DNA from: Anaerocolumna sp. AGMB13025
GTDB lineage: Bacteria > Bacillota > Clostridia > Lachnospirales > Lachnospiraceae
Length of the DNA: 64,000 bases
Assembly (NCBI RefSeq): GCF_029689925.1
Contig: NZ_CP121445.1
Span: 3,766,501 to 3,830,500 of the forward strand
Direction of reading: 5' to 3'
Below are positions 1 to 64,000 of this stretch, piece after piece. The notes under the pieces were generated by a model. That model searched no databases. It was not told where the DNA came from and saw only the letters and a program-made list of their open reading frames with translations. Position numbers and translations under genes: made by a program. Numbering within the stretch: position 1 is the first letter of the stretch; each line of letters opens with the position of its first letter.

Positions 1-1134
1 GAAATCTGTCACCGGGCTTCTATTGATTCCGAAATTTCCACCAGTGCCCTGACCGAAGAAGAAGGACTGCATTTATACAAAAATCTGGAACGCCTGATAG
101 GGGATATTAAAGAGCATAATTATTCTCCCAATATTGTATTTGAAGGCACGACTCCGGTGGAGTTTTCCTGTTTTCCGTTAACCTGCTATTCTGGTCTTAC
201 CAAAACAGAAACTGCTTCCATCTCTGAGGTTCTGGAATCCTTTTATGCTGTTAAAAATACGGTATCCCGCATCCGTCAGAAATCAGTGGATCTGCGTAAA
301 GTAGTTTCCAATGCCATTGAACGGAATACAAAAAAATACGAACTACAGTTAAAGCAGTTAAAAGATACGGAAAAAAGAGATAAATATAAAGTATACGGGG
401 AACTGATTAATACTTATGGTTATAATTTGGAGCCAGGCGCAAAATCCTTAACTGCCCTGAATTATTATACGAATGAGGAAATCACCATTCCACTTGACCC
501 TACTCTGACCCCGGGCGAAAATGCCAAGGTTTATTTTGACAAATACAACAAATTAAAACGTACCTTTGAAGCCCTGTCTAATTTTATCGAAGAAACCAAG
601 ATGGATTTAGTTCATCTGGATTCTATCCGTACTTCATTGGATATTGCTTTAGCTGAGGAAGATCTTGTGGAATTAAAAGAAGAATTAATGGAGTATGGAT
701 ATATTAGACGCCGGTTTACACCTTTAAAAAATGGTGCTAAGAATAAGAAACAAAAAATAACCAGTAAGCCCTTCCACTATATTTCCTCCGATGGTTATCA
801 TATTTACATCGGCAAAAACAATTATCAGAACGATGAACTTACCTTTAAATTCGCCACAGGCGGAGACTGGTGGTTCCATGCCAAAAAGATACCAGGTTCC
901 CATGTCGTAGTACAGGCAGGAGGCAGCGAACTTCCTGACAGGACCTTTGAAGAAGCCGCCAGACTGGCTGCCTATTATTCCAAAGGAAGAGATGCCGATA
1001 AGGTGGAAATAGATTATACAGAAAAGAAAAATGTAAAAAAACCAGGCGGCGGAAAGCCCGGATTTGTTGTATATTATACGAATTATTCCATGCTGGTATC
1101 GCCGGATATTACTGGAATTGTTCAGATTTCTTAA
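1..1134 (+). CDS. rqcH: RqcH/NFACT ribosome quality-control protein, C-terminal part
   Basis: The reading frame is open from base 1 to the stop at 1132-1134, so this is the last 377 residues of a protein that begins outside the window (family members are about 570-590 residues). The middle is charged and predicted coiled-coil, with heptad-like stretches around residues 75-105 and 165-230 of this fragment. The C-terminal part is the NFACT-R (DUF814) domain, recognisable by DWWFHAK followed by IPGSHVVV. RqcH/FpbA proteins bind stalled 50S-peptidyl-tRNA complexes and direct C-terminal alanine tailing of the nascent chain; some members were first described as fibronectin binders. The next gene is 130 bp away and looks independently transcribed. 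The family call is secure; only the truncation limits it. Confidence 0.93.
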   Translation, partial: EICHRASIDSEISTSALTEEEGLHLYKNLERLIGDIKEHNYSPNIVFEGTTPVEFSCFPLTCYSGLTKTETASISEVLESFYAVKNTVSRIRQKSVDLRKVVSNAIERNTKKYELQLKQLKDTEKRDKYKVYGELINTYGYNLEPGAKSLTALNYYTNEEITIPLDPTLTPGENAKVYFDKYNKLKRTFEALSNFIEETKMDLVHLDSIRTSLDIALAEEDLVELKEELMEYGYIRRRFTPLKNGAKNKKQKITSKPFHYISSDGYHIYIGKNNYQNDELTFKFATGGDWWFHAKKIPGSHVVVQAGGSELPDRTFEEAARLAAYYSKGRDADKVEIDYTEKKNVKKPGGGKPGFVVYYTNYSMLVSPDITGIVQIS

Positions 1135-1266
1135 TCAGGCATTAAAAGCAGCAGCATTTTGAATCGTATCTATTAAATGTTATATTATTACAAGGCAAAT
1201 GTTTATTAGTTATATTTCCATGGGAGGTATTTGCACAATAAGGTCCTTGTATGTAAGGAGGCATCT

Positions 1267-2076
1267 ATGATTATAGCGGATTACCACGTTCATTCCCGCT
1301 TTTCCAGTGATTCAACTGCACCGATGGAAGATATGGTTGAAAAAGCCATATCCCTTGGGATGAACAAAATTTGTTTTACAGACCATATGGATTATGATTT
1401 TCCGGAAGGCTATTTAACTTTTCTATTTGATCCTGAAGAATATTTTAGAGAACTGGAACGAATTACAGACCTATATAAAACAAAAATCAAGATTTTAAAA
1501 GGTATCGAATTAGGCTTACAGCCCTATCTGGCACCCAGATATCAGGCACTTTTAGCTCAGTATGATTTTGATTTTGCTATCGGTTCCTCCCACCTGGTGA
1601 ATGGAATTGACCCCTATTATCCCGAGTTCTGGGCTGGCAAAACCACCGAAGAAGCTATGGAACTTTATTTTCAAAGTATTATCGACAACGTGAACGCTTT
1701 CTCTGAATACCAGGTGTATGGTCATCTGGATTATGTAGTCCGCTATGCACCGGAGAAAAACACATCCTATACCTACGAAAAATACGCCGGTATTATTGAT
1801 GAAATGCTGAAAACCATAATCAGTCACGGTTTAGGAATTGAAGTAAATACCGCCGGTTATAAATACGGTCTTGGCTACGCCCATCCCCAAACGGATGTAT
1901 TAAAAAGATATAAAGAATTAGGCGGTGAAATACTTACCATCGGTTCAGACGGGCATAAACCGGAACATTTAGGTTATGATTTTCCCAAAGCAGAGGAGCT
2001 TTTACGTTCCCTTGGTTTTAAATATTATGTAACCTTCGAAAACAAAAAGCCTGTTTATGAAACTTTAGCGAGATAG
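1267..2076 (+). CDS. hisK: Histidinol-phosphatase, PHP family (HisJ/HisK type)
   Basis: A 269-residue PHP-superfamily phosphatase, predicted to dephosphorylate histidinol phosphate in histidine biosynthesis. Metal-binding motifs are in the expected order: DYHVHS near the N-terminus, FTDHMD, a Glu in KGIELG, GSSHL, GHLDY and the C-terminal SDGHKPEHLG. The start is placed at ATG 1267 because AAGGAGG at 1255-1261 sits five bases upstream; a longer frame from TTG 1231 has no comparable site. Length fits the HisJ/HisK family (about 260-280). It stands alone, not in a his operon, which is common in Clostridia. PHP paralogues acting on other phosphoesters are hard to exclude by sequence. Confidence 0.87.
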   Translation: MIIADYHVHSRFSSDSTAPMEDMVEKAISLGMNKICFTDHMDYDFPEGYLTFLFDPEEYFRELERITDLYKTKIKILKGIELGLQPYLAPRYQALLAQYDFDFAIGSSHLVNGIDPYYPEFWAGKTTEEAMELYFQSIIDNVNAFSEYQVYGHLDYVVRYAPEKNTSYTYEKYAGIIDEMLKTIISHGLGIEVNTAGYKYGLGYAHPQTDVLKRYKELGGEILTIGSDGHKPEHLGYDFPKAEELLRSLGFKYYVTFENKKPVYETLAR

Positions 2077-2152
2077 AATTTTGATTTTAGATAATATAAG
2101 TTTGTGATAAAAGGACGGCAGATTTAAAAAAGCAACCATCAAATAAAAAAAG

Positions 2153-2181
2153 TTGAGAAAATCTTGAGATTTGTATGTAAT
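2153..2181 (+). promoter_or_regulatory. Promoter with TTGAG direct repeats upstream of the response regulator
   Basis: TTGAGA (2153-2158), a 17-bp spacer and TGTAAT (2176-2181) form a sigma-A-like promoter. TTGAG occurs at 2153 and again 11 bp later at 2164, the second continuing as TTGAGATTT. The same arrangement precedes the ABC transporter at 4032. Tandem repeats at 10-11 bp are typical of OmpR-family sites, so this is a plausible autoregulatory operator. Confidence 0.6.
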
Positions 2182-2215
2182 GATAAAAGGAAACTTATGA
2201 AAGGTGGTTGGAACC

Positions 2216-2890
2216 GTGAACAAAAAAATCTTATTGGTTGACGATGAAAAAGGTATCATCTCCATGATGAAAAATTACTTTGAAATGGCGAACTATCAGG
2301 TGTATGTTGCTTACGACGGCAAGGAAGCCTTAGATAAGATTGCTTGTCAGCCAGATATAATTTTGTTGGATATAAATATGCCGGGAATGGATGGTCTCAC
2401 AATCTGTCAACATATCCGCGCACATATTACTTGTCCTATCCTTTTTCTTACAGCTCGGATTGAAACAAGCGATAAAATCAAAGGCTTTAGTGTGGGGGCC
2501 GATGACTATATTGTAAAGCCCTTTGACTTGGATGAATTAGGTGCGCGGGTAAAAGCCCATTTGCGCCGTGAGGCAAGAAAACAGAATCAATCCACTCTAC
2601 GCTTTTTTGGTGAAATGTCGGTGGATTACTCCAAACGTGAAATCACAATCAGTCAAAATCCAGTGACGCTTTCCAAAAAAGAATTTGATATATTGGAGCT
2701 TCTTTCCATGAATACCGGACAGGTTTTCGACAGGGAACGGATTTATGAACAGGTTTGGGGATTAGAGGGTGACGGAAACAGTGATACCATCATGGAGCAT
2801 GTCAGAAAAATCCGTGCCAAGTTTGCCACCTATTCCTTGCATAACTACATTGAAACAGTTTGGGGGGTGGGCTATAAATGGAACGGCTAA
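2216..2890 (+). CDS. OmpR-family response regulator
   Basis: A 224-residue response regulator: receiver domain (about residues 3-115; phosphoacceptor Asp in LLDINMPGMDG; conserved Lys in IVKPFD) followed by an OmpR/PhoB winged helix (about 125-222, ending in WGVGYKW). The start is taken as GTG 2216, because AAAGGTGG at about 2200-2207 is well placed for it; an in-frame GTG at 2204 lies inside that site. Its last codons overlap the kinase gene. The kinase and a downstream ABC exporter suggest a system sensing envelope stress or an antimicrobial compound, an inference from context only. Shared TTGAG repeats suggest it activates itself and the exporter. Confidence 0.92.
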   Translation: MNKKILLVDDEKGIISMMKNYFEMANYQVYVAYDGKEALDKIACQPDIILLDINMPGMDGLTICQHIRAHITCPILFLTARIETSDKIKGFSVGADDYIVKPFDLDELGARVKAHLRREARKQNQSTLRFFGEMSVDYSKREITISQNPVTLSKKEFDILELLSMNTGQVFDRERIYEQVWGLEGDGNSDTIMEHVRKIRAKFATYSLHNYIETVWGVGYKWNG

Positions 2891-4035
2891 AAGCAATGAG
2901 CCTAAAAAAATCCTTTTTCACCATCTCGCTGTTATTTCTGCTGGCTGCGCTTTTACTAAGTATATTTTTGTTTTGGGCATGTGCCGTACTTGTCAATACG
3001 ATTGAAAAGCCTAATTATGTTTCTATAGAGATCGGAAAGAATTTGGACCGCTATGAAGCACAGTATGCGGAACAAACGGGGGGTGATTGGCGCATAATAG
3101 TCCTTACTGTATTGCAAATGGTATTACCGGTTCTATTTGTAATACTTTCACTCTTTCTTGCGGCTGTTGTTTTTTATCGTATCAAATTAAAAAGTCCGCT
3201 TGCCATTTTGCAAAGTAGCGCAGAACGTATTATACAAAACAATCTGGACTTTACAATAACTGCTGAATCCAATGACGAACTCGGTAACCTCTGTACTGCC
3301 TTTGAATCTATGCGCCTTGAACTTCTACGCAATAATCGGGAGTTGTGGCGGCAGATGGAAGAACGGAAACGATTGAACGCTGCTTTTGCTCACGATTTGC
3401 GCAACCCGGTCACTGTTCTAAAAGGCTCAGCACAAATACTACAGATGGGTCTTGAAAATGGTAATCTGACAGCAGCAAGAGAACGTGATACCGTTTCTTT
3501 GATCGGGCAATATGTACGACGCATTGAAACTTATGTGGAGGCAATGACAGGCGCACAAAAGCTTGAGGAAATCCGATGTAACCCCATACCCTTAGAATGG
3601 GACGTCTTTTCCTTGGAACTATGTGAAAGTATTTCTATCTTGGGTAAAAGTGCTGGTTTTGCTATTGAGTTTCATAACAGTGCCGCGAAGAAACGTGTTT
3701 GGATAAGCAAAGACACTGTGTATAATGTTGTTGAAAATTTAGTATCCAACGCAATGCGTTATGCGGATAAACTGATACGGGTCGACTTAACCTGCGAACA
3801 TGATCAGCTGATTGTATCTGTGACGGATGATGGTCCCGGTTTTTCACAAAAGGTATTGAGTAAAGGTGCAGAACCATTTTTGCGTGATGAAGATACTTTG
3901 GAACAGACGGAGCATTTCGGCATGGGTCTATATGTGTGCCGCCTGCTCTGTGAAAAACACAGTGGTCTACTTACGTTGAAAAATACTGAAAAAGGTGCTA
4001 TCGCAACAGCCACCTTTTCAATCTCAAAACCTTGA
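2878..4035 (+). CDS. Sensor histidine kinase (HAMP-HisKA-HATPase)
   Basis: A 385-residue membrane kinase. There are two transmembrane segments (about residues 10-35 and 70-98) with a short external loop of about 35 residues, too short for a classical ligand-binding domain. A HAMP segment follows, then HisKA with the phosphoacceptor His in FAHDLRNPV, the N box NLVSNAMRYA, and G boxes DDGPGFS and FGMGLYV. It overlaps the end of the response regulator gene by 13 bp, indicating translational coupling. Kinases with very short loops that sit beside ABC exporters often sense through the transporter, but here that is inference. An in-frame ATG at 2896 is an alternative start. Confidence 0.92.
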   Translation: MERLKAMSLKKSFFTISLLFLLAALLLSIFLFWACAVLVNTIEKPNYVSIEIGKNLDRYEAQYAEQTGGDWRIIVLTVLQMVLPVLFVILSLFLAAVVFYRIKLKSPLAILQSSAERIIQNNLDFTITAESNDELGNLCTAFESMRLELLRNNRELWRQMEERKRLNAAFAHDLRNPVTVLKGSAQILQMGLENGNLTAARERDTVSLIGQYVRRIETYVEAMTGAQKLEEIRCNPIPLEWDVFSLELCESISILGKSAGFAIEFHNSAAKKRVWISKDTVYNVVENLVSNAMRYADKLIRVDLTCEHDQLIVSVTDDGPGFSQKVLSKGAEPFLRDEDTLEQTEHFGMGLYVCRLLCEKHSGLLTLKNTEKGAIATATFSISKP

Positions 4036-4060
4036 GGGATTTTTGAGATTTATGTATTAC
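4032..4060 (+). promoter_or_regulatory. Promoter with TTGAG direct repeats upstream of the ABC exporter
   Basis: TTGAGG (4032-4037), 17 bp and TATTAC (4055-4060). TTGAG repeats at 4032 and 4043 are again 11 bp apart, the second continuing as TTGAGATTT, matching the layout at 2153-2172. It overlaps the -35 box, as expected for a site bound by the upstream response regulator. Confidence 0.6.
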
Positions 4061-4097
4061 ACTCTCCTTATATTAAAAATAAGGAGAGTGTTTTTTT
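4059..4097 (+). terminator. Hairpin plus U-tract just before the ABC gene, containing its Shine-Dalgarno
   Basis: A perfect 13-bp stem pairs 4059-4071 with 4079-4091 around a 7-nt loop and is followed by a T run to 4097. The start codon of the ABC gene is the next base. The only ribosome binding site, AAGGAG (4081-4086), lies in the 3' arm. The structure has the form of an intrinsic terminator and would also hide the ribosome binding site, so it could end read-through from the kinase gene or act as an attenuator. Confidence 0.7.
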
Positions 4098-4772
4098 ATG
4101 AATATTGAAGTAAAAAACCTGTCAAAAGTTTATGGCAGCGGCGAAAGTAAAGTTATAGCATTAGATAAGGTGAATTTAGGAATTGCATCCGGCGATTGTC
4201 TTTCTATCATGGGACCGTCCGGAAGCGGAAAAAGCACCTTACTACATCTGTTAAGCGGTTTAGATCAACCGACAACCGGCAGTGTCACCTATGACGGCAA
4301 AGATATTTACCACACCAATGACAGAGAACTTTCGGCTTTCAGACGCCAGAAAATCGGTTTTATTTTCCAACAGTTCAATCTTTTACCGGTGTTGACAGCA
4401 AAAGAAAATATCATTATGCCTCTGCTGCTCGACAAAAAGCAACCGGATCAAGCTTATTTCAAGCAGATTACGGAACTGCTTGAAATTGATGGGCGGTTAA
4501 GCCATCTACCCAGCGAGCTTTCCGGCGGTCAGCAACAGCGTGTTGCTATTGCCCGTGCTTTAATAGCAAAGCCTGATATTATCTTTGCTGACGAGCCAAC
4601 AGGTAATCTTGACAGCAAAAGTGGTGGCGAAGTCATGGGACTGCTCCATGATATTTGGCACAAGCTGGGCAAAACGCTTATCCTCATCACACACGACAGC
4701 CGCATTGCACATATGGCAGACCGCCAGTTTGTGATTGCAGACGGTGTTCTTTCGGAGGTGACGGCAAAATGA
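4098..4772 (+). CDS. ABC exporter ATP-binding subunit (MacB/LolD type)
   Basis: A 224-residue ATPase of the MacB/LolD/BceA group. It shows Walker [11 protein letters not shown] loop [10 protein letters not shown], signature LSGGQQQR, Walker [13 protein letters not shown] and a switch His in LITHD. It would energise the FtsX-type permease that follows; their genes overlap by 4 bp (ATGA), so they are translationally coupled. The start codon lies directly after a hairpin that contains the ribosome binding site. The adjacent two-component system suggests induction by a substrate such as an antimicrobial peptide, though no substrate can be read from sequence. Confidence 0.95.
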
Positions 4773-7246
4773 AACGCTATCAATCTCTTGCATTTAAAGA
4801 ACTATGGGCACAAAAGGTGACTTCTGTTCTTATCTTAATTGCCATACTCCTTTCCACCATGATGACTACAGTGGTTGGCCAATCCATTGGAATCCTTACC
4901 GCCATGCGTGAGCAGCAGGCGGCTTCCTTAAACGGCAATCGATATGTAACTTTTCATCAGCTCACAAAAGAGCAATCAGAAGCGGTTGCCGCAGATGATC
5001 GTGTATCCTTTGCAGGCACCATTATTACCCTTGGCACCTGGAAAATAGAGAATAGTGGTCTTTCACTCTTATTAAGAGAATACGAAGGCGACGCTTTATC
5101 GGCATATTCTTCCTTGCAGCTTAATCGTGGTCGTTTTCCAACACGATCCAAGGAAATAGCTCTGCCGCAAGATGTTCTTGATTTAATTGGATTTTCAGGT
5201 GGATTGGGGGATACTGTTACACTACCGATTGAAATTTCTCTACAGCATGACGATGAAGTACCATATGAGTATACTGCTGATTTTATTTTGACCGGCATTT
5301 TAAAAAGCAACTATTTGGGCTATGTATCCGGCACTGTCAGTGGTATTGCCGGGCAAGGAACCGCAAAAGAACTTTTACCAACAAAGTATCAGCTTTTTTC
5401 TACGGATATTCGTTTGCATAATAAAAGTAATTTTCAGCGAATAGTCAACGATTTAGCAAGCACAATTCTCATCCCTGAATACTGTATTCAGTATAATGAT
5501 ACTCTTTTAACAGCATTAGGGATAGATTATGCCAAGGAGGATGAAGCTACAGACAGTGCTTCGGGGGTATCATTTATGATAGTTGCAGGCATCTTAACTG
5601 GTGCCTTGGCACTCTTTGCTGCTGGACTTGTTATCTATAACATCTTGAAAATTTCTGTTGCAAAACGTATTAAGGAATACGGTATATTACGGGCCATTGG
5701 TGCAGAAAGAGGAACGCTCTGCACACTTGTCGCCATACAGCTTGCTATTCTCTGTGGTATTGGTATTCCCATGGGAGCTGTGTTTGGTGTTCTATCCTCA
5801 AAAGGTATCACCATAGCTGCCACTAGTGTATTATCCCCGAACACCTTTTTGGCAAGCTCACAAAAAGAACTTGCAACTCTAATTACAGGAAGTGGCGGGG
5901 GGAAACTTTTTCCCCTCACAGTTAGTGCAGCAATCACTTTACTTTTTGCGTTTATGGCTGCCATGCCAGCTGCTCTTTATGCCGCAAAGGTTTCCCCGAC
6001 GCTTGCAATGTCAGACACTATGGTTAAGGTAACGCGCCGAAACCGTATAACCGGCAACATCCGGCACATTGAAGCCTTTTATGCTAAAATGAACATGAAG
6101 CGTAATACTGGACGAACAGCAATCACCATACTTTCTTTGGTTATGAGTATTACGGTTTTTGTAACGCTGCAAAGTTTTTCTGGCTTACTTGATACCGCAA
6201 GCAGCGTACAGAAAATGCATTTAGGTGATTATTCTATTACCAGTGAAACTATAGGTTTTTCTCCTGCAACGGTAGCCGCACTGAAAACACAAAAAGGTAT
6301 TTCCACCGTGTCCACATTAAAATACAGTCTTTATATGCAAGACAACAATGGAAATTTGGGAATAGACACCTCTATTACACTGCAGCCCAGCGAAGCACTC
6401 CATATCGTTGGTGTAGATGAAGAACGCATGAAAATCCTTGTCCCAGCAATTACAAATCAGCAAATTCAAGAAATGAAAGATGGAAAAGCTTGTCTTATCA
6501 AAAATCCTTATGTGATGACCTATGGAGACAAAGCAATAGAAGCTACCTCTCTTTCAGCAGGTGACACAATTTCTGTTTCAAATATTGAGTTAAATGTAAT
6601 CGACCTCTGTAATAATGCGATTACCCTTGAAAACGAAGGCTTCGTAAATGGAGTTCAAATAATAGTATTTGATACTATTTACGATCAGCTGACTGGCAAA
6701 GACACCTATTCTGAGCTTTATCCAACATTAACAGCTGACGCTGACCGGGAAACTATCGAAGCAGAACTTGACCAGATATGCACACCGGCAGGTGGTCATT
6801 GGCTTTCCTATAAAAATACCGACCAGCAGTTGAAAGAAAGCTATCAGCAAATCAAACTGCTTGCATGGGGTCTCATATTATTTATTGGCTTGATCGGTGT
6901 TCTAAACATCATCAATACGGTTTACACAAACATTCATACCCGCATTACTGAAATAGGTATTCAACGGGCAATCGGGATGAGCGCTGAGAGCCTCTATAAG
7001 ACATTCTTGTGGGAGGGAGCCTATTACGGCATCATTGCTGCTGTCATCGGTGCGGGAACAGGTTACATCTGCACAGTTTTTGTTATGGCTGCTACTACGG
7101 ATAAGCTTGGACTGGTAGCAATACCTATTGTGCCAATTTTAGAAGCAGCCCTTATTTCCATCCTGGCATGTTTGATAGCAACGTGTATCCCTCTTAAAAG
7201 GATTGCACGTATGAGCATCGTAAAATCCATAGAAACTGTCGAGTAA
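4769..7246 (+). CDS. FtsX/MacB-type ABC permease
   Basis: An 825-residue permease with an N-terminal transmembrane helix (about residues 15-40), a large extracytoplasmic region and a first FtsX domain of three helices (about 265-415). A second MacB-like periplasmic-core region follows, opened by a helix near 445-465, and a C-terminal FtsX domain (about 690-815). The duplicated architecture is known in Firmicute mechanotransmission-type exporters that expel or disengage hydrophobic compounds and peptides. The start is ATG 4769, preceded by GGAGGTG and overlapping the ATPase stop; a longer frame from 4655 lies inside the ATPase gene and is rejected. Substrate unknown. Confidence 0.92.
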
Positions 7247-7296
7247 CAGCCAACTTTCGTGAAATGTTGCTATCTCTTCTTACGTAAATTTCACGT

Positions 7297-7345
7297 AAAA
7301 AACCTCCCATCTGATTTACTTAGTATAAGTACATCAAATGGGAGG
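7297..7345 (-). terminator. Intrinsic terminator downstream of mnmA
   Basis: A long interrupted hairpin pairs CCTCCCAT (7303-7310) with ATGGGAGG (7338-7345), with inner pairs TGAT/ATCA and TACTTA/TAAGTA. On the minus strand it is followed by six U (complement of 7297-7302), the right orientation for the gene ending at 7428. Confidence 0.75.
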
Positions 7346-7427
7346 AGGCTTCATAACGATATTTGTTACATCGCCTTATAGTTATTTTCACTTTATAAAA
7401 GGATTAATGATTTATTCTTCCTGGCTA

Positions 7428-8516
7428 TTATACCCTAAGAATTGTTCCGCCGCCCACTACGTAATCTCCATCATAAAAAACAACTGCCTGTCCAGGCGTA
7501 ACTGCTCTTTGGGGTTCTTTAAAGATACATTCGATTTTATCCATATCAACTTTGCGGATAACACACTTAGAACCCTTATGGCTGTAACGGATTTTAGCTG
7601 TTACTTCCATCTCGCCTTCTAAGTCATTTATTGACATGAAATTCAGATTATCTGCATAAAGAGTATTGCTATAAACTTCATCACCGTTTCCAATTACCAC
7701 CTCATTGGTTTCCGGTCGTATCGCAAGTACAAAGACCGGATGCCCCATGGCAAGATTCAGGCCTTTTCGTTGTCCGACGGTATAATGGATAATGCCCTTA
7801 TGTTTTCCGATAACTTTTCCATCTGAAGTTACATAGTTCCCTTCTTTTGGTTCATTGCCGGAGTATTCTGTGATAAACTTGGCATAGTCATTATCCGGAA
7901 TAAAGCAGATTTCCTGGCTGTCTGGTTTATTGGCTACTCTTAAATTTATATTAGCTGCCATACTGCGGATTTCATCCTTGGTATATTCCCCTACCGGCAT
8001 CAGGGTATGTGCTAATTGATCCTGGGTTAAGTTATATAATGCATAGGTCTGATCTTTGCTGTCAGTAGCTGACTTTTTTAAGGTATATCTTCCGTTTTCA
8101 AGCTGAATGACTCTGGCGTAATGACCCGTTGCTATATAATCAGCTCCGATATCCAGGGACCGCTTTAGCAGGGACTCCCATTTAACATAACGGTTGCAGG
8201 CAATACATGGATTCGGTGTATTTCCTTTTATATACTCCTTAGCAAAATAATCAATAACTGCATCCTTAAATTCATTCTTAAAGTTCATAACATAATAAGG
8301 TATGTCCAGTGCATAGGCAACCCGCCTGGCATCATCCACTGCACTTAAGCCGCAGCAGCCTCCGCTTTCTTCCTGGGCAGCCGTGTCTTCATCCTGCCAT
8401 ATCTGCATGGTTACCCCAATTACATCATATCCGGCATTTTTAAGTAAATAAGCAGCTACGGAAGAATCCACGCCTCCGGACATGCCTACCACTACTTTTT
8501 TTCTTTCCAAGTACAT
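7428..8516 (-). CDS. mnmA: tRNA 2-thiouridylase MnmA
   Basis: MnmA thiolates U34 of Lys, Glu and Gln tRNAs using persulfide sulfur from a cysteine desulfurase. Visible features are the PP-loop motif [10 protein letters not shown] at about residues 12-20, the catalytic Cys pair (NPCIACN near residue 104 and SQEICFIP near 200) and the C-terminal beta-barrel region. Length (about 360) is normal. It follows nifU by 5 bp in the iscR-nifS-nifU-mnmA order, a common Clostridial arrangement that supplies its sulfur donor. ATG 8516 lies only one base from AGGAGG; TTG at 8510 has better spacing and may be the true start, two codons shorter. Confidence 0.95.
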
Positions 8517-8521
8517 GCCTC

Positions 8522-8959
8522 CTAGTAGATTTCTTCTTCTTCCCCTTCACTGATATCGGTCTTTGGCTTTTCCAAACCGTTAATAACGATATTGTTCTTG
8601 GTAGCATAGTCCCAAAGAGCAGCATGAATTGCTTCTTCTGCTAATAAGGAACAGTGTACTTTCACGGCGGGAAGTCCGTCTAAAGCATCCATTACCGCTT
8701 TATTGGTTACTTCTAAAGCTTCCTGAATGTTTTTACCTTTAACAAGTTCGGTAGCCATACTGCTAGTAGCAACGGCAGCACCGCAGCCAAAGGTTTTAAA
8801 CTTAACATCCTGAATAATACCATTGTCATTAATGTCTAAATAAATCCTCATGATATCACCGCATTTTGCATTGCCTACTGTACCGACACCACTGGCATTT
8901 TCTATCTCGCCTACATTTCTTGGGTTACTGAAATGATCCATAACTTTCTCACTGTACAT
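8522..8959 (-). CDS. nifU: Fe-S cluster assembly scaffold, IscU/NifU N-terminal type
   Basis: A 145-residue scaffold on which [2Fe-2S] clusters are built from sulfur delivered by the desulfurase. The three ligand Cys are present: NAKCGD, FGCGAA and [11 protein letters not shown]. It has no ferredoxin-like or C-terminal Nfu domain, so it is the short IscU-like form. The start is ATG 8959, preceded by AAAGGAGG; a frame opening at 8992 lies upstream of that site. The C-terminus is unusually acidic (a Glu run before the stop). It is 5 bp from mnmA and 321 bp from nifS. Confidence 0.93.
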
Positions 8960-9280
8960 TTTAATTCCTCCTTTATCACTAAACATCACCACAGGGATGA
9001 AAATTCTATTCTGTTAAATTTTAAACTAGCCAAAATATATAATACCAAATCTTATCACATAATAATTACTTAACATTATCATATATAAAATACTTTATAA
9101 TCATATATATGAAATAACTCTGTTATAAAAATCCATCAGTCGATAAATTCTTGTTTAGAACTCCAATAACATAAGGTTTTTTCAAATTAATAATACTTAA
9201 TGAAATTGCACTTCGCACAGATACTATTTTACTTGCATTCTGCTTTTGATATCGAAATTCCTTACATAAAATCCACCGAA
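8960..9280. other. AT-rich spacer between nifS and nifU, no gene seen
   Basis: This 321-bp gap interrupts an otherwise tight cluster. It is very AT-rich, has stop codons in all frames and shows no clear terminator. It may hold a separate nifU-mnmA promoter, but no convincing -35/-10 pair with good spacing was found. Confidence 0.4.
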
Positions 9281-10465
9281 TTAATTCTGACTGCCCTTTA
9301 TAAAATCTTCATATAATGGTGACATGGAACGCAGTTTATCTACGATTTCCTTAATTTTTTCCACTACATAATCAAGTTCTTCCTCTGTATTGTCTTCGCA
9401 TAAAGTCAGACGAAGAGAACCATGTGCAATTTCGTGAGGAAGTCCAATTGCCAGTAATACATGGGAGGGATCTAAGGAACCGGAGGTACATGCGGAACCA
9501 CTGGAGGCGCATATATTCTGCATATCCAGCATAATCAGCAAGGATTCCCCTTCAATGAATTGGAAGCTGAAATTGGCATTATTGGGAAGACGGTTGGTTT
9601 TATGTCCGTTTAACCGTACATAAGGAACCTCGCTTAATATTCTCTTTATCAGTCTATCCCTTAATGTAATTTCCTTTTCCTGTCTGGCGTTTAAGGTTTC
9701 CATTGCGATTTCAACAGCTTTTCCAAACCCGACAATAGCTGGAACATTCTCGGTACCAGCTCTTCTGTGTCTTTCCTGAGCGCCGCCATGAATAAAGGAT
9801 TTAAGTTTCAAACCTTTACGGATATATAGAAAACCAATGCCCTTGGGACCATTTAATTTATGTCCGCTGGCACTTAACATATCAATTTTTAAATCATTCA
9901 CATCCATAGCAAGCTGCCCAAATGCCTGAACCGCATCGGTATGGAATAATATATTATTGGCTTTTGCTATTTCACCAATTTCCTTAATTGGCTGGACGGT
10001 TCCAATTTCATTATTGGCAAACATCACAGAGATTAAGATTGTAGTAGGACGAATGGCTTTTTGCAATTCCTCCAATTTAAGAATGCCGTTTTCATCTACA
10101 TCGATATACGAAACTTCAAAGCCATGTTTTTCTAGATATTCACAGGTATGAAGAACCGCATGATGTTCGATCTTTGAGGTAATGATATGATTACCCTTTG
10201 ACGCATAAGCTTCTGCGGTAGCTTTTAAAGCCCAATTATCAGACTCTGTTCCGCCTGCGGTAAAATAGATATCGGAAATTTCTGCTCCAAGTGCTTTAGC
10301 AATGATTCCTCTGGCTTCATCTACTGCCTTTTTGTTCTGTGTTGCCAGTTCATACACACTGGAGGGATTGCCAAAGCTCTCTGTGAAATATGGGAGCATA
10401 GCTTCCACAACTGCCGGACGTGTTTTTGTTGTAGCTGCATTATCTAAATATATCTTTTTTTCCAT
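9281..10465 (-). CDS. nifS: Cysteine desulfurase, NifS/IscS type
   Basis: A 394-residue PLP-dependent desulfurase that converts cysteine to alanine and passes persulfide sulfur to scaffold and tRNA thiolation enzymes. Visible motifs are YLDNAATT at the N-terminus, the PLP-Lys motif SGHKLNGPKG, and the mobile catalytic loop SSGSACTSG that carries the active Cys. ATG 10465 is preferred: the AGGAG site is about nine bases upstream, whereas ATG 10474 directly abuts that site. It lies 26 bp downstream of the Rrf2 regulator and is presumably co-transcribed with it. Confidence 0.94.
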   Translation of the reverse strand: MEKKIYLDNAATTKTRPAVVEAMLPYFTESFGNPSSVYELATQNKKAVDEARGIIAKALGAEISDIYFTAGGTESDNWALKATAEAYASKGNHIITSKIEHHAVLHTCEYLEKHGFEVSYIDVDENGILKLEELQKAIRPTTILISVMFANNEIGTVQPIKEIGEIAKANNILFHTDAVQAFGQLAMDVNDLKIDMLSASGHKLNGPKGIGFLYIRKGLKLKSFIHGGAQERHRRAGTENVPAIVGFGKAVEIAMETLNARQEKEITLRDRLIKRILSEVPYVRLNGHKTNRLPNNANFSFQFIEGESLLIMLDMQNICASSGSACTSGSLDPSHVLLAIGLPHEIAHGSLRLTLCEDNTEEELDYVVEKIKEIVDKLRSMSPLYEDFIKGSQN

Positions 10466-10491
10466 CTGAGTCATCTCCTATTTTTATATTC

Positions 10492-10971
10492 CTATTGCCC
10501 GCAGGTCGGTTTTTTACGGCTATCCGCTTCTAAAATCCCATGTTCAATACGAATTTTTTCGCTTTCTTCTATTAATTCAGAAAGAAGCATGGTATCTACC
10601 GTATTATTTATACTATCACTAATACGCATCCAGACGTATTTTGTTACACACAAATCAGCTCCGGTACAGGATGTCCCTTTACCAAGGATTTCAGCACAAT
10701 CTACAGGGTTTAAATCCCCTTCCAGCGCTCTTAATATATCTCCAACGGATATTTCCTCCGGCTTCTTTGCCAGAATATATCCTCCCTGGGCTCCTCTGAT
10801 ACTATTAACTATACCTGCTTTTTTTAATTTTGCGATTAATTGTTCCAGATAACTGATTGAGATATCCTGGCGTTCTGCTATTCCGCTTAACGCGACCGCT
10901 TCCTTCTTGCCATTCATAGCCAGGTCAAGTACCGCACGTAAACCATATCTACCTTTTGTAGATAGTTTCAT
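10492..10971 (-). CDS. iscR: Rrf2-family regulator, IscR-like
   Basis: A 159-residue Rrf2 protein with an N-terminal winged helix (MKLSTKGRYGLRAV) and three Cys around residues 93-110 (DCAE, TSCTG, DLCVTK). Their spacing resembles the [2Fe-2S] ligands of IscR. It probably senses Fe-S status and represses this operon. It is the first gene of the cluster, with a good promoter at 11054-11082 and two TTCCTACTA direct repeats (11008 and 11023) between promoter and start that could be its operator. A ribosome binding site GAGGTGG precedes the ATG. CymR-like function is a less likely alternative given the downstream genes. Confidence 0.9.
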   Translation of the reverse strand: MKLSTKGRYGLRAVLDLAMNGKKEAVALSGIAERQDISISYLEQLIAKLKKAGIVNSIRGAQGGYILAKKPEEISVGDILRALEGDLNPVDCAEILGKGTSCTGADLCVTKYVWMRISDSINNTVDTMLLSELIEESEKIRIEHGILEADSRKKPTCGQ

Positions 10972-11007
10972 TGTACCACCTCTCTTTTTTCCATTTCGGG
11001 TGTTTAA

Positions 11008-11031
11008 TTCCTACTATTTCATTTCCTACTA
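11008..11031 (-). promoter_or_regulatory. Candidate IscR operator (two TTCCTACTA direct repeats)
   Basis: TTCCTACTA (plus-strand reading) occurs at 11008-11016 and 11023-11031, 15 bp apart. It lies just downstream of the predicted start of the iscR transcript, where a repressor would block elongation. Confidence 0.45.
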
Positions 11032-11053
11032 AAACAGTGCACTTTATTGATAC

Positions 11054-11082
11054 ATATTATCATTCCATTCTCAATTTGTCAA
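11054..11082 (-). promoter_or_regulatory. iscR operon promoter
   Basis: On the minus strand TTGACA (11082-11077), a 17-bp spacer and TAATAT (11059-11054) form a near-consensus sigma-A promoter about 80 bp upstream of the iscR start codon. Confidence 0.75.
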
Positions 11083-11156
11083 CATGATTCTGGAATTGTT
11101 TTATGGACTCCGAATATATTTAATTAAGTCCTAATATCAAGCGTTTGGAGTAATTT

Positions 11157-12698
11157 ATGACAAAAAACAAAAGCAATTTAATCAAGGGTACGGTGGTGTT
11201 AACATTAGCCGGTCTGGCCACCCGTTTTATTGGTTTCTTCTATCGTATATTTTTATCCAATGTAATGGGTGCCGAACTCCTTGGCATATACCAGCTGGTA
11301 TTTCCAATTTACATGATTTGTTTTACCATATTTGCCTCTGGCATTCAGACCGCTATTTCAACACTGGTTGCCAATGAATTAGGTAAGCAGCATTACAAAA
11401 ATATATCGAAGGTACTAAGGATTGGTATTCTTATGTCCCTGAGTGCAGCCCTTTTGTTAGCCCTGCTTGTATACCGCTATTCTGCAGTTATTGCCGTTAG
11501 TATCTTGAAAGAACCAGACTGCGCTTCCTCGGTGCAGATGCTTGCTTTTGCTTTTCCTTTCTGCGGAGTCACCGCTTGTATTAACGGTTATTATTATGGA
11601 CTTAAAAAAGCCGGGGTTCCTGCAGCAACCCAGCTTTTGGAACAGATCATACGTGTAATAATTGTATACATAATTGCCTCCTATGCAGGCAGCGGTAATA
11701 TCAAGGTAACCAGTGAATTGGCCGTATTAGGCATTGTAATAGGAGAAATTGCATCAAATCTTTATAATATTGTTTCCCTTTATTGCTCCCGTACTCCCAG
11801 AGAAATTAAAAGACTTGCAAAATCGACCGGGAATTCCTCTTATCAAATGGAAGAACCGATAACCGGCAGATTATTTAAAATGACGCTGCCTTTAACGGCA
11901 AACCGGCTGTTAATCAGTATCCTTCACAGCGTAGAAGCAATTCTGATTCCAAGTATGCTGAAAAAATACGGTTTAAGCACTTCCGAAGCCTTAAGTATAT
12001 ACGGTATATTAAATGGTATGTCTATACCCTTTATTATGTTTCCTTCCGCTATTACTAATTCCCTGTCGGTCTTATTACTGCCTACCATATCAGAAGCCCA
12101 GTCCTCCCGTAATGAAGAAATGATCCGAAAAACCACGGCTGTTTCCATTAAATACAGTGTGCTGATCGGTATCTTAAGTACAGGTATATTTGTCAGCTTC
12201 GGACAGGAATTGGGGAATACGATTTTTCACAATGAATTAGCCGGGAGCCTTCTTGCAACCTTAGCCTGGCTTTGTCCCTTTCTCTACATAACAACAACCT
12301 TAAGCAGCATAATCAATGGTTTGGGATTGGCTCATCTAACCTTTGCCAATTCTGTAGTCGGTCTGTCGGTCCGCATACTCTTAATCCTGTTTCTGGTACC
12401 CAGACAGGGTATGAACGGATATTTAATAAGCCTGTTAATCAGCCAGTTAGTCATTACTACCTTTGACGGTTTTATCGTCATAAGGAAAACCAAACCGCCT
12501 TTTGAAGCATCCGATTTATTGTTAAAACCGGGATTGATTGCAGCCCTGTCCGGTTATATTTTTTACAGATTGTATGAATACATATCTCCGAAACTGGGAG
12601 GTCTTCCGGTTATACTAGGCTGTATCTTTTTCGTATGTGTGGTCTATATTATGTTATTAGGCATAACAAAAGCTGTTTCCTTAAAAGATTTTAAGTAA
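11157..12698 (+). CDS. spoVB: SpoVB-like polysaccharide/lipid II flippase (MOP superfamily)
   Basis: A 513-residue integral membrane protein with about 14 predicted helices, close in length and N-terminal sequence (GTVVLTLAG, then FYRIFLSNVMG) to stage V sporulation protein B. SpoVB belongs to the MurJ/Wzx branch of MOP flippases and is needed for spore cortex peptidoglycan, so the host is probably a spore former. TTTGGAG at about 11145-11150 supports ATG 11157. It is monocistronic, divergent from iscR, and its 3' end overlaps the convergent GGDEF gene by 8 bp. YtgP-like paralogues share the fold, so a vegetative role is possible. Confidence 0.87.
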   Translation: MTKNKSNLIKGTVVLTLAGLATRFIGFFYRIFLSNVMGAELLGIYQLVFPIYMICFTIFASGIQTAISTLVANELGKQHYKNISKVLRIGILMSLSAALLLALLVYRYSAVIAVSILKEPDCASSVQMLAFAFPFCGVTACINGYYYGLKKAGVPAATQLLEQIIRVIIVYIIASYAGSGNIKVTSELAVLGIVIGEIASNLYNIVSLYCSRTPREIKRLAKSTGNSSYQMEEPITGRLFKMTLPLTANRLLISILHSVEAILIPSMLKKYGLSTSEALSIYGILNGMSIPFIMFPSAITNSLSVLLLPTISEAQSSRNEEMIRKTTAVSIKYSVLIGILSTGIFVSFGQELGNTIFHNELAGSLLATLAWLCPFLYITTTLSSIINGLGLAHLTFANSVVGLSVRILLILFLVPRQGMNGYLISLLISQLVITTFDGFIVIRKTKPPFEASDLLLKPGLIAALSGYIFYRLYEYISPKLGGLPVILGCIFFVCVVYIMLLGITKAVSLKDFK

Positions 12699-14217
12699 AC
12701 AGCTTATACCCATCCTTGCCCTGATCCTTTACGGCATATAAGGCTTTGTCCGCGCAATTTAGCAACTGGTTATAGTTTTTTCCGTCTCTTGGATAAATGG
12801 AAACCCCAATACTTCCAGAGACAGAAATTTCATAATCTTCCTCCCGATAAACAGAACGCAAAGCGCGCCGCAGTAAATCTGCTTTCATGAATACCGTTTC
12901 TTTGCTGTTAAAATCACCAATGAATACGGCAAACTCATCTCCGCCGATCCGTCCTACAATCTCACCTGATGTAAAAATCATCTTTACCTGATTAATTACA
13001 AAAGATAAAATCTTGTCCCCCTGCAGATGTCCGTACCGGTCATTGATACTTTTAAAATCATCGATATCCACAATCATAAAGATATGCTTTGCATCACTGT
13101 GTTTTTGTATGTAATGATCAATTAAATCCTTTGTTGTACTTTTATTATATACTCCCGTTAAAGGGTCCCGTTTCGCTTTGAATTCCAGGGTCTGCAGCTC
13201 CTTCTTATGCAGATCGATATTAACGATTTTGCCAATTACCCGTGCCGCATGTTTATTATCATCATAAATTGTCTTGCCGCGGGTATGGCACCAAACATAT
13301 TCATTCTTAATATCCTTAATACGGAATTCCGATTCAATCATTTCCTTGCCGCTTCGCAGTGCTCTGCAATACTCGGAAAACACACCAATGTCTTCCGTAT
13401 GAATCATGGTTTCCGCATGAGAATTGATATCAGAAAAGTTTGGTATGACAGGCACTCTGCCGTATAATTCCTTGTATTTATCGGCAAAGGTCATCAAATC
13501 ACTATTAATCTCATATTCAAATAAAATATCATTGGATATCTCTGCCGCCACCCGGTACCGTTCTTCTTCCAGCAACAGCCTTTCCTGCATCTGCTTGGAT
13601 TCCGTTATATCAATCAGTACCGCAGACAAAGTCTGATTTCCGTCTTTATCCTCTATATAGTTGCCGTTAATTAAAATCCAGATTATACAGCCGCTCTTAG
13701 TCAGCATCCTGACTTCTTTTTGGATATATTCACCATTGCCAAAGCCAGCTTTTAAGGCACTAAACTTGTCCAAATCTTCCTCAAGTACCAAGGCTGAAAC
13801 ACTGTTGCAAAATTGCTGTTGTATTTCTTCTTTGCTGTAACCTATAATATCATAGTATCCGTTGCTTGCATAGATAATCCCATAATTATGTGTTAAATCA
13901 AAATTAACAAACCCGGCATGAATGCTGTTTGTTATATGTTTGAGTTCAAGTGATGCTTCTCTCATTTTCTTTTCACTGCTGTTCTTAAGCCTTAATATAA
14001 AAGCAACGCTAAAGATGCAGATCATAATTAAAGCAATGCAAAATATAATAAAATAAACGGCTTGAGAATACAAAAACGTATCTTCCGGCAGTTTATCTTT
14101 CGCATACACTGTATTAAATGGAAAAAACAGAACCAGTAACATATTGATAATTAAGACAGAGACAATTTTGCACGCATAAGCTTTGTGAAAAATACAACAA
14201 ATAGTTCGTACTTTCAC
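12691..14217 (-). CDS. Membrane PAS-PAS-GGDEF diguanylate cyclase
   Basis: A 508-residue membrane protein with an N-terminal hydrophobic segment that could be a cleaved signal (ends VYA), a second helix at about residues 50-72, two PAS domains (about 90-210 and 215-340) and a C-terminal GGDEF domain (about 345-508). The active-site motif GRIGGDEFAVF is intact, so it should make c-di-GMP from two GTP. The start is GTG 14217, eight bases after AAGGTG. The long leader contains a c-di-GMP-I riboswitch with its own terminator and a second structured element, suggesting product-responsive control. The 3' end overlaps spoVB by 8 bp. Confidence 0.9.
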   Translation of the reverse strand: MKVRTICCIFHKAYACKIVSVLIINMLLVLFFPFNTVYAKDKLPEDTFLYSQAVYFIIFCIALIMICIFSVAFILRLKNSSEKKMREASLELKHITNSIHAGFVNFDLTHNYGIIYASNGYYDIIGYSKEEIQQQFCNSVSALVLEEDLDKFSALKAGFGNGEYIQKEVRMLTKSGCIIWILINGNYIEDKDGNQTLSAVLIDITESKQMQERLLLEEERYRVAAEISNDILFEYEINSDLMTFADKYKELYGRVPVIPNFSDINSHAETMIHTEDIGVFSEYCRALRSGKEMIESEFRIKDIKNEYVWCHTRGKTIYDDNKHAARVIGKIVNIDLHKKELQTLEFKAKRDPLTGVYNKSTTKDLIDHYIQKHSDAKHIFMIVDIDDFKSINDRYGHLQGDKILSFVINQVKMIFTSGEIVGRIGGDEFAVFIGDFNSKETVFMKADLLRRALRSVYREEDYEISVSGSIGVSIYPRDGKNYNQLLNCADKALYAVKDQGKDGYKLFT

Positions 14218-14297
14218 CTGTTTTTCACCTTCTTTAAATCACATTAATATTTTTTCATCACTGTTTATCCTATGTAATATAAAATGTTGAAAACATT

Positions 14298-14417
14298 CCG
14301 TCAGCATAAATAACGACGCCCACAAGGTGAGCGCCAAACTATATAACGCTGTATGCCAAGGCGAAAGTTTTATGCAACCAGACGTCTAAAACCTGCGTCA
14401 TTTAACAATTCTGACGG
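14298..14417 (-). ncRNA. Structured leader element of unknown class
   Basis: A compact region between the riboswitch terminator and the GGDEF start with nested complementarity: CCGTCAG (14298-14304) with CTGACGG (14411-14417), GACGC (14315-14319) with GCGTC (14395-14399), CGCC (14332-14335) with GGCG (14360-14363), and GTTTTA (14367-14372) with TAAAAC (14387-14392). It is GC-richer than its surroundings. I do not recognise the class. The active strand is uncertain, but the minus strand is the direction of the downstream gene. Confidence 0.45.
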
Positions 14418-14439
14418 TGAAAAAAGCCTTCATAATGTT

Positions 14440-14469
14440 AAAAAAGCTCTGTGTAACTACACAGAGCTT
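14440..14469 (-). terminator. Terminator of the c-di-GMP riboswitch expression platform
   Basis: A perfect inverted repeat, 14444-14455 against 14458-14469 (AAGCTCTGTGTA and its complement), followed on the minus strand by six U. It lies about 30 nt after the riboswitch aptamer and before the GGDEF gene. Confidence 0.85.
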
Positions 14470-14496
14470 AAAATTGCATATAAACAGTAATCTAAA

Positions 14497-14590
14497 TTAC
14501 CTTTGTGCAACCGGCTGTCGTATCTGTTGTAATCAGATTTAGACCCTAAGCTTTGCGTCCTTGTCTTTCGACAAGTTTGCCCTTACCAAA
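14497..14590 (-). promoter_or_regulatory. Cyclic-di-GMP-I (GEMM) riboswitch
   Basis: On the minus strand the aptamer reads GGGCAAAC (complement of 14575-14582), then a stem closed by a GAAA tetraloop (complement near 14566-14569), then GGACGCAAAGC (complement of 14550-14560), a second stem region and the 3' CCGGTTGC. These are hallmark GEMM segments, with the tetraloop and the conserved GACGCAAAGC in the right order. A terminator follows directly, and the first gene downstream encodes a diguanylate cyclase. Confidence 0.88.
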
Positions 14591-14703
14591 TATAGGAATA
14601 TTGTACTACATATTCCCATAACTTGCAATACTTTTTATTGATTAAATACACATAATTTCACCCTTATTTCCAGTTATTTCATATGTTTCCGCTATAAATT
14701 CCC

Positions 14704-15726
14704 CTATTTTTTCTTTTTCTTTGAGGAAATAATAACAGACTGCAAAACAATAAAGAAACATAGCAGCAAGGACAACGTAATTCTTACCCACCAGCTTGAC
14801 AAGGTTCCCTGGGTCGTAATAAGACTGGTAATCGTTCCCTTAATTAATACCCCAAATAAGGTACCAATCACCGTTCCCACCCCGCCGCTTAATAAAGTAC
14901 CGCCGATGACTGCGGCGGCAATGGCATCCATCTCCATTCCCTTAGCCTGTTCTACAAAGCCTGCACAGCTGTTCAGACTAAACAAAAAACCTCCAAGACC
15001 TGCAATCAGTCCGGCCAGTATATATGCTTTTAGTTTGGTACTCCGTATATTAAGTCCCATCATCAGGGCACTCTGCTGGCTGCCGCCGATGGCATATAAT
15101 TTACGGCCGAACTTCGAATATTTTAACACGATTGATATAATCAGAACAACCAGCAACGCTATGATTACGGTGGGATATATGTATGCTGGCTGATAAATCC
15201 CTTTTTTATTAAAGGAGCCAAAGGGCATATAAATCTTATAGTTCGCCCATTTCAAAAACAACTCATTCTTGATAGATATCATTTCAGTACTGATTACGGC
15301 TGTAAGCCCCCTGCCAAAAAACATACCGGCTAACGTAACGATAAAGGGCTGGATTTCTAAATAGGCGACCAGATAACCCTGTACCAGACCGAACAGCAAA
15401 CCGATTAATAGAGAGATTCCAACAGCCGCATATGCACTATAACCCTGCTTCTCCATCCCATACGCCGCCGACATACAGACCAGGGCAGTTACGGAACCTA
15501 CTGAAATATCAATACCTCCGGTAATCATAACCAGAGTCATACCGCAGCCGATTACAATAAGCCCGGCATTGGATATAAATAAATTGAGGAACATCTGGGG
15601 CTTAGCAAAACCTTTGTCGTTAAAAATTATCATTCCTGCTGCGTACATAACTAAGAACAGTACGATTGTAATCATAAGCAGGAAGGAGTTACTGTTTAAT
15701 TTAAGCTTATTCCTATAGTTTGCCAT
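14704..15726 (-). CDS. yjfF: Sugar ABC importer permease, YjfF-like
   Basis: A 340-residue BPD_transp_2 (RbsC-like) permease with 8-10 predicted helices and the conserved GGIDISVGSV motif. It is the second permease of a four-gene importer whose binding protein resembles E. coli YtfQ, a galactofuranose-specific system, so it is probably the YjfF counterpart. ATG 15726 is preferred because AAGGTGG lies about eight bases upstream and overlaps the alternative GTG 15738. It begins within one or two bases of the preceding stop. A poly-Lys C-terminus ends the protein. No clear terminator was seen before the riboswitch region downstream. Confidence 0.88.
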   Translation of the reverse strand: MANYRNKLKLNSNSFLLMITIVLFLVMYAAGMIIFNDKGFAKPQMFLNLFISNAGLIVIGCGMTLVMITGGIDISVGSVTALVCMSAAYGMEKQGYSAYAAVGISLLIGLLFGLVQGYLVAYLEIQPFIVTLAGMFFGRGLTAVISTEMISIKNELFLKWANYKIYMPFGSFNKKGIYQPAYIYPTVIIALLVVLIISIVLKYSKFGRKLYAIGGSQQSALMMGLNIRSTKLKAYILAGLIAGLGGFLFSLNSCAGFVEQAKGMEMDAIAAAVIGGTLLSGGVGTVIGTLFGVLIKGTITSLITTQGTLSSWWVRITLSLLLCFFIVLQSVIISSKKKKK

Positions 15727-15727
15727 A

Positions 15728-16786
15728 TCAATGCCCACCTTCCTTCACTGCTTTTTTAGAAGTAAGACCTGACATATATTTTTTAAATACAGGGCTTTGG
15801 ATTACAACGATAATGATAACTGCAACAGCCTTATAAACCGGAAGCTGGTCTGAGGATACATTCATCGCATACAAGGTGGTGGTTAAAGCCTGGATCGTAT
15901 AAGCTCCAATTACCGAACCCATCAGGCTGAACTTACCGCCGCCTAATAGATTGCCGCCAAGAGCAACTGAGAGAATTGCATCCATCTCCATATACAAGCC
16001 GATGTTATTGGCATCTGCGGAATAAATCCTGCTGGAATTAACAATGCCTGCCACTCCTGCCAACAGGCCGCAGATTACATAGGTCAGGAATTTAATCATG
16101 GTGGAATTAAGCCCCACCAGTCTGGAAGCCGAACCATTGATACCCACACTTTCGATATATAAACCAAGGGCAGTCTTTTTAAGCACCAGGGAGGCAAGAA
16201 TAACCATGGCTATTGCAAAAAAAATCGGTGTCGGAACCGGTCCGATATACCCTCCCATGACTTTATAGCTTTCCACACGGATATAAGTAATCTGTCCCTT
16301 TGTAATAAGCTGTGCGATTCCCCTGCCGGCGGTAAATAGAATCAATGTCGCAACCATTGGCTGGATATTAAGTTTTGCAACTAAAAAACCGTTAAATGCC
16401 CCACATAGGGCAGAGGCCAACAGTGCTGCAAAAATCCCTATGATAAGTGGATTCTGAAAGGTATCCGTTGACACCCGTCCTCCGGATAAAATCTCACAGC
16501 ATACGGCTCCGGCTACTGCCATTACCGCACCTACGCTGATATCCTGACCACCGGAAGCAGCAGTAACTAAAGTCATGCCGATTGCTAAAATTACCAGCTC
16601 CGAACCGCGGTTTAATATATCCACCAAGTAACCGTAAAGTACATTATTCTTTATGGAGATTTCAAAGAAATTCGGGGTCTTTATAACATTAATCAATAAA
16701 ACAATAACAAGACATACAATTGGCAGAAATAAGCGGTGTTCGATTAATTTCTTAAAATTAAATTTTTTCTCAGACTTTTTATTCAT
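15728..16786 (-). CDS. ytfT: Sugar ABC importer permease, YtfT-like
   Basis: A 352-residue BPD_transp_2 permease with the family motif GGQDISVGAV (about residue 85) and about ten helices. It would form the membrane channel as a heterodimer with the next gene product. The start is placed at ATG 16786, about nine bases after GGAGGTG and overlapping the end of the ATPase gene by 8 bp; GTG 16798 lies within that ribosome binding site. The order binding protein, ATPase, permease, permease matches ytfQ-ytfR-ytfT-yjfF. Confidence 0.88.
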   Translation of the reverse strand: MNKKSEKKFNFKKLIEHRLFLPIVCLVIVLLINVIKTPNFFEISIKNNVLYGYLVDILNRGSELVILAIGMTLVTAASGGQDISVGAVMAVAGAVCCEILSGGRVSTDTFQNPLIIGIFAALLASALCGAFNGFLVAKLNIQPMVATLILFTAGRGIAQLITKGQITYIRVESYKVMGGYIGPVPTPIFFAIAMVILASLVLKKTALGLYIESVGINGSASRLVGLNSTMIKFLTYVICGLLAGVAGIVNSSRIYSADANNIGLYMEMDAILSVALGGNLLGGGKFSLMGSVIGAYTIQALTTTLYAMNVSSDQLPVYKAVAVIIIVVIQSPVFKKYMSGLTSKKAVKEGGH

Positions 16787-18302
16787 CGGCTCTTTCACCT
16801 CCGGCTATTGTCTTCATGATTGTTTCCTGTGTCAGTTTATCTGCATTTATTTCACCGACTTTTTTTCCGTCTCTTAAAACGATCATCCGGGAACAGGTTC
16901 TTAGCATCTCTTCAATTTCTGATGAGATAAAAGTAACTGTTTTTCCTTCACCTGAAAGCTTTAGGACCAACTTTTGGATTTCTGTCTTAGTGCCGATATC
17001 AATACCTCTTGTGGGTTCATCCAGGATTAAATAGTCCGGATTGGTTAAGAGCCATCTTCCGATTATAACCTTCTGCTGATTGCCGCCGGATAAACTCTTT
17101 ACCGGAGTTTCCCGGCTAGAAGTCTTAATGCTTAATAAATCAATGAACTGATCCGCTGCCTCTTCCATCTCTTTTCTGCTCATGGGTTTTAGCATCCCCC
17201 GTTTTGCCTGCATCGCCAGAATAATATTTTCCTTTACGGAAAGCTCTGCTATAATACCATCCCGCTTTCTGTCCTCCGGCAGATACCCCATGCCATGCTT
17301 CATGGCTTCTAGGGGAGTGTTTATTTTAACCTCTTTACCGTCTATCTTAAGGACTCCGCTGTCAGCCTTATCCGCTCCGTAAATGGTACGGACCAGTTCT
17401 GACCTTCCAGAACCTAATAATCCGGTAAGACCAATAACTTCTCCTTTTCTGATTACAAGATCAAAAGGCTTAATGGTTCCCTGATGTCCCAAGCCTTTTG
17501 CTTCGATAAGGGGAGTGCCTTTATATTCCTGCTCCACATGTTCCTTCTTAATATCTGCAAGGTCATCAAAATCTTTACCCATCATTTTCGCTACTAATTG
17601 TATGCGGGGCAGTTTATCGGTTTCATATTCCCCCACCAGTTCTCCGTTTCGAAGTACCGTAATCCGGTCACTGACTGCATAGACCTGTTCCAAAAAATGT
17701 GTAACAAAAATTATGCCAACGCCTTCACTCCGTAAACGCCTCATGAGACCAAATAATTTTTCCACTTCCTCTTCATCAAGGGATGAGGTCGGCTCATCCA
17801 AAATCAACACTTTACACTTCATATCCACTGCCCGGGCTATTGCAATCATCTGCTGGATTGCCAGGGAGCACTCTTCTAACATCTTAGTGGGACTTACTTC
17901 AATCTTTAAGTTTTTTAATACTTCCTCTGACTTTTGCTTCATGGTTTTCCAATCAATCAGACCAAATTTCTTTGGCTCTCTGCCAATAAATAAATTCTCC
18001 GCAACCGTCAGATTCGGACATAGATTTATCTCCTGATACACAGTACTGATTCCATTAGCCTGAGCTTCCATAGGCGAACGGTTTATGATTGCTTTCTCGG
18101 TTCCTTCAATATGTATTTCTCCGCTTTCAAACTCATAGACACCGGTTAAAACTTTAATCAGGGTGGATTTTCCAGCACCATTCTCTCCCATCAGGGCATG
18201 AATTTCTCCTTTTCTTAAATAAAAATCCAGATGGGATAGAGCTCTTACCCCCGGGAAGGTCTTACTTATGTCTTTCATTGATAATACCATACTCTCATCC
18301 AT
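16779..18302 (-). CDS. ytfR: Sugar ABC importer ATPase with two ABC domains, YtfR-like
   Basis: A 507-residue tandem ATPase. The N-terminal domain has Walker A GENGAGKST, Walker B LILDEPTSSLD and a degenerate signature region (SLAIQQM). The C-terminal domain has the altered P-loop GLLGSGRSE, signature SLSGGNQQK and LILDEPTRGID. One weakened nucleotide site in each half is usual for RbsA/MglA/YtfR-type ribose-galactose importers. It energises uptake through the two downstream permeases. No strong ribosome binding site is seen at ATG 18302; ATG 18290 is possible. Confidence 0.92.
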   Translation of the reverse strand: MDESMVLSMKDISKTFPGVRALSHLDFYLRKGEIHALMGENGAGKSTLIKVLTGVYEFESGEIHIEGTEKAIINRSPMEAQANGISTVYQEINLCPNLTVAENLFIGREPKKFGLIDWKTMKQKSEEVLKNLKIEVSPTKMLEECSLAIQQMIAIARAVDMKCKVLILDEPTSSLDEEEVEKLFGLMRRLRSEGVGIIFVTHFLEQVYAVSDRITVLRNGELVGEYETDKLPRIQLVAKMMGKDFDDLADIKKEHVEQEYKGTPLIEAKGLGHQGTIKPFDLVIRKGEVIGLTGLLGSGRSELVRTIYGADKADSGVLKIDGKEVKINTPLEAMKHGMGYLPEDRKRDGIIAELSVKENIILAMQAKRGMLKPMSRKEMEEAADQFIDLLSIKTSSRETPVKSLSGGNQQKVIIGRWLLTNPDYLILDEPTRGIDIGTKTEIQKLVLKLSGEGKTVTFISSEIEEMLRTCSRMIVLRDGKKVGEINADKLTQETIMKTIAGGERADE

Positions 18303-18349
18303 ACTATCTAATACACCTGCTTTCCATGGGCCACAACATTATAAAGATA

Positions 18350-18389
18350 GCGCGATACAGTTAATCCGTCTGAATTTTCCATATCGCGC
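18350..18389 (-). repeat. Inverted repeat between binding-protein and ATPase genes
   Basis: GCGCGATA (18350-18357) pairs with TATCGCGC (18382-18389). There is no U-tract. Such stems after binding-protein genes often stabilise the upstream mRNA segment, giving more binding protein than membrane components; that role is inferred here. Confidence 0.5.
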
Positions 18390-18418
18390 CGTTACGCTTT
18401 CAGGCTGAAATAAGTCGA

Positions 18419-19486
18419 TTAATAAGCTCTCTTATCAAGAATTTCCTGTGTAAGCTTCGTAACCGGATAATCTGTTCCGTCTATACTAAGTGATTTAACC
18501 GAATCATCAAAGGAGAATATAACTTCATCTACATATTTCTTTTTATCAACGGTTTGACCACTTTCAAGAGACTTAATAATTTCTTCCACTCTTGGTCCGT
18601 GGAGAGGATTACATTCCGTATTTTGGGAAATCTTACCGCTTAAGGTATCGGTCAAACCTGCTTTGGTGCAGTCAAAGGACATAACAATCATATCCCCGTC
18701 TAAGCCTACTTTGTAGCCTGCGGCTTCGATTGCATCAATGGCACCAAAGGCTTCATTGTCATTTTCGCAATAAACCACATCAATTTTATCACCAAACTGT
18801 TTTAGCATGGATTCCATTACTTCCTGACCTTTTGCCTGTGTAAATTCTCCGGAGGTTTTGGAAAGGAGCTTCCAGTTACTGTGGGCTGCTACCGCATCTT
18901 CTAGTCCTTTGGTACGGCCAATCTGAGCAGAGGCACCAATGGTTCCCTGGATATCAACAATATTAACTTCATCCTTATCTTTTCCGGCTGCCTTTAAATA
19001 AGCATCCAGCCACGCAGCGGATTTCTTGCCTTCTAGTTCAAAGTTTGAACCTACCCAGGCGGTATATAAGCTGTCATCGGATACATCCACCATACGGTCA
19101 ACAATAATTACAGGAATACCTGCATCCTTTGCTTCCTTTAATACGGTGTCCCAGCCGGTTTCCGTAACCGGTGCAAGTACTATGTAATCTACTTCCTGCT
19201 GGATAAAGTTACGGATTGCCGCAATCTGATTTTCCTGCTTTTGCTGTGCATCGTCAAATATCAGCTCGTAGCCATTTGCTTCACTAAACGTTGATTTCAT
19301 GGACTCCGTATTAGCAGTACGCCAATCGGATTCTGCGCCTACCTGTGAAAAGCCGACGGTTATTACGTCCTTGCCCCCCTTTGTGGATGCGGTATCATTA
19401 CTGGTCTGCTTCGTATTTGATCCGCAAGCTGCCAGTGATAACACCATCAGAGCTGTCATCACCAAAGCTAAAATACGTTTTTTCAT
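18419..19486 (-). CDS. ytfQ: Sugar-binding lipoprotein, YtfQ-like
   Basis: A 355-residue periplasmic-binding-protein family 1 lipoprotein. The signal peptide ends in LSLAAC, so Cys21 is the predicted lipidated residue. The mature part follows E. coli YtfQ closely, with VGFSQVGAESDWR, QQKQENQIAA, TGWDTVLKEAKDAGIP and GTIGASAQIGRTKG. YtfQ binds galactofuranose in E. coli; that substrate is likely but not proven here. It is the first structural gene after the two-component pair, with a GGAGGA site before ATG 19486, and is presumably the most highly expressed of the four. Confidence 0.9.
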   Translation of the reverse strand: MKKRILALVMTALMVLSLAACGSNTKQTSNDTASTKGGKDVITVGFSQVGAESDWRTANTESMKSTFSEANGYELIFDDAQQKQENQIAAIRNFIQQEVDYIVLAPVTETGWDTVLKEAKDAGIPVIIVDRMVDVSDDSLYTAWVGSNFELEGKKSAAWLDAYLKAAGKDKDEVNIVDIQGTIGASAQIGRTKGLEDAVAAHSNWKLLSKTSGEFTQAKGQEVMESMLKQFGDKIDVVYCENDNEAFGAIDAIEAAGYKVGLDGDMIVMSFDCTKAGLTDTLSGKISQNTECNPLHGPRVEEIIKSLESGQTVDKKKYVDEVIFSFDDSVKSLSIDGTDYPVTKLTQEILDKRAY

Positions 19487-19772
19487 TAAAAAATCCTCCT
19501 TCTATATTTTTGTAGCTGCAGGGACTGTGAAACTCAAGTATTGTACCGATCTACCATAAAATAAATCCTATTTCCAAGTTAAATCTTACCCGGAAGGAAG
19601 AAAAAAGTTAGAAATATGTATTATCTGACGGGTATATTCCAGTACTTCATAGTTTCATAATTACCCATTATTATTGCTGACTATAATTATAAATATTTCC
19701 ATAAAAACCTCCATGAAGTATCTTACGAATTAGGTTGGATAATTTATGATTCCTAAATTTCTGGTAATTATT

Positions 19773-21203
19773 TTATGATTTTGGTTCAAAATTTTTAGGT
19801 ATTCTTATATTCACCGTAGTTCCGCTTCCATATTCCGACATAATATCAATACCATATTCTTCTCCAAAATATAGCTTTATTCTCTCATGGACCGCGGAAA
19901 GACCAAACCCTACCTTTTCTGAATTTTCAAGGGCATGCTTTAAGCTTTCCAGCTTTTCTGGACGTATACCGATTCCGTTATCGGCGACACTAAGAAGGAT
20001 ATCATCCTCTCCTATCTCCCGACAGGTGATTGCAATGGTGCTCTTTCCCCTTTTTTCCTTTACTCCATGGTATAAAGCATTTTCTGCCAGAGGCTGCAAG
20101 GTTAACTTTGGCAGCTTTACTTCACTGAATTTCTCCGGTATGTCAAGGGTGAACTCTAAAATATCCTGATATCTTACCTGCTGGATATCCAGGTAGCTTT
20201 TCGTGTGCTTTACTTCTTCCCTCAGGGGTATGACATCCTGCCCTTTTGACAGAATGGTCCGGAAGAATACGGATAAATTACCTAACATAACAACCGCTTC
20301 TCCATGCTTGCCCGCTTCCACCAGCCATACGATGGTATCCAGGGTATTATATAAAAAGTGGGGATTGATTTGTGCCTGGAGTAGTTTAAGCTGCATTTTG
20401 TGCTGCATTTTTTCTTCCTCCTTCACACTGTCTAGCAGCAGCTTAATACGTTCTGCCATCTGCTCAATTCCAGTATCCAGCTGTGCTATTTCTTTATACT
20501 TTGTACGGGTAAGGGTAATTGCAAATTCACCGTTGCCGACTGCGTTTACATTATTACACAATTTACTGATGGGAACCGTGACACTTTTAGAGAATCTCAA
20601 CCCATAATAAAGCAGGTAAATAACTGTTCCAAATACAAATAACAAGGCCAGGGTCACAACAATGCGTATATCATTTTTCATCTTTTGTTCCAAATCCGCC
20701 ATATAACCCGCTTCATAGTAGATATAATTAATCATCTTCCCCTGGATTAGCTTGGTTAATACATAGATATTATTATCCAGCTGGACCATTCTGCTATCAT
20801 AATCTCTGGTTTGTTCTATCATGTACATTTTATTTTTTAGATTTTCACAATAATCCAGAATATTTTTAAGTGTTCTTTTGCTTTCCTTACGATAGGTGCT
20901 TTTTATAAGGGAACTGGCAAGGGCGATGGCGTCATCTACATCAGCTACCGGAAGTGTGGTCTGCTGTTTGCTTTCCACGGAGTAATAATACATCTTTAAA
21001 TCAATGGTCTCTTTAAAATCCATATTGAATTTACTGCTTAGGTTAACATTATGGGTTATCTTTGAGTATTTAAGCTCGTACAGCCCAAATACCAGTACTA
21101 CTAATACTACCCAGAACAGCAGCGGTAGCAGCATATTCATGGTAATGAGTCTTAATTTCCGGTTAAGACTTATGTCCGGTTCACCAAAACTTCGCCTGCA
21201 CAT
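19773..21203 (-). CDS. YesM-like sensor histidine kinase
   Basis: A 476-residue kinase of the His_kinase (LytS/YesM) family: helix at about residues 21-44, extracytoplasmic region to about 183, helix at about 184-207, HAMP to about 260, phosphoacceptor His in QINPHFLYNTLD, and ATPase motifs NGIGIRPE and GFGLSAVHERI. YesM/YesN pairs in Clostridia commonly control an adjacent sugar importer. Here the pair lies directly upstream of the YtfQ-like genes, so it probably senses the same sugar or its polymer. It starts 34 bp inside the end of the regulator gene, after GGGAGGGG, indicating coupling. Confidence 0.92.
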   Translation of the reverse strand: MCRRSFGEPDISLNRKLRLITMNMLLPLLFWVVLVVLVFGLYELKYSKITHNVNLSSKFNMDFKETIDLKMYYYSVESKQQTTLPVADVDDAIALASSLIKSTYRKESKRTLKNILDYCENLKNKMYMIEQTRDYDSRMVQLDNNIYVLTKLIQGKMINYIYYEAGYMADLEQKMKNDIRIVVTLALLFVFGTVIYLLYYGLRFSKSVTVPISKLCNNVNAVGNGEFAITLTRTKYKEIAQLDTGIEQMAERIKLLLDSVKEEEKMQHKMQLKLLQAQINPHFLYNTLDTIVWLVEAGKHGEAVVMLGNLSVFFRTILSKGQDVIPLREEVKHTKSYLDIQQVRYQDILEFTLDIPEKFSEVKLPKLTLQPLAENALYHGVKEKRGKSTIAITCREIGEDDILLSVADNGIGIRPEKLESLKHALENSEKVGFGLSAVHERIKLYFGEEYGIDIMSEYGSGTTVNIRIPKNFEPKS

Positions 21204-22831
21204 AATACCCCTCCCTTTTTACTTCGATAATCACTTGGAGTTATACCCTGGGTTTTTTTAAACAGAAAACTAAAATAATGGGAATCCTTATACCCTACCT
21301 CCATGGCGATTTCACCAGACCTTTTATCCGTACACCGAAGCAACTGCTTTGCCTTATCCATTCTCAGTTCCGTAAGATATTCAATAAAGGTCTTTTTCAT
21401 CTCCTGACTGAATAAGGCACTGAAATGATTGGCACTGACATTGGCCGCACAGGCTACCTTATTAAGGGATATGGAATCATCCGTATAATTTTTTTCAATA
21501 AAGGTAATCGCTGACTCAAGTACACTTTTGTAACGCCCCTTGGTACTTTCATCTCTTACCTGTATTCCTTTTTTTAGAATCTTTTTAATCTGATTCTCTC
21601 CATAATCAGAGGTGGCTGACGGATCTGTTACAATACCTGCAAGGAACTGGTCCAGCTCACTTTTATCATAACCTAACTTCTGTATAAAAGAGACTGTGCT
21701 AAAATGTACATTAAGCAATATATATTGACGGAAGATTTTGGACTTTAATGCTTCTTCCCCAATCATATTTAAATAATTTTTTGCAAAATCATTTACCTCG
21801 TCTGGCAGGGCTTTGCTTAAGAAATTATGTATTATTTCAGGATTTAGCATATTGGTATCAATATTCTTAAGCTTCATTTCATCACCTGCTATATCTGTCT
21901 CCGGTGTGTCCGCAGAGTATACTCCCCTCCGGTATTTACTTAGATAACGGGCTGCAAACTTATGCATAGCCTCCTGATAGCTTTCTGAAAGCATGCTAAG
22001 CCGTTCCACCACGGTACCATCACAGATGAACCATTCAATCTGATCTCCGCCCTCATGAAAGAAGGTTTTTAGTGTCTCTGCACATTCTAGCGTCAAGGCA
22101 TGTATCCTGTTCTTTTCTCCCTTTATCAGGACTGCATAGCTGAATATCTGATTACGGAACAAAAGATATTCCTTTCTCTGCGAAAACAACTGATCCAGAT
22201 GATTCTGCAGCCAGGCCGTTTCCTGGGTATAGCCATCTTGTATAACATTATCCTTACCAATGGAATTCATGGAAAACAGTACAATATTATAAGCCTGTGC
22301 CGTTATGTCAAGTTGAAGCTTTTCTGCTTTTTCATATAGAGTACGAAGATTCACCTGACCAGAGACTAGCGTATCAAAAAAATCCCTTCTGGAAAGCTGT
22401 TCGTATTCCTGGATTTCATTTTTGAACTTGTTATAATAGGTTCTTTTCAGATTCTCATTTTCACACTTTGTTCTGATTTCCTGAAGGACTTCAATAAACT
22501 TAAGCTTACTGATAGGCTTTAACAGATAACTTTCCACCCCCAGAGAAATCGCCTGCTGGGCATAATCAAAATCATCATAACCACTTACAATAATGATTTT
22601 GGTAGACGGTAATTCCTTCTTAACGATTTTACACAAATCCAGTCCGTCCATAAAGGGCATCTTAATATCTGTAATAAGGATATCCGGCTTTTTTTCCCGG
22701 ATAACCGGCAGTGCAATTTCCCCATCTCCTGCTTCTCCTACCAGTTCAAACCCATATTCCCCCCATGGTATCATACGCTGTAATCCTTCTCGGATTACAA
22801 TTTCATCCTCAACCAAAAAAACTTTTATCAT
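21170..22831 (-). CDS. YesN-like response regulator with AraC DNA-binding domain
   Basis: A 553-residue regulator: receiver domain (about 1-120; phosphoacceptor in ITDIKMPFMDG; Lys in LLKPISK), a long linker with predicted helical regions, and a C-terminal AraC-type double helix-turn-helix (about 445-545, with VSANHFSALFSQE and VGYKDSHYFSFLFKK). The start is ATG 22831, after AGGAGGAG; a longer frame from 22918 adds 29 residues upstream of this site. It is the first gene of the pair and the likely activator of the importer promoter in 19487-19772. Confidence 0.92.
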   Translation of the reverse strand: MIKVFLVEDEIVIREGLQRMIPWGEYGFELVGEAGDGEIALPVIREKKPDILITDIKMPFMDGLDLCKIVKKELPSTKIIIVSGYDDFDYAQQAISLGVESYLLKPISKLKFIEVLQEIRTKCENENLKRTYYNKFKNEIQEYEQLSRRDFFDTLVSGQVNLRTLYEKAEKLQLDITAQAYNIVLFSMNSIGKDNVIQDGYTQETAWLQNHLDQLFSQRKEYLLFRNQIFSYAVLIKGEKNRIHALTLECAETLKTFFHEGGDQIEWFICDGTVVERLSMLSESYQEAMHKFAARYLSKYRRGVYSADTPETDIAGDEMKLKNIDTNMLNPEIIHNFLSKALPDEVNDFAKNYLNMIGEEALKSKIFRQYILLNVHFSTVSFIQKLGYDKSELDQFLAGIVTDPSATSDYGENQIKKILKKGIQVRDESTKGRYKSVLESAITFIEKNYTDDSISLNKVACAANVSANHFSALFSQEMKKTFIEYLTELRMDKAKQLLRCTDKRSGEIAMEVGYKDSHYFSFLFKKTQGITPSDYRSKKGGVLCAGEVLVNRT

Positions 22832-22950
22832 ACCTCTCCTCCTGAATATTTGTAAAAAGTTGGCATAAACTGAGACCAGATATAATCTCACACCTGGCAT
22901 CTTCATTATAACACCCATTTTCTCCCATTTCTATAGAATAATGAAAGGTC

Positions 22951-22992
22951 AAAAAAAACTGGTCAGAATCTTATTTCAATTCTGGCCAGTTT
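22951..22992 (-). terminator. Terminator downstream of the membrane GGDEF gene
   Basis: AAACTGGTCAGAAT (22956-22969) pairs with 22979-22992 with a single G-T pair. On the minus strand it is followed by eight U (complement of 22951-22958). It lies about 135 bp past the stop at 23126. Confidence 0.8.
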
Positions 22993-23125
22993 AAATGCGA
23001 CTGCGAAAGTCACCATTTTTCAAAACTTTTCAAAAGATATTGTTGATTATTATTACAGCAGTTTCAGGTTAATAAATAGGACTGCCGCAAAGTAATAAGA
23101 TAAATCATCTAATAAAAATTAATCG

Positions 23126-24346
23126 TTATCCATATACACGAATTGCATTTTTACTCACTTTTGCTTCATATAGTGCCTGATCGGCATGGATAAACAGCCT
23201 TGCCGCGTTACAATCCGCTGTATATGGCGCAATTCCGAAACTCGCCGTTAAATTAAGTGTCGGATAATTAACCGCATACAATTCATTTATTATGGTTTTA
23301 AGCCTTTCACAGGTTGATACTACCTGATTCATGCGCGTATTTTCAAAAATCAGACAAAACTCATCCCCGCCATAACGAAAGACAGACGCACCCTCACTAT
23401 GCTTTTTTAATACTTTCGTAAAATTGATTAAACAATCATCACCCACATGATGACCCAATTGATCATTCACACTTTTAAAATTATCAATGTCTGTGATTAC
23501 AAAAATATAACTGGGGGTTTTGTTTATCTCCAAATCCCGCAGGGCATCATGTAAGGCCTTGCGGTTGTATGCTCCTGTTAATTCATCTATCTTAAGCTTA
23601 TGTTCGAGAAGCACTCGCTCTAATTCCTTTTGGATACTCGCTTCATTCTTCTTTCGTATATAAGCTATCTTAATAAGGCATACAATTGATGTTGCGCAAA
23701 TGATGGATAACGAAATCAGGAATTCAGACAGTCTCTGGGTACTTGCATATACACTGGGTTTATCCACATCCCATTTAATAAATAATTCTGAGGTAATCAG
23801 TGCTATAACACTTAGTAAGACCGTAATGCCGGTTACACGGTAATTTGCATAAATAGTAGTTAAAATAATAGCAAAAATAAATAGAAAATAGGTTGAAGTA
23901 AAAGCACTATGTGCAGTAAACAATATAAAGGATATCACTACTAAATTAATGGATACTGCACAAATTTTCTGATCCTGTGTTAATTTCTTTCCACGCATTA
24001 TGAGGGTATCACAAATAATACAAGTAAAATTAACGGTAGTCGGCGCAACTATGAATTTTAGAATAAAGCGTCTTACCGTTGTTGTCAGCATTTCTGAATT
24101 GGTTAATATAAGAGCCATAAAACACTCCACCAGAAAAGCAAATACAACTAATCCTACGGAAATTTTGTACTGAAACTGAAGCCAATCATTATCTATTCTT
24201 TTATATTCTTTTCGGATTTCATCAATATGGATCTCATTACTTTGGAATTGATTGCTATAGACTTCCTTCTTATGGAATTCATTCATGGGTATATCGTCAT
24301 CATTAATATCATTGTTATGAACTTTATCGAGGTTGCTATTATTCAT
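23126..24346 (-). CDS. Membrane diguanylate cyclase (GGDEF)
   Basis: A 406-residue protein with a hydrophilic N-terminal stretch of about 60 residues rich in Asn, Asp, Ile and Glu (repeated short motifs such as NEI and DEI), then five or six membrane helices (about 60-225) and a C-terminal GGDEF domain (about 245-406). The active site YGGDEFCLIF is intact, so it should make c-di-GMP. No strong ribosome binding site precedes ATG 24346, so the start is uncertain; ATG at codon 21 has none either. It is monocistronic, with a terminator downstream. The signal sensed by the membrane domain is unknown. Confidence 0.85.
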   Translation of the reverse strand: MNNSNLDKVHNNDINDDDIPMNEFHKKEVYSNQFQSNEIHIDEIRKEYKRIDNDWLQFQYKISVGLVVFAFLVECFMALILTNSEMLTTTVRRFILKFIVAPTTVNFTCIICDTLIMRGKKLTQDQKICAVSINLVVISFILFTAHSAFTSTYFLFIFAIILTTIYANYRVTGITVLLSVIALITSELFIKWDVDKPSVYASTQRLSEFLISLSIICATSIVCLIKIAYIRKKNEASIQKELERVLLEHKLKIDELTGAYNRKALHDALRDLEINKTPSYIFVITDIDNFKSVNDQLGHHVGDDCLINFTKVLKKHSEGASVFRYGGDEFCLIFENTRMNQVVSTCERLKTIINELYAVNYPTLNLTASFGIAPYTADCNAARLFIHADQALYEAKVSKNAIRVYG

Positions 24347-24526
24347 GTAAGTTAATCTGGGTTATGCCCCGGCTCCTTTGTATACTTAATATGTAATATT
24401 ATAAAAGAAGCATTTGTATTCTGCAAGTATATATTAATAATAATTACTTTTATTAGGTTGCTGTTCACAGGCAACAAAAACATCCTAGAAATACTCTACT
24501 TCTAAAATGATTAACATATATCTGTC

Positions 24527-24558
24527 ATGCAGCCTTGGTAATAGGCTGCATTTTCTTT
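24527..24558 (+). terminator. Orphan plus-strand terminator
   Basis: ATGCAGCC (24527-24534) and GGCTGCAT (24544-24551) form a perfect stem followed by TTTTCTTT. No plus-strand gene ends upstream; both neighbours are on the minus strand. It may end an antisense or small RNA. Confidence 0.5.
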
Positions 24559-24648
24559 GTTGAGTCTATTATTTCCTATATAAATCATCCGTTTTTTAAT
24601 GTAAGATAATTTGACCCGCTGTCAGAGAACTTTCCCCGTATGTTAAAC

Positions 24649-24687
24649 AAAAAGACTGCACTTCTTGTATCGAAAGAAATGCAGTCT
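24649..24687 (-). terminator. Terminator of the flavin reductase gene
   Basis: AGACTGCA (24653-24660) pairs with TGCAGTCT (24680-24687), extended by an imperfect inner stem (TTCTT with AAGAAA). The minus strand continues in UUUUUG. It lies about 55 bp after the stop. Confidence 0.75.
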
Positions 24688-24740
24688 CTTGATTAAATTA
24701 TTAATCACTTAAATAAATATTTTCAGTAAATATCAGACAT

Positions 24741-27104
24741 CTATTTAGTCGTCTCTGCCGCTTCCTTACCGGCTAAGCGACCGGAGGTAAAGGCCCAGCC
24801 CTGGGCCGCACCACCATATGTTACATAAGCTTTCGCCTCGGAGAATAAAACGCCCATACTGTCGGTACCAACGGAATACAGACCATCAATTGGTGTCTTG
24901 CCATCCGCTAAGAGTACCTGGAAGTTTTTGTTGATATCCAGACCGCCGCAGGTAGAATAACAGTAAGAGGAACCAACGATGCCATAGTAAGGAGCACCCT
25001 CTACCGGAGCTAAATATTTAGAATCTTTATTAAAATCAGCATCCTTGCCTTTTGAGCAATAAGTATTGTATTGGTCAACTGTCTGCGCCAGAACGCCGCC
25101 ATCCAGTCCCATTTTATCCGCTAATTCTTCAAGGGTATCTGCTTTAAATACATAACCGGCTTTAATTGCCGCTTCTAAAATTTCTTCCGTTTCAGGCATA
25201 GGAACTCCTGCCGGGATGCTGCTGCCATAACCTAAATACGTGGTGGAGACACCATAAGGTTCTTCAAAAAATCCTTTTTCAATAAGTGTTTTAATCTGTT
25301 CGTTGCCCCAGATACTATAGAAATGAGATCCGGAAATCCATGGATTAAACATGGAAAGTGCATTCTCGTTGGTAAAACGCTTTGAGTTTGAATCAACAGC
25401 TAAAGTGTTGGTTGCGACTGCCATATTTAACGGAATATCTGCAATAGACCAAACTGCCTGTCTTCCGGTTGCACGGCTGACTGCACCTTCAATTTTATTG
25501 GAAGGATATCCGGAAAGGAACCCATCTGAACCGCCTACATGTACCATAGGAGGAACGCTGATATTAAAAGTTCCTGCTCCATCATCGAGGGCAGCCTGAA
25601 GCATTAGACCGTTATTCTGTTTCATGCCAAACTGTCTCCAGCTTCCCTTAAGAGGATAATAGTTATTTGACAGATAAGTTTCTTCCATTTCGCCGCTTCC
25701 TGCAAAACCACCGGTAGCAAGAATAACCGCTTTCGCATTAATTTTGTATTCCGTTCCATCAACTACATTGCGGGCCAAAACTCCGGTTACCTTTCCATCG
25801 GTTACAATCAAGTCATAAGCTTCTGTTTCCAGAAGATATTTACCAGCTAATTCATTGGTGAATTTGTCATAAGCAGACGCATAGAAACTTTCTGTCAATT
25901 TCTTAGCGCCAGTGTATGGTGTAAAGGCTGCCCAGGAATTCCCGGCAAAGCCGCTTGCAGGGTCAAAGGAAAAACCAAATTTAGTCAGCCAGTCAATCGT
26001 ATAACCACTTTCGTCTATCAAGAGGCGGATCATCTCCGGTTTTGCTGTCTGTACCCCGTCTACTGTTGTATATGCTATCCAGTCTTTATAAAGTGCTTCT
26101 GCATCTATTAATTTCTGACCGGCAGGCTTTGTAATAACTTCCTTTGTAATGGGATCTGTCCAATCTTTAATTTCTGCTTTTACCTGGCTTGGAACATTAA
26201 TAGCCATTGGTCCACTGGTAATGGCTGAGGTACCGCCCCACTTACCAGCCTTATCAATTGCCAGCACAGAGGCTCCGTTCTCGGCAGCACTAAGTGCAGC
26301 CGCTGTACCGGAACCGCCCATACCAACTACTAAAACATCGGTATCCATAGTAACAACTTCACTGTTTTTCTTTGTCTCTTTATAAAAAGCTTTTATTGCA
26401 GATTCCTCGCTGCCACCAGCAACAAGCGCTTGCACAAGGGCACCTTCCACTGCCTGTTTTACACCATTACTGGAAGCAGTTGCTCCTGTAACAGCATCCA
26501 CACTTACTGACTGGGACTCTAACATACGTGGAAGAAGTTTATCTACAACTGACTGCAATATTCCTTGGGTTTCCGAAGTATTTTCCTGATCTACCTTAAT
26601 ATCAAGAATCTTTCCTTCATCTACGGTTACTGATACTGATATTGGCTCGCTGACACGAAATCCTGTACCCTCTCCAGTATAGGTTCCCGGTGCCATTTTG
26701 GCTGCCACTTCTGTCTCAACGCTGGTTCCTGTAGCCTGTGCAATACAATCTTTCGCTGCTGCAAGTATTGCTTTACTGCTGTTCGTAGCACCGGAGACCA
26801 TATCTACATCCGCATTCTGTTTCTCTAAAATCACAGCTGGAAGACTCTCTACCGCTCTGCTTCCTACACCATCGGTCTCCTTATCCCCTTTGATGGTCAC
26901 GTTAGTAATGCTTTTTTCATCAAAGGTCATAGTCACTGTAATATCTCCACCAAAGCCTTTGGCAGTCGCCTCGTACTCGCCGGGTGTATACAGATTTACC
27001 GAAGCATCCGTTTCCTGTGTCACTTCCTTGGGTTTTGGGGTGCAGGCACATAAACCTAATGTAACCATAGCAAGCACAATCCATAGCATAAATTTCCTTT
27101 TCAA
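24741..27104 (-). CDS. Extracellular flavin reductase lipoprotein (two FMN-binding domains plus FAD domain)
   Basis: A 787-residue lipoprotein; the signal peptide ends in LGLCAC. Two FMN-binding domains follow (about 35-125 and 140-225), each with the ApbE flavinylation motif: VSGATNSS and VTGATASS. A FAD_binding_2 domain (about 255-785) has the dinucleotide motif VVGMGGSGTAAALSAAENGA. This is the architecture of cell-surface fumarate, urocanate and related reductases used for anaerobic respiration. Residues typical of fumarate reductases are not evident: the HTMGG-type motif reads YSTCGG, and the usual Arg-bearing segment before SKRFTNE appears to lack Arg, so the acceptor is probably not fumarate. 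The start is TTG 27104 after AGGAGG. A LysR gene lies directly upstream. Confidence 0.88.
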   Translation of the reverse strand: MKRKFMLWIVLAMVTLGLCACTPKPKEVTQETDASVNLYTPGEYEATAKGFGGDITVTMTFDEKSITNVTIKGDKETDGVGSRAVESLPAVILEKQNADVDMVSGATNSSKAILAAAKDCIAQATGTSVETEVAAKMAPGTYTGEGTGFRVSEPISVSVTVDEGKILDIKVDQENTSETQGILQSVVDKLLPRMLESQSVSVDAVTGATASSNGVKQAVEGALVQALVAGGSEESAIKAFYKETKKNSEVVTMDTDVLVVGMGGSGTAAALSAAENGASVLAIDKAGKWGGTSAITSGPMAINVPSQVKAEIKDWTDPITKEVITKPAGQKLIDAEALYKDWIAYTTVDGVQTAKPEMIRLLIDESGYTIDWLTKFGFSFDPASGFAGNSWAAFTPYTGAKKLTESFYASAYDKFTNELAGKYLLETEAYDLIVTDGKVTGVLARNVVDGTEYKINAKAVILATGGFAGSGEMEETYLSNNYYPLKGSWRQFGMKQNNGLMLQAALDDGAGTFNISVPPMVHVGGSDGFLSGYPSNKIEGAVSRATGRQAVWSIADIPLNMAVATNTLAVDSNSKRFTNENALSMFNPWISGSHFYSIWGNEQIKTLIEKGFFEEPYGVSTTYLGYGSSIPAGVPMPETEEILEAAIKAGYVFKADTLEELADKMGLDGGVLAQTVDQYNTYCSKGKDADFNKDSKYLAPVEGAPYYGIVGSSYCYSTCGGLDINKNFQVLLADGKTPIDGLYSVGTDSMGVLFSEAKAYVTYGGAAQGWAFTSGRLAGKEAAETTK

Positions 27105-27130
27105 AATTTCATCCTCCTGTTTCTCTTTCT

Positions 27131-27160
27131 GTTATTGATACCTGATGAGGCATCAATAAC
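27131..27160 (-). promoter_or_regulatory. Palindromic operator or leader hairpin upstream of the flavin reductase gene
   Basis: A 30-bp near-perfect palindrome with outer arms GTTATTGAT and ATCAATAAC lies between the promoter and the start codon. A second inverted repeat, TTGACA with TGTCAA around a T run, is at 27162-27179. Confidence 0.5.
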
Positions 27161-27184
27161 TTTGACATTTTTTTGTCAATCTAA

Positions 27185-27213
27185 AGTATAATAGAGAAAC
27201 AGGTATATGGCAA
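27185..27213 (-). promoter_or_regulatory. Promoter of the flavin reductase gene
   Basis: On the minus strand TTGCCA (27213-27208), a 17-bp spacer and TATACT (27190-27185) start immediately after the LysR stop codon, so the reductase can be expressed separately from its regulator. Confidence 0.6.
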
Positions 27214-27218
27214 ATTAG

Positions 27219-28097
27219 TTATTTTGCTGGTTCCATCAATAAAAGTGGTAGCAGTTGATTTTCCACCAGATCGGTATCTGCTTTATTATTCCAGCATAGA
27301 CATAGCTTTTCTTCAGGATGATCCACTATCTCTACATAACTAAGCAGTGGGTGAGGACGACAGGCACTCTTTAAGCAAAAAGAGATTGCATAACCGGCTG
27401 CTACCAGGGTTTCTATGCTATCGTGATCATCGGCATAACAATGCTCATTGATTGCCCTGCCCATCTTCTCCCAATCAACCAGCCTGTCTTTTCTATTCCC
27501 GCCTCGTAAAAGTACAACCGGGTCCTTGGGAATCGCATTCATTCGAATCGTGGTATAATGTGCATGTGTATGGTTGCGGGAAAGCATCAGCATAACTCTG
27601 TCTTTTCGAAAAACCCGGTAATCCAGCCAGTTTTTTTGCTTGATATCCGGTGCATAAACGCATATGATACAATCTACTTTTCCCTCCTTTAACCGTTTCA
27701 GCAGGTTTTCTGCCACATCATGCATTAAGGATACCTTGACATGGGGCACCTCCTGATGAAATCGGCTAAGGATTTCCGGAAATTGCTTTCTGATAAGATC
27801 ACCATGGCATCCGATATGAAGGGTTTTCAGGTATCCATTTGAAACATTCTTGACCAGCGCCACAGAGGCATCGATTTGCTGCAGAATACGTCGTGCTTCA
27901 CTATACAATACCTCTCCCGCGGGGGTAAGAGTAAGAGATCTGCTATGCCGCTCGAAAAGCCGAACCTGAAGTTCTTTTTCCAAGAGAGCAATCTGTTGTG
28001 ACATTGCAGACTGAACAATAAAACTTTCCTGAGCTGCAGCCGTAAAATTCAAGTGTTTGGCTGCTAGAATAAAGTAACGAAGTTGTCTGATTTCCAT
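27219..28097 (-). CDS. LysR-family transcriptional regulator
   Basis: A 292-residue LysR protein. The N-terminal winged helix (about 1-60) has the family pattern MEIRQLRYF, FTAAAQ, SQQIALLEKEL and LFERHSRSL. The effector domain (about 90-290) is of the substrate-binding type. GAAAGGA precedes ATG 28097. It lies 114 bp upstream of the flavin reductase gene in the same direction and probably activates it in response to the electron acceptor or a related metabolite. Inverted repeats between the genes are candidate sites, though LysR sites of the T-N11-A type are not obvious there. Confidence 0.9.
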   Translation of the reverse strand: MEIRQLRYFILAAKHLNFTAAAQESFIVQSAMSQQIALLEKELQVRLFERHSRSLTLTPAGEVLYSEARRILQQIDASVALVKNVSNGYLKTLHIGCHGDLIRKQFPEILSRFHQEVPHVKVSLMHDVAENLLKRLKEGKVDCIICVYAPDIKQKNWLDYRVFRKDRVMLMLSRNHTHAHYTTIRMNAIPKDPVVLLRGGNRKDRLVDWEKMGRAINEHCYADDHDSIETLVAAGYAISFCLKSACRPHPLLSYVEIVDHPEEKLCLCWNNKADTDLVENQLLPLLLMEPAK

Positions 28098-28244
28098 TAG
28101 TCATTTTCCTTTCAAATGCCCATTCTATATCTATGTGATAGACAATCAGGGTGTTTTGGCTGTCTTTAAGAATATTGTATCAGACTATGGACTGGTTGAC
28201 CAGAGTTAGGTTAATAATTTAACAATATATTCTTTTATAGCTCA

Positions 28245-29105
28245 TTATCTAATAAGGAAGTATAACAAATACGATAACCCGCATAAAACATAAATATGTA
28301 CCGGATAAAACCAATAACATAACTTCTTATTGCCTTTCCCTCTTTCCCCATTATACAGTAACATTAAAATTGCTGCCAATGACCCCATCCATTCAAAAGC
28401 TTTCGTAAATAATAGTGTAATTGTAATATCCGGTATGGTTACCATTGGAATGATAGCATAGAGTATAACATTGGTAATGACAAAAACAGATACCTGCCAT
28501 TTACGATGTCTGCGAAGCAGGTACATCAGAATACCCTGTAAAATAAAATAGGTACCACCATCCATAATCCATGCATGTAAAGGAAGTATCGTAAAATGCA
28601 AGATATTAACTGTAATCCATCCACCAGGTATCATACCGCCAAACTTTATTGCTAAATATGGTAAAATCGACGGTATAATAATTGCTAAAAGACCTTTTGC
28701 CCACTGCTTCTTAGCACACCAATCAATACCCTGAAGGATAACGATTAAAATTGAAAATGTTGCAAGCATTTGATTCTGGGGATAAAATCCATCCGGCCGC
28801 CTTAAACCAAAATTAAGAATAAGAAACTGGATAAGTCCCATTATTATGGCTATGGAATAAATCTGTATAAAATACTTCTTTCGATTATGGGTATGGGTAA
28901 ACCCTTCTATGAGACAAAATAAAAATAGTGGCGCTGACAGTCTGCCAAGCATGGAAAACCAAATTGGTATTTTCCCTGTAAATTCAAAGAAATAGTGAAT
29001 GTGATCCAGTACCATCAAAGCCATTGCAATATACTTTAGCTGAAAACCGGTAAGTCCTTTTTGTTTCCTTGTTTGATTCATTGTTTGTTCTATCGTTTGA
29101 TCCAT
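28245..29105 (-). CDS. TraX-family membrane protein
   Basis: A 286-residue polytopic membrane protein matching the TraX family: LTGFQLKYIAMALMVLDHIH near the N-terminus, then LGRLSAPLFLF, and about eight helices. F-plasmid TraX acetylates pilin, and the family is related to acyltransferase-3 membrane enzymes. In Firmicutes, chromosomal copies are common and their substrates unknown; acylation of a surface polymer is plausible. The first 15 residues are a short Gln/Thr-rich repeat (QTIEQTMNQT). A GGAAAGGAG site precedes ATG 29105. No conjugation genes are nearby, so this is not evidence of a plasmid. Confidence 0.82.
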   Translation of the reverse strand: MDQTIEQTMNQTRKQKGLTGFQLKYIAMALMVLDHIHYFFEFTGKIPIWFSMLGRLSAPLFLFCLIEGFTHTHNRKKYFIQIYSIAIIMGLIQFLILNFGLRRPDGFYPQNQMLATFSILIVILQGIDWCAKKQWAKGLLAIIIPSILPYLAIKFGGMIPGGWITVNILHFTILPLHAWIMDGGTYFILQGILMYLLRRHRKWQVSVFVITNVILYAIIPMVTIPDITITLLFTKAFEWMGSLAAILMLLYNGERGKGNKKLCYWFYPVHIYVLCGLSYLLYFLIR

Positions 29106-29459
29106 ATCTAAAACTCCTTTCCTTTACTGATAGTATAGCAGTAGTTTTTAAGGATTTTATAAGGATATGGATTTTTTTTGACAAAATTAATACCTTTGCT
29201 CCAAGCATCTATTTTCACTATTGAAAAGCTACGCGCTTTTATTCCGGTTTTATACAAAAATAATCTTAACATGGATTCTTGTTTTGGTGGCTACCACTAG
29301 TGAAACAAAGTTCCCATATAGATTTCTCACTTTATATAGCTTTTTCCGCTATGAAAACTGTATGACTTTTTATTTAACTGTCCACACTAAAAATAAATAA
29401 GCTGCGAAAAGCTTAGATTATAATACTTTATTAGGCAGTTTATTCTATTAGGAGTTGGT
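29106..29459. other. Intergenic region, divergent promoters presumed
   Basis: The 354 bp between the divergent TraX-like gene and a small plus-strand gene are AT-rich. I see no coding potential, no clear hairpin and no repeat that recurs elsewhere. Confidence 0.4.
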
Positions 29460-29684
29460 ATGATAACAGAATATAAAGAACATAGAGGAATTTTAGAAAA
29501 GAAGGACAGAACTATTTGGGGTAATTATTTATTTAGAGTTAATGATGGAGCAAAGATTATTTCTGTAAAAGTTGGAAAAACCTTATTCGATATGTACAAA
29601 CTTAATACTCCGGTTACTATAGGTTATATAGGTAAAAAGCTCATAAATATCAGACCGGGCATTATACCTCATGAAGATGAATAA
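29460..29684 (+). CDS. Small hypothetical protein
   Basis: A 74-residue protein that I do not recognise. It is soluble, with alternating charged and hydrophobic residues suggesting a small beta-rich fold (FRVNDGAKIISVKVGKT and VTIGYIGKKLINIRPG are beta-like). TTAGGAG sits well before ATG 29460 and a terminator-like hairpin follows the stop, so the gene is probably real and monocistronic. It lies at the edge of the AT-rich island and may be either core or island. Confidence 0.6.
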   Translation: MITEYKEHRGILEKKDRTIWGNYLFRVNDGAKIISVKVGKTLFDMYKLNTPVTIGYIGKKLINIRPGIIPHEDE

Positions 29685-29699
29685 TACCCCTTTCCCATA

Positions 29700-29745
29700 A
29701 AAAGAGGCACTACAAGACTTCATTTCTTATAGTACCCCTCTATAT
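29700..29745 (+). terminator. Terminator after the small gene
   Basis: An imperfect hairpin (AGAGG with CCTCT outside, ACTA with TAGT inside) is followed by a T-rich tract (ATATCTTCTTTATTT). Orientation fits the gene ending at 29684. Confidence 0.5.
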
Positions 29746-30267
29746 CTTCTTTATTTATCAACGCAATCAAGTACTTCCCATGGATCCTACATCTTACATA
29801 GTCTTTACTGCAGTCGTTTATGTCCAATATTTTTTATTATCCTTTTATTTTTTACAAAAAAAATAAAATACTCAATCGTTAATGATAAAATGCATTATTT
29901 ATGATTAAATAGGTATTTAAAAGGTCAATTGTTTACTATACTTCACATCAATTTTATTATTCTGTTTCTTAAAAAAACCTGACACCAATGATATGATAAT
30001 TGGTGTAAAATAGTGATAATTTATGTTACTTTTATTTTTTCAAAAAGTACCTCTGATTCTAGTATTTAAAGTCATTTTAGAGTTCATAAAGAGTTACTTG
30101 ATATACATAATAAGCACAACTTCTAACAATGTACTCATAGTTGGAATTCCTTTTTTTATTAGGGTTTCAAGACTGTTGTACACCACAATGTCATAATTTA
30201 CACCACTCGTACACCATTGAAACTCACAACTTTGTTCTCATACACTTTCTCTTTTGCCTGAATGACG
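29746..30267. other. AT-rich left edge of the accessory island, no gene
   Basis: No open frame with a ribosome binding site was found. The region holds an inverted pair ACACCAAT (29983-29990) and ATTGGTGT (29999-30006) and a cluster of three TACACCA motifs (30179-30216). Confidence 0.5.
30179..30216 (+). repeat. Left TACACCA array, candidate recombinase arm sites
   Basis: TACACCA occurs at 30179, 30199 and 30210. The last two are separated by CTCG. The right array (34936-34976) has the same three-copy arrangement with ATCG in that position. Nearby inverted copies are at 30001 and at 30532, the latter overlapping the excisionase-like gene start. Confidence 0.6.
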
Positions 30268-30308
30268 AAAAAAACGTCGAATCTAAAGTTTTTATACTTT
30301 AGTCGACG
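30268..30308 (-). terminator. Terminator of the excisionase-like gene
   Basis: CGTCGA (30275-30280) plus CTAAAG (30283-30288) pair with CTTTAG (30297-30302) plus TCGACG (30303-30308). The minus strand continues into seven U. It is 30 bp after the stop at 30338. Confidence 0.8.
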
Positions 30309-30337
30309 CATTCTCTCAACCTAAATCAAATATTTTT

Positions 30338-30532
30338 TTATCTAAACTCTGTCTGCATTTCCAACCACTCATCTAGTTTCTTCTTATGAGCGTATAGACG
30401 ATTGCCAATGCGGACAGTAAATTTGTTCCTGCTATCATCTAATATTTCCCGTGCTTTGCTCTTATTAATACCAAGGTAAGCACAGAATTCGTCTAGATTG
30501 AGCAGGGCTTTGTTATAATCATATTGTTGCAT
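30338..30532 (-). CDS. Excisionase-like small DNA-binding protein
   Basis: A 64-residue protein with an N-terminal MerR/Xis-type winged helix (LLNLDEFCAYLGINKSKARE), a wing (KFTVRIGNRLYAHKK) and a final helix (LDEWLEMQ). This is the pattern of Tn916 Xis and other small excisionases that bend DNA at att sites. AGGAGG precedes ATG 30532, and the motif TACACCA overlaps the start codon on the minus strand. The same motif forms arrays at both island ends, so the protein may bind it and control its own synthesis (inference). No integrase lies nearby. Confidence 0.72.
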   Translation of the reverse strand: MQQYDYNKALLNLDEFCAYLGINKSKAREILDDSRNKFTVRIGNRLYAHKKKLDEWLEMQTEFR

Positions 30533-30569
30533 GGTGTACCTCCTGGTATTGAATTTTGGGTAAAGGATT

Positions 30570-30588
30570 AGCCCCGCGATGCGGGGCT
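30570..30588 (-). terminator. GC-rich hairpin between the MBL and excisionase-like genes
   Basis: AGCCCCGC (30570-30577) and GCGGGGCT (30581-30588) form a perfect 8-bp stem with a 3-nt loop. The U-tract is weak on both strands. It stands out strongly from the AT-rich surroundings and probably ends the upstream operon. Confidence 0.6.
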
Positions 30589-30646
30589 TGATTTATCTAT
30601 AATATGTAAATACTCAAAGGAATTACCTTATATCATTATATTACTT

Positions 30647-31603
30647 TTAGACTACAAACTCTAATGCATTTCCCTGTTTCTGGGCTTTAATTGGTTCCAT
30701 ATCAACCAAATTGTATCTATAATACCATTCACCATATGAATCAGTGTTTAGATCTTTATCATTCTTACCGGTTATATGAACTTTTTTCGATATTGTAGAA
30801 TACTGCTCCAATACTTCATTCATAGGTAAGCGTTGTTTTGTATAATTTGTAGAACATGAAATAGGTATTTTTATTTTTTTATCAAACAAATCAATCAATT
30901 CTGTCGATGTAATAGAGCCATGGTGCGGAATTTTTAAAAATGATAGGGATTTAGGAAATATATTCTTTTGTATTCTTAAAATTGCTTCATCAATAATATC
31001 CCCCGCAAAAAAGTAATTAAACGTAGAATTAATTTGAACATTACACGCAATAGAATAGTCATTACAATACGTACTATTTTTTGTGGACTTCATTAACAAA
31101 TGTTTTGAGTTTGGCAATAATGTTGTTACACTCAGTTCAATCTGCTCCTCAGACACTGCGTTATTAAAAAATACACTGAATTTTTGCTCTGCCACCATTT
31201 CTATCTGTACATCACTTGCCAATAAATCTTTTAATTTATCCACCACCGACTTTGAATATTTGGTTAATGCTCCTTTTCTGTCAAATATAGAATGAGGTAT
31301 TAGCACAACAGAATTTTCTTTTATATAATGATCCAAGATTTCTAGCAAACCAAAACTATGATCATAATCGGTGTGGGACCATATTAATAGATTAACCTTA
31401 TCAACTTTATGACTTTTAAGAATATCAATAGTCCTATTTGTTTTTCCCTTTTTAAAACTATCAATTACCATTGTATATACAATGTTCTCTTTATCATCTC
31501 TTAAAAATAGAATAATTGATTCACCTTCGACGGGATAACCAATTACATGGATGTCAACAAACTGAATTCTGTTACTAATAGCATATCTTACATCATCAAT
31601 CAT
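30647..31603 (-). CDS. ComEC-type metallo-beta-lactamase-fold hydrolase
   Basis: A 318-residue stand-alone MBL-fold protein resembling the soluble C-terminal domain of ComEC/Rec2. Metal-binding motifs are in place: HTDYDH at residues 77-82, NDYS at 181-184, FFAGD at 198-202 and KIPHHGS at 224-230. Family members are nucleases or phosphodiesterases. There is no signal peptide or membrane segment, so it is cytoplasmic. It is the last gene of a three-gene operon; its ATG overlaps the preceding stop by 4 bp and has no ribosome binding site, so translation depends on coupling. The gene is AT-richer than core genes. A nuclease or second-messenger hydrolase role in a defence module is possible but inferred. 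Confidence 0.82.
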   Translation of the reverse strand: MIDDVRYAISNRIQFVDIHVIGYPVEGESIILFLRDDKENIVYTMVIDSFKKGKTNRTIDILKSHKVDKVNLLIWSHTDYDHSFGLLEILDHYIKENSVVLIPHSIFDRKGALTKYSKSVVDKLKDLLASDVQIEMVAEQKFSVFFNNAVSEEQIELSVTTLLPNSKHLLMKSTKNSTYCNDYSIACNVQINSTFNYFFAGDIIDEAILRIQKNIFPKSLSFLKIPHHGSITSTELIDLFDKKIKIPISCSTNYTKQRLPMNEVLEQYSTISKKVHITGKNDKDLNTDSYGEWYYRYNLVDMEPIKAQKQGNALEFVV

Positions 31604-31773
31604 CTTATTGCCCAGTTATTTAGTTCTCTTACAGGTTTAGCTCCTGTAATTTTCCTATATTGAGGTAATTCTATCTCATTCATTTTACTTAATGTAGGCT
31701 TCTGAGGTTTTTCAAATTTAATTTCACTAAGTAGTTTTGTATAATTATCATTTGACTTCACGGTTTTAATCAT
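31600..31773 (-). CDS. Small 57-residue protein linking the TIGR04255-like and MBL genes
   Basis: Reading the minus strand between the two larger genes gives a 57-codon frame from ATG 31773 to TGA at 31602-31600. AAGGAG is well placed before the ATG. It overlaps the upstream gene by 8 bp and the downstream ATG by 4 bp, so the three genes are one translationally coupled unit. The product is hydrophilic and basic in its second half, with no membrane segment; it begins MIKTVKSNDN and ends ELNNWAIR. I do not recognise it. Size and position suggest a partner, adaptor or inhibitor of its neighbours. Confidence 0.7.
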   Translation of the reverse strand: MIKTVKSNDNYTKLLSEIKFEKPQKPTLSKMNEIELPQYRKITGAKPVRELNNWAIR

Positions 31774-32560
31774 TTGACTTCACTCCTTCTATGTTTAATT
31801 CAGAGCACTTACCTTCTTTCAAGCATTTAATAAAACTATCATTCATAATACAGGTAAAAATTTCATGAAATATTTCATCATTAATGGTCGTCATTCTATC
31901 TCTTAATGTACTGATGTCCATTGATTTTACAGTCCCAACTATATCAAATATAAACTGCAAAATATTGATTTCTTGATTCTTTTCATCAGTAACAATAACT
32001 GGAGCAATGAATTGAACTATTTGATAATCAGTATCATTAATCTTCAAATCTAGAATATTTTGATAATTTTTTATATCATCATGTAAATAAACCGTATTAA
32101 ATGCTTCAGATTTAAATCCTTTAAATAAATCATCGATTGTATAGGGAAAGCATCTGTTTATTTTTCTTATACTAATTTTACTACATGCAAGAAATTCTTG
32201 CAATTTATTTATTTCTTCTAGCAAATCACAAAATATATTCTTATATTTTTGAAAATTTACATATTTTTCTACTCTAACCCTAACTTCCATAAAAATTTCT
32301 GAAATTTTAAGTTCAATCAGTCCATCTTTCGTTTTAAACACAAACACTCGAACACCACTATTTTTTTCATCTTCAGAATCTTTTTCATAAAGATTTAAAT
32401 TTCTTTCACTTATAAAATCAGTGAATCCTTTATCTTTTATTTTTCCCTGCAAATTGTCAATTAAACCACTCACTGAAAAGATTCCATCATAATCAGCGCG
32501 AAGTATAATCATATTTAATATATTATATTTAAAATCTTTTTTATCATGGATTTGAGACAT
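31766..32560 (-). CDS. TIGR04255-like protein of unknown function
   Basis: A 264-residue soluble protein. The start is placed at ATG 32560, after AAGGAGTG; an upstream in-frame ATG at 32656 has no such site. Its layout recalls TIGR04255, a sporadically distributed family of about 250 residues: an N-terminal beta-rich segment (NMIILRADYDG), a central helical region, and the phrase KISIRKINRCFP where TIGR04255 proteins carry an LRxxNR-type motif. The match is by eye and distant. TIGR04255 proteins have no established activity and are often found in variable genomic regions. It is the first gene of the operon with the 57-residue protein and the MBL hydrolase. Confidence 0.5.
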   Translation of the reverse strand: MSQIHDKKDFKYNILNMIILRADYDGIFSVSGLIDNLQGKIKDKGFTDFISERNLNLYEKDSEDEKNSGVRVFVFKTKDGLIELKISEIFMEVRVRVEKYVNFQKYKNIFCDLLEEINKLQEFLACSKISIRKINRCFPYTIDDLFKGFKSEAFNTVYLHDDIKNYQNILDLKINDTDYQIVQFIAPVIVTDEKNQEINILQFIFDIVGTVKSMDISTLRDRMTTINDEIFHEIFTCIMNDSFIKCLKEGKCSELNIEGVKSND

Positions 32561-32643
32561 TCTAACACTCCTTGATATCTTTCTATTTTTAAATAGTATA
32601 ACACACTTTGCACTAATATGATATAAATTAATGCTACTTTTAT

Positions 32644-32789
32644 TATCTATCTCCACGTGTAGGGAGTTGGTAAACGTATCAACAAATAGATCATCAATTA
32701 ACCATCAAGCTCACTTACTAGAAGCATTCCAATCCATTGACATTCAAGCAATATTATCAAAGCCTAAAATATTAGATTTATTTAATTGA
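32644..32789 (+). pseudogene. Possible C-terminal coding remnant
   Basis: On the plus strand a frame stays open for 48 codons to TGA at 32787-32789, with protein-like composition (HQAHLLEAFQSIDIQAIL, then SKPKILDLF). It has no start or ribosome binding site. It may be the tail of a gene lost when the island was rearranged, or chance in AT-rich DNA. Confidence 0.25.
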
Positions 32790-32792
32790 TTT

Positions 32793-34208
32793 TTATCTAT
32801 TTTTATTTCTTTTATTTATTGTCTCAAGTATTGATTCTTTATCCTTAAGAGTGTTAGCATAACTTTTTATTCCTAAACCTACATCAAGTGTTGTTGGAAT
32901 ATAAGATATATATGGGATATACCCGGCAATAGCTTTTCCTAATCCCCATATAGCTTTTTTACTAGTCATCTTTCTAGTTTTTGCAATTTTTTTACATTCA
33001 TCATCTAATAACTCATCTATCTTTGAAAACACTTCTATGGCGATTTCTTCAAACTGATCAGGTGTATTATGAATTGAAGCAACTGCTTTACCCAAAAAAT
33101 CTCTATACTGTGTAACATTCTTGTATTCACGATGGTCTAATATTTCATCAGATGAAAGTTCTACTATTTCTGCTAATTTATCATTCCTGTGAATAGCACA
33201 CATATATTTAAACTCATCAGAAGCCGGAAAAGCATTACCCGCCACTTCATACAAAAACGGTTCCCATTCATCTTTATTAAATATAGGGTTAGCTTTAAAA
33301 TTAATGGATTCTTTACAATGCATTTTGTATGTATAATGATTAGTTGTTATGATATTGTTTATTATCGCATAATTCAATACACATCGCATAAAGTCTTTAT
33401 TAAAACATCCCCACGATTCATTCATAAATTGAATATATTGTTGAATTGTATCTTTCTCCATTGTATCCCACTCATATTGTTGAGCTTCTGCCATATTGAT
33501 ATATATTTCACATTCTGCCATTTTCTTCTCAATTTGCAAATCAGACAAGCTCTTAAGTATTTCTATATTCTTCCATAATTCAGTTTCACCACTATAATCA
33601 ACTCCAAACAAATTTTTTGATATATCAACTGCATTTTTCCTACAACTCTGATACAACACCTCTTCCTCATTTGATTCCGTCATTATATTTGTCGGATAAA
33701 TGATAGCAAATATCTCTTTATTTGTAGTAAGTACATAAGACTTCAAATCCATCAGTTCTAATACATTTTTATAGAATGTATTTATAAATGAATAATTTAA
33801 ATTATCTCTTTTATTTGCATAGGGCGTGTAAAAAGGATCATTTAGTATAAGCAGGTCGTAATACAATGCGTTTTGCTTAATTTCTGTTTCATAGTATGAA
33901 ACATATTTATCATCACAAGCCCCAAATAATCCAATATTTGAATAAGAATTTAATCCTTCATTTATTATTTTTTTCCGATCATCCCAAAATTTTTTTACTC
34001 TTGATCTAAATTCATTTCTTCTATAAGATAAATTATTTTCATCACTACATAAAATTATAGATTTTTGATTATCCAAATATTTCTTTATAAATACCACTTT
34101 TTCCTTTCCACTTTTCTTGTATTCTTGATAAAATGAGCCATAAAATTCATCAAAAATCAAATAATATTCGCTTTCAATTTTGTATAAACTTTCGTTCCGA
34201 TAGTTCAT
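32793..34208 (-). CDS. Hypothetical protein with a hydrophobic C-terminal segment
   Basis: A 471-residue protein that I do not recognise. Most of it is hydrophilic and predicted helical, rich in Asn, Lys, Glu and Tyr. Near the C-terminus (about 418-450) there is a Gly/Ile/Pro-rich hydrophobic stretch (AIWGLGKAIAGYIPYISYIP) followed by a charged tail, which could insert in a membrane. The ribosome binding site before ATG 34208 is weak (AAAGGGAAA). It is transcribed toward the TIGR04255-MBL operon, ending 233 bp before it, and shares its AT-rich composition. A membrane-acting effector is one possibility, but nothing in the sequence shows it. Confidence 0.65.
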   Translation of the reverse strand: MNYRNESLYKIESEYYLIFDEFYGSFYQEYKKSGKEKVVFIKKYLDNQKSIILCSDENNLSYRRNEFRSRVKKFWDDRKKIINEGLNSYSNIGLFGACDDKYVSYYETEIKQNALYYDLLILNDPFYTPYANKRDNLNYSFINTFYKNVLELMDLKSYVLTTNKEIFAIIYPTNIMTESNEEEVLYQSCRKNAVDISKNLFGVDYSGETELWKNIEILKSLSDLQIEKKMAECEIYINMAEAQQYEWDTMEKDTIQQYIQFMNESWGCFNKDFMRCVLNYAIINNIITTNHYTYKMHCKESINFKANPIFNKDEWEPFLYEVAGNAFPASDEFKYMCAIHRNDKLAEIVELSSDEILDHREYKNVTQYRDFLGKAVASIHNTPDQFEEIAIEVFSKIDELLDDECKKIAKTRKMTSKKAIWGLGKAIAGYIPYISYIPTTLDVGLGIKSYANTLKDKESILETINKRNKNR

Positions 34209-35078
34209 GATTGAGTTTCCCTTTCCTATGCTTATAAGTCTAATGTCACAAATATTTCTTAGCTAATTTAATTTCTGCTTATCTATCTTATACAAACATT
34301 TATTTGAGCACATTTTCTTATCAATTACTTTATGCTTTTTCTAATATTTTTCTATTAAAACTCTATATTATATAGCCTTGAAATCAACATCGCAATAATA
34401 TTTTAAGATACCCTTAATTCATCTTAAAATAAAAATAATTTAATCTCATTGCTTTTTTACAAATTGGTTATATAATAAATTTATTATACAGCTAAATTTT
34501 ATATTTTAAAATCTGTTTTCAATGTAATATCCTAAAATGCTATCAAAATCCCCCTGCAATAGTGTTTTGTGCACTCTTTTAGGGGATTCCCCTCTAACAA
34601 GACATCAGAGACTAGAGATATCTCAGATGCGTATCTTGCCATGCTCCCCTCGAAATTTTTATAAGTCTTTTTCACTTCCTTAAATAACGGATAAGTAAAA
34701 AGTAAATTGTCTCCACACATTAATAATTCATATCTGGATTATTTCCTTGCATAACAAAAGCACCGCCAATTTTACATGACGATGCTCTCATCCGATCGAC
34801 GCATTTTTCTTTATAAATTGTTATTAGTTTCAATTATCTTTTGCTCGATGTAGAAGATTCAGTTCTAATTCATTCCACCAAATGAATTTTCACGCAAAAA
34901 CAACCTTTCAAATCCAACTTCACTACCATAAAGTGTACACCATCAAAATAATCTTCTGTACACCAATCGTACACCAATTTTGAGTATAATTACGATATTT
35001 TACGGCAGCTTGCGACACCTTGTTTTTCTCACTAAAGACTCACAACCCCTGTAAATACGCAATTCTCCCTAAGATTGC
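34209..35078. other. Non-coding right part of the island
   Basis: These 870 bp are very AT-rich. A 62-codon minus-strand frame (34532-34720) has no ribosome binding site and no recognisable motif, and I do not count it as a gene. The right TACACCA array (34936-34976) and the ACTCACAAC repeat (35038-35046) lie at its right end. Confidence 0.45.
34936..34976 (+). repeat. Right TACACCA array, candidate recombinase arm sites
   Basis: TACACCA occurs at 34936, 34959 and 34970, the last two separated by ATCG. The array matches the left array at 30179-30216 in number, order and orientation. Confidence 0.6.
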
Positions 35079-35984
35079 CTATAGCTCATATGGCGTCACC
35101 TGATATACATAATAATTCAACCAATTCGTATACATCGCATTCGCATGCGCCCGCCAGGTTAAGCTGGGCTTATTATCATCTATATCATTCGGATAATAAT
35201 TCACCGGCAACTGTATGTCAAGACCTTTTCCCTTGTCCCGCTTATACTCTTTATCCAGGGTTATCCGGTCATATTCCGGATGTCCCATTACGAATATCTG
35301 CCTGCCTTCATCAGCTATCACGATAAATACTCCTGCTTCTTCCGATTCAGCTAGTATGGTCAGGTTCGGATTACTTTCGATATCCTCTCTGGATACGGTA
35401 GTATGTCTGGAGTGAGGGGCATAAAAAATATCGTCAAACCCTCTTACAAATGGTTCTTTACGATTTAATACCTTGTGAAGAAATACACCGAACATTTTTT
35501 CCTCTAAGGGAACTTTGCGGATACCATAATGATAATATAGTCCTGCCTGTGCTCCCCAGCAGATATGAAGGGTGGAGGTGACGTTAGTTTTTGACCACTT
35601 CATGATCTCAACTAGCTCCTCCCAGTAGTTTACTTCTTCAAATTCCATCTGTTCCACCGGAGCCCCTGTAATTATCAGTCCGTCAAATCTCAGATTTTTG
35701 ACCTCTTCATACGTTTGATAAAACTGATCCAGATGGCTGGCAGCCGTATTTTTTCCAACATAGGAACCTGTTGTTAAAAAAGTTACATCAACCTGCAAAG
35801 GGGTATTGGACAAACTACGCAGCAACTGAACCTCTGTGTCCTCCTTAAGAGGCATGAGATTTAATATTGCAATCTTAAGAGGACGTATATCCTGATGCAT
35901 GGCTCTTTTCTCATCCATCATGAATATATTCTCATCTTCCAATATCTTTTTTGCCGGCAAATCGCTTTGTACTTTTATAGGCAT
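35079..35984 (-). CDS. metA: Homoserine O-acyltransferase MetA (predicted acetyl-CoA specific)
   Basis: A 301-residue MetA that acylates homoserine, the first committed step of methionine synthesis. The catalytic Cys142 is in HICWGAQAG, and the His/Glu partners lie in the expected C-terminal region (the MGHPEYD motif). Residue 111 is Glu (GAPVE). In the MetA family, Glu at this position is reported to favour acetyl-CoA, as in Bacillus, and Gly to favour succinyl-CoA, as in E. coli. So the product is probably O-acetylhomoserine. Monocistronic; no SAM or T-box riboswitch was seen upstream. Its 3' end borders the accessory island. Confidence 0.93.
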
Positions 35985-36091
35985 ATCATCACCATCTTTT
36001 CTTTTATATTTTATTTATCTTAACAGTAGTGCTTGTCATAATTAAACTTATAAGACAATGCGGATATAAGGCATACCAGTTCCTATTTGGT

Positions 36092-38050
36092 TTACTTTAT
36101 TAACTCAAGAAATTCTACTTCTGTTATAACTGGAATACCTAATTCTTTTGCTTTTTTATTCTTTGAGGAGTTTGATAAGTTATCATTGTTAATCAAATAA
36201 TCCGTTTTCGCAGTTACAGATCCAGTCACTTTACCGCCCTTTTGTTCAATGACTTCTTTTAATTCATTCCGATTGGTAAAATGCTCTACGGAACCGGTGA
36301 TTACAAAAGTCTTACCGGTTAAAATAAGATTCTCCTCTGTTTTTTCCGTCTGTTCAAACCTGATTTCTTTTAACAGGTCATCTACGATAAGCTGATTCTC
36401 TTCCTTTTGGAAGAATTCCAGGAAAGTATCAGCAATTACACCGCCGACTCCTGGTATAGTAAGCAGATTCTCTTTTTCGGCGTTTCTAACTGCTTCAAAA
36501 TTATTGTGGAATTCTTTACAGATTAGTTTTGCGTTGGAAAGACCGATATTCTGTATTCCTAAACTGTATAAAAATTTTGCAGTTGTCGTATCTCTGGCTT
36601 TCTCTATAGAAGCAATCAGATTTTGATAAGATTTATCACCAAAACCTTCCATTGTTACAATTTCCTCTTTATACTGTGTTAAATGAAACAGGTCCGCCAG
36701 TTCGTGAATCATACCTTTAGCAATGAATTTTTCAATGGTTGCTTCTGACAATCCCTCCATATTCATGGCATCCCGGCTGACAAAGTGGGTAAATGATTTT
36801 ATTTTTTTTGCCAGACAGTCCGGATTGGTACAATACAAGGATTTTACATCATTTTCCTGTTTAATCTGGGTTGGATGATTGCAAACCGGACAGTTCATTG
36901 GAATCTCTACATGACCGCTTCTTGTTAAATTCTCCGCTATCTGTGGAATTATCATGTTTGCCTTATATACCTGGAGGGTATCCCCTAACCCAAGCTCCAG
37001 AGCTTCCATTATACTAATATTGTGGATGCTTGCACGGCTAACGGTAGTACCTTCCAGCTCAACGGGCTCAAAAACTGCAATGGGGTTGATAAGTCCTGTT
37101 CTGGAAGCACTCCACTCGATTTCCGTTAGTTTTGTTTCCCTTATTTCATCCACCCATTTAAAGGCAATGGAGTCTCTTGGGAACTTGGCAGTTGTGCCAA
37201 GGGATCTTCCGTATGCAATATCCTCATAAATTAGTACCAGACCATCCGAAGGGAAATCATTATTGGCAACCTGCTCAGAAAACCACATGACCGTAGCTTC
37301 CAGATTCTCTTTCGTCACCATTTTGCTTTCTACTGTATCAAAGCCTAAATTTTTCAACCACAATAACTGTTCGTTTCTGGAGTTTTTAAAGTCAACCTCT
37401 CCGCCCGTACTTACTAAATGAAAGGCAAAAAAGTGAACTTTTCTTTTCGCGGTTATTTCATTGTTCAGCTGTCTTACGCTACCGCTGCAGAGATTTCGGG
37501 GATTCTTATATTTGGCATCTACATCTTCAATTTCAGCATTTATTTTCTCAAAATCGGAATATTTGATAACAGCTTCTCCCCGCAGCACTAAATCTCCGGT
37601 ATAGGTTATATTCAGGGGTATATTTTTAAATACCCTGGCATTATTGGTTATTACTTCACCATATTCTCCATTACCTCTGGTAACGGCACTGAATAATTTA
37701 CCTGCTTTATACGTTAGAACAATGGTGAGTCCGTCTAATTTCCAGGATAACAGACCGGATTGATTTATAAGCCAGTCCTTTAAAGTCTCTACTTCCTTAG
37801 TCTTATCCAGGGACAGCATTGGTGCATCATGTCTTACCTTAGGAAGTTCGCTTAAGATTTCATATCCAACATGGATGGATGGACTATCGGATAAGATGAT
37901 ACCTGTCTCTTTCTCCAATGCCTGCAATTCATCATAGAGGGCATCATACTCAAAATTACTCATAATTTCCCGATTTTCCTGATAGTATGCTTTACCAGCT
38001 TCATTTAACAGACTAACCAGTTCTTTTATTCTGTCCAAGTTATTTCCCAT
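36092..38050 (-). CDS. ligA: NAD-dependent DNA ligase LigA
   Basis: A 652-residue ligase that seals nicks during replication and repair using NAD+. Domains in order: Ia (about 1-65, with YDALYDELQALE), the adenylation domain with the nucleotidyl Lys in SWKLDGL, an OB fold, a four-Cys zinc finger (CPVCNHP, then YCTNPDC), a helix-hairpin-helix region (about 440-560) and a C-terminal BRCT domain (about 575-650). Length is close to the usual 660-680. The KxDG motif reads KLDG in a slightly divergent setting (family usually KIDG), as in several Clostridial ligases. A GGGAG site precedes ATG 38050. Confidence 0.95.
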   Translation of the reverse strand: MGNNLDRIKELVSLLNEAGKAYYQENREIMSNFEYDALYDELQALEKETGIILSDSPSIHVGYEILSELPKVRHDAPMLSLDKTKEVETLKDWLINQSGLLSWKLDGLTIVLTYKAGKLFSAVTRGNGEYGEVITNNARVFKNIPLNITYTGDLVLRGEAVIKYSDFEKINAEIEDVDAKYKNPRNLCSGSVRQLNNEITAKRKVHFFAFHLVSTGGEVDFKNSRNEQLLWLKNLGFDTVESKMVTKENLEATVMWFSEQVANNDFPSDGLVLIYEDIAYGRSLGTTAKFPRDSIAFKWVDEIRETKLTEIEWSASRTGLINPIAVFEPVELEGTTVSRASIHNISIMEALELGLGDTLQVYKANMIIPQIAENLTRSGHVEIPMNCPVCNHPTQIKQENDVKSLYCTNPDCLAKKIKSFTHFVSRDAMNMEGLSEATIEKFIAKGMIHELADLFHLTQYKEEIVTMEGFGDKSYQNLIASIEKARDTTTAKFLYSLGIQNIGLSNAKLICKEFHNNFEAVRNAEKENLLTIPGVGGVIADTFLEFFQKEENQLIVDDLLKEIRFEQTEKTEENLILTGKTFVITGSVEHFTNRNELKEVIEQKGGKVTGSVTAKTDYLINNDNLSNSSKNKKAKELGIPVITEVEFLELIK

Positions 38051-38097
38051 TACATTCTCCCATTCTTTGTCCTAAGGAAAAGATGGGGTGTAAAGTA

Positions 38098-39435
38098 TCA
38101 TCTTCTTCCTCGTGACGGACTTTTCTCAAATTTTTTATATGATTTGTCAGAGGTCCTGGTCCGCATATTGCCTGATTTTGACTGACCTTTTCTGTTTTCA
38201 GTATTTTTATTGTCACCTGTCGTGCTTTTAACAACCGGTTTACTCTTTAACTCAGTACGGGTATCCGATTTCTTATTACCCAAGGCTTTGTAATCCGAGT
38301 TTTTGTAGTCTGAGTTTTTGTTATTGGAGTTTTTATTATTGGAGTTTTTATTATTCAAACTTTCACTAATAGTGTTTTTATTATTCGAACTTTTGTAATT
38401 CAAGTTTTTACTAATCGTGCTTTTACTATTTGTGCTTCTACTATTTGTGCTTTTACTATTCGTGCTTTTACTATTCGTGCTTTTGTATTCTGCTTTATTA
38501 CTATCTATTTTTTTACTATCAGACTTTTTATTTTTCAAAGTTTTGTAATCCGATTTTACATAATCTGTTTTTTTATTAACTGGATTCTTATTCGGTGCTT
38601 TTATAGATTTATAGGTTCTTTTACTTTTCTGTTCCTGCTCCTCATCCGAAGCATCCTCCATAGAATTCCATAAAGTATCCGGGGTATTAACGGAATTACT
38701 GATTAACTCATTTAAGCCGCCAATTTCTTTTTCCGTTACATTGCGGTAACCGCCTACCTGCATGTATCCAAGATTTATATTCATGATTCTGGTTCTTTTT
38801 AATGTCAGTACTTTATAGCCGAAATATTCACACATTCGCCTGATCTGCCTGTTTAATCCCTGAGTAAGTACGATTTGGAAGGTCACTTTATCCAAAGCTT
38901 TTATCTCACAGGGTCTTGTTACCGTATCAAGGATTGGTACTCCGGCAGCCATTCCTTTTAAGAATTCTGAAGTAATGGCTTTATTAACCGTTACGATATA
39001 CTCTTTTTCATGATTATTACCGGCACGTAATATTTTATTTACGATATTACCATCGTTGGTAAGTAAGATTAATCCTTCTGATTCTTTATCCAGCCTTCCT
39101 ATGGGATAGATTCTTTTGCCATACTGTATAAAATCTATAATATTATCTTTTTCCCTTTTATCCGTTGTACAAACAATCCCTCTGGGCTTATTAAAAGCAA
39201 TCAAAACCAGGGTCTCATCTTTGTCTACCGGCTTTCCCGCTAACATAACCTTCTGTCCGGATTTTACCTTCGACCCCATAACGGCTGTAATGCCATCGAT
39301 TGTAACTTTACCTTCGGCTATATATTTATCAGCTTCTCTTCTAGAACATACACCTGCATCACTGAGATACTTATTTAATCTTACTTCTTCTGAGATTTCA
39401 TTACTCTCTAATAACTTTTTCGTCCTTTTTGCCAT
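38098..39435 (-). CDS. rluF: RluF/RluB-type pseudouridine synthase with a long repetitive tail
   Basis: A 445-residue 23S rRNA pseudouridine synthase. The N-terminal S4 RNA-binding domain (about 15-65, LNKYLSDAGVCSRREADKYI) is followed by the catalytic domain with the active Asp in GRLDKESEGL, and by QGLNRQIRRMCEYFGY. These match RluF, which modifies the 2604/2605 region in E. coli. Family members end near residue 240-290. Here about 160 more residues form a basic Ser/Asn/Lys-rich tail of 5-residue repeats (SKSTN, NNKNS), encoded by 15-bp DNA repeats at about 38290-38500. The tail is probably disordered and RNA-binding, and its length may vary between strains. Confidence 0.9.
   Translation of the reverse strand: MAKRTKKLLESNEISEEVRLNKYLSDAGVCSRREADKYIAEGKVTIDGITAVMGSKVKSGQKVMLAGKPVDKDETLVLIAFNKPRGIVCTTDKREKDNIIDFIQYGKRIYPIGRLDKESEGLILLTNDGNIVNKILRAGNNHEKEYIVTVNKAITSEFLKGMAAGVPILDTVTRPCEIKALDKVTFQIVLTQGLNRQIRRMCEYFGYKVLTLKRTRIMNINLGYMQVGGYRNVTEKEIGGLNELISNSVNTPDTLWNSMEDASDEEQEQKSKRTYKSIKAPNKNPVNKKTDYVKSDYKTLKNKKSDSKKIDSNKAEYKSTNSKSTNSKSTNSRSTNSKSTISKNLNYKSSNNKNTISESLNNKNSNNKNSNNKNSDYKNSDYKALGNKKSDTRTELKSKPVVKSTTGDNKNTENRKGQSKSGNMRTRTSDKSYKKFEKSPSRGRR
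38290..38505 (-). repeat. 15-bp coding repeats in the rluF tail
   Basis: Degenerate 15-bp units encode SKSTN and NNKNS pentapeptides in frame. The unit length is a multiple of three, so slippage changes the tail length without a frameshift. Confidence 0.75.
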
Positions 39436-39567
39436 CGTGGCTCCTTCTCTTCTCCGTTCAACTATACAGACCTTTAAAACATAGTCTGTGCGCTATTTAA
39501 GTATTATATCAGTCTCACTAAAAAAGTACAAGTAAAAACGTTGCTGTATCGTTGTTGGTTAATTCTT

Positions 39568-39612
39568 AAAAACAAGCATGAAAATTCGTTTATAACGTTT
39601 TTCATGCTTGTT
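39568..39612 (-). terminator. Terminator of the chemoreceptor gene
   Basis: AACAAGCATGAAAA (39571-39584) pairs with TTTTCATGCTTGTT (39599-39612). The minus strand continues in five U. It lies about 80 bp after the stop at 39694. Confidence 0.8.
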
Positions 39613-39693
39613 ATTTACTCGTATTAATTTTATTATCAAGTATCAGAATATCCGCTGTAATATGGATCTCTGTCACCTATCAATGCCAACCCA

Positions 39694-41436
39694 TTAAATG
39701 TGTTTAAACTTAAGGATTGCCTGACTTAGGTTATATACCGACCTGGTACTTTCCTCCAGCGCAGTTCTTAGTACTTCGGTTTCCTTCATTAAATTTTCAC
39801 TATTTTCTGCAACGGATTGTGTATTCTTTGAACTTTCACTGATGATTTCCGTTACACCATTAATGGTATTTACAATATTTGATATGGTTTGTGAAAGAAC
39901 CGCCGCCGTTTGTCTGAATTCCTTCATAATATCTTGTATGGTTCTGGCATCTAAATCATATTGTTCACCGGTGTCTACCATTTTAATATAATCTGTCATT
40001 ACCTGATTATCGATGAATTCCAATATGCGGTTGGAATCTGTTGCCATGTGTTGTACCGATTCCACCACAGAAGTGCTGATGTCTTGTATCTGATTAGCAG
40101 TTTCCTGGGATCTGCGGGCCAGATGACCGATTTCTCCTGCTACTACTGCAAAACCTTTTCCATGTTCCCCTGCTCTTGCTGCTTCTATCGAGGCATTTAA
40201 AGCAAGGAGGTTCGTCTGGGTGGTAATGTCAAGGATTGTGTTTGTTAACAGATTGATTTGCTCCACTTCTTTAGATTTCTCTATGGTGACTTTAAAGTTT
40301 TCTGAAATTTCCTGCAAAATAGTTTTAGTTGTACTTTGGGCGGTTTTTGAGGACTCCTTTAAGGACATGGCACGGGCACTGATTTCTTCTGCTAAAACAA
40401 CTCCTTTATCAGTCTTAACAGTCATATTGTCTAACATGTTTCCAATTTCTGAGGTAGAGTTGTTCACCGACTCATTATTGGCAGTGGTTTCTTCCATACC
40501 TGCTGACATTTCCTCCATAGAAGCAGAGTTATCTGCAATATTATCAATGACATGATTTAAACCGGATTCGAAGACCTGGAAATTAGAATCCATAGAAGCA
40601 GATACCTTATTAATATCCAATATGATATTTTGTAATGTACCAATAAAATCATTCATACCCTGTGCTAATTGACCGATTTCATCCTGATTCTTAAAATAAA
40701 CCCGTTTGGTTAAATCGCCTTCCCCATTTTCTATGGTTTTAGTTATATCTAGTAGCGATCGCTCTGTCTTTTTCAATGGTTTTACCAAAGAAATATGTAT
40801 AATAAACCAGGAAAATATCAGTATTATAACATTGACACAAGCTAATGCCAATGTAAAGTAATCAGAAAACTGTTTTGATTCCTCCAAGCTCTTTACCTGA
40901 ACCGCAACACTTTCTTTCAGTGCTGAACTTAATTTCCTTAAAGAATTAAACATAACAGTTGAAATGGGTGACATATTGTTATTAAATATTTGGTTTGCAC
41001 CGTCATTATCATACTGATTGGAAAGAGGCAGTGCCTGTTCCATATATTTATTATATTCACTAAACTTATCTCTTAGCTCCGAAATCTGGCTCTCGTACTC
41101 AGAGTCCTTATATCGTTCTAAGATATCATCCAGTGATGTTTTTATAACCTTACAACTGGAAGTAATGTAACCATCAAAAAGTTCTTTGGTATCCTTATCA
41201 TCTGCTGCAAACTGCTTAAGCGCCATACTATCTACAGCCAGCATATATTGATAGGTATTATCAAATGCTAATATGTCTTCCATCGTACCAGTAATGATAC
41301 CGTTAGATTTTTGATAGGTATTGTTTTGATTAATCCATGCTACTACAAGGGAAAGCATTGAAATTGTAAATACAAGTCCAATAATTAATAATACTTTAGT
41401 GCCAATTTTTACATTTTTTAGTTTTTTCATTTGCAT
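39694..41436 (-). CDS. Methyl-accepting chemotaxis protein
   Basis: A chemoreceptor of about 580 residues: transmembrane helix (about 10-32), four-helix-bundle ligand domain (about 33-190), second helix (about 192-212), HAMP (about 213-270) and a cytoplasmic signalling domain whose tip contains [22 protein letters not shown]. It would signal to CheA/CheW, which are not in this window. The GAGGAG site lies inside the first codons of the longest frame (ATG 41448), so ATG 41436 or 41430 is the likelier start. No ligand can be inferred. Monocistronic, with a terminator downstream. Confidence 0.93.
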
Positions 41437-41594
41437 TTTACTCCTCATCTCAACTAGTTATTTTATATTACCTCCATTATTATACTATTATACCAAATTT
41501 ATGTAAACCTGTTTTCGACATTTATCGCCTTATCTCGATAATATTCTCACTCCAAATACCCTAAGACTCCGAACTTACCTATAAATCAGAACAA

Positions 41595-41616
41595 AGAGTC
41601 TGGCTCGCCAGACTCT
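41595..41616 (-). terminator. Hairpin 1 of the stacked-hairpin region
   Basis: AGAGTCTGG (41595-41603) and CCAGACTCT (41608-41616) form a perfect 9-bp stem with a CTCG/CGAG loop. The minus strand continues as TTTGTT, a possible terminator. Confidence 0.55.
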
Positions 41617-41617
41617 A

Positions 41618-41669
41618 GCGCTGACGCACTGTCACGACAGTGACAATCTTCCTTAAGTGCGTCATGCGC
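41618..41669. repeat. Hairpin 2: nested palindromes
   Basis: An outer stem pairs GCGC plus GACGCAC (41618-41629) with GTGCGTC plus GCGC (41657-41669). Inside it, CACTGTC (41627-41633) and GACAGTG (41636-41642) form a second palindrome, which shares three bases with the outer arm. It is GC-rich in an AT-rich spacer. Function unknown. Confidence 0.5.
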
Positions 41670-41689
41670 ATCCTGCCTGGAAGGCTTTT

Positions 41690-41730
41690 TTATTGCATAG
41701 GTAAGTTCGAAGAAGTTTCCTATGCAATAA
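41690..41730 (-). terminator. Hairpin 3
   Basis: TTATTGCATAGG (41690-41701) and CCTATGCAATAA (41719-41730) form a perfect 12-bp stem. The minus strand continues in a U run (complement of 41685-41691), so it may be a second tandem terminator. Confidence 0.6.
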
Positions 41731-41732
41731 AA

Positions 41733-41763
41733 ATAGGTCTATCCAAATACTGGATAGACCTAT
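41733..41763 (-). terminator. Hairpin 4, terminator of the 41817-42587 gene
   Basis: A perfect 13-bp stem (41733-41745 with 41751-41763) around a 5-nt loop, followed on the minus strand by UUUUUAUU. It is about 55 bp after the stop codon of the gene at 41817. Confidence 0.8.
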
Positions 41764-41816
41764 CACTGACTTTATTCATGTATACATATTCCGTAATATT
41801 AATTTTTATTATTAAT

Positions 41817-42587
41817 TTAGTTATTCATTGTAAGTTTCTTAGCTGATTCTTCAAGCTTTGAATAGAATTCTGATAAAGCATTGTCGTTCTTAACAGCTTT
41901 CTCAAGTTTACTATTAACATCATAAATCAAATTCATAACCTGTTCGGAATCTCTGACTTCATCCAGGTACTTTTCTGTGTTTTGATCGATTTCACCAAGG
42001 TAAATATACGGTTCACCTTTTTCATCGGTTTTAACATAGAATTCGTTCATAGCCGGGGCAAGTGTATCTATGCTGGTAAATTTAACTTCATGATAAGCAT
42101 ATACAATATAGGAACCTTCTTCCGGACCTTTTTGGGTATAACAAGTGATATTCTTGTATCCTTCGATATATTTGGTTTTTCTTTCAATATCTTTTAAATC
42201 AATAAAATCAACATTATTCACTAAGGGTTTAAACTTATCAATTTTCTTGCCTAATTTCGCATTCAGATAACTTTTGATTAATTTATTGATTTCTTTGTTG
42301 GCATTCTTTTCTAATGCATCCGTGGGAACAGCTAAGGCCGTATCTTCCTGGGTTTGAGGTTCTACTGTGGGGGTTGGAGTCGCTGATGGTAATATGGATG
42401 CGGATTGAACGTCCGCATTACTAATATTCTGCTTAGCTTCTGCCTTTGATGCTACTCTTTTCATGCTTGAATTTTCTACTGGTGTAGTGTTCTTTTCCTG
42501 TGGTCTGGAGATAGAAAATGTAACTAAACCAATCCCCATTGTACACATAGTAACCATTACAACCAATTTTTTATATTTAAGTTTCAT
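41817..42587 (-). CDS. Putative secreted or membrane-anchored protein
   Basis: A 256-residue protein that I do not recognise as a named family. The N-terminus is a signal or anchor (KKLVVMVTMCTMGIGLVTFS). A Ser/Thr/Pro-rich linker follows (about 60-85, with SATPTPTVEP), then a compact C-terminal domain of about 165 residues with alternating helix and strand resembling an NTF2/SnoaL-like fold (Lys- and Asp-rich, YIVYAYHEVKFTSI). An AAAGGAG site precedes ATG 42587. It is probably an extracytoplasmic protein held at the membrane. Monocistronic, with up to three hairpin terminators downstream. Confidence 0.7.
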   Translation of the reverse strand: MKLKYKKLVVMVTMCTMGIGLVTFSISRPQEKNTTPVENSSMKRVASKAEAKQNISNADVQSASILPSATPTPTVEPQTQEDTALAVPTDALEKNANKEINKLIKSYLNAKLGKKIDKFKPLVNNVDFIDLKDIERKTKYIEGYKNITCYTQKGPEEGSYIVYAYHEVKFTSIDTLAPAMNEFYVKTDEKGEPYIYLGEIDQNTEKYLDEVRDSEQVMNLIYDVNSKLEKAVKNDNALSEFYSKLEESAKKLTMNN

Positions 42588-42801
42588 TGTATTCTCCTTT
42601 ATTTAAACAACAGCCAACATTTCATATCCTTTTCCTATAATAACAAATTTTTGAAAAAATTGCAATACATTTATTATTTCTTACCGTAATAAATTTAATA
42701 ATTATGTAACAATTTATGGCAGATTATGTCTTAAAAACTTTTTTTTAAAAATTAAAAAAACTTCTTGCTCATTTGCAATTTTTCAGGTACAATATGTCTA
42801 T

Positions 42802-42874
42802 GCATCTGTAGCTCAGTGGATAGAGCAGAAGCTTCCGAAGCTTCGTGTCGGGGGTTCGAGTCCCTTTAGGTGCA
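42802..42874 (+). tRNA. tRNA-Arg (anticodon CCG)
   Basis: A 73-nt cloverleaf: acceptor GCATCTG with TAGGTGC, D arm GCTC/GAGC with AGTGGATA loop, anticodon stem GAAGC/GCTTC around TTCCGAA (anticodon CCG, reading CGG), and T arm with TTCGAGT loop. CCA is not encoded. A run of six T follows immediately. It stands alone. Confidence 0.95.
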
Positions 42875-42880
42875 TTTTTT

Positions 42881-43386
42881 GTTGCCATAAACTAGTAGCA
42901 GATATCTTAAAGTCCTTGATTTTACTTACCTCGAAGCGGTAACATTACCACCTTTTTAAGACTTTTTGATGTCTGCTTATTAATAAAATTCTATCTACTT
43001 TTACATGGTTTAACTCTTGACTTGAGAATAGTTATGTTTCTATTTAAACTGATTTCGCTGAATTCAAACTATAATCCAATGAGATTATTTCTTAATAACC
43101 CGTTCTATTGGTGTAAAATGAATTACTACTCTCCTCTAAATCACAATTTAGACTAATGTAGTAATACTTATCGTGTATCTGCTATTAATACTAGTTATAA
43201 AATATTAGTTTTAAAATATTAGTTCTTCCTAAAAAGAATGTGCCCCCAACGCAGTAAGCTAAGTTGACAAAAGCTTTACCCTCAAGTGCACATCCAGTTT
43301 AGACAAATACCATTTCTGTGTTTTAAGTTGACGCCATAATACGTTTAGCCAGGGCATTCCGTCTGATTATATACACTTTACAGACC
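42881..43386. other. Intergenic region after tRNA-Arg, no gene seen
   Basis: These 506 bp carry no frame with a ribosome binding site. An imperfect inverted repeat with ends AGCAGATATC (about 42897) and GATGTCTGCT (about 42969) is present. I see no integrase or att-like duplication of the tRNA 3' end. Confidence 0.4.
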
Positions 43387-44097
43387 TTATGCAAACAAAT
43401 CACCGGAAGTTTTCTGGTGCAATTTAATATAGATATTCAATTTATCACTGCTCATATCATAATTAGCCAGTATTATTTCCTTAATATCCTTTGCACCTTG
43501 TGCACTCAGCTGCCTTTCCAGCCATTTTTCATCCTTTCCGGAAGCTTTTAAATTATCCTTTAGGATTTTACCGTCTATGATTATGTTCGCCAGAATATCA
43601 TTTTGCTGTGGATTTAAATTAAGATCGGAGGGTGTAACCGGACGATGCATTACAGCAGGGATAATACTTAATTTCCCATTGGTTTCAAGAATTGCCGTGT
43701 GTATTTCTTCCAGATCAAAATAACCGCTGGCTCTGCACATAGACTGGAATTCATTAATATCAATCTTAGCCCTCATTAAGTTTTTTTCATATAATTGACC
43801 CTTCTGATATAACAACAGGGTATGCCCTTCAAAAAATCTTCGTAGTTTTATAGATTTACAGGTGGAATATGATATAAGAAAAGATATTACAGCATAAACT
43901 ATCATTGCTGTCAATGGCTTTAAGTAATCACCCTCCAGCGAAGTTGCCATTTCAGCAGCTATGGAACCTATTGTAATACTGTTAATATAGTCAAACATAC
44001 TTAGTTCAGACATTTCCCGATCGCCCATTAACTTTGTTAAGACAAAAAGCGCAACAATAGATCCAAGGGACACGATGACGATTTTTAACAGCTCCAT
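43387..44097 (-). CDS. DUF421 (YetF-like) membrane protein
   Basis: A 236-residue protein of the YetF/YrbG (DUF421) family: about three N-terminal helices (residues 1-85) with the family phrase MFDYINSITIGSIAAE, then a soluble domain of about 150 residues. B. subtilis members include the SpoVA-linked YetF/YdfR proteins. Biochemical function is unknown, with a spore-related role in some members. An AGGAGG site precedes ATG 44097. It lies 106 bp downstream of the DUF5688 gene in the same direction. Confidence 0.88.
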   Translation of the reverse strand: MELLKIVIVSLGSIVALFVLTKLMGDREMSELSMFDYINSITIGSIAAEMATSLEGDYLKPLTAMIVYAVISFLISYSTCKSIKLRRFFEGHTLLLYQKGQLYEKNLMRAKIDINEFQSMCRASGYFDLEEIHTAILETNGKLSIIPAVMHRPVTPSDLNLNPQQNDILANIIIDGKILKDNLKASGKDEKWLERQLSAQGAKDIKEIILANYDMSSDKLNIYIKLHQKTSGDLFA

Positions 44098-44203
44098 TAT
44101 AATTTCCTCCTATCGTTAATAAATAAATTCTCTGAAAGATAGGATATGCCAAAGCAAGAAAAATATTTATAACACTTCGTAATTATGTTAATTTAGAACA
44201 GTA

Positions 44204-45241
44204 TTACATCGTAATGGCGCCACGTTCTCTTGAATAAAAATAAACAGTATCAGACAGTATATCTTCCTCCGGTACTTGAGTACGGTTTACATCAAATACC
44301 ATCTCCCGGAATGAGCTTTTATTCATGCCATTATTCGCCTTAACAGCTATAACCTCATGTATGCTGCTAGGTAATATATATAAATCGGAATCCAGTTCGT
44401 CCGCCAGCTTTTTTATCAAATCAGGATATAGCAGACAGCTTGCACCATTGATGCCCTTTGTATTGGTAATTACATACATATTGCTGTCCTTTTGGCACCT
44501 CATATCTTCCAATATAGCAGATAACACTCCCTCCTCAGTCTTTAACTTTCCCTCAGCCTTCTGCTTTCCCTCGTTATTTGGTCTTTCCGTTTTTAAATCT
44601 GTCTCGCTCTGGTCACCATAGATAGTATCCTTGTCATTCTGTAGAATATCAATAATAATATCATTCATATTTTTAACTACGGAGGGAAAAAGTTCCGGTG
44701 TATTTACCTTCGCTATTTCTTTTAAGTCTTCCAACCCGATCAACCAATTATTAATATGTTCATTGGTTATGCGTATGGTCCCAATTCCATTTTCACTATT
44801 CTTTACAAGGCAGTGAAATGTAATTGCCAAATCTAAAAAATGAATATGAGGTACCTCCATTAGTAATTTGCGGTTTCTGTCATAGTTAATAAGGCGGTAT
44901 ATGATGCAGGGTTTCATTAGATCCAACTCGTACCTAATATGTAAGGCTTCTTTATCTCCACTTTCTTTTAATGTCCGATAGATCCGTATGACATCATCAG
45001 CCAATTCTTTCACTGTTTTACCGGTAAGATATTTTTCATAATAAGGATTTATATATATATTAGGGGTTAGCCGCTCTCTATCTTTTAAAATTACTAACCC
45101 GTCCAGTTCAAGGGAATTATTTTTTATCACATGGTTAATTTCTACATTATAGCCTCCTCCTATGACATCTTTTACCGATTGCTGCATACATCTTAGGAAT
45201 TCTCCATATCCCATTAATTGATATTCCTTTTTCTTTGCCAT
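44204..45241 (-). CDS. DUF5688-family protein
   Basis: A 345-residue cytoplasmic protein of a family largely restricted to Lachnospiraceae and relatives (DUF5688). Typical features are an N-terminal segment predicting a substrate-like cleft (INHVIKNNSLELDGLVIL), the phrase NIYINPYYEKYL, and a C-terminal domain that ends with readout-like motifs (IYILPSSIHEV-like, here LYILPSSIHEV). A charged low-complexity insert (about 220-245) separates them. Function unknown. An AAGGAG site precedes ATG 45241. Upstream lies a 240-bp tandem repeat. Confidence 0.75.
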   Translation of the reverse strand: MAKKKEYQLMGYGEFLRCMQQSVKDVIGGGYNVEINHVIKNNSLELDGLVILKDRERLTPNIYINPYYEKYLTGKTVKELADDVIRIYRTLKESGDKEALHIRYELDLMKPCIIYRLINYDRNRKLLMEVPHIHFLDLAITFHCLVKNSENGIGTIRITNEHINNWLIGLEDLKEIAKVNTPELFPSVVKNMNDIIIDILQNDKDTIYGDQSETDLKTERPNNEGKQKAEGKLKTEEGVLSAILEDMRCQKDSNMYVITNTKGINGASCLLYPDLIKKLADELDSDLYILPSSIHEVIAVKANNGMNKSSFREMVFDVNRTQVPEEDILSDTVYFYSRERGAITM

Positions 45242-45337
45242 ATTTTTCTCCTTTATTTTTAATTTAATTTGATATGATAAATCGTGGTAATTACCGGATG
45301 GTCAGAATTATCATTATTAATTAGCGAACTTTAATGG

Positions 45338-45577
45338 ATTTAATGATATTATTAGCTTTCATGATATTATGAGATTTAATGAATATTATGAGATTTAATG
45401 ATATTACTAGATTTAGCGGTCATTATTAGCTTTAATGATATTATGAGATTAATAAATATTATTAGATTTAATGATATTACTAGATTTAACGGTCATTAAT
45501 AGATTTCATGATATTACTAGATTCAATGATCATTATTAGAATTAACAATCATTAGTAAATTTAACAATCATTAGTAA
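45338..45577. repeat. 13-copy imperfect 18/19-bp tandem repeat
   Basis: Units of 18 or 19 bp with consensus near ATTTAATGATATTAYTAG run head to tail for 240 bp. Stops occur in all frames. Several units swap GATATTA for GGTCATTA, giving a second sub-type at units 5, 9 and 11. Confidence 0.85.
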
Positions 45578-45615
45578 ATTGTTGATTGAGTATTTATCGT
45601 CTTACTATAAGGTAA

Positions 45616-45680
45616 TAATGCCAAGGGCAAAAAGACAAGCGGTAAGAAGAATTCTAATTTGGTCTTTTGACCTGGCATTA
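45616..45680. repeat. Long inverted repeat
   Basis: TAATGCCA, GG, CAAAA and GAC on the left (45616-45636) match GTCTTTTG, CC and TGGCATTA on the right (45662-45680) with two small mismatches or bulges, around a 25-nt loop. No U-tract follows. Confidence 0.6.
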
Positions 45681-45994
45681 TATCAATGTTTAAACGTGAT
45701 TTTGGGATTTTGATTATAGAATTGTTAGTTACTTGTAGGTTAACTGCTTATTAGTAGATTGCTTAATTAAACATAAATAGAATTAAATATGAATGATTGG
45801 TTTTAAAATATATTGAATCAATCGATTAATCAGAAAAGATCACCCCTCCCCTAAATATCCTTCACCAAGGGAATATCTTTCTGAATTAAACCAGCCCTGA
45901 CTGCCTTGAAAATATCTTAACAAATTATAATTATATAAGCAAGCTATTTATCAGTAAAATAATGGAGATTTTTTTGTCCAAAATTTGTATATAA

Positions 45995-46732
45995 TTACAT
46001 ACTTTCAGATAAACCGCTTATTGCAATTATAGTCTGGGCAGGCAGATAGAACATCCACATGGCAATTGCTGCAAATTGATACACGGTGGTAAACCAGCCA
46101 CCGTTAATATCAATAAACCCCGATACATTAAATATTCCCACATTTATATCACATAACAGAAATAAAACCATTCCTGCTGCGAATAGTATTCTTCTTTTTA
46201 TTTTCGATTTGAAAGCGATACTTACGGCATCTATCACATTAAATAGTATACTTATAAAGTAAAAACAGGAAACCACTACCAATGCTTCAATTTTAACTTT
46301 AAATACCAGCAAAACAACCAGGATACCCAGAGTAACGGCAATATTCCTTCCGAAGGCTTTAATTATAATCCCTGACCCAGTCACCAAGTCTGACTGGTTT
46401 CTCCACCGCCTAATCCGTACCAAATACAACGCCTGTACAATACAAAAGGTAAACAGACCAATCAGATAAATATCAAGCATCAATATGAATAAATCAGATA
46501 TGACCGTAAAAAGCAGTGCGATTCTTAGTATAAAGATATCTGTTTTATCCTCTTTCTGATTCCTGATTAGCAGGGCATATAAAAAGCACAAAATTATCCC
46601 GGTAAACTTTAACCATCCGGAAAACACATAAGAAGCCATCCCCGTAATATCAATATACATAAAACCAGTATAAAGCATTAGCTCTGCTATGATAAATATA
46701 TATATAACTATTCTTCTGTTCATAAATTTCAT
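45995..46732 (-). CDS. YhhN-like (lysoplasmalogenase family) membrane protein
   Basis: A 245-residue polytopic protein with eight predicted helices. It resembles the YhhN family, whose studied members hydrolyse the vinyl-ether bond of lysoplasmalogens: ALLFTVISDLFILM and GLFTFCIVQALYLVRI follow the family's GD/SD and aFxxaHxxY pattern, and a late LLCDIN keeps the second Asp. The usual His in the second motif is Gln here, so activity is uncertain. GGGAG precedes ATG 46732. Immediately upstream is a 12-copy 14-bp tandem repeat. Confidence 0.6.
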   Translation of the reverse strand: MKFMNRRIVIYIFIIAELMLYTGFMYIDITGMASYVFSGWLKFTGIILCFLYALLIRNQKEDKTDIFILRIALLFTVISDLFILMLDIYLIGLFTFCIVQALYLVRIRRWRNQSDLVTGSGIIIKAFGRNIAVTLGILVVLLVFKVKIEALVVVSCFYFISILFNVIDAVSIAFKSKIKRRILFAAGMVLFLLCDINVGIFNVSGFIDINGGWFTTVYQFAAIAMWMFYLPAQTIIAISGLSESM

Positions 46733-46762
46733 ACAGCTCCCATGTATACCAAAGTTTATCTG

Positions 46763-46930
46763 TACTGTTGATTTCTCTTCACTGATTACTCTTTTCTGAT
46801 TTTTTTTACTGATTTTTCTTTACTAATTTCTCTTTACTGATTTCTCTTCACTGATTTCTCTTTACTGATTTCTCTTTACTGATTTCTCTTTACTGATTTC
46901 TCTTTACTGATTTCTCTTTACTGATTTCTC
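46763..46930. repeat. 12-copy 14-bp tandem repeat
   Basis: Head-to-tail copies of TTTACTGATTTCTC occupy 46763-46930, nearly perfect from 46833 onward and degenerate at the left. It lies 31 bp upstream of the YhhN-like start codon, inside the leader or promoter region of that gene. Confidence 0.9.
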
Positions 46931-47078
46931 TTTTCTTCCACTAATGTCTCTTCAATTGAAAGATTATTATGAATCTCAGCTTTCTATGTGATTGAAGACA
47001 TATGATTGCATATGATAAAGGGACTGATGCAAAATCCATATGAATTTCACGGCAGCCCCCTTCGTTTTATTTTATATT

Positions 47079-48659
47079 CTACATCTTTAACAATAATTGC
47101 TCCGCCATAGAATCCGGCAGGGGTTCACTATAAAAATAACCCTGGGCCATATTGCATTTAATGCGCTTTAAAAATTCCGCCTGTTCATTTCTCTCAACAC
47201 CCTCAGCAATTACGTTCAAATTCAAGTTCTGTGCTAAAGAAATTATGGTCTGCACCATGTTTTGGTTACTTTGGCTATCCAGTACAGTGCGTAGAAAGCT
47301 CTTGTCTATCTTTAGGTTATTCACCGGAAGTCTCTTTAAATAATTCATGGAGGAATAATCGGTGCCAAAATTATCCAAGGCAAATAATACACCTAATTCT
47401 TTTAATTTCTGAATAACGGCTATAGAATAATCAATATCCTGTAATGCTATGGATTCTGTTATTTCCAGTTGTAAGTAATTCGGATTAATACCAACTTCAT
47501 GGATAATCTCCCGAACCATATTAACAAATTCCTGATCTTTAAACTGGCGGGCCGAGATATTCACAGCCATTATCAAATCCTTAAATCCTTTCTCTTCCCA
47601 TACCTTTAATTGTTCACAGGCATGCTTTAATATCCATCTGCCAATCGGTACAATTAATCCAGTTTCTTCCGTCAAAGGTATGAAATCACCGGGTAAAAGA
47701 ACACCCTTCTCCGGATGATTCCAACGAATCAAAGCTTCAAATCCCACAATTCTATCCTGATTAAGATCCACCTGGGGCTGATAATAAATCATAAATTCCT
47801 TATTCTCAATTGCTTTTCTAAGTTCAGACTGACTCTGAATCTTATCCATTAATTTTTCATTAATGGAAGCATCGAAATAGACAAAGGTATTCTTACCGTT
47901 AGCTTTTGCCGCATACATGGCAGAGTCTGCGTTTTTAATTAATACCTGGGTGGTTTTACCATCCTTTGGTGCCATGGCTATTCCAATACTCACGGTAATA
48001 AAATATTCTTTCATAGACAGGACAAAAGGGTAATCAAATATTTTCTGTATCTTTTTAATCTTCGCTTCATATTCACCGATATCGGTCAGATTCTGGGAAA
48101 GAACAATATATTCATCCCCTCCGGATCGTGCAAGATAATCATTATCATCCATCGCCTGTTTTAATCGGTGGGTCACATCAATTAATAATTCGTCTCCATA
48201 GGAATGTCCTAAGGTATCATTAATGATTTTAAAATTATCAATGTCTATATTCATTAAGGCAATGACTTCTTCATTACGCAGCGTTAACATAACACTGTCT
48301 AACATCTCCGTAAAGGACAGCCGGTTCGGTAATTCTGTCAGATAATCCGAATATGCCAGCTTCGAAAGCTTATCCTTGGTTCGTTTTAGTTCCTCATATT
48401 TTACACTAAGTTCATTCTTAGAGGTAGATATTTCTTCATAGGCTGTCTGCAATTCGTTATAATTTTCATTCCATTTCTGTTTTTCCAGTAATGCAGCTCT
48501 TTCACCCTTTGTTTTTCTTTTGACATTTATCAGAAGGATAACCAAAAGTATAACTAATACAAGTGCAGCTATAATAATTAAATCACCAATAATCCAATTT
48601 ACTATATAAGCTTTCCCGCCATCTGCCAGTGTTTCCAGTTCTATCTTATTATTTTGCAT
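47079..48659 (-). CDS. Membrane GGDEF-EAL protein
   Basis: A 526-residue protein: one N-terminal helix (about 25-47), a coiled-coil (about 50-100), a GGDEF domain (about 105-265; SGGDEYIV) and an EAL domain (about 280-525). The EAL signature GFEALIRW and the ITES motif are intact, but loop 6 reads DNFGTDYSS where active phosphodiesterases have DDFGTGYSS, so one metal-binding Asp is Asn. Catalysis may be weak or lost, leaving GTP- or c-di-GMP-binding roles. It would raise or lower c-di-GMP at the membrane. Monocistronic. Confidence 0.9.
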   Translation of the reverse strand: MQNNKIELETLADGGKAYIVNWIIGDLIIIAALVLVILLVILLINVKRKTKGERAALLEKQKWNENYNELQTAYEEISTSKNELSVKYEELKRTKDKLSKLAYSDYLTELPNRLSFTEMLDSVMLTLRNEEVIALMNIDIDNFKIINDTLGHSYGDELLIDVTHRLKQAMDDNDYLARSGGDEYIVLSQNLTDIGEYEAKIKKIQKIFDYPFVLSMKEYFITVSIGIAMAPKDGKTTQVLIKNADSAMYAAKANGKNTFVYFDASINEKLMDKIQSQSELRKAIENKEFMIYYQPQVDLNQDRIVGFEALIRWNHPEKGVLLPGDFIPLTEETGLIVPIGRWILKHACEQLKVWEEKGFKDLIMAVNISARQFKDQEFVNMVREIIHEVGINPNYLQLEITESIALQDIDYSIAVIQKLKELGVLFALDNFGTDYSSMNYLKRLPVNNLKIDKSFLRTVLDSQSNQNMVQTIISLAQNLNLNVIAEGVERNEQAEFLKRIKCNMAQGYFYSEPLPDSMAEQLLLKM

Positions 48660-48774
48660 TCATTGCACCTCAAATAATTTAGTCCTTCCGCTTTACCAGT
48701 ACTAAAAAAGCTCTGTTTATTATCCATTATACCAATAAACAGGGCATTAGGCAATCTTTTTTTCAGTATTAGAA

Positions 48775-48815
48775 AGCCACCGCAAAGGGTCAGTTACCCT
48801 TTGGGTGGCTGTTAT
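48775..48815 (-). terminator. Terminator between nfnB and the GGDEF-EAL gene
   Basis: AGCCACC (48775-48781) with GGTGGCT (48804-48810) and CAAAGGGT (48783-48790) with ACCCTTTG (48796-48803) form a stem with one bulge and a 5-nt loop. The minus strand continues as UUUCU. It begins about 8 bp past the nfnB stop. Confidence 0.7.
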
Positions 48816-48817
48816 TT

Positions 48818-50212
48818 TTACTTGTCATTCTTATTTGTTAAATATTCATCAATACCCTTTGCAGCAGCTTTTCCTGCCCCCATGGCAAGTATTACGGTAG
48901 CTGCACCGGTTACGGCATCACCGCCGGCAAATACGCCATCTTTCGTAGTTCGTCCTGTCGCTTCATCCGCTATGATACACCTGTATTTGTTGATATCAAG
49001 CCCTTTTGTAGTTGCAGAAATAAGAGGATTGGGGCTTGTACCCAGGGACATGATAACCGTATCCACTTCAAGTTCGAATTCAGAATCCGGTTTTTCTACC
49101 GGTCTTCTTCTACCCGAGGCATCCGGTTCACCCAGTTCCATTTCAACACAGGTCATACCTCTGACCCATCCGTTATCATCTACCAGAATTTTAGTGGGAT
49201 TAGACAGTAACTTGAATATAATCCCTTCTTCCTTGGCATGATGGACTTCTTCTACTCTGGCCGGAAGTTCTTCTTCACTTCTTCGGTATACAATATAAAC
49301 TTGGGCACCAAGCCTTAATGCAGTTCTTGCCGCATCCATGGCCACATTGCCGCCACCGACTACGGCAACTCTTTTACCAGCCGCAATGGGAGTATCATAA
49401 TTCTCATCAAAAGCTTTCATAAGATTACTTCTGGTCAGATATTCATTTGCTGAAAATACACCGTTGGCATTCTCTCCCGGTATTCCCATGAATTTAGGTA
49501 ATCCGGCTCCTGAGCCTACAAATACCGCATCAAAGCCTTCCTCTTCCATTAATTCATCAATGGTAGTAGATTTACCGATTACCACGTTAGTTTCAATTTT
49601 TACACCCAGCGCTTTTACGTTATCGATCTCCGTTTTAACTACTGTGTCTTTTGGCAGACGGAATTCTGGAATCCCGTATACCAATACCCCGCCAGGTTCA
49701 TGGAGGGCTTCAAATATAGTTACGTCATAACCAAGCTTAGCCAAATCTCCGGCACAGGTAAGCCCTGCAGGTCCGGAACCGATTACTGCTACTTTCCTGC
49801 CCTTCTTGACTGTCGGAACTTCCGGTTTAATATTATGTTCTCTGGACCAGTCTGCAACAAAACGTTCCAGCTTACCTATGGATACCGGATCTCCTTTTAA
49901 TCCGCGGATACATCTTTCTTCACACTGGGACTCCTGAGGACATACTCTTCCACAGACTGCCGGTAGTGCAGAATATCCAGCAATTACCCTGGAGGCGGCT
50001 TCGATATTGCCGGATTCTACTTCTTTAATGAATCCAGGGATATCAATGGATACGGGACAGCCGGTAATGCATTTCGCATTTTTACATTTTAAGCAGCGGC
50101 TGGCCTCCAGCCTTGCTTCTTCTTCATCATATCCTAAACATACTTCTAAAAAGTTATGTGCTCTTATCTGAGGGTCCTGTTCTTTCACAGGTATTCTTTT
50201 TAATACATCCAT
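48818..50212 (-). CDS. nfnB: NADPH/ferredoxin oxidoreductase large subunit, NfnB (GltD/SudA-like)
   Basis: A 464-residue flavoprotein. The N-terminus has two four-Cys cluster motifs (CLKCKNAKCITGCP and CGRVCPQESQCEERC), followed by FAD-binding (VIGSGPAGLTCAGDL) and NADPH-binding (VVGGGNVAMDAA) Rossmann motifs. With NfnA it forms the NADH-dependent reduced ferredoxin:NADP+ oxidoreductase that bifurcates electrons in anaerobes; older annotations call it glutamate synthase small chain or sulfide dehydrogenase alpha. ATG 50212 is preferred (TAGGAG seven bases upstream, and family proteins begin MDVLK). ATG 50233 lacks a good site. Confidence 0.92.
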   Translation of the reverse strand: MDVLKRIPVKEQDPQIRAHNFLEVCLGYDEEEARLEASRCLKCKNAKCITGCPVSIDIPGFIKEVESGNIEAASRVIAGYSALPAVCGRVCPQESQCEERCIRGLKGDPVSIGKLERFVADWSREHNIKPEVPTVKKGRKVAVIGSGPAGLTCAGDLAKLGYDVTIFEALHEPGGVLVYGIPEFRLPKDTVVKTEIDNVKALGVKIETNVVIGKSTTIDELMEEEGFDAVFVGSGAGLPKFMGIPGENANGVFSANEYLTRSNLMKAFDENYDTPIAAGKRVAVVGGGNVAMDAARTALRLGAQVYIVYRRSEEELPARVEEVHHAKEEGIIFKLLSNPTKILVDDNGWVRGMTCVEMELGEPDASGRRRPVEKPDSEFELEVDTVIMSLGTSPNPLISATTKGLDINKYRCIIADEATGRTTKDGVFAGGDAVTGAATVILAMGAGKAAAKGIDEYLTNKNDK

Positions 50213-50247
50213 GCTTTTACTCCTATCTGCCATGCCTTGTTTACCGG

Positions 50248-51135
50248 TTAATTATCACTGCAGCCGCAGCCGCCGCCTTTGTGGGTACTACCTTCCCGTT
50301 CTCTTAGAACAGCTCTTCCTTCCGACGTTTTATACATCTGCTGCCGTTTCATGGACTCATCAAAATCTACAAGATGTCCGTCAAACTCCGGTCCGTCCAC
50401 ACATGCAAATTTAACCTGCCCGCCAACAGTTAAACGACAGGCACCGCACATTCCGGTTCCGTCTACCATAATCGGATTCATACTAACGATTGTATGGATT
50501 CCCAGCTCTTTTGTTAGAATGCATACAAACTTCATCATAATAATCGGTCCGATGGCAATAACAAGATCATAGTGTTTTCCCTGGGTATTAACCAGGTCTT
50601 TGATACAGTCATTCACATTTCCTTTAAAGCCATAGGAACCATCATCGGTAGCCACATATACATTTTTAGCTACCTGCTTCATTTCCTCTTCCAAAATTAT
50701 CAGTTCTTTATTTCTGGCACCTATAATACAGTCAACATCTATGCCATGATTTTTCATCCATTTTACCTGGGGGTAAACCGGCGCGGTTCCAACGCCTCCT
50801 GCTACAAAAAGAATGCTCTTCTGTTCTAATTCTGCTTTGGTTTCCTCCACCAGCTCTGATTTACATCCAAGGGGTCCGGTAAAATCTCTGAAACTTTCTC
50901 CTGCTTCATAGGAAGCCATTCGTTTTGTTGAAGTTCCAAGTGCCTGAAACACTATGGTAACGGTACCTGCTTCACTGTCATAATCGCATATAGTCAAGGG
51001 AATTCTTTCCCCTTTTTCATCCATCTTTACAATAACAAACTGCCCCGGATAACAGGACTTTGCCACTCTTGGTGCTTTAATATCCATCAAATAAATATTC
51101 GGCGCCAATGCTTCTTTTTTTACAATCTCGTACAT
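50248..51135 (-). CDS. nfnA: NADH-binding subunit, NfnA (SudB-like ferredoxin-NADP reductase)
   Basis: A 295-residue FNR-type subunit: FAD-binding barrel (about 1-100, with YPGQFVIVK), NAD-binding domain (about 105-215, with VAGGVGTAPVYPQ) and a C-terminal [2Fe-2S] site (GMCGACR, then KFACVDGPEFDG). It pairs with NfnB to couple NADH and reduced ferredoxin oxidation to NADP+ reduction. The C-terminus has a Cys/His-bearing Gly-rich tail (GGGCGCSDN). It is upstream of nfnB by 35 bp, in the usual nfnA-nfnB order. Confidence 0.92.
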   Translation of the reverse strand: MYEIVKKEALAPNIYLMDIKAPRVAKSCYPGQFVIVKMDEKGERIPLTICDYDSEAGTVTIVFQALGTSTKRMASYEAGESFRDFTGPLGCKSELVEETKAELEQKSILFVAGGVGTAPVYPQVKWMKNHGIDVDCIIGARNKELIILEEEMKQVAKNVYVATDDGSYGFKGNVNDCIKDLVNTQGKHYDLVIAIGPIIMMKFVCILTKELGIHTIVSMNPIMVDGTGMCGACRLTVGGQVKFACVDGPEFDGHLVDFDESMKRQQMYKTSEGRAVLREREGSTHKGGGCGCSDN

Positions 51136-51550
51136 GCTTAATTCCCTCCGTTTCCCAAACTAGCTTCATATCCTTTGCTTTTCTAACAACTTTCTACATT
51201 ATAGAATATTCCATATAAAAAATCCAGTATTTTTATGTGGGAATAGTGCATAATATTAAAGATTTCATTAATTGGATAGTAATATTTCATTGTAATATTA
51301 TTGAGTTCATAAATTCTTAAGATTTTTTATCTTTATAATTTATTTTTACATGTTATGCTATAAATCGTGAGAATTTCCAGGTGTATTAGAAGTTATTGTT
51401 CTCTACCTGAACACCCTGTGTATTTTTTGCGAACAGTAACTTATTAAGGTTATAGGATGATAGAATAAATATTAATTATAGAAGTTTTCTCCAAAATAAT
51501 ATATAATTATTAATTATATTACATAAGGGAAGCCATGGAGGATAAAAAAT
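51136..51550. other. Divergent intergenic region between nfnA and a response regulator
   Basis: These 415 bp contain the divergent promoters. An imperfect hairpin (CAGGTGT near 51379, with CCTGAACACC near 51411) precedes a T run at 51422, possibly a leader structure. No gene was seen. Confidence 0.4.
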
Positions 51551-52246
51551 ATGTACAACATATTGGTATGTGATGATGATAAAGATATCGTGGAAGCCAT
51601 ACAGATCTATTTGAATGCCGAGGGCTATCAGGTGATAAAAGCTTACAACGGCAAAGAAGCCATAGATATCATTAATTCCAATGAAATACACCTTGCCCTG
51701 TTAGATATTATGATGCCTCTGATGGATGGCATTCGTACCACGATGAAATTAAGGGAAAATAACAGCACCCTTCCCATTCTTTTGCTTACTGCCAAATCTG
51801 AAGACAGTGATAAGGTACTGGGTTTAAATGTAGGAGCAGATGACTATATAACAAAACCTTTTAATCCCCTGGAGCTAGTTGCCAGGGTAAAATCAGCCCT
51901 GCGCCGTTATACCAAACTTGGCAGTATCGCGACAGAGGAACAAAATATCTACTCGTCCGGCGGGTTAGTCGTTAATGATGACCGAAAAGAGGTCTATGTA
52001 GACGATGAATTAATCAAACTTACACCAATTGAATATAATCTACTCAAACTTTTAGTTAAAAATAAAGGCCGGGTGTTCTCCATTAATGAAATTTATGAAC
52101 TGATCTGGAATGAGCCTTCTTATGGCGCTGATAATATTGTTGCAGTCCACATCCGTCATATCCGTGAAAAAATTGAAATTAACCCCAAAGAGCCGAAATA
52201 TCTGAAAGTTGCCTGGGGTATTGGTTATAAGGTGGAAAAATACTGA
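51551..52246 (+). CDS. OmpR-family response regulator (VanR-like)
   Basis: A 231-residue regulator: receiver (about 3-117; phosphoacceptor in LLDIMMPLMDG; Lys in ITKPFN) and winged helix (about 135-230, ending WGIGYKVEK). GGAGG precedes ATG 51551. It is followed after 13 bp by its sensor kinase. Unlike the 2.2-kb system there is no adjacent transporter, so the regulon cannot be read from context. Confidence 0.93.
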   Translation: MYNILVCDDDKDIVEAIQIYLNAEGYQVIKAYNGKEAIDIINSNEIHLALLDIMMPLMDGIRTTMKLRENNSTLPILLLTAKSEDSDKVLGLNVGADDYITKPFNPLELVARVKSALRRYTKLGSIATEEQNIYSSGGLVVNDDRKEVYVDDELIKLTPIEYNLLKLLVKNKGRVFSINEIYELIWNEPSYGADNIVAVHIRHIREKIEINPKEPKYLKVAWGIGYKVEKY

Positions 52247-52259
52247 AAGGAGCTGTACA

Positions 52260-54422
52260 ATGAATAAAGTGAAAGGGTCCTTTATTATGAAGGCATTGAT
52301 ACATATAGCCCTCTTTCTGTGCGGACTTAATCTTGTAGTTGGATCCTACCATATTCTGACTTATCTGGATTCCTATTCTGCTAATACCACTGACTTTAAG
52401 GAAACCTCTGAATTTCAAAGCAAATATTTAAAATATGTGGAACGGGTAGCCGTCTATGCCGACTACCGGGAAAAAGGGTATTCCGGCAGTCTTGGGTATG
52501 ATTCCTCTTCCCTGGATTTGTCTGCTTTATTTGAAACGGATAAAGAAAAGCCACTCTATTCGGATACCAATAAACAGCGAGAAGATTTTGATTATTACAA
52601 CGCCATACTAAACCAGCCCCACAGCAACTTCCAATACTATGTCAGGAACTTAAAGACTGGTACGGTATACTGTTCTTCCGAATTAAATGATAAGGTGGCG
52701 GCCCTTGATAAAAAATATGGTAAGAAATCCATGAATGCTTACCTGGAAAGCGCAAAAAGCAATGATGCCTATCTGATCATCAACACGAAAACGGAACGGT
52801 ATGCAACCAATGCCAATCGAAATTACCAGTACTTAAATGATGAGAATTTAAGCTGGGTAATTGATTATATTAATGGAAACTTTATAAGCCAGCTTGATAA
52901 CCCGGATATCAAACGGGGGGAATATATCATATGCACCACCATAGTAAGCGGCTTTCCAAACCAAAAAGATGAATTTGGTTTTATGTTTAAAGAATTTCAA
53001 AAATTACACGATAATTATAAGAATTCCATTTATCCCGTTCCGGCTTCCTTTATTGTCCTGTTATTGTTTATAGGTATTGTCATCTCGTTCTCCGGTCATA
53101 AAAAAGGACAGGAAAAAATTGTCACAAACAGCTTCGACCGCTGCTATACCGAAGTCGGATTTATATTCGTAGTTACCGGCATTATTGGTTTATGTTTCGC
53201 TGCCTATTATGCCTGCAGATTGCTAAAGTGGAGATTTTATCTGGATACTTATTATTTGCTTATATTGGCTTATGCCATTATCTACCCCTTTTGTTTATTT
53301 GGCTTCTTAAGCCTGATCAGACGGATAAAAGCTAATTTATTATTTAAAAACTCATTAATCCTGCGCTTACTAAAGCATCTGCAGCAGTTTATCCGGGATT
53401 TCTTTGCACAACAGAGTATAACCTACCGGGTATTTGCACTAATTGGTTTATTTGCAGCCATACAGTTCCTGGCTTTTTATCTCTATAACAGACCCATACT
53501 CTTTAACCGAAGAGTGGAGTTTTTAGTAGTTGCCATACCGGATTACTGTTTTTTAGCATATGTCCTTTTAAAAGCAGCAATTGATTATAACATTATCACA
53601 AAAGAGACCAAAGAAATTGCAGAAGGTGACTTAAATCACAAAATCCCGGTTACTACCATGCAGGAACCGGCACTTACCCTGGCAGCTTATGTTAACAACA
53701 TCGGTGACGGCCTTTCGGTGGCCGTTGAGGAAAAATTAAAAAGTGAGCGCCTTAAAACCGAATTGATTGCCAATGTGTCCCACGATATTAAAACTCCTCT
53801 TACCTCCATCATCAATTATGTGGATTTATTAAAGAAGGAAAATCTGGCTAATGAAACAGCTGCCGGTTATTTAGATGTCCTATCCTCGAAAACCTGGCGC
53901 CTTAAGACATTGATTGAGGATCTGATGGAAGCTTCTAAGGCCTCCTCCGGTGCGATTTCTTTGAATCTGGAATATCTAAACCTGGTAGAACTGGTTAGAC
54001 AATCCATCGGTGAATTTGAAGACCGTTTTATCAGCCATAATCTGGAGGCCGTCCTTAATATGAAGGAGGAACCGATTTACATTCTGGCTGACGGACGAAG
54101 TACCTATCGTATTATTGAAAATATTTTTTCTAATGCCAATAAATATGCCCTAAGTGGAACCAGGATATACGTGGACATCTTAACAGAGGAAGAAACCGTT
54201 ACGGTTTCTGTTAAAAATATATCTGCCAATAAATTAAATATTAATTCGGATGAATTAATGGAGCGTTTTGTAAGAGGTGATTTATCCCGTAATACAGAAG
54301 GCAGCGGTCTTGGTCTATCCATCGCCAAAAGCCTTGCAGCCCTTGAAGACGCGGTCTTTGATATTGAACTGGATGGCGACTTATTTAAAGCTGTCCTAAG
54401 ATTTAAGCGGGTTTATGTTTAA
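52260..54422 (+). CDS. Sensor histidine kinase (VanS-like, multi-helix)
   Basis: A 720-residue kinase. It has an N-terminal helix (about 10-30), an extracytoplasmic domain of about 230 residues, then six or so helices (about 265-450) forming an unusually large membrane domain. HAMP-like sequence (about 455-510), HisKA with His in ANVSHDIKTPL, and an ATPase domain with NANKYALS and GSGLGLSIAK follow. The start is ATG 52260 after AAAGGAG; a longer frame from 52209 overlaps the regulator gene. The large sensor suggests cell-envelope sensing. An intrinsic terminator follows the stop. Confidence 0.92.
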   Translation: MNKVKGSFIMKALIHIALFLCGLNLVVGSYHILTYLDSYSANTTDFKETSEFQSKYLKYVERVAVYADYREKGYSGSLGYDSSSLDLSALFETDKEKPLYSDTNKQREDFDYYNAILNQPHSNFQYYVRNLKTGTVYCSSELNDKVAALDKKYGKKSMNAYLESAKSNDAYLIINTKTERYATNANRNYQYLNDENLSWVIDYINGNFISQLDNPDIKRGEYIICTTIVSGFPNQKDEFGFMFKEFQKLHDNYKNSIYPVPASFIVLLLFIGIVISFSGHKKGQEKIVTNSFDRCYTEVGFIFVVTGIIGLCFAAYYACRLLKWRFYLDTYYLLILAYAIIYPFCLFGFLSLIRRIKANLLFKNSLILRLLKHLQQFIRDFFAQQSITYRVFALIGLFAAIQFLAFYLYNRPILFNRRVEFLVVAIPDYCFLAYVLLKAAIDYNIITKETKEIAEGDLNHKIPVTTMQEPALTLAAYVNNIGDGLSVAVEEKLKSERLKTELIANVSHDIKTPLTSIINYVDLLKKENLANETAAGYLDVLSSKTWRLKTLIEDLMEASKASSGAISLNLEYLNLVELVRQSIGEFEDRFISHNLEAVLNMKEEPIYILADGRSTYRIIENIFSNANKYALSGTRIYVDILTEEETVTVSVKNISANKLNINSDELMERFVRGDLSRNTEGSGLGLSIAKSLAALEDAVFDIELDGDLFKAVLRFKRVYV

Positions 54423-54423
54423 G

Positions 54424-54478
54424 ATACTCTGACGGAAGGTTAATCCTATCGGGTTAGAATTCCGTCAGAGTATTTATT
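54424..54478 (+). terminator. Terminator after the sensor kinase gene
   Basis: A perfect 14-bp stem (54424-54437 with 54460-54473) is followed by TATTTATTT. Its 3' arm lies inside the convergent CYTH gene and encodes that protein's last residues. Confidence 0.8.
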
Positions 54479-54942
54479 TCTGCCAAATAATTGTTTTTGT
54501 ATCTTTTATCAAAGGAGACATCCTCTCCAAACCAATCAGGTGAAGCAAATTGGGCTGCGGCTGCTTCATCCGGAAATTCCACTTCCACAAAGATCAGCCC
54601 CTCAAGGCACCCGTGGAACTCATCAAGTTCAGCCGTTAAACCGCCTTCAAGGGGAATCAGATACCTGGTTTTGGTAATCAGATGTCCGTCGGTTTTATTT
54701 CGTAAATGAAGATATGCCTCTTCACTAAGAGGGAGTTCCACTTCTTCACAGGTCAGGGCTATATCAGTTTCCTTTTCTATCATGTTTAAACGGGATTTAT
54801 AGGTTAAGTAATATTCTTCGCTGCTTTTACGTATCCTTACTACCGGATTAGCGCAAAGGTATCCCTGTTCTATTTCTTTTTTCTCATATTGGTTCAGCTT
54901 TTCAGGCATTTTTTTTATCAAAAATTTCCGTTCAATCTCCAT
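54454..54942 (-). CDS. CYTH-domain protein (triphosphate tunnel metalloenzyme family)
   Basis: A 162-residue CYTH protein, starting with the diagnostic EIERKFL (MEIERKFLIKK) and containing charged strand motifs VRIRKS, YYLTYKS and TKTRYLIP that line the triphosphate tunnel, plus a late FVEVEF. Small bacterial members act as tripolyphosphatases or, less often, class IV adenylate cyclases. A GGAGG-like site precedes ATG 54942. Its last codons are shared with the 3' arm of the convergent terminator. It lies 55 bp downstream of an HD-domain gene. Confidence 0.9.
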   Translation of the reverse strand: MEIERKFLIKKMPEKLNQYEKKEIEQGYLCANPVVRIRKSSEEYYLTYKSRLNMIEKETDIALTCEEVELPLSEEAYLHLRNKTDGHLITKTRYLIPLEGGLTAELDEFHGCLEGLIFVEVEFPDEAAAAQFASPDWFGEDVSFDKRYKNNYLAEINTLTEF

Positions 54943-54997
54943 AATAATCCTCCGTTCTATTCTTTTTAACTCTATAGGAACGCTGTATTCAGACTAA

Positions 54998-55657
54998 CTA
55001 TAAAACTTTCTGCCCGTTAATAATGAGCTGAAATCTTAAAGTCAACTTCTCCGCCGCCTTCTTGCATAATATCATACGTTCCAGAAATATCTCAAAATAG
55101 TCCATAACAGAGGAAAACTCAGTATCTATGGTAAGGTTTAGGGATATTTTCGTTTTTTCTTCATTTATAATGGTTTTTGATTCCTTTACGGCATAATTAA
55201 CCCTGTCATGGATATCAAAGCTAGCAAGATCCCGGTTTCTTACTCGGGTATAACGTACATCGGTTTTATCTGCTAAAATAAGAGCTGCTGCTACTTCATT
55301 GACCGGCACCGCCGTACTTTCGTCATGATTTCCAATCGCTGATATGATTATAGCTATTTCTTCGGCATCCACACCGATTTTGTCAAGAATACGGAATGCC
55401 ATAACCGCGCCGCTTTGGGCATGGTCTACCCGGTTGATTACATTGCCGATATCATGCATATATCCGGCTATCTGAGCCAGTTCTATGGTTCTTTGGGGAT
55501 AACCCATAGTGGTTAATATATATCTTGCCACTTCTGCAACAATTCCAACATGGGCAAAGCTGTGTTCCGTATATCCTAACGCATTTAATGATTCATCTGC
55601 CTTTTGTATATAGGTTTTAATCTGCGGGTTCTTCTTAATTTCTTTATAGGTTATCAT
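54998..55657 (-). CDS. HD-domain phosphohydrolase
   Basis: A 219-residue protein with an HD metal-dependent phosphohydrolase domain: His in EHSFAHVG, the HD pair in GYMHDIGN, a His in NRVDHAQSG and a later Asp in LADKTDVRY. Members cleave phosphomonoesters or phosphodiesters of nucleotides; the exact substrate is unknown. ATG 55657 has only a weak upstream site. Its position just upstream of the CYTH gene, which also handles polyphosphate or nucleotides, hints at a shared role but this is inference. Confidence 0.85.
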   Translation of the reverse strand: MITYKEIKKNPQIKTYIQKADESLNALGYTEHSFAHVGIVAEVARYILTTMGYPQRTIELAQIAGYMHDIGNVINRVDHAQSGAVMAFRILDKIGVDAEEIAIIISAIGNHDESTAVPVNEVAAALILADKTDVRYTRVRNRDLASFDIHDRVNYAVKESKTIINEEKTKISLNLTIDTEFSSVMDYFEIFLERMILCKKAAEKLTLRFQLIINGQKVL

Positions 55658-56162
55658 ATAAAAGACTCCTTATGTTAGTTTTTTCTATTCTTATCTCAGA
55701 CAGGTTTTTTGTATATCGCTATCCCATTCCGGATTCAATATCAGGGACATAACTTTATATGAAGTTATTACCAATATTACATATTTTATTATTATACACT
55801 TGTATTTCGGGAATCACAATAAATATTCTATGAACTCTTGTTATTCTGGTTCACAATAAATATTCTATTAACTCATGTAATTCTGGAATCACATCAAATA
55901 TTCTATCAACTCTTGTTATTCTGAATTCACATCAAATATTCTATCAACCCTTGTTATTCTGAATTCACATCAAATATTCTCAGAATGCTTAGATTCCAAC
56001 CCGATAACCACAGACACCAGTCAGACATCATAACGACAGTGTATTAACTTTACAGTATTCCTATTAACCTTATGTTAAGTTCCTGAAAAGATTATCTTCC
56101 ATTAACACATTTTTACCCACGGAATAAAATAATAAATAAAAGTAATTATTGGAGGTATTCTT
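55658..56162. other. Intergenic region with a 38-bp tandem repeat, no gene
   Basis: The 505 bp between the divergent HD and hydrolase genes hold a repeat array (55814-55980). No frame with a ribosome binding site was found. Confidence 0.5.
55814..55980. repeat. Tandem repeat, about 38 bp, four and a half copies
   Basis: Units start at 55814, 55851, 55889, 55927 and 55965 (periods 37, 38, 38, 38). Each reads like TCACATCAAATATTCTATCA followed by ACTCTTGTTATTCTGAAT. Copies abut with no spacers. Confidence 0.85.
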
Positions 56163-56993
56163 TTGGGATACTATATAAATGTAGAACCAGGCGTTAACAT
56201 CTACTGCGAGGACTTAAATCCCAGAGGTCAGAAAACAATTGTATTCTTACACGGGTGGCCGGGCAGCCATGATTTATTCGAGTATCAATTCAATCAGCTG
56301 CCTAAGTTAGGCTACCGCTGTATCGGGCTTGACCAGAGAGGTTTTGGTCTGTCCGATAAACCCTTTGAAGGCTACAACTATGACAGGTTATCCGACGATG
56401 TCAGATGTGTCATAGAAGCTCTCGGCTTATCAAATGTAACACTATTAGGACATTCCACCGGCGGTGCCATCGCCGTAAGGTATATGGCAAGACACTGTGC
56501 TTATGGTGTATCCAGACTGGTGCTCTGCGCTGCTGCAGCTCCCAGTCTGATCAGAAGACCCTATTTCCCTTATGGTCAGACAAAAGAAGCTGTCATTGAT
56601 ATTATCCGCGGCACTTACCATAACCGTCCGCAAATGCTCCGGGATTTTGGCAATCTCTTCTTTTATCAGGATGTAGGTGATCCGATGAAAGACTGGTTAT
56701 TCCAGTTAGGTCTAATGGCAGCCTCCTGGGCCACCGCTAAAGTCGCCAACACCTGGCTGGATGAAGAAGGTTTATTTTACGACCTTGGCACTATCAAAGT
56801 TCCAACCCTGATTCTTCACGGGATACATGATGAAGTATGCTATTTCCCGCTGGGAGTAGCGCAAAACCAACTCATTAAAAATTCCAAACTAATTCCCTTT
56901 GAGGACAGCGGCCATGCCCTCTTTATAGAACAGTATGCTAAATTTAATATGGAAGTAAGACAATTTATTGAAAACACTTCATTATACTGTTAA
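56163..56993 (+). CDS. Alpha/beta hydrolase
   Basis: A 276-residue alpha/beta hydrolase of the epoxide hydrolase/non-haem peroxidase group. Oxyanion loop HGWPGSHD, nucleophile Ser in GHSTGGA, acid Asp in HGIHDEV and base His in DSGHALF are all visible; the DQRGFGLSDKP loop is typical. Ser as nucleophile (not Asp) points to an esterase or C-C/perhydrolase type rather than a dehalogenase. TTG 56163 is the start, seven bases after TGGAGG. Substrate unknown; no signal peptide. Confidence 0.87.
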   Translation: MGYYINVEPGVNIYCEDLNPRGQKTIVFLHGWPGSHDLFEYQFNQLPKLGYRCIGLDQRGFGLSDKPFEGYNYDRLSDDVRCVIEALGLSNVTLLGHSTGGAIAVRYMARHCAYGVSRLVLCAAAAPSLIRRPYFPYGQTKEAVIDIIRGTYHNRPQMLRDFGNLFFYQDVGDPMKDWLFQLGLMAASWATAKVANTWLDEEGLFYDLGTIKVPTLILHGIHDEVCYFPLGVAQNQLIKNSKLIPFEDSGHALFIEQYAKFNMEVRQFIENTSLYC

Positions 56994-57321
56994 ACTTTAC
57001 TTTTATAAGCTAATGATAAAGCTCGTAAATTTTATGAGACAACATAAATCAAAACAAAGTGTGGGATATTTATTTTCATATCAAGAATTGATAAAATCAG
57101 CTCATAAATTAAACGAAACGCATTGCTTCTGATAACATGCATAAGCATATCATTCTGAGTCTTCTGATCATTACTGTATATAGGAAAAATCCTTAGCTTA
57201 TGCACGATATCAGAAGCAATGCTTTCTTCACAATCTCAGAGCTGATTTTATCCACACCCCAGCAATTCTTACGTTAAAGTCAGACATTTTTATTTTGTAA
57301 CTATTTCATAAAATTTTTCAC
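56994..57321. other. Intergenic region with a large imperfect inverted repeat
   Basis: No gene is seen. The region contains a nested inverted repeat (57083-57270), described separately, and ends in the promoter of the ABC-F gene. Confidence 0.5.
57083..57270. repeat. Large nested inverted repeat (MITE-like or structured RNA)
   Basis: Four paired blocks in order: AAGAATTG with CAATTCTT (ends), GATAAAATCAGCTC (57090-57103) with GAGCTGATTTTATC (57239-57252), GCATTGCTTCTGATA (57120-57134) with TATCAGAAGCAATGC (57208-57222), and GCATAAGC (57139-57146) with GCTTATGC (57196-57203). All named pairs are perfect. The total span is about 188 bp. Confidence 0.7.
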
Positions 57322-57349
57322 TTGAATTTATACAAAAAGTATGTATAAT
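57322..57349 (+). promoter_or_regulatory. Promoter of the ABC-F gene
   Basis: TTGAAT (57322-57327), 16 bp and TATAAT (57344-57349), with the start codon about 50 bp downstream. Confidence 0.65.
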
Positions 57350-57399
57350 CTATAAGGTAACCCTCAAGTTACGCACTATATTTCACGCAAGGAGCATGT

Positions 57400-58953
57400 A
57401 TGAGCATCTTAAATGTAACTAATCTCACTCATGGTTTTGGAGACAGAGCAATCTTTAATAATGTTTCTTTCCGTCTGTTAAAAGGAGAACACATCGGACT
57501 GGTTGGCGCCAACGGAGAAGGTAAATCTACCTTTTTAAACATTGTTACCGGTAAATTAATGCCGGATGAAGGTAATATTGAATGGGCTAAGAATGTCAGA
57601 GTCGGTTATCTTGACCAGCACTCTGTATTAGAAAAAGGCATGACAATCCGTCAGGTATTAAAATCAGCCTTTTCCTATCTATATGACCTGGAAACAAAAA
57701 TGAATTCACTTTGCAATCAGATGGCGGATGCAGAACCGGACATGCTCATAACGATCATGGAGGAGTTTGGTACGATTCAGGATACTCTTGATAATAATAA
57801 TTTCTACGTTATTGATACAAAAGTGGAAGAAATCGGCCGGGCACTGGGTCTGGATGCCATCGGTCTTGACCAGGATGTAACAGAACTAAGCGGCGGTCAA
57901 AGAACTAAAGTACTCTTAGGTAAATTATTACTGGAAAAACCTGATATCCTATTACTGGACGAGCCTACCAATTATTTGGATACTGTACACATTGAATGGT
58001 TGAAGCGTTACTTGCAGGACTATGAGAATGCATTTATATTAATCTCCCATGACATACCTTTTATCAACAGTGTAATTAATATCATTTACCATATGGAAAA
58101 TGCAGAATTAAACCGGTATGTAGGGGACTATGATAAATTTTTGGAAGTTTATGAGGTTAAAAAATCCCAGCTGGAATCCGCATATAAGAAACAACAGCAG
58201 GAAATTAACGAATTACAGGATTTTGTTGCCAGGAATAAAGCCCGGGTTTCTACCAGAAATATGGCCATGTCCAGACAAAAGAAACTGGACAAAATGGATG
58301 TGATTGAACTTGCCAAAGAAAAACCAAAGCCAGAATTTTATTTTAAAGAAGCTAGGGCTGCCGGAAGATACATCTTCCAGACGGAACATTTAGTTATCGG
58401 TTATGACTCTCCCCTCTCAAAACCTTTGACTTTAACAATGGAACGGGGCGATAAAATTGTATTAAAGGGAGCCAATGGTATTGGTAAAACCACTTTACTA
58501 AAAAGCATTATCGGTCTTACTCCTCCTATGGAAGGCAAGGTAACTCTTGGGGATTATTTATACCAGGGATATTTCGAACAGGAAATGAGCGGTGCTAAAA
58601 ATAATACCTGTATTGAAGAAATCTGGCGGGAATTCCCGTCCCTGACCCAGTATGAAGTACGTTCCGCCCTGGCAAAATGCGGACTTACCACCAAGCATAT
58701 TGAAAGTATGGTAAGGGTGTTAAGCGGCGGCGAACAGGCCAAGGTACGTTTATGTAAATTAATTAACCAGGAAACCAATGTATTACTTCTGGACGAGCCT
58801 ACCAACCATCTGGACGTGGATGCTAAAACCGAATTAAAGCGGGCACTGACCGAATATAAAGGCAGTATCCTCTTAATCTGCCATGAACCGGATTTTTATG
58901 AGGATTTTGCGACAAAAGTATGGGATTGCTCCAACTGGAGTACGAAATTTTAA
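57400..58953 (+). CDS. ABC-F family ATPase (YkpA/YbiT-like)
   Basis: A 517-residue soluble protein with two ABC domains and no membrane segment: Walker A GANGEGKST and GANGIGKTT, signatures LSGGQRTK and LSGGEQAK, and Walker B LLLDEPTNYLD and LLLDEPTNHLD. The charged helical linker (about 245-320) is the P-site tRNA interaction motif region of ABC-F translation factors. Such proteins act at the ribosome, either in translation or in antibiotic resistance. It resembles housekeeping YkpA/YbiT more than Vga/Msr resistance proteins, but sequence alone does not exclude the latter. GCAAGGAG precedes ATG 57400. Confidence 0.93.
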   Translation: MSILNVTNLTHGFGDRAIFNNVSFRLLKGEHIGLVGANGEGKSTFLNIVTGKLMPDEGNIEWAKNVRVGYLDQHSVLEKGMTIRQVLKSAFSYLYDLETKMNSLCNQMADAEPDMLITIMEEFGTIQDTLDNNNFYVIDTKVEEIGRALGLDAIGLDQDVTELSGGQRTKVLLGKLLLEKPDILLLDEPTNYLDTVHIEWLKRYLQDYENAFILISHDIPFINSVINIIYHMENAELNRYVGDYDKFLEVYEVKKSQLESAYKKQQQEINELQDFVARNKARVSTRNMAMSRQKKLDKMDVIELAKEKPKPEFYFKEARAAGRYIFQTEHLVIGYDSPLSKPLTLTMERGDKIVLKGANGIGKTTLLKSIIGLTPPMEGKVTLGDYLYQGYFEQEMSGAKNNTCIEEIWREFPSLTQYEVRSALAKCGLTTKHIESMVRVLSGGEQAKVRLCKLINQETNVLLLDEPTNHLDVDAKTELKRALTEYKGSILLICHEPDFYEDFATKVWDCSNWSTKF

Positions 58954-59000
58954 CTAATTATTAATTGCTATTTAATAGATTATTTAAGTGCTATAAAATT

Positions 59001-59066
59001 AAAAATCCATGAAGTACCGTTCAGGTTCAAAACTTACCTTGACTGTGTTTCATGGATTTTATTATA
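59001..59066. terminator. Bidirectional terminator between ABC-F and gtrA genes
   Basis: AAAATCCATGAA (59002-59013) pairs perfectly with TTCATGGATTTT (59049-59060) around a 35-nt loop. T-rich tracts follow on both strands, serving both convergent genes. Confidence 0.75.
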
Positions 59067-59129
59067 TGCCGGATCTATTGTAATAACAATTATTAAAATG
59101 TTGCTACGCTTATCTCTCGCATTTTCCTT

Positions 59130-59534
59130 TTATTCTTTTTGATTAAAAATAAAGACCTTACTTAAAACATAATTCATGATGATAACCACAACCGCCAAAA
59201 TAGCTTTAACAACCATATCGTTAAAACCGAATAAATTGGCGAAGATTAATAATCCGGCTTCTTCCACAATCAGAGAAAGACCTCTTGCAAGAAAAAATTT
59301 TATTATCTTGATTGATTCATCCTTTCGGCTGTTACCCGAATCCAGAAATACAATCCGTGCATTCATAAAATAGGCAAAGGTAACTGCGATGAACCAGGCA
59401 ATTATATTGGAAATTAAGTTGTTAACCCCGATAAAATAACAGAAGATATAAAAAACCGCTAAATTAACGAGGGTGGTCAGCACACCGGAAATAGCATAAA
59501 ATATTGTCTCCCGGTTAATTAACTTTTTAATCAT
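59130..59534 (-). CDS. GtrA-family membrane protein
   Basis: A 134-residue GtrA-like protein with four helices and the family opening (YAISGVLTTLVNLAVFYIF). GtrA proteins are thought to flip or carry polyprenyl-linked sugars for surface glycosylation. It is the last gene of a four-gene operon with a glycosyltransferase and an epimerase, which fits that role. It starts 15 bp after the preceding stop. The ribosome binding site is weak. Confidence 0.9.
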   Translation of the reverse strand: MIKKLINRETIFYAISGVLTTLVNLAVFYIFCYFIGVNNLISNIIAWFIAVTFAYFMNARIVFLDSGNSRKDESIKIIKFFLARGLSLIVEEAGLLIFANLFGFNDMVVKAILAVVVIIMNYVLSKVFIFNQKE

Positions 59535-59549
59535 AAACTTTTACCTGCA

Positions 59550-61166
59550 TTATTCTTTGGACCAACCATAGGCCAGAAGTGCCATACATTGATCGAAGGA
59601 ATAAATATCCTCACCATTATTTGTACCAAAAGAACCGTTAAAGATTGAACTCGTATCATTTACGCGAAGCAGCTCCATACGTGCCAGAGCATCGGAAGCC
59701 ATTTTATCATCACCTATTTTTTGACCAATCATGGCAACGATAGCATAGATTGCTGTGGACTCATAATTATAACCTTTCACAACCTCACCCTGTGTAGTGT
59801 AACGGGCTTTTATGCCTCCGTCAGCTACTTTATCTCTTAACCAGTTAATTGTAGCAGACTTTTGCTCTCCTATGGCTGCCAGATTCAAAATAGTATAAAC
59901 CGCTTCTGCCATATTAAGTTCTGTGTCTTCATAGTCTTTCGTTTTATAATTATACCAGCTGTAATAAAAAGGAAAATCATCGCCTAAATAACCGCCGCTA
60001 ACAACCTCCAGCGCATTATTATAAACAGGCTGATAATTACGATCTCTGTCCGACAAAAGTTTCAGACTTTCCATATCAGCAAAACAAAGTGTTAACCGGT
60101 TCGCTTTCGCTTTATTCTTAAAATCATAATTGTCTACTAACCGTTGATTTTTCGTGTTATATCGATATAGATTCCCTTCCCAGCCTTTAACCAGGTCCCC
60201 GTAACCGCCCCAGAGTTCATTCGCCTTACAAAGATTTTTATAGATACGCAGATCATCAACCAGAGAGTTAGAATCTGACGGCTCTCCCTTGGCTATGACC
60301 CAGCTTGCCAATTTTGTACGGCTTAGCATATATTCTTTTACAAACCCGAAAGACCGGTCAAAGAGAGCTTTATCCTTTTTTAAGAGTGCATATTCCATCA
60401 TAATCCCCTGGGATTCGCTTAAAACATCACTTCCGGAGGGACTTTCTGTTCCCTCCTTATCTTTATAGTTAACACGGACTCCGCCTTCTGCATTGGTTAA
60501 GCTATTGGTTATAAACCTGCTAGTTGCATAGGAGGCTCCGTTTCTTAGATAATCCATATAAGCTTCTAATTTATTACTTTCCGTTATCATTCCAGGACTG
60601 CAAAACTTTAAAATTCCATTACCATTAAGCCCCAATGTGGTAGGTACAATCTTAACACCAAGTTCCTTGTACACCTTAAGATCTTTATCAAAGTAAGTCT
60701 TATAAGGTATATTATTATCCTTTAAATAATCCATTGCCTGCTGTTTGGTTTCTTTTTCTCCATCCAGCTTATTAACCAGGATTATTATGGTATCTCCGTT
60801 TTGACCTGCTATTCTTTGGTAATCCTTAAGACCGCTTAATTCTTCCTTACAATATTTACACCAGCTGGCCCAAAATATCAGCAGCACATTCTTACCTTTG
60901 AATTCTCTTAATGTAACAGGTTTATCCTGGTCATCATAAATCGTAATATCCTCCAGGCTTTTATTCAGAACTATATTATCCGGATAATTCGACATAGCAT
61001 CGGCTAGTTCCTCCGGCGGACTCTCACCGATTACAGTCTTATCCTCACCTTTTTGTGAAAAATAAGAATCAAGCAGTAAGCCCCCTGCCGCAATAAAAAT
61101 AAAAAAGGCAATTATAAAGCCAAGTCTGCTTATTTTTTCCAGCTTCGTTTCACCAAGAAAATGCAT
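59550..61166 (-). CDS. Membrane-anchored thioredoxin (TlpA-like) fused to a GH8-like domain
   Basis: A 538-residue protein: N-terminal anchor helix (about 14-33), a TlpA-like thioredoxin domain (about 65-210) with the active site WCKYC at 102-106 and a cis-Pro in IVPTT near residue 175, then an (alpha/alpha)-barrel-like domain (about 215-538) resembling glycoside hydrolase family 8. GH8 hallmarks appear: SESQG (249-253, Glu251 as candidate acid), FDRSFGFVKEY, and VDDLRIYKNLCKANELWG (303-320) matching the DADLD-A-LL-A-WG pattern. One GH8 Asp is Val303, so activity is uncertain. It would sit outside the membrane, in a glycan operon. GGAAGGAA precedes ATG 61166. Confidence 0.72.
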   Translation of the reverse strand: MHFLGETKLEKISRLGFIIAFFIFIAAGGLLLDSYFSQKGEDKTVIGESPPEELADAMSNYPDNIVLNKSLEDITIYDDQDKPVTLREFKGKNVLLIFWASWCKYCKEELSGLKDYQRIAGQNGDTIIILVNKLDGEKETKQQAMDYLKDNNIPYKTYFDKDLKVYKELGVKIVPTTLGLNGNGILKFCSPGMITESNKLEAYMDYLRNGASYATSRFITNSLTNAEGGVRVNYKDKEGTESPSGSDVLSESQGIMMEYALLKKDKALFDRSFGFVKEYMLSRTKLASWVIAKGEPSDSNSLVDDLRIYKNLCKANELWGGYGDLVKGWEGNLYRYNTKNQRLVDNYDFKNKAKANRLTLCFADMESLKLLSDRDRNYQPVYNNALEVVSGGYLGDDFPFYYSWYNYKTKDYEDTELNMAEAVYTILNLAAIGEQKSATINWLRDKVADGGIKARYTTQGEVVKGYNYESTAIYAIVAMIGQKIGDDKMASDALARMELLRVNDTSSIFNGSFGTNNGEDIYSFDQCMALLAYGWSKE

Positions 61167-61242
61167 CGTAAGATTCCTTCCTGATATTTTTATGAGTGTC
61201 GGATGAATTTACCTTTTATATTTGTGCTGCAACACTCTAATT

Positions 61243-63453
61243 TTACTTTTCGCTTTGAACTTTCTTACTATAACCTTGTGGATAACAATTTATTTTTTTA
61301 ATATTACGTCTTTTTTTGTTATATGAAATTCTTCGTTTTATCAAAGATACCAGGTTTTTTTTCTTCGTCAAACCGGTTCTTTTTTTACCAGATACGAATG
61401 CTTCCGCTTTTTTATGGCTTGTAACAGTTATCCTTGCAGCAGATTTCTCAATCTGGGGTTGTAAAGACCTGTTAATCTTATGCTGTGAGGATTTATTACT
61501 GTTAATTGGATCTGTTTTAACTGCTTTCTGGCTTTGTTCCTGCAAAGCTGACGAATTCTGCTTCCTTTGTTCTTCCTGGGTTTGTTTTGCTTCAAGCTGA
61601 GAAGATGTAACAGGTATCGAATCATTTTCTAATTTCTCTGTTTCATAAACTGTCTCATTCGATTTCCCTATCAGTTTGTCAGGTCCCTTAATATCTTTGT
61701 AAGCTTCGGTAGCCGTTATAATAATGTGACCCTCTTCTATTGCTTTCAGAACATCAATCTGAGGAAGAGCATGCTCATTTTGTTCATTTTCTAAAGCCTT
61801 AGATTCATTTATATAATCTTCAACCGTATCCTGTGCTGCTTCTAATGCCACCGCTGCGGGTACCGCTTCAAAAGCATATTGAAGCTCAGGTATTTTACTT
61901 TTAATGCGCTGTAAATATTCCTGATATAAAAAGCCAATTCCCACCGCTGCCAGCAGAGCAAAATTCGTAAGGAGATAATAATGATAGCGGTTCTGCATTT
62001 CTACTAATATATGAAGGGCAAAAGCACCTACAAAAAACACCGGTAAAATCAATCCGTTATTATCCCGTCTGAACAAATACACGACTCCGAACAAAGAGAA
62101 GAATACAACGGCCAGATAATAAACATTATTCCACACAGCCATACGATACATGAAATTTTCTTTGTCAGGGGTTAGAAGTTTCTGATTATTCATTGTAACA
62201 ATATTGGTAGTTGTAGCATAATCATCATTGGACCATACCAGATAAAACTTTTTAGCAAAAAGTTCAAGGGTACCAACCGGATCCTTCATAACCGACTGTT
62301 TTGCAATTTCAAGGCAGAGCTTATGGGCCTGGGTTGCCGAACCGGTCTCTTTATAGGAATCATTTAAGATATTCATTAACTCTTCACTGTAGCCGCCGTC
62401 ACTGGGAATGTTTACACCCACCATTAAACTGTAACCCATAGCTCCGGAACCGGCTGCATCCTTTTGTATCGCATTGGAGATTCCACCGTTAATTATCTGG
62501 GTGCAGATTAAATAACCAGCAATAACTACAACTGCCCGTAACCATCCCTTTGAAATAAAAATCTTTCCCAGGGGCAATTCATTAATATTCTTATACACAA
62601 GTTTTTTGCGAACAGTAAAGAGACATAATACTACCGCGATAAAATAAACAAGGGCCATGGGTCTGATTGCCGAGGCTGCTGCAATTAGAATACCAAGTAA
62701 AAAATGTAGTGCAATGGGTGATACGGAAACCTTAGTATTATCACCATATTTTTTCATTAGATGGACGGTTAATAAGACCGCACCAAATAAGATACAGGTA
62801 AACGTAGCTTCCGAACCGTTAATATTACTGAATATAATCTGAGAGGGCCAGAACCAGCTTATTAAAAATGCTGCTATGCCGCCGATGGTTCCGGTTAAGT
62901 TCTTACCAATCCGGTAACAGAAGAAGGCAGTAAGCGCTGACATTGCCACATTAAAATATAAAGGTACTGCATAAGCTGTCCCAAAAATTCTCATAACCCA
63001 AGACAATACATAAGAATATCCAAACGTATTGGGGAACAGCGCGATATATTCATTATTTGCCTGAGTAAGCAAAGTATGATCCATTATCATCTTAGCTACA
63101 TCGTAGTAAAACTTATAATCGGACTCCATACTTACCGTATAGGCTTTTATATACCATATCCGGAGTACAATCCCCCCAGCCAGGACAAGTACTACAAACA
63201 GCCCTTCAAGCCATGGACATTTTCTTTTCATAAATTCACCTGCCATAACCATAGAAGGCCTGGTCATTAAATAAAAGAGAGCATGAATCACTGCAATTGC
63301 CCCAAAGATTCCAAGAATAAGCAATACTTGTGACAGCAGTGGGTATTCTTTTCCCTCTTTAAATTGTGTTACTCCAAATATAAGTATCAAAAGCCCCGCC
63401 GCCAGATACAAATACATTGCCAGGTACGAAAACCAATTCCTGCGAAAACTCAT
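61243..63453 (-). CDS. PMT/ArnT-like (GT39/GT83) membrane glycosyltransferase with a long basic tail
   Basis: A 736-residue protein with about twelve helices (1-530). The first extracytoplasmic loop has acidic residues in SMESDYKFYYD, matching the catalytic Asp/Glu loop of the GT-C glycosyltransferases that move sugar from polyprenyl phosphate. Residues 535-736 form a cytoplasmic tail of low complexity, very Gln/Glu/Lys/Ser-rich and ending strongly basic (KRRISYNKKRRN). It may be a disordered scaffold. It sits between the epimerase and thioredoxin-GH8 genes and probably glycosylates a surface polymer or protein. It starts 19 bp after the epimerase stop. Confidence 0.87.
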   Translation of the reverse strand: MSFRRNWFSYLAMYLYLAAGLLILIFGVTQFKEGKEYPLLSQVLLILGIFGAIAVIHALFYLMTRPSMVMAGEFMKRKCPWLEGLFVVLVLAGGIVLRIWYIKAYTVSMESDYKFYYDVAKMIMDHTLLTQANNEYIALFPNTFGYSYVLSWVMRIFGTAYAVPLYFNVAMSALTAFFCYRIGKNLTGTIGGIAAFLISWFWPSQIIFSNINGSEATFTCILFGAVLLTVHLMKKYGDNTKVSVSPIALHFLLGILIAAASAIRPMALVYFIAVVLCLFTVRKKLVYKNINELPLGKIFISKGWLRAVVVIAGYLICTQIINGGISNAIQKDAAGSGAMGYSLMVGVNIPSDGGYSEELMNILNDSYKETGSATQAHKLCLEIAKQSVMKDPVGTLELFAKKFYLVWSNDDYATTTNIVTMNNQKLLTPDKENFMYRMAVWNNVYYLAVVFFSLFGVVYLFRRDNNGLILPVFFVGAFALHILVEMQNRYHYYLLTNFALLAAVGIGFLYQEYLQRIKSKIPELQYAFEAVPAAVALEAAQDTVEDYINESKALENEQNEHALPQIDVLKAIEEGHIIITATEAYKDIKGPDKLIGKSNETVYETEKLENDSIPVTSSQLEAKQTQEEQRKQNSSALQEQSQKAVKTDPINSNKSSQHKINRSLQPQIEKSAARITVTSHKKAEAFVSGKKRTGLTKKKNLVSLIKRRISYNKKRRNIKKINCYPQGYSKKVQSEK

Positions 63454-63472
63454 AGCTACCCCTTTTCTTTCT

Positions 63473-64000
63473 CTACAATCTGCTAGTTAAAATATCTATT
63501 ATCTGTTTACAGGCAGTACCGTCACCATAAGGATTAGAAGCCTTACTCATGGCATCGTATTCCTCTTTATCAGTTAATAGACGTTTAAATTCCCGGTAAA
63601 TAGTTTCCTCTCCGGTACCGATTAACTTTAAGGTACCAGTTTGTATCCCTTCCGGTCGTTCTGTGGTATCCCGAAGTACCAATACCGGTTTTTTAAGCCC
63701 CGAGGCTTCCTCTTGAATACCGCCGCTGTCAGTAAGGATAAACTCGGACCGGTACATAATATTGTGAAAATCGATTACATTCAGCGGTTCAATGATCTTT
63801 ATCTTGGAATCCTCTTTAAAAACCTCCGCCGCAATTTTTCTGATTGCCGGATTTAGATGTATTGGATAAAGTACCTTCACGTCATTAACTTCATTCAGAA
63901 CCCGTTTTATTCCATGAAAGATATCATAGAGGGGAGGTCCTAAATTCTCCCTGCGATGGGCCGTCAGCAATACAAGTCTGCTCCCCGATGCCCATTCTAA
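63473..64000 (-). CDS. wecB: UDP-N-acetylglucosamine 2-epimerase, C-terminal part
   Basis: The frame runs off the right edge at base 64000, so the N-terminus lies outside; 175 residues are present of about 370 usual. The motifs TAHRRENLG and DSGGIQEEASGL followed by RDTTERPEG are diagnostic of non-hydrolysing UDP-GlcNAc 2-epimerases, which make UDP-ManNAc for teichoic-acid linkage units and capsules. It is the first gene seen of the glycan operon. Confidence 0.93.
   Translation of the reverse strand, partial: LEWASGSRLVLLTAHRRENLGPPLYDIFHGIKRVLNEVNDVKVLYPIHLNPAIRKIAAEVFKEDSKIKIIEPLNVIDFHNIMYRSEFILTDSGGIQEEASGLKKPVLVLRDTTERPEGIQTGTLKLIGTGEETIYREFKRLLTDKEEYDAMSKASNPYGDGTACKQIIDILTSRL

Follow-up and report, generated by a model that had tools for sequence, protein, structure and literature searches.

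A conserved three-gene set on a small element at metA: a probable, previously undescribed phage-defence system with a putative MBL effector

INTRODUCTION

Metallo-beta-lactamases (MBLs) related to the one considered here are reported to be DNases that are kept inactive until infection (PMC12799240). Several immune systems with no relation to one another have taken up MBL nucleases as effectors, along with a protease that activates the nuclease; the pro-nuclease systems named in that study are AVAST type 1 (Avs1a), Lamassu, Hachiman (HamM), DRT (RTasMBL) and Canu (CanC).

Here we describe a set of three genes, the trio, in a stretch of 64,000 nucleotides from Anaerocolumna sp. AGMB13025 (the window). 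Reading along the minus strand from 32560 to 30647, a TIGR04255-like gene is followed by a gene for a 57-residue protein and then by a gene for a ComEC-like MBL. The trio is probably a phage-defence system that has not been described, because the set turns up again in other bacteria, in their defence islands and in their phages. Full-text searches of open-access papers gave no paper containing TIGR04255, its presumed InterPro and alternative names or 6A-MBL, and wider searches listed none whose title or opening abstract lines describe the trio.

RESULTS

The trio and the element that carries it

Successive genes of the trio overlap, by 8 bp between genes 1 and 2 and by 4 bp between gene 2 and the MBL gene (Table 1). 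A sequence-only reading of this DNA had given the same coordinates, lengths and overlaps, and re-deriving them brought no change. The open reading frame list has an in-frame GTG at 32656 for gene 1; the ATG at 32560 is closely preceded by a Shine-Dalgarno-like AAGGAG.

Table 1. Features of the trio and of the integrated element in the window
Feature	Position	Strand	Details
TIGR04255-family protein, trio gene 1	31766..32560	-	264 aa; TIGR04255 41.3 bits
Small basic protein, trio gene 2	31600..31773	-	57 aa, pI 9.9; overlaps both neighbours
Putative MBL effector, trio gene 3	30647..31603	-	318 aa; HTDYDH and PHHGS intact
Excisionase/HTH-like protein	30338..30532	-	64 aa; HTH_17 3.1e-6; Tn916-Xis 0.0069; TIGR01764 8e-4
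471-aa protein, hydrophobic C-terminal stretch	32793..34208	-	no family above cut-off
Integrated element	30114..35079	.	4,966 bp at metA 3' end; empty sites, G+C
attL, 36-bp copy of metA 3' end	30078..30113	.	direct repeat with 35080-35115, 81%; empty-site alignment
attR, the metA 3' end itself	35080..35115	.	direct repeat; empty-site alignment
Left-end array, three TACACCA sites (30179, 30199, 30210)	30179..30216	+	motif search
Right-end array, three TACACCA sites (34936, 34959, 34970)	34936..34976	+	motif search

The genes had been noted as AT-rich and as bordering metA. The first point is borne out by a G+C content of 29.1% in 30114-35079 against 38.2% in the rest of the window, where the lowest of 197 overlapping windows of the same length has 32.6%. 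The second proves to be an understatement: the region does adjoin metA, as an insertion at its 3' end with flanking att repeats and with empty sites in relatives. At two such sites in the same genus, the joined flanks align as one (1,215 bp, 77%, 14 gap openings in L054; 1,233 bp, 76%, 7 gap openings in L057). In a sister species, another defence-type MBL adjoins metA, beside a 1,223-aa protein.

Both ends of the element carry TACACCA arrays, and the sites of the left one are probable recombinase or Xis arm sites. The paired pattern TACACCANTCGTACACCA occurs twice in the window versus never in 100 shuffles, and TACACCAMTCGTACACCAWT, at one mismatch or fewer, is found in the whole 6.8-Mb genome only at the two end arrays. 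None of the frames of 30114-35079 encodes an integrase, and the 18 PF00589 matches in the genome include none within the window. With an excisionase-like gene, end arrays and att repeats but no integrase, the element probably borrows an integrase in trans for its movement, or once had one that is now lost. In these same features it resembles integrase-less or cis-mobilizable elements; it differs in that a search of 14 other genomes of the genus turned up no parent element sharing its end motif.

The element carries the trio together with the excisionase-like gene and the gene for the 471-aa protein. The excisionase-like label holds in part, as HTH_17 is narrowly passed (27.8 against 27) and the Tn916-Xis and TIGR01764 cut-offs are missed. 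None of 167 loci fetched from other sources matches this protein; its gene is part of the element and lies outside the trio. The 471-aa protein, once a candidate component of the system, is not supported as such: there is no tblastn match at E<=0.01 in the 167 loci (L190 included), and none in plasmids or phages. It is element cargo and not a member of the conserved trio. Its hydrophobic C-terminus can be read from the sequence, and membrane insertion is putative.

Conservation of the trio elsewhere

As a compact unit, the trio is conserved across settings that include the metA islet, restriction islands and phages. With identical gene order and tight coupling, it is present at six distinct loci: the window, L001/L037, L171, L172 (the same phage as L188), L189 and L190. 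The five beyond the window comprise two islands, one of the restriction-modification/SocA kind and one with Shedu, TIR and type I restriction genes, plus three virus contigs; one of these contigs is also present inside a bacterial genome. Neighbours at one island are an AlwI-type restriction enzyme, methylases and a SocA-like antitoxin; at another they are Shedu SduA (5.6e-99), PDC-S35/TIR (4.3e-91) and a type I restriction system. The remaining surroundings are prophage or virus contigs. Conserved co-occurrence in different islands was the support that the sequence-only reading had asked for, and six loci in very different surroundings supply it.

The trio can be reached from both ends, L001 through the TIGR04255 model and the other loci through MBL profiles. 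A search of the family genomes with MBL profiles (cut-off 1e-8) returned two loci besides the window; with three virus contigs added, the MBL searches gave five loci beyond the window, all five with the trio. Such MBLs are rare, occurring in 3 of 348 family genomes with the window's own counted. As counter-evidence, a sister genome (L036) has a C-terminal remnant of the MBL without the partner genes.

The first proteins of the trio loci are 264-310 aa long, and a profile built from any five recovers the sixth (E 3e-8 to 2e-43; 3.4e-25 for the window). The most distant is that of L171, which has no match to the NCBIfam TIGR04255 model at E<=1 and no significant BLASTP match to gene 1 of L172 (E 0.10); the profile ties it to the others (E 3.3e-8).

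The middle protein is short and basic at all six loci (~53-75 residues). Among the small proteins of the five loci compared, no sequence similarity was detected (z -1.0 to 1.1), and the 57-aa protein has no family match in profile searches. A chance origin of its frame is unlikely: depending on the locus, 0.6-2.4% of shuffled gaps contain such a frame (five loci simulated; L190 left out).

A small coupled gene immediately preceding a putative toxin, on an integrated element and on phages, is also what an addiction (toxin-antitoxin-like) module could look like. The MBL would then be a toxic nuclease, and the small protein, the TIGR04255 protein or both would serve as antitoxin and regulator, so that the element or phage is retained in the cell and no fight against phages is involved. 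Plasmid TIGR04255 modules add to this, the middle gene being annotated as an HTH or transcriptional regulator in five records. We consider such a module rather unlikely, given that restriction or Shedu-type genes surround two of the loci. A conserved set of three, headed by a protein of this length, is also unusual for toxin-antitoxin pairs.

The MBL

The window MBL matches the profiles ComEC_Rec2 (2.7e-9), Avs1a (9e-7), LmuA (1.2e-9; the PADLOC model representing the Lamassu MBL) and RTasMBL (3.8e-8), and the nearest profiles of the trio MBLs include defence MBLs. It stays under the equivalog cut-offs of 6A-MBL (20.4 bits; cut-off 220) and of ComEC/Rec2, which it matches in the C-terminal part only (35.7 bits; cut-off 190). 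The HTDYDH and PHHGS motifs, picked out earlier as intact, are indeed so. In five aligned trio MBLs, H77, D81, H82, D202, H227 and H228 are invariant. With these conserved metal-binding motifs and matches to the Avs1a, LmuA and RTasMBL models, the protein is predicted to be an MBL-fold nuclease. In the L001 MBL, C replaces D or H within HxxxDH, which counts against the defence-nuclease reading. Active-site-blocking insertions are a feature of the pro-nuclease systems; the single-sequence structure model of the MBL is too poor (pLDDT 40.9) for a reading of this point.

The match to the ComEC C-terminal domain would also suit a housekeeping or DNA-uptake MBL that lies beside unrelated genes by chance. 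This explanation is highly improbable. The genome's own ComEC-size match is a separate 848-aa frame, and in a tree with 21 ComEC-size rows the six trio MBLs form a group apart from ComEC (support 100/99, with long-branch warnings, some on trio rows). The spacing from HxxxDH to HHG is 151-172 residues in the six trio MBLs against 120-147 in 18 of the 21 ComEC rows (three were not scorable, and some scored rows are near-identical); it is 184 in the L053 MBL. The rarity of such MBLs and the reciprocal co-occurrence of the trio genes speak against it as well. Since the trio co-occurs at six loci and its MBL is distinct from housekeeping ComEC, the proposal of a nuclease-based conflict or defence system is supported in part, as a mobile one with a putative MBL effector and without the 471-aa component.

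Another use of such an enzyme is known from Apyc1, an MBL-fold anti-Pycsar nuclease that destroys nucleotide second messengers. The trio might likewise be a phage counter-defence or superinfection module with the MBL as a phosphodiesterase, as three of the six loci are virus contigs and phage nucleases against CBASS and Pycsar signals provide a precedent (PMC9117128). We regard this as improbable: the profiles matched are those of ComEC, Avs1a, LmuA and RT-associated MBLs, two loci lie within bacterial defence islands, and there is no obvious need for two conserved partners.

The TIGR04255 family

NCBIfam TIGR04255 is a sporadically distributed family of unknown function. The likeness of gene 1 to it, suspected from the letters, is a genuine match: with a curated cut-off of 30 bits, three of the four trio proteins scanned pass, namely those of the window, L001 (54.8 bits) and L172 (31.1 bits), the fourth being that of L171. 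The window protein is distant from canonical members (9-17% identity in the alignment) and is tied to an MBL. Its structure model has a pLDDT of 77.9 and a pTM of 0.75.

The canonical members examined are followed by HTH and 'QTCD'-motif proteins, by a HEPN-like protein or by other genes of unknown function, or stand alone. In plasmids, 13 records matched and 11 were examined; in ten of these the middle gene is of HTH type, as annotated or as read from the sequence, and the third gene has [ST][QH][TSD]CD[ILV], the exception being L007. In L010 and L013 the middle gene is unannotated and was found as an open reading frame.

The genome scan took the best 80 of 275 matches, largely titled Oscillospiraceae, Flavonifractor, Pseudoflavonifractor or Clostridia. 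With five viral loci added, the region downstream could be checked at 84 of 85 loci: some coupled frame follows at 54 and none at 30, by a loose criterion under which chance frames or ordinary genes make up many of the 54. Clear modules are limited to L082/L083, L087-L089 (L087 being identical in sequence to L003), L105 and L113. Many Oscillospiraceae relatives resemble lone chromosomal genes; thus, the family is not specific to defence.

DISCUSSION

Proposed mechanism

On balance we favour, with somewhat better than even confidence, a mobile three-gene defence module against phages (or against mobile elements). The MBL would be a metal-dependent nuclease effector that is inactive in healthy cells, and the TIGR04255 protein would respond to infection as a sensor or adaptor. 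The small basic protein, its synthesis matched to that of its neighbours through coupled translation, may connect sensor to nuclease as an inhibitor, a chaperone or a DNA-contacting cofactor. Upon triggering, the MBL would degrade DNA and so stop the infection. Here the module would travel on the 5-kb element at the metA 3' end. Points that weigh against this reading are the lack of a recognised protease gene, the divergence of the L171 first protein, the absence of a sequence signal among the small proteins, the lone TIGR04255 relatives, the L001 substitution, the L036 remnant and the long-branch warnings in the MBL tree.

A broader idea is put forward tentatively, and we hold it to be possible but doubtful: TIGR04255 may be an unrecognised sensor family that heads a modular immune trio of sensor, linker and exchangeable third protein. 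Three kinds of third protein were encountered behind it: the MBL (a predicted nuclease), one that is HEPN-like and one with the 'QTCD' motif. Where the third protein is the MBL, the linker would have shrunk to a basic protein of ~53-75 residues, free in sequence and kept in size, charge and position. If so, its variability would fit a fast-evolving bait or gate, whose imitation by phages has to be prevented.

Comparison with known systems

With the C-terminal MBL domain of ComEC/Rec2, the trio MBL shares the family, the HxDxDH and PHHGS motifs and sequence similarity; it differs in being a soluble protein of 318 aa without the membrane part, in its separate tree group and in its operon partners.

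With the MBL pro-nucleases of AVAST, Lamassu, Hachiman, DRT and Canu, the trio shares a soluble ComEC-like MBL as predicted nuclease effector, carriage in defence islands and a metal-motif spacing wider than that of ComEC. The MBL is far under the Avs1a equivalog cut-off of AVAST type 1 (28 bits against 420). In those systems the partner is a trypsin-like or caspase-like protease, whereas the MBL of the trio is accompanied by a TIGR04255 protein and by a tiny, basic one. The five window proteins of 30338-34208 match no protease family, and no protease was recognised by eye among the neighbours of the other trios, some of which were also family-scanned. Overall, the trio is most likely a defence module in which the other two proteins control an MBL nuclease effector; it would resemble the pro-nucleases of AVAST, Lamassu, Hachiman and DRT, with no recognised protease partner. 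A version that has no recognisable protease, but has TIGR04255 and a tiny, highly variable partner, would be a second way of keeping such a nuclease safe. It would also suggest a role, open to testing, for the TIGR04255 family, whose function is unknown and whose members are spread over many bacteria, plasmids and some phage records.

The trio and its carrier element

The genome is a single contig of 6.8 Mb, of which the window covers positions 3,766,501-3,830,500. The TIGR04255-family gene, the small-protein gene and the ComEC-like metallo-beta-lactamase (MBL) gene of the trio overlap by 8 bp (first/middle) and 4 bp (middle/MBL). They lie, with an excisionase-like gene and the gene of an upstream 471-residue protein, in an element of 4,966 bp inserted at the 3' end of metA.

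The first protein passes the NCBIfam TIGR04255 model (41.3 bits, cut-off 30), and its predicted structure is of fair quality (pLDDT 77.9, pTM 0.75). The MBL matches profiles of ComEC_Rec2 (2.7e-9), LmuA (1.2e-9), the RT-associated MBL (3.8e-8) and Avs1a (9e-7), but scores far below the equivalog cut-offs of those models that have one. Family scans put neither the 57-residue nor the 471-residue protein above a cut-off. At the first/middle gene junction there is a 15-bp exact repeat with 22-bp spacing, so that the VKSND at the end of the first protein has an echo close to the beginning of the second.

Features of the window and gene sizes (residues, in gene order), source and neighbours of the other trio loci
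Feature	Position	Strand	Size or genes	Source	Neighbours
TIGR04255-family protein	32560-31766	minus	264 aa; first trio gene
Small protein	31773-31600	minus	57 aa; middle trio gene
MBL	31603-30647	minus	318 aa; third trio gene
15-bp repeat	31747-31783
metA element	30114-35079
Direct repeat, 36 bp, 81%	30078-30113, 35080-35115
L001/L037 trio			285, 55, 344	TIGR04255 model	AlwI-type restriction enzyme, two methylases, SocA/Panacea antitoxin
L171 trio			303, 54, 330	MBL profile, same-family genomes	Shedu SduA, PDC-S35/TIR, PD-T7-3-like protein, type I restriction system
L172/L188 trio			310, 53, 318	MBL profile, same-family genomes (L172); viral-contig scan (L188)	phage tail, holin and amidase genes by reading; family matches weak only
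L189 trio			286, 58, 319	viral-contig scan	by reading, integrase/excisionase-like genes one side, tail-like genes other side
L190 trio			280, 66-75, 320	viral-contig scan	ABC-transporter and two-component genes downstream (by reading); 297-aa gene upstream

The element has a G+C content of 29.1%, against 38.2% for the rest of the window, is flanked by the direct repeat, and carries three arrayed TACACCA sites at each end. The paired motif occurs genome-wide only at these two ends; it was found in none of 100 window shuffles and in none of the 14 other same-genus genomes searched. No integrase lies inside the element. The terminal integrase-like frame of a virus contig (L063) contains the exact right-end motif (TACACCAATCGTACACCA, 11589-11606); it is a lead to a recombinase that could move the element.

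metA was matched in 13 of 15 same-genus genomes, the window's own counted, and eight of these regions were opened. In two (L054 and L057) the window's flanks are directly joined, giving one continuous alignment (1,215 bp at 77% and 1,233 bp at 76%, respectively); the other six are without the window's left flank and are uninformative on the empty site.

In sister species, other defence-type genes can occupy the region downstream of metA (family scans covered L053 and L056). One region (L053, 4455-9036) holds a defence-type MBL of 305 residues (LmuA, 4.9e-33), and its gene overlaps the one for a 1,223-residue protein. By reading, this larger protein resembles a fusion, with a trypsin-type protease at its start joined to a P-loop part; family scans gave weak P-loop matches only and no protease match. 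Another (L056, 8181-9038) has a PtuA/AriA-like ATPase immediately downstream of metA. Within the genus, defence genes may have a hotspot in the metA 3' region.

Recurrence of the trio

The sequence-only reading had proposed a conflict or defence system, an idea that depended on the genes co-occurring elsewhere; it survives, since the trio recurs in six distinct loci (window included). In each, neighbouring genes either share between 4 and about 44 bp or are separated by no more than 3 bp. With the TIGR04255 model a single further trio was identified (L001/L037); it keeps the gene order, and its MBL is 26% identical to that of the window (E 4e-21). Two more (L171 and L172) came from an MBL profile search of 348 same-family genomes, and viral contigs yielded L189 and L190 as well as L188, which is the L172 phage again; trio loci were thus reached from the TIGR04255 gene as well as from the MBL gene. 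The one exception seen to the linkage comes from a sister genome (L036, 7447-7785), where a decayed 112-residue C-terminal remnant of a trio-type MBL has an altered PHHGS motif and no partners.

Prevalence is low: TIGR04255 matches turned up in 2 of 392 genomes at order level, 5 of 398 at phylum level and 1 of 391 at class level (each count includes the window's own), and two of the six distinct genomes matched contain the trio.

Homology of the components

A profile built from any five of the six first genes retrieved the sixth, with E-values of 3.3e-8 for L171 and 3.4e-25, 5.6e-27, 5.9e-28, 4.9e-40 and 2.4e-43 for the rest. Each retrieved gene outranks every ORF in a background of 2,462 except other trio first genes; the next-best matches are canonical TIGR04255 proteins (4.5e-6 to 8.4e-4). 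Pairwise BLASTP between the L171 and L172 first genes was not significant (E 0.10).

In the MBL tree, one branch (support 100/99) splits the six trio MBLs from 28 other rows, of which 21 are from ComEC-size frames and only one, on a very long branch, is a defence-type MBL (L053); the program warns of long branches, the window MBL among them. Across five aligned trio MBLs, H77, D81, H82, D202, H227 and H228 are among the invariant positions, and position 79 is D, C, H, D and D. The metal-motif spacing is 151-172 residues in the six trio MBLs versus 120-147 in 18 scorable ComEC rows.

The small proteins of five loci have 53-58 residues and pI 9.5-10.5, with pairwise scores no higher than those of shuffled sequences; that of L190 has pI 9.3-9.7.

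The wider TIGR04255 family

The trio appears to be one variant of a three-gene arrangement. In 10 of 11 opened plasmid loci, a TIGR04255 gene is accompanied by an HTH middle gene (about 190-230 residues) and by a third gene that bears the motif [ST][QH][TSD]CD[ILV]. The TIGR04255 gene heads the plasmid units (L008-L017), whose hosts are Pseudomonadota, Actinomycetota and one cyanobacterium. The one 'QTCD' protein tested (L012) matched no Pfam, NCBIfam or PADLOC family over a cut-off. A similar motif, SQSCDL, occurs in the third gene of another locus (L005).

Elsewhere the TIGR04255 gene is found with a 178-residue gene and a HEPN-like gene (L004; PF05168, E 0.008, under cut-off) or with two other uncharacterised genes (L087-L089, L105), and many Oscillospiraceae members seem solitary (best 80 of 275 genome matches examined, plus 5 viral). 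Given these other partners and seemingly solitary members, the family overall is broader than defence modules.

In Peptococcaceae, Desulfosporosinus and Coriobacteriaceae contigs (L087, L088, L113), a 164-184-residue gene follows the TIGR04255 gene, and a 951-1133-residue frame precedes it on the same strand within about 150 bp. In L187 (2-2232), a 320-residue MBL adjoins a 177-residue protein with many hydrophobic stretches and another that resembles a CD-NTase by reading; this may be a CBASS-like locus that includes an MBL.

Proposed function

The trio is a real three-gene module: conserved, coupled, mobile and with a retained metal site. The most probable reading is a hitherto undescribed defence system with an MBL as its effector; the 471-residue protein, grouped with it in the sequence-only reading, is dropped from the system. 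The MBL would be a nuclease effector and the TIGR04255 protein a sensor or adaptor, and the small protein might gate or link the two.

The published pro-nuclease pairs (Avs1a, LmuA, HamM, RTasMBL, CanC) show that related MBLs can be DNases that a partner protease sets free when infection occurs (PMC12799240). At the trio loci no such protease was recognised, by family scans of the window proteins and, beside the other trios, by reading with family scans of some neighbours; the trio must therefore be controlled in another way, or through some activity of the TIGR04255 protein that has escaped recognition.
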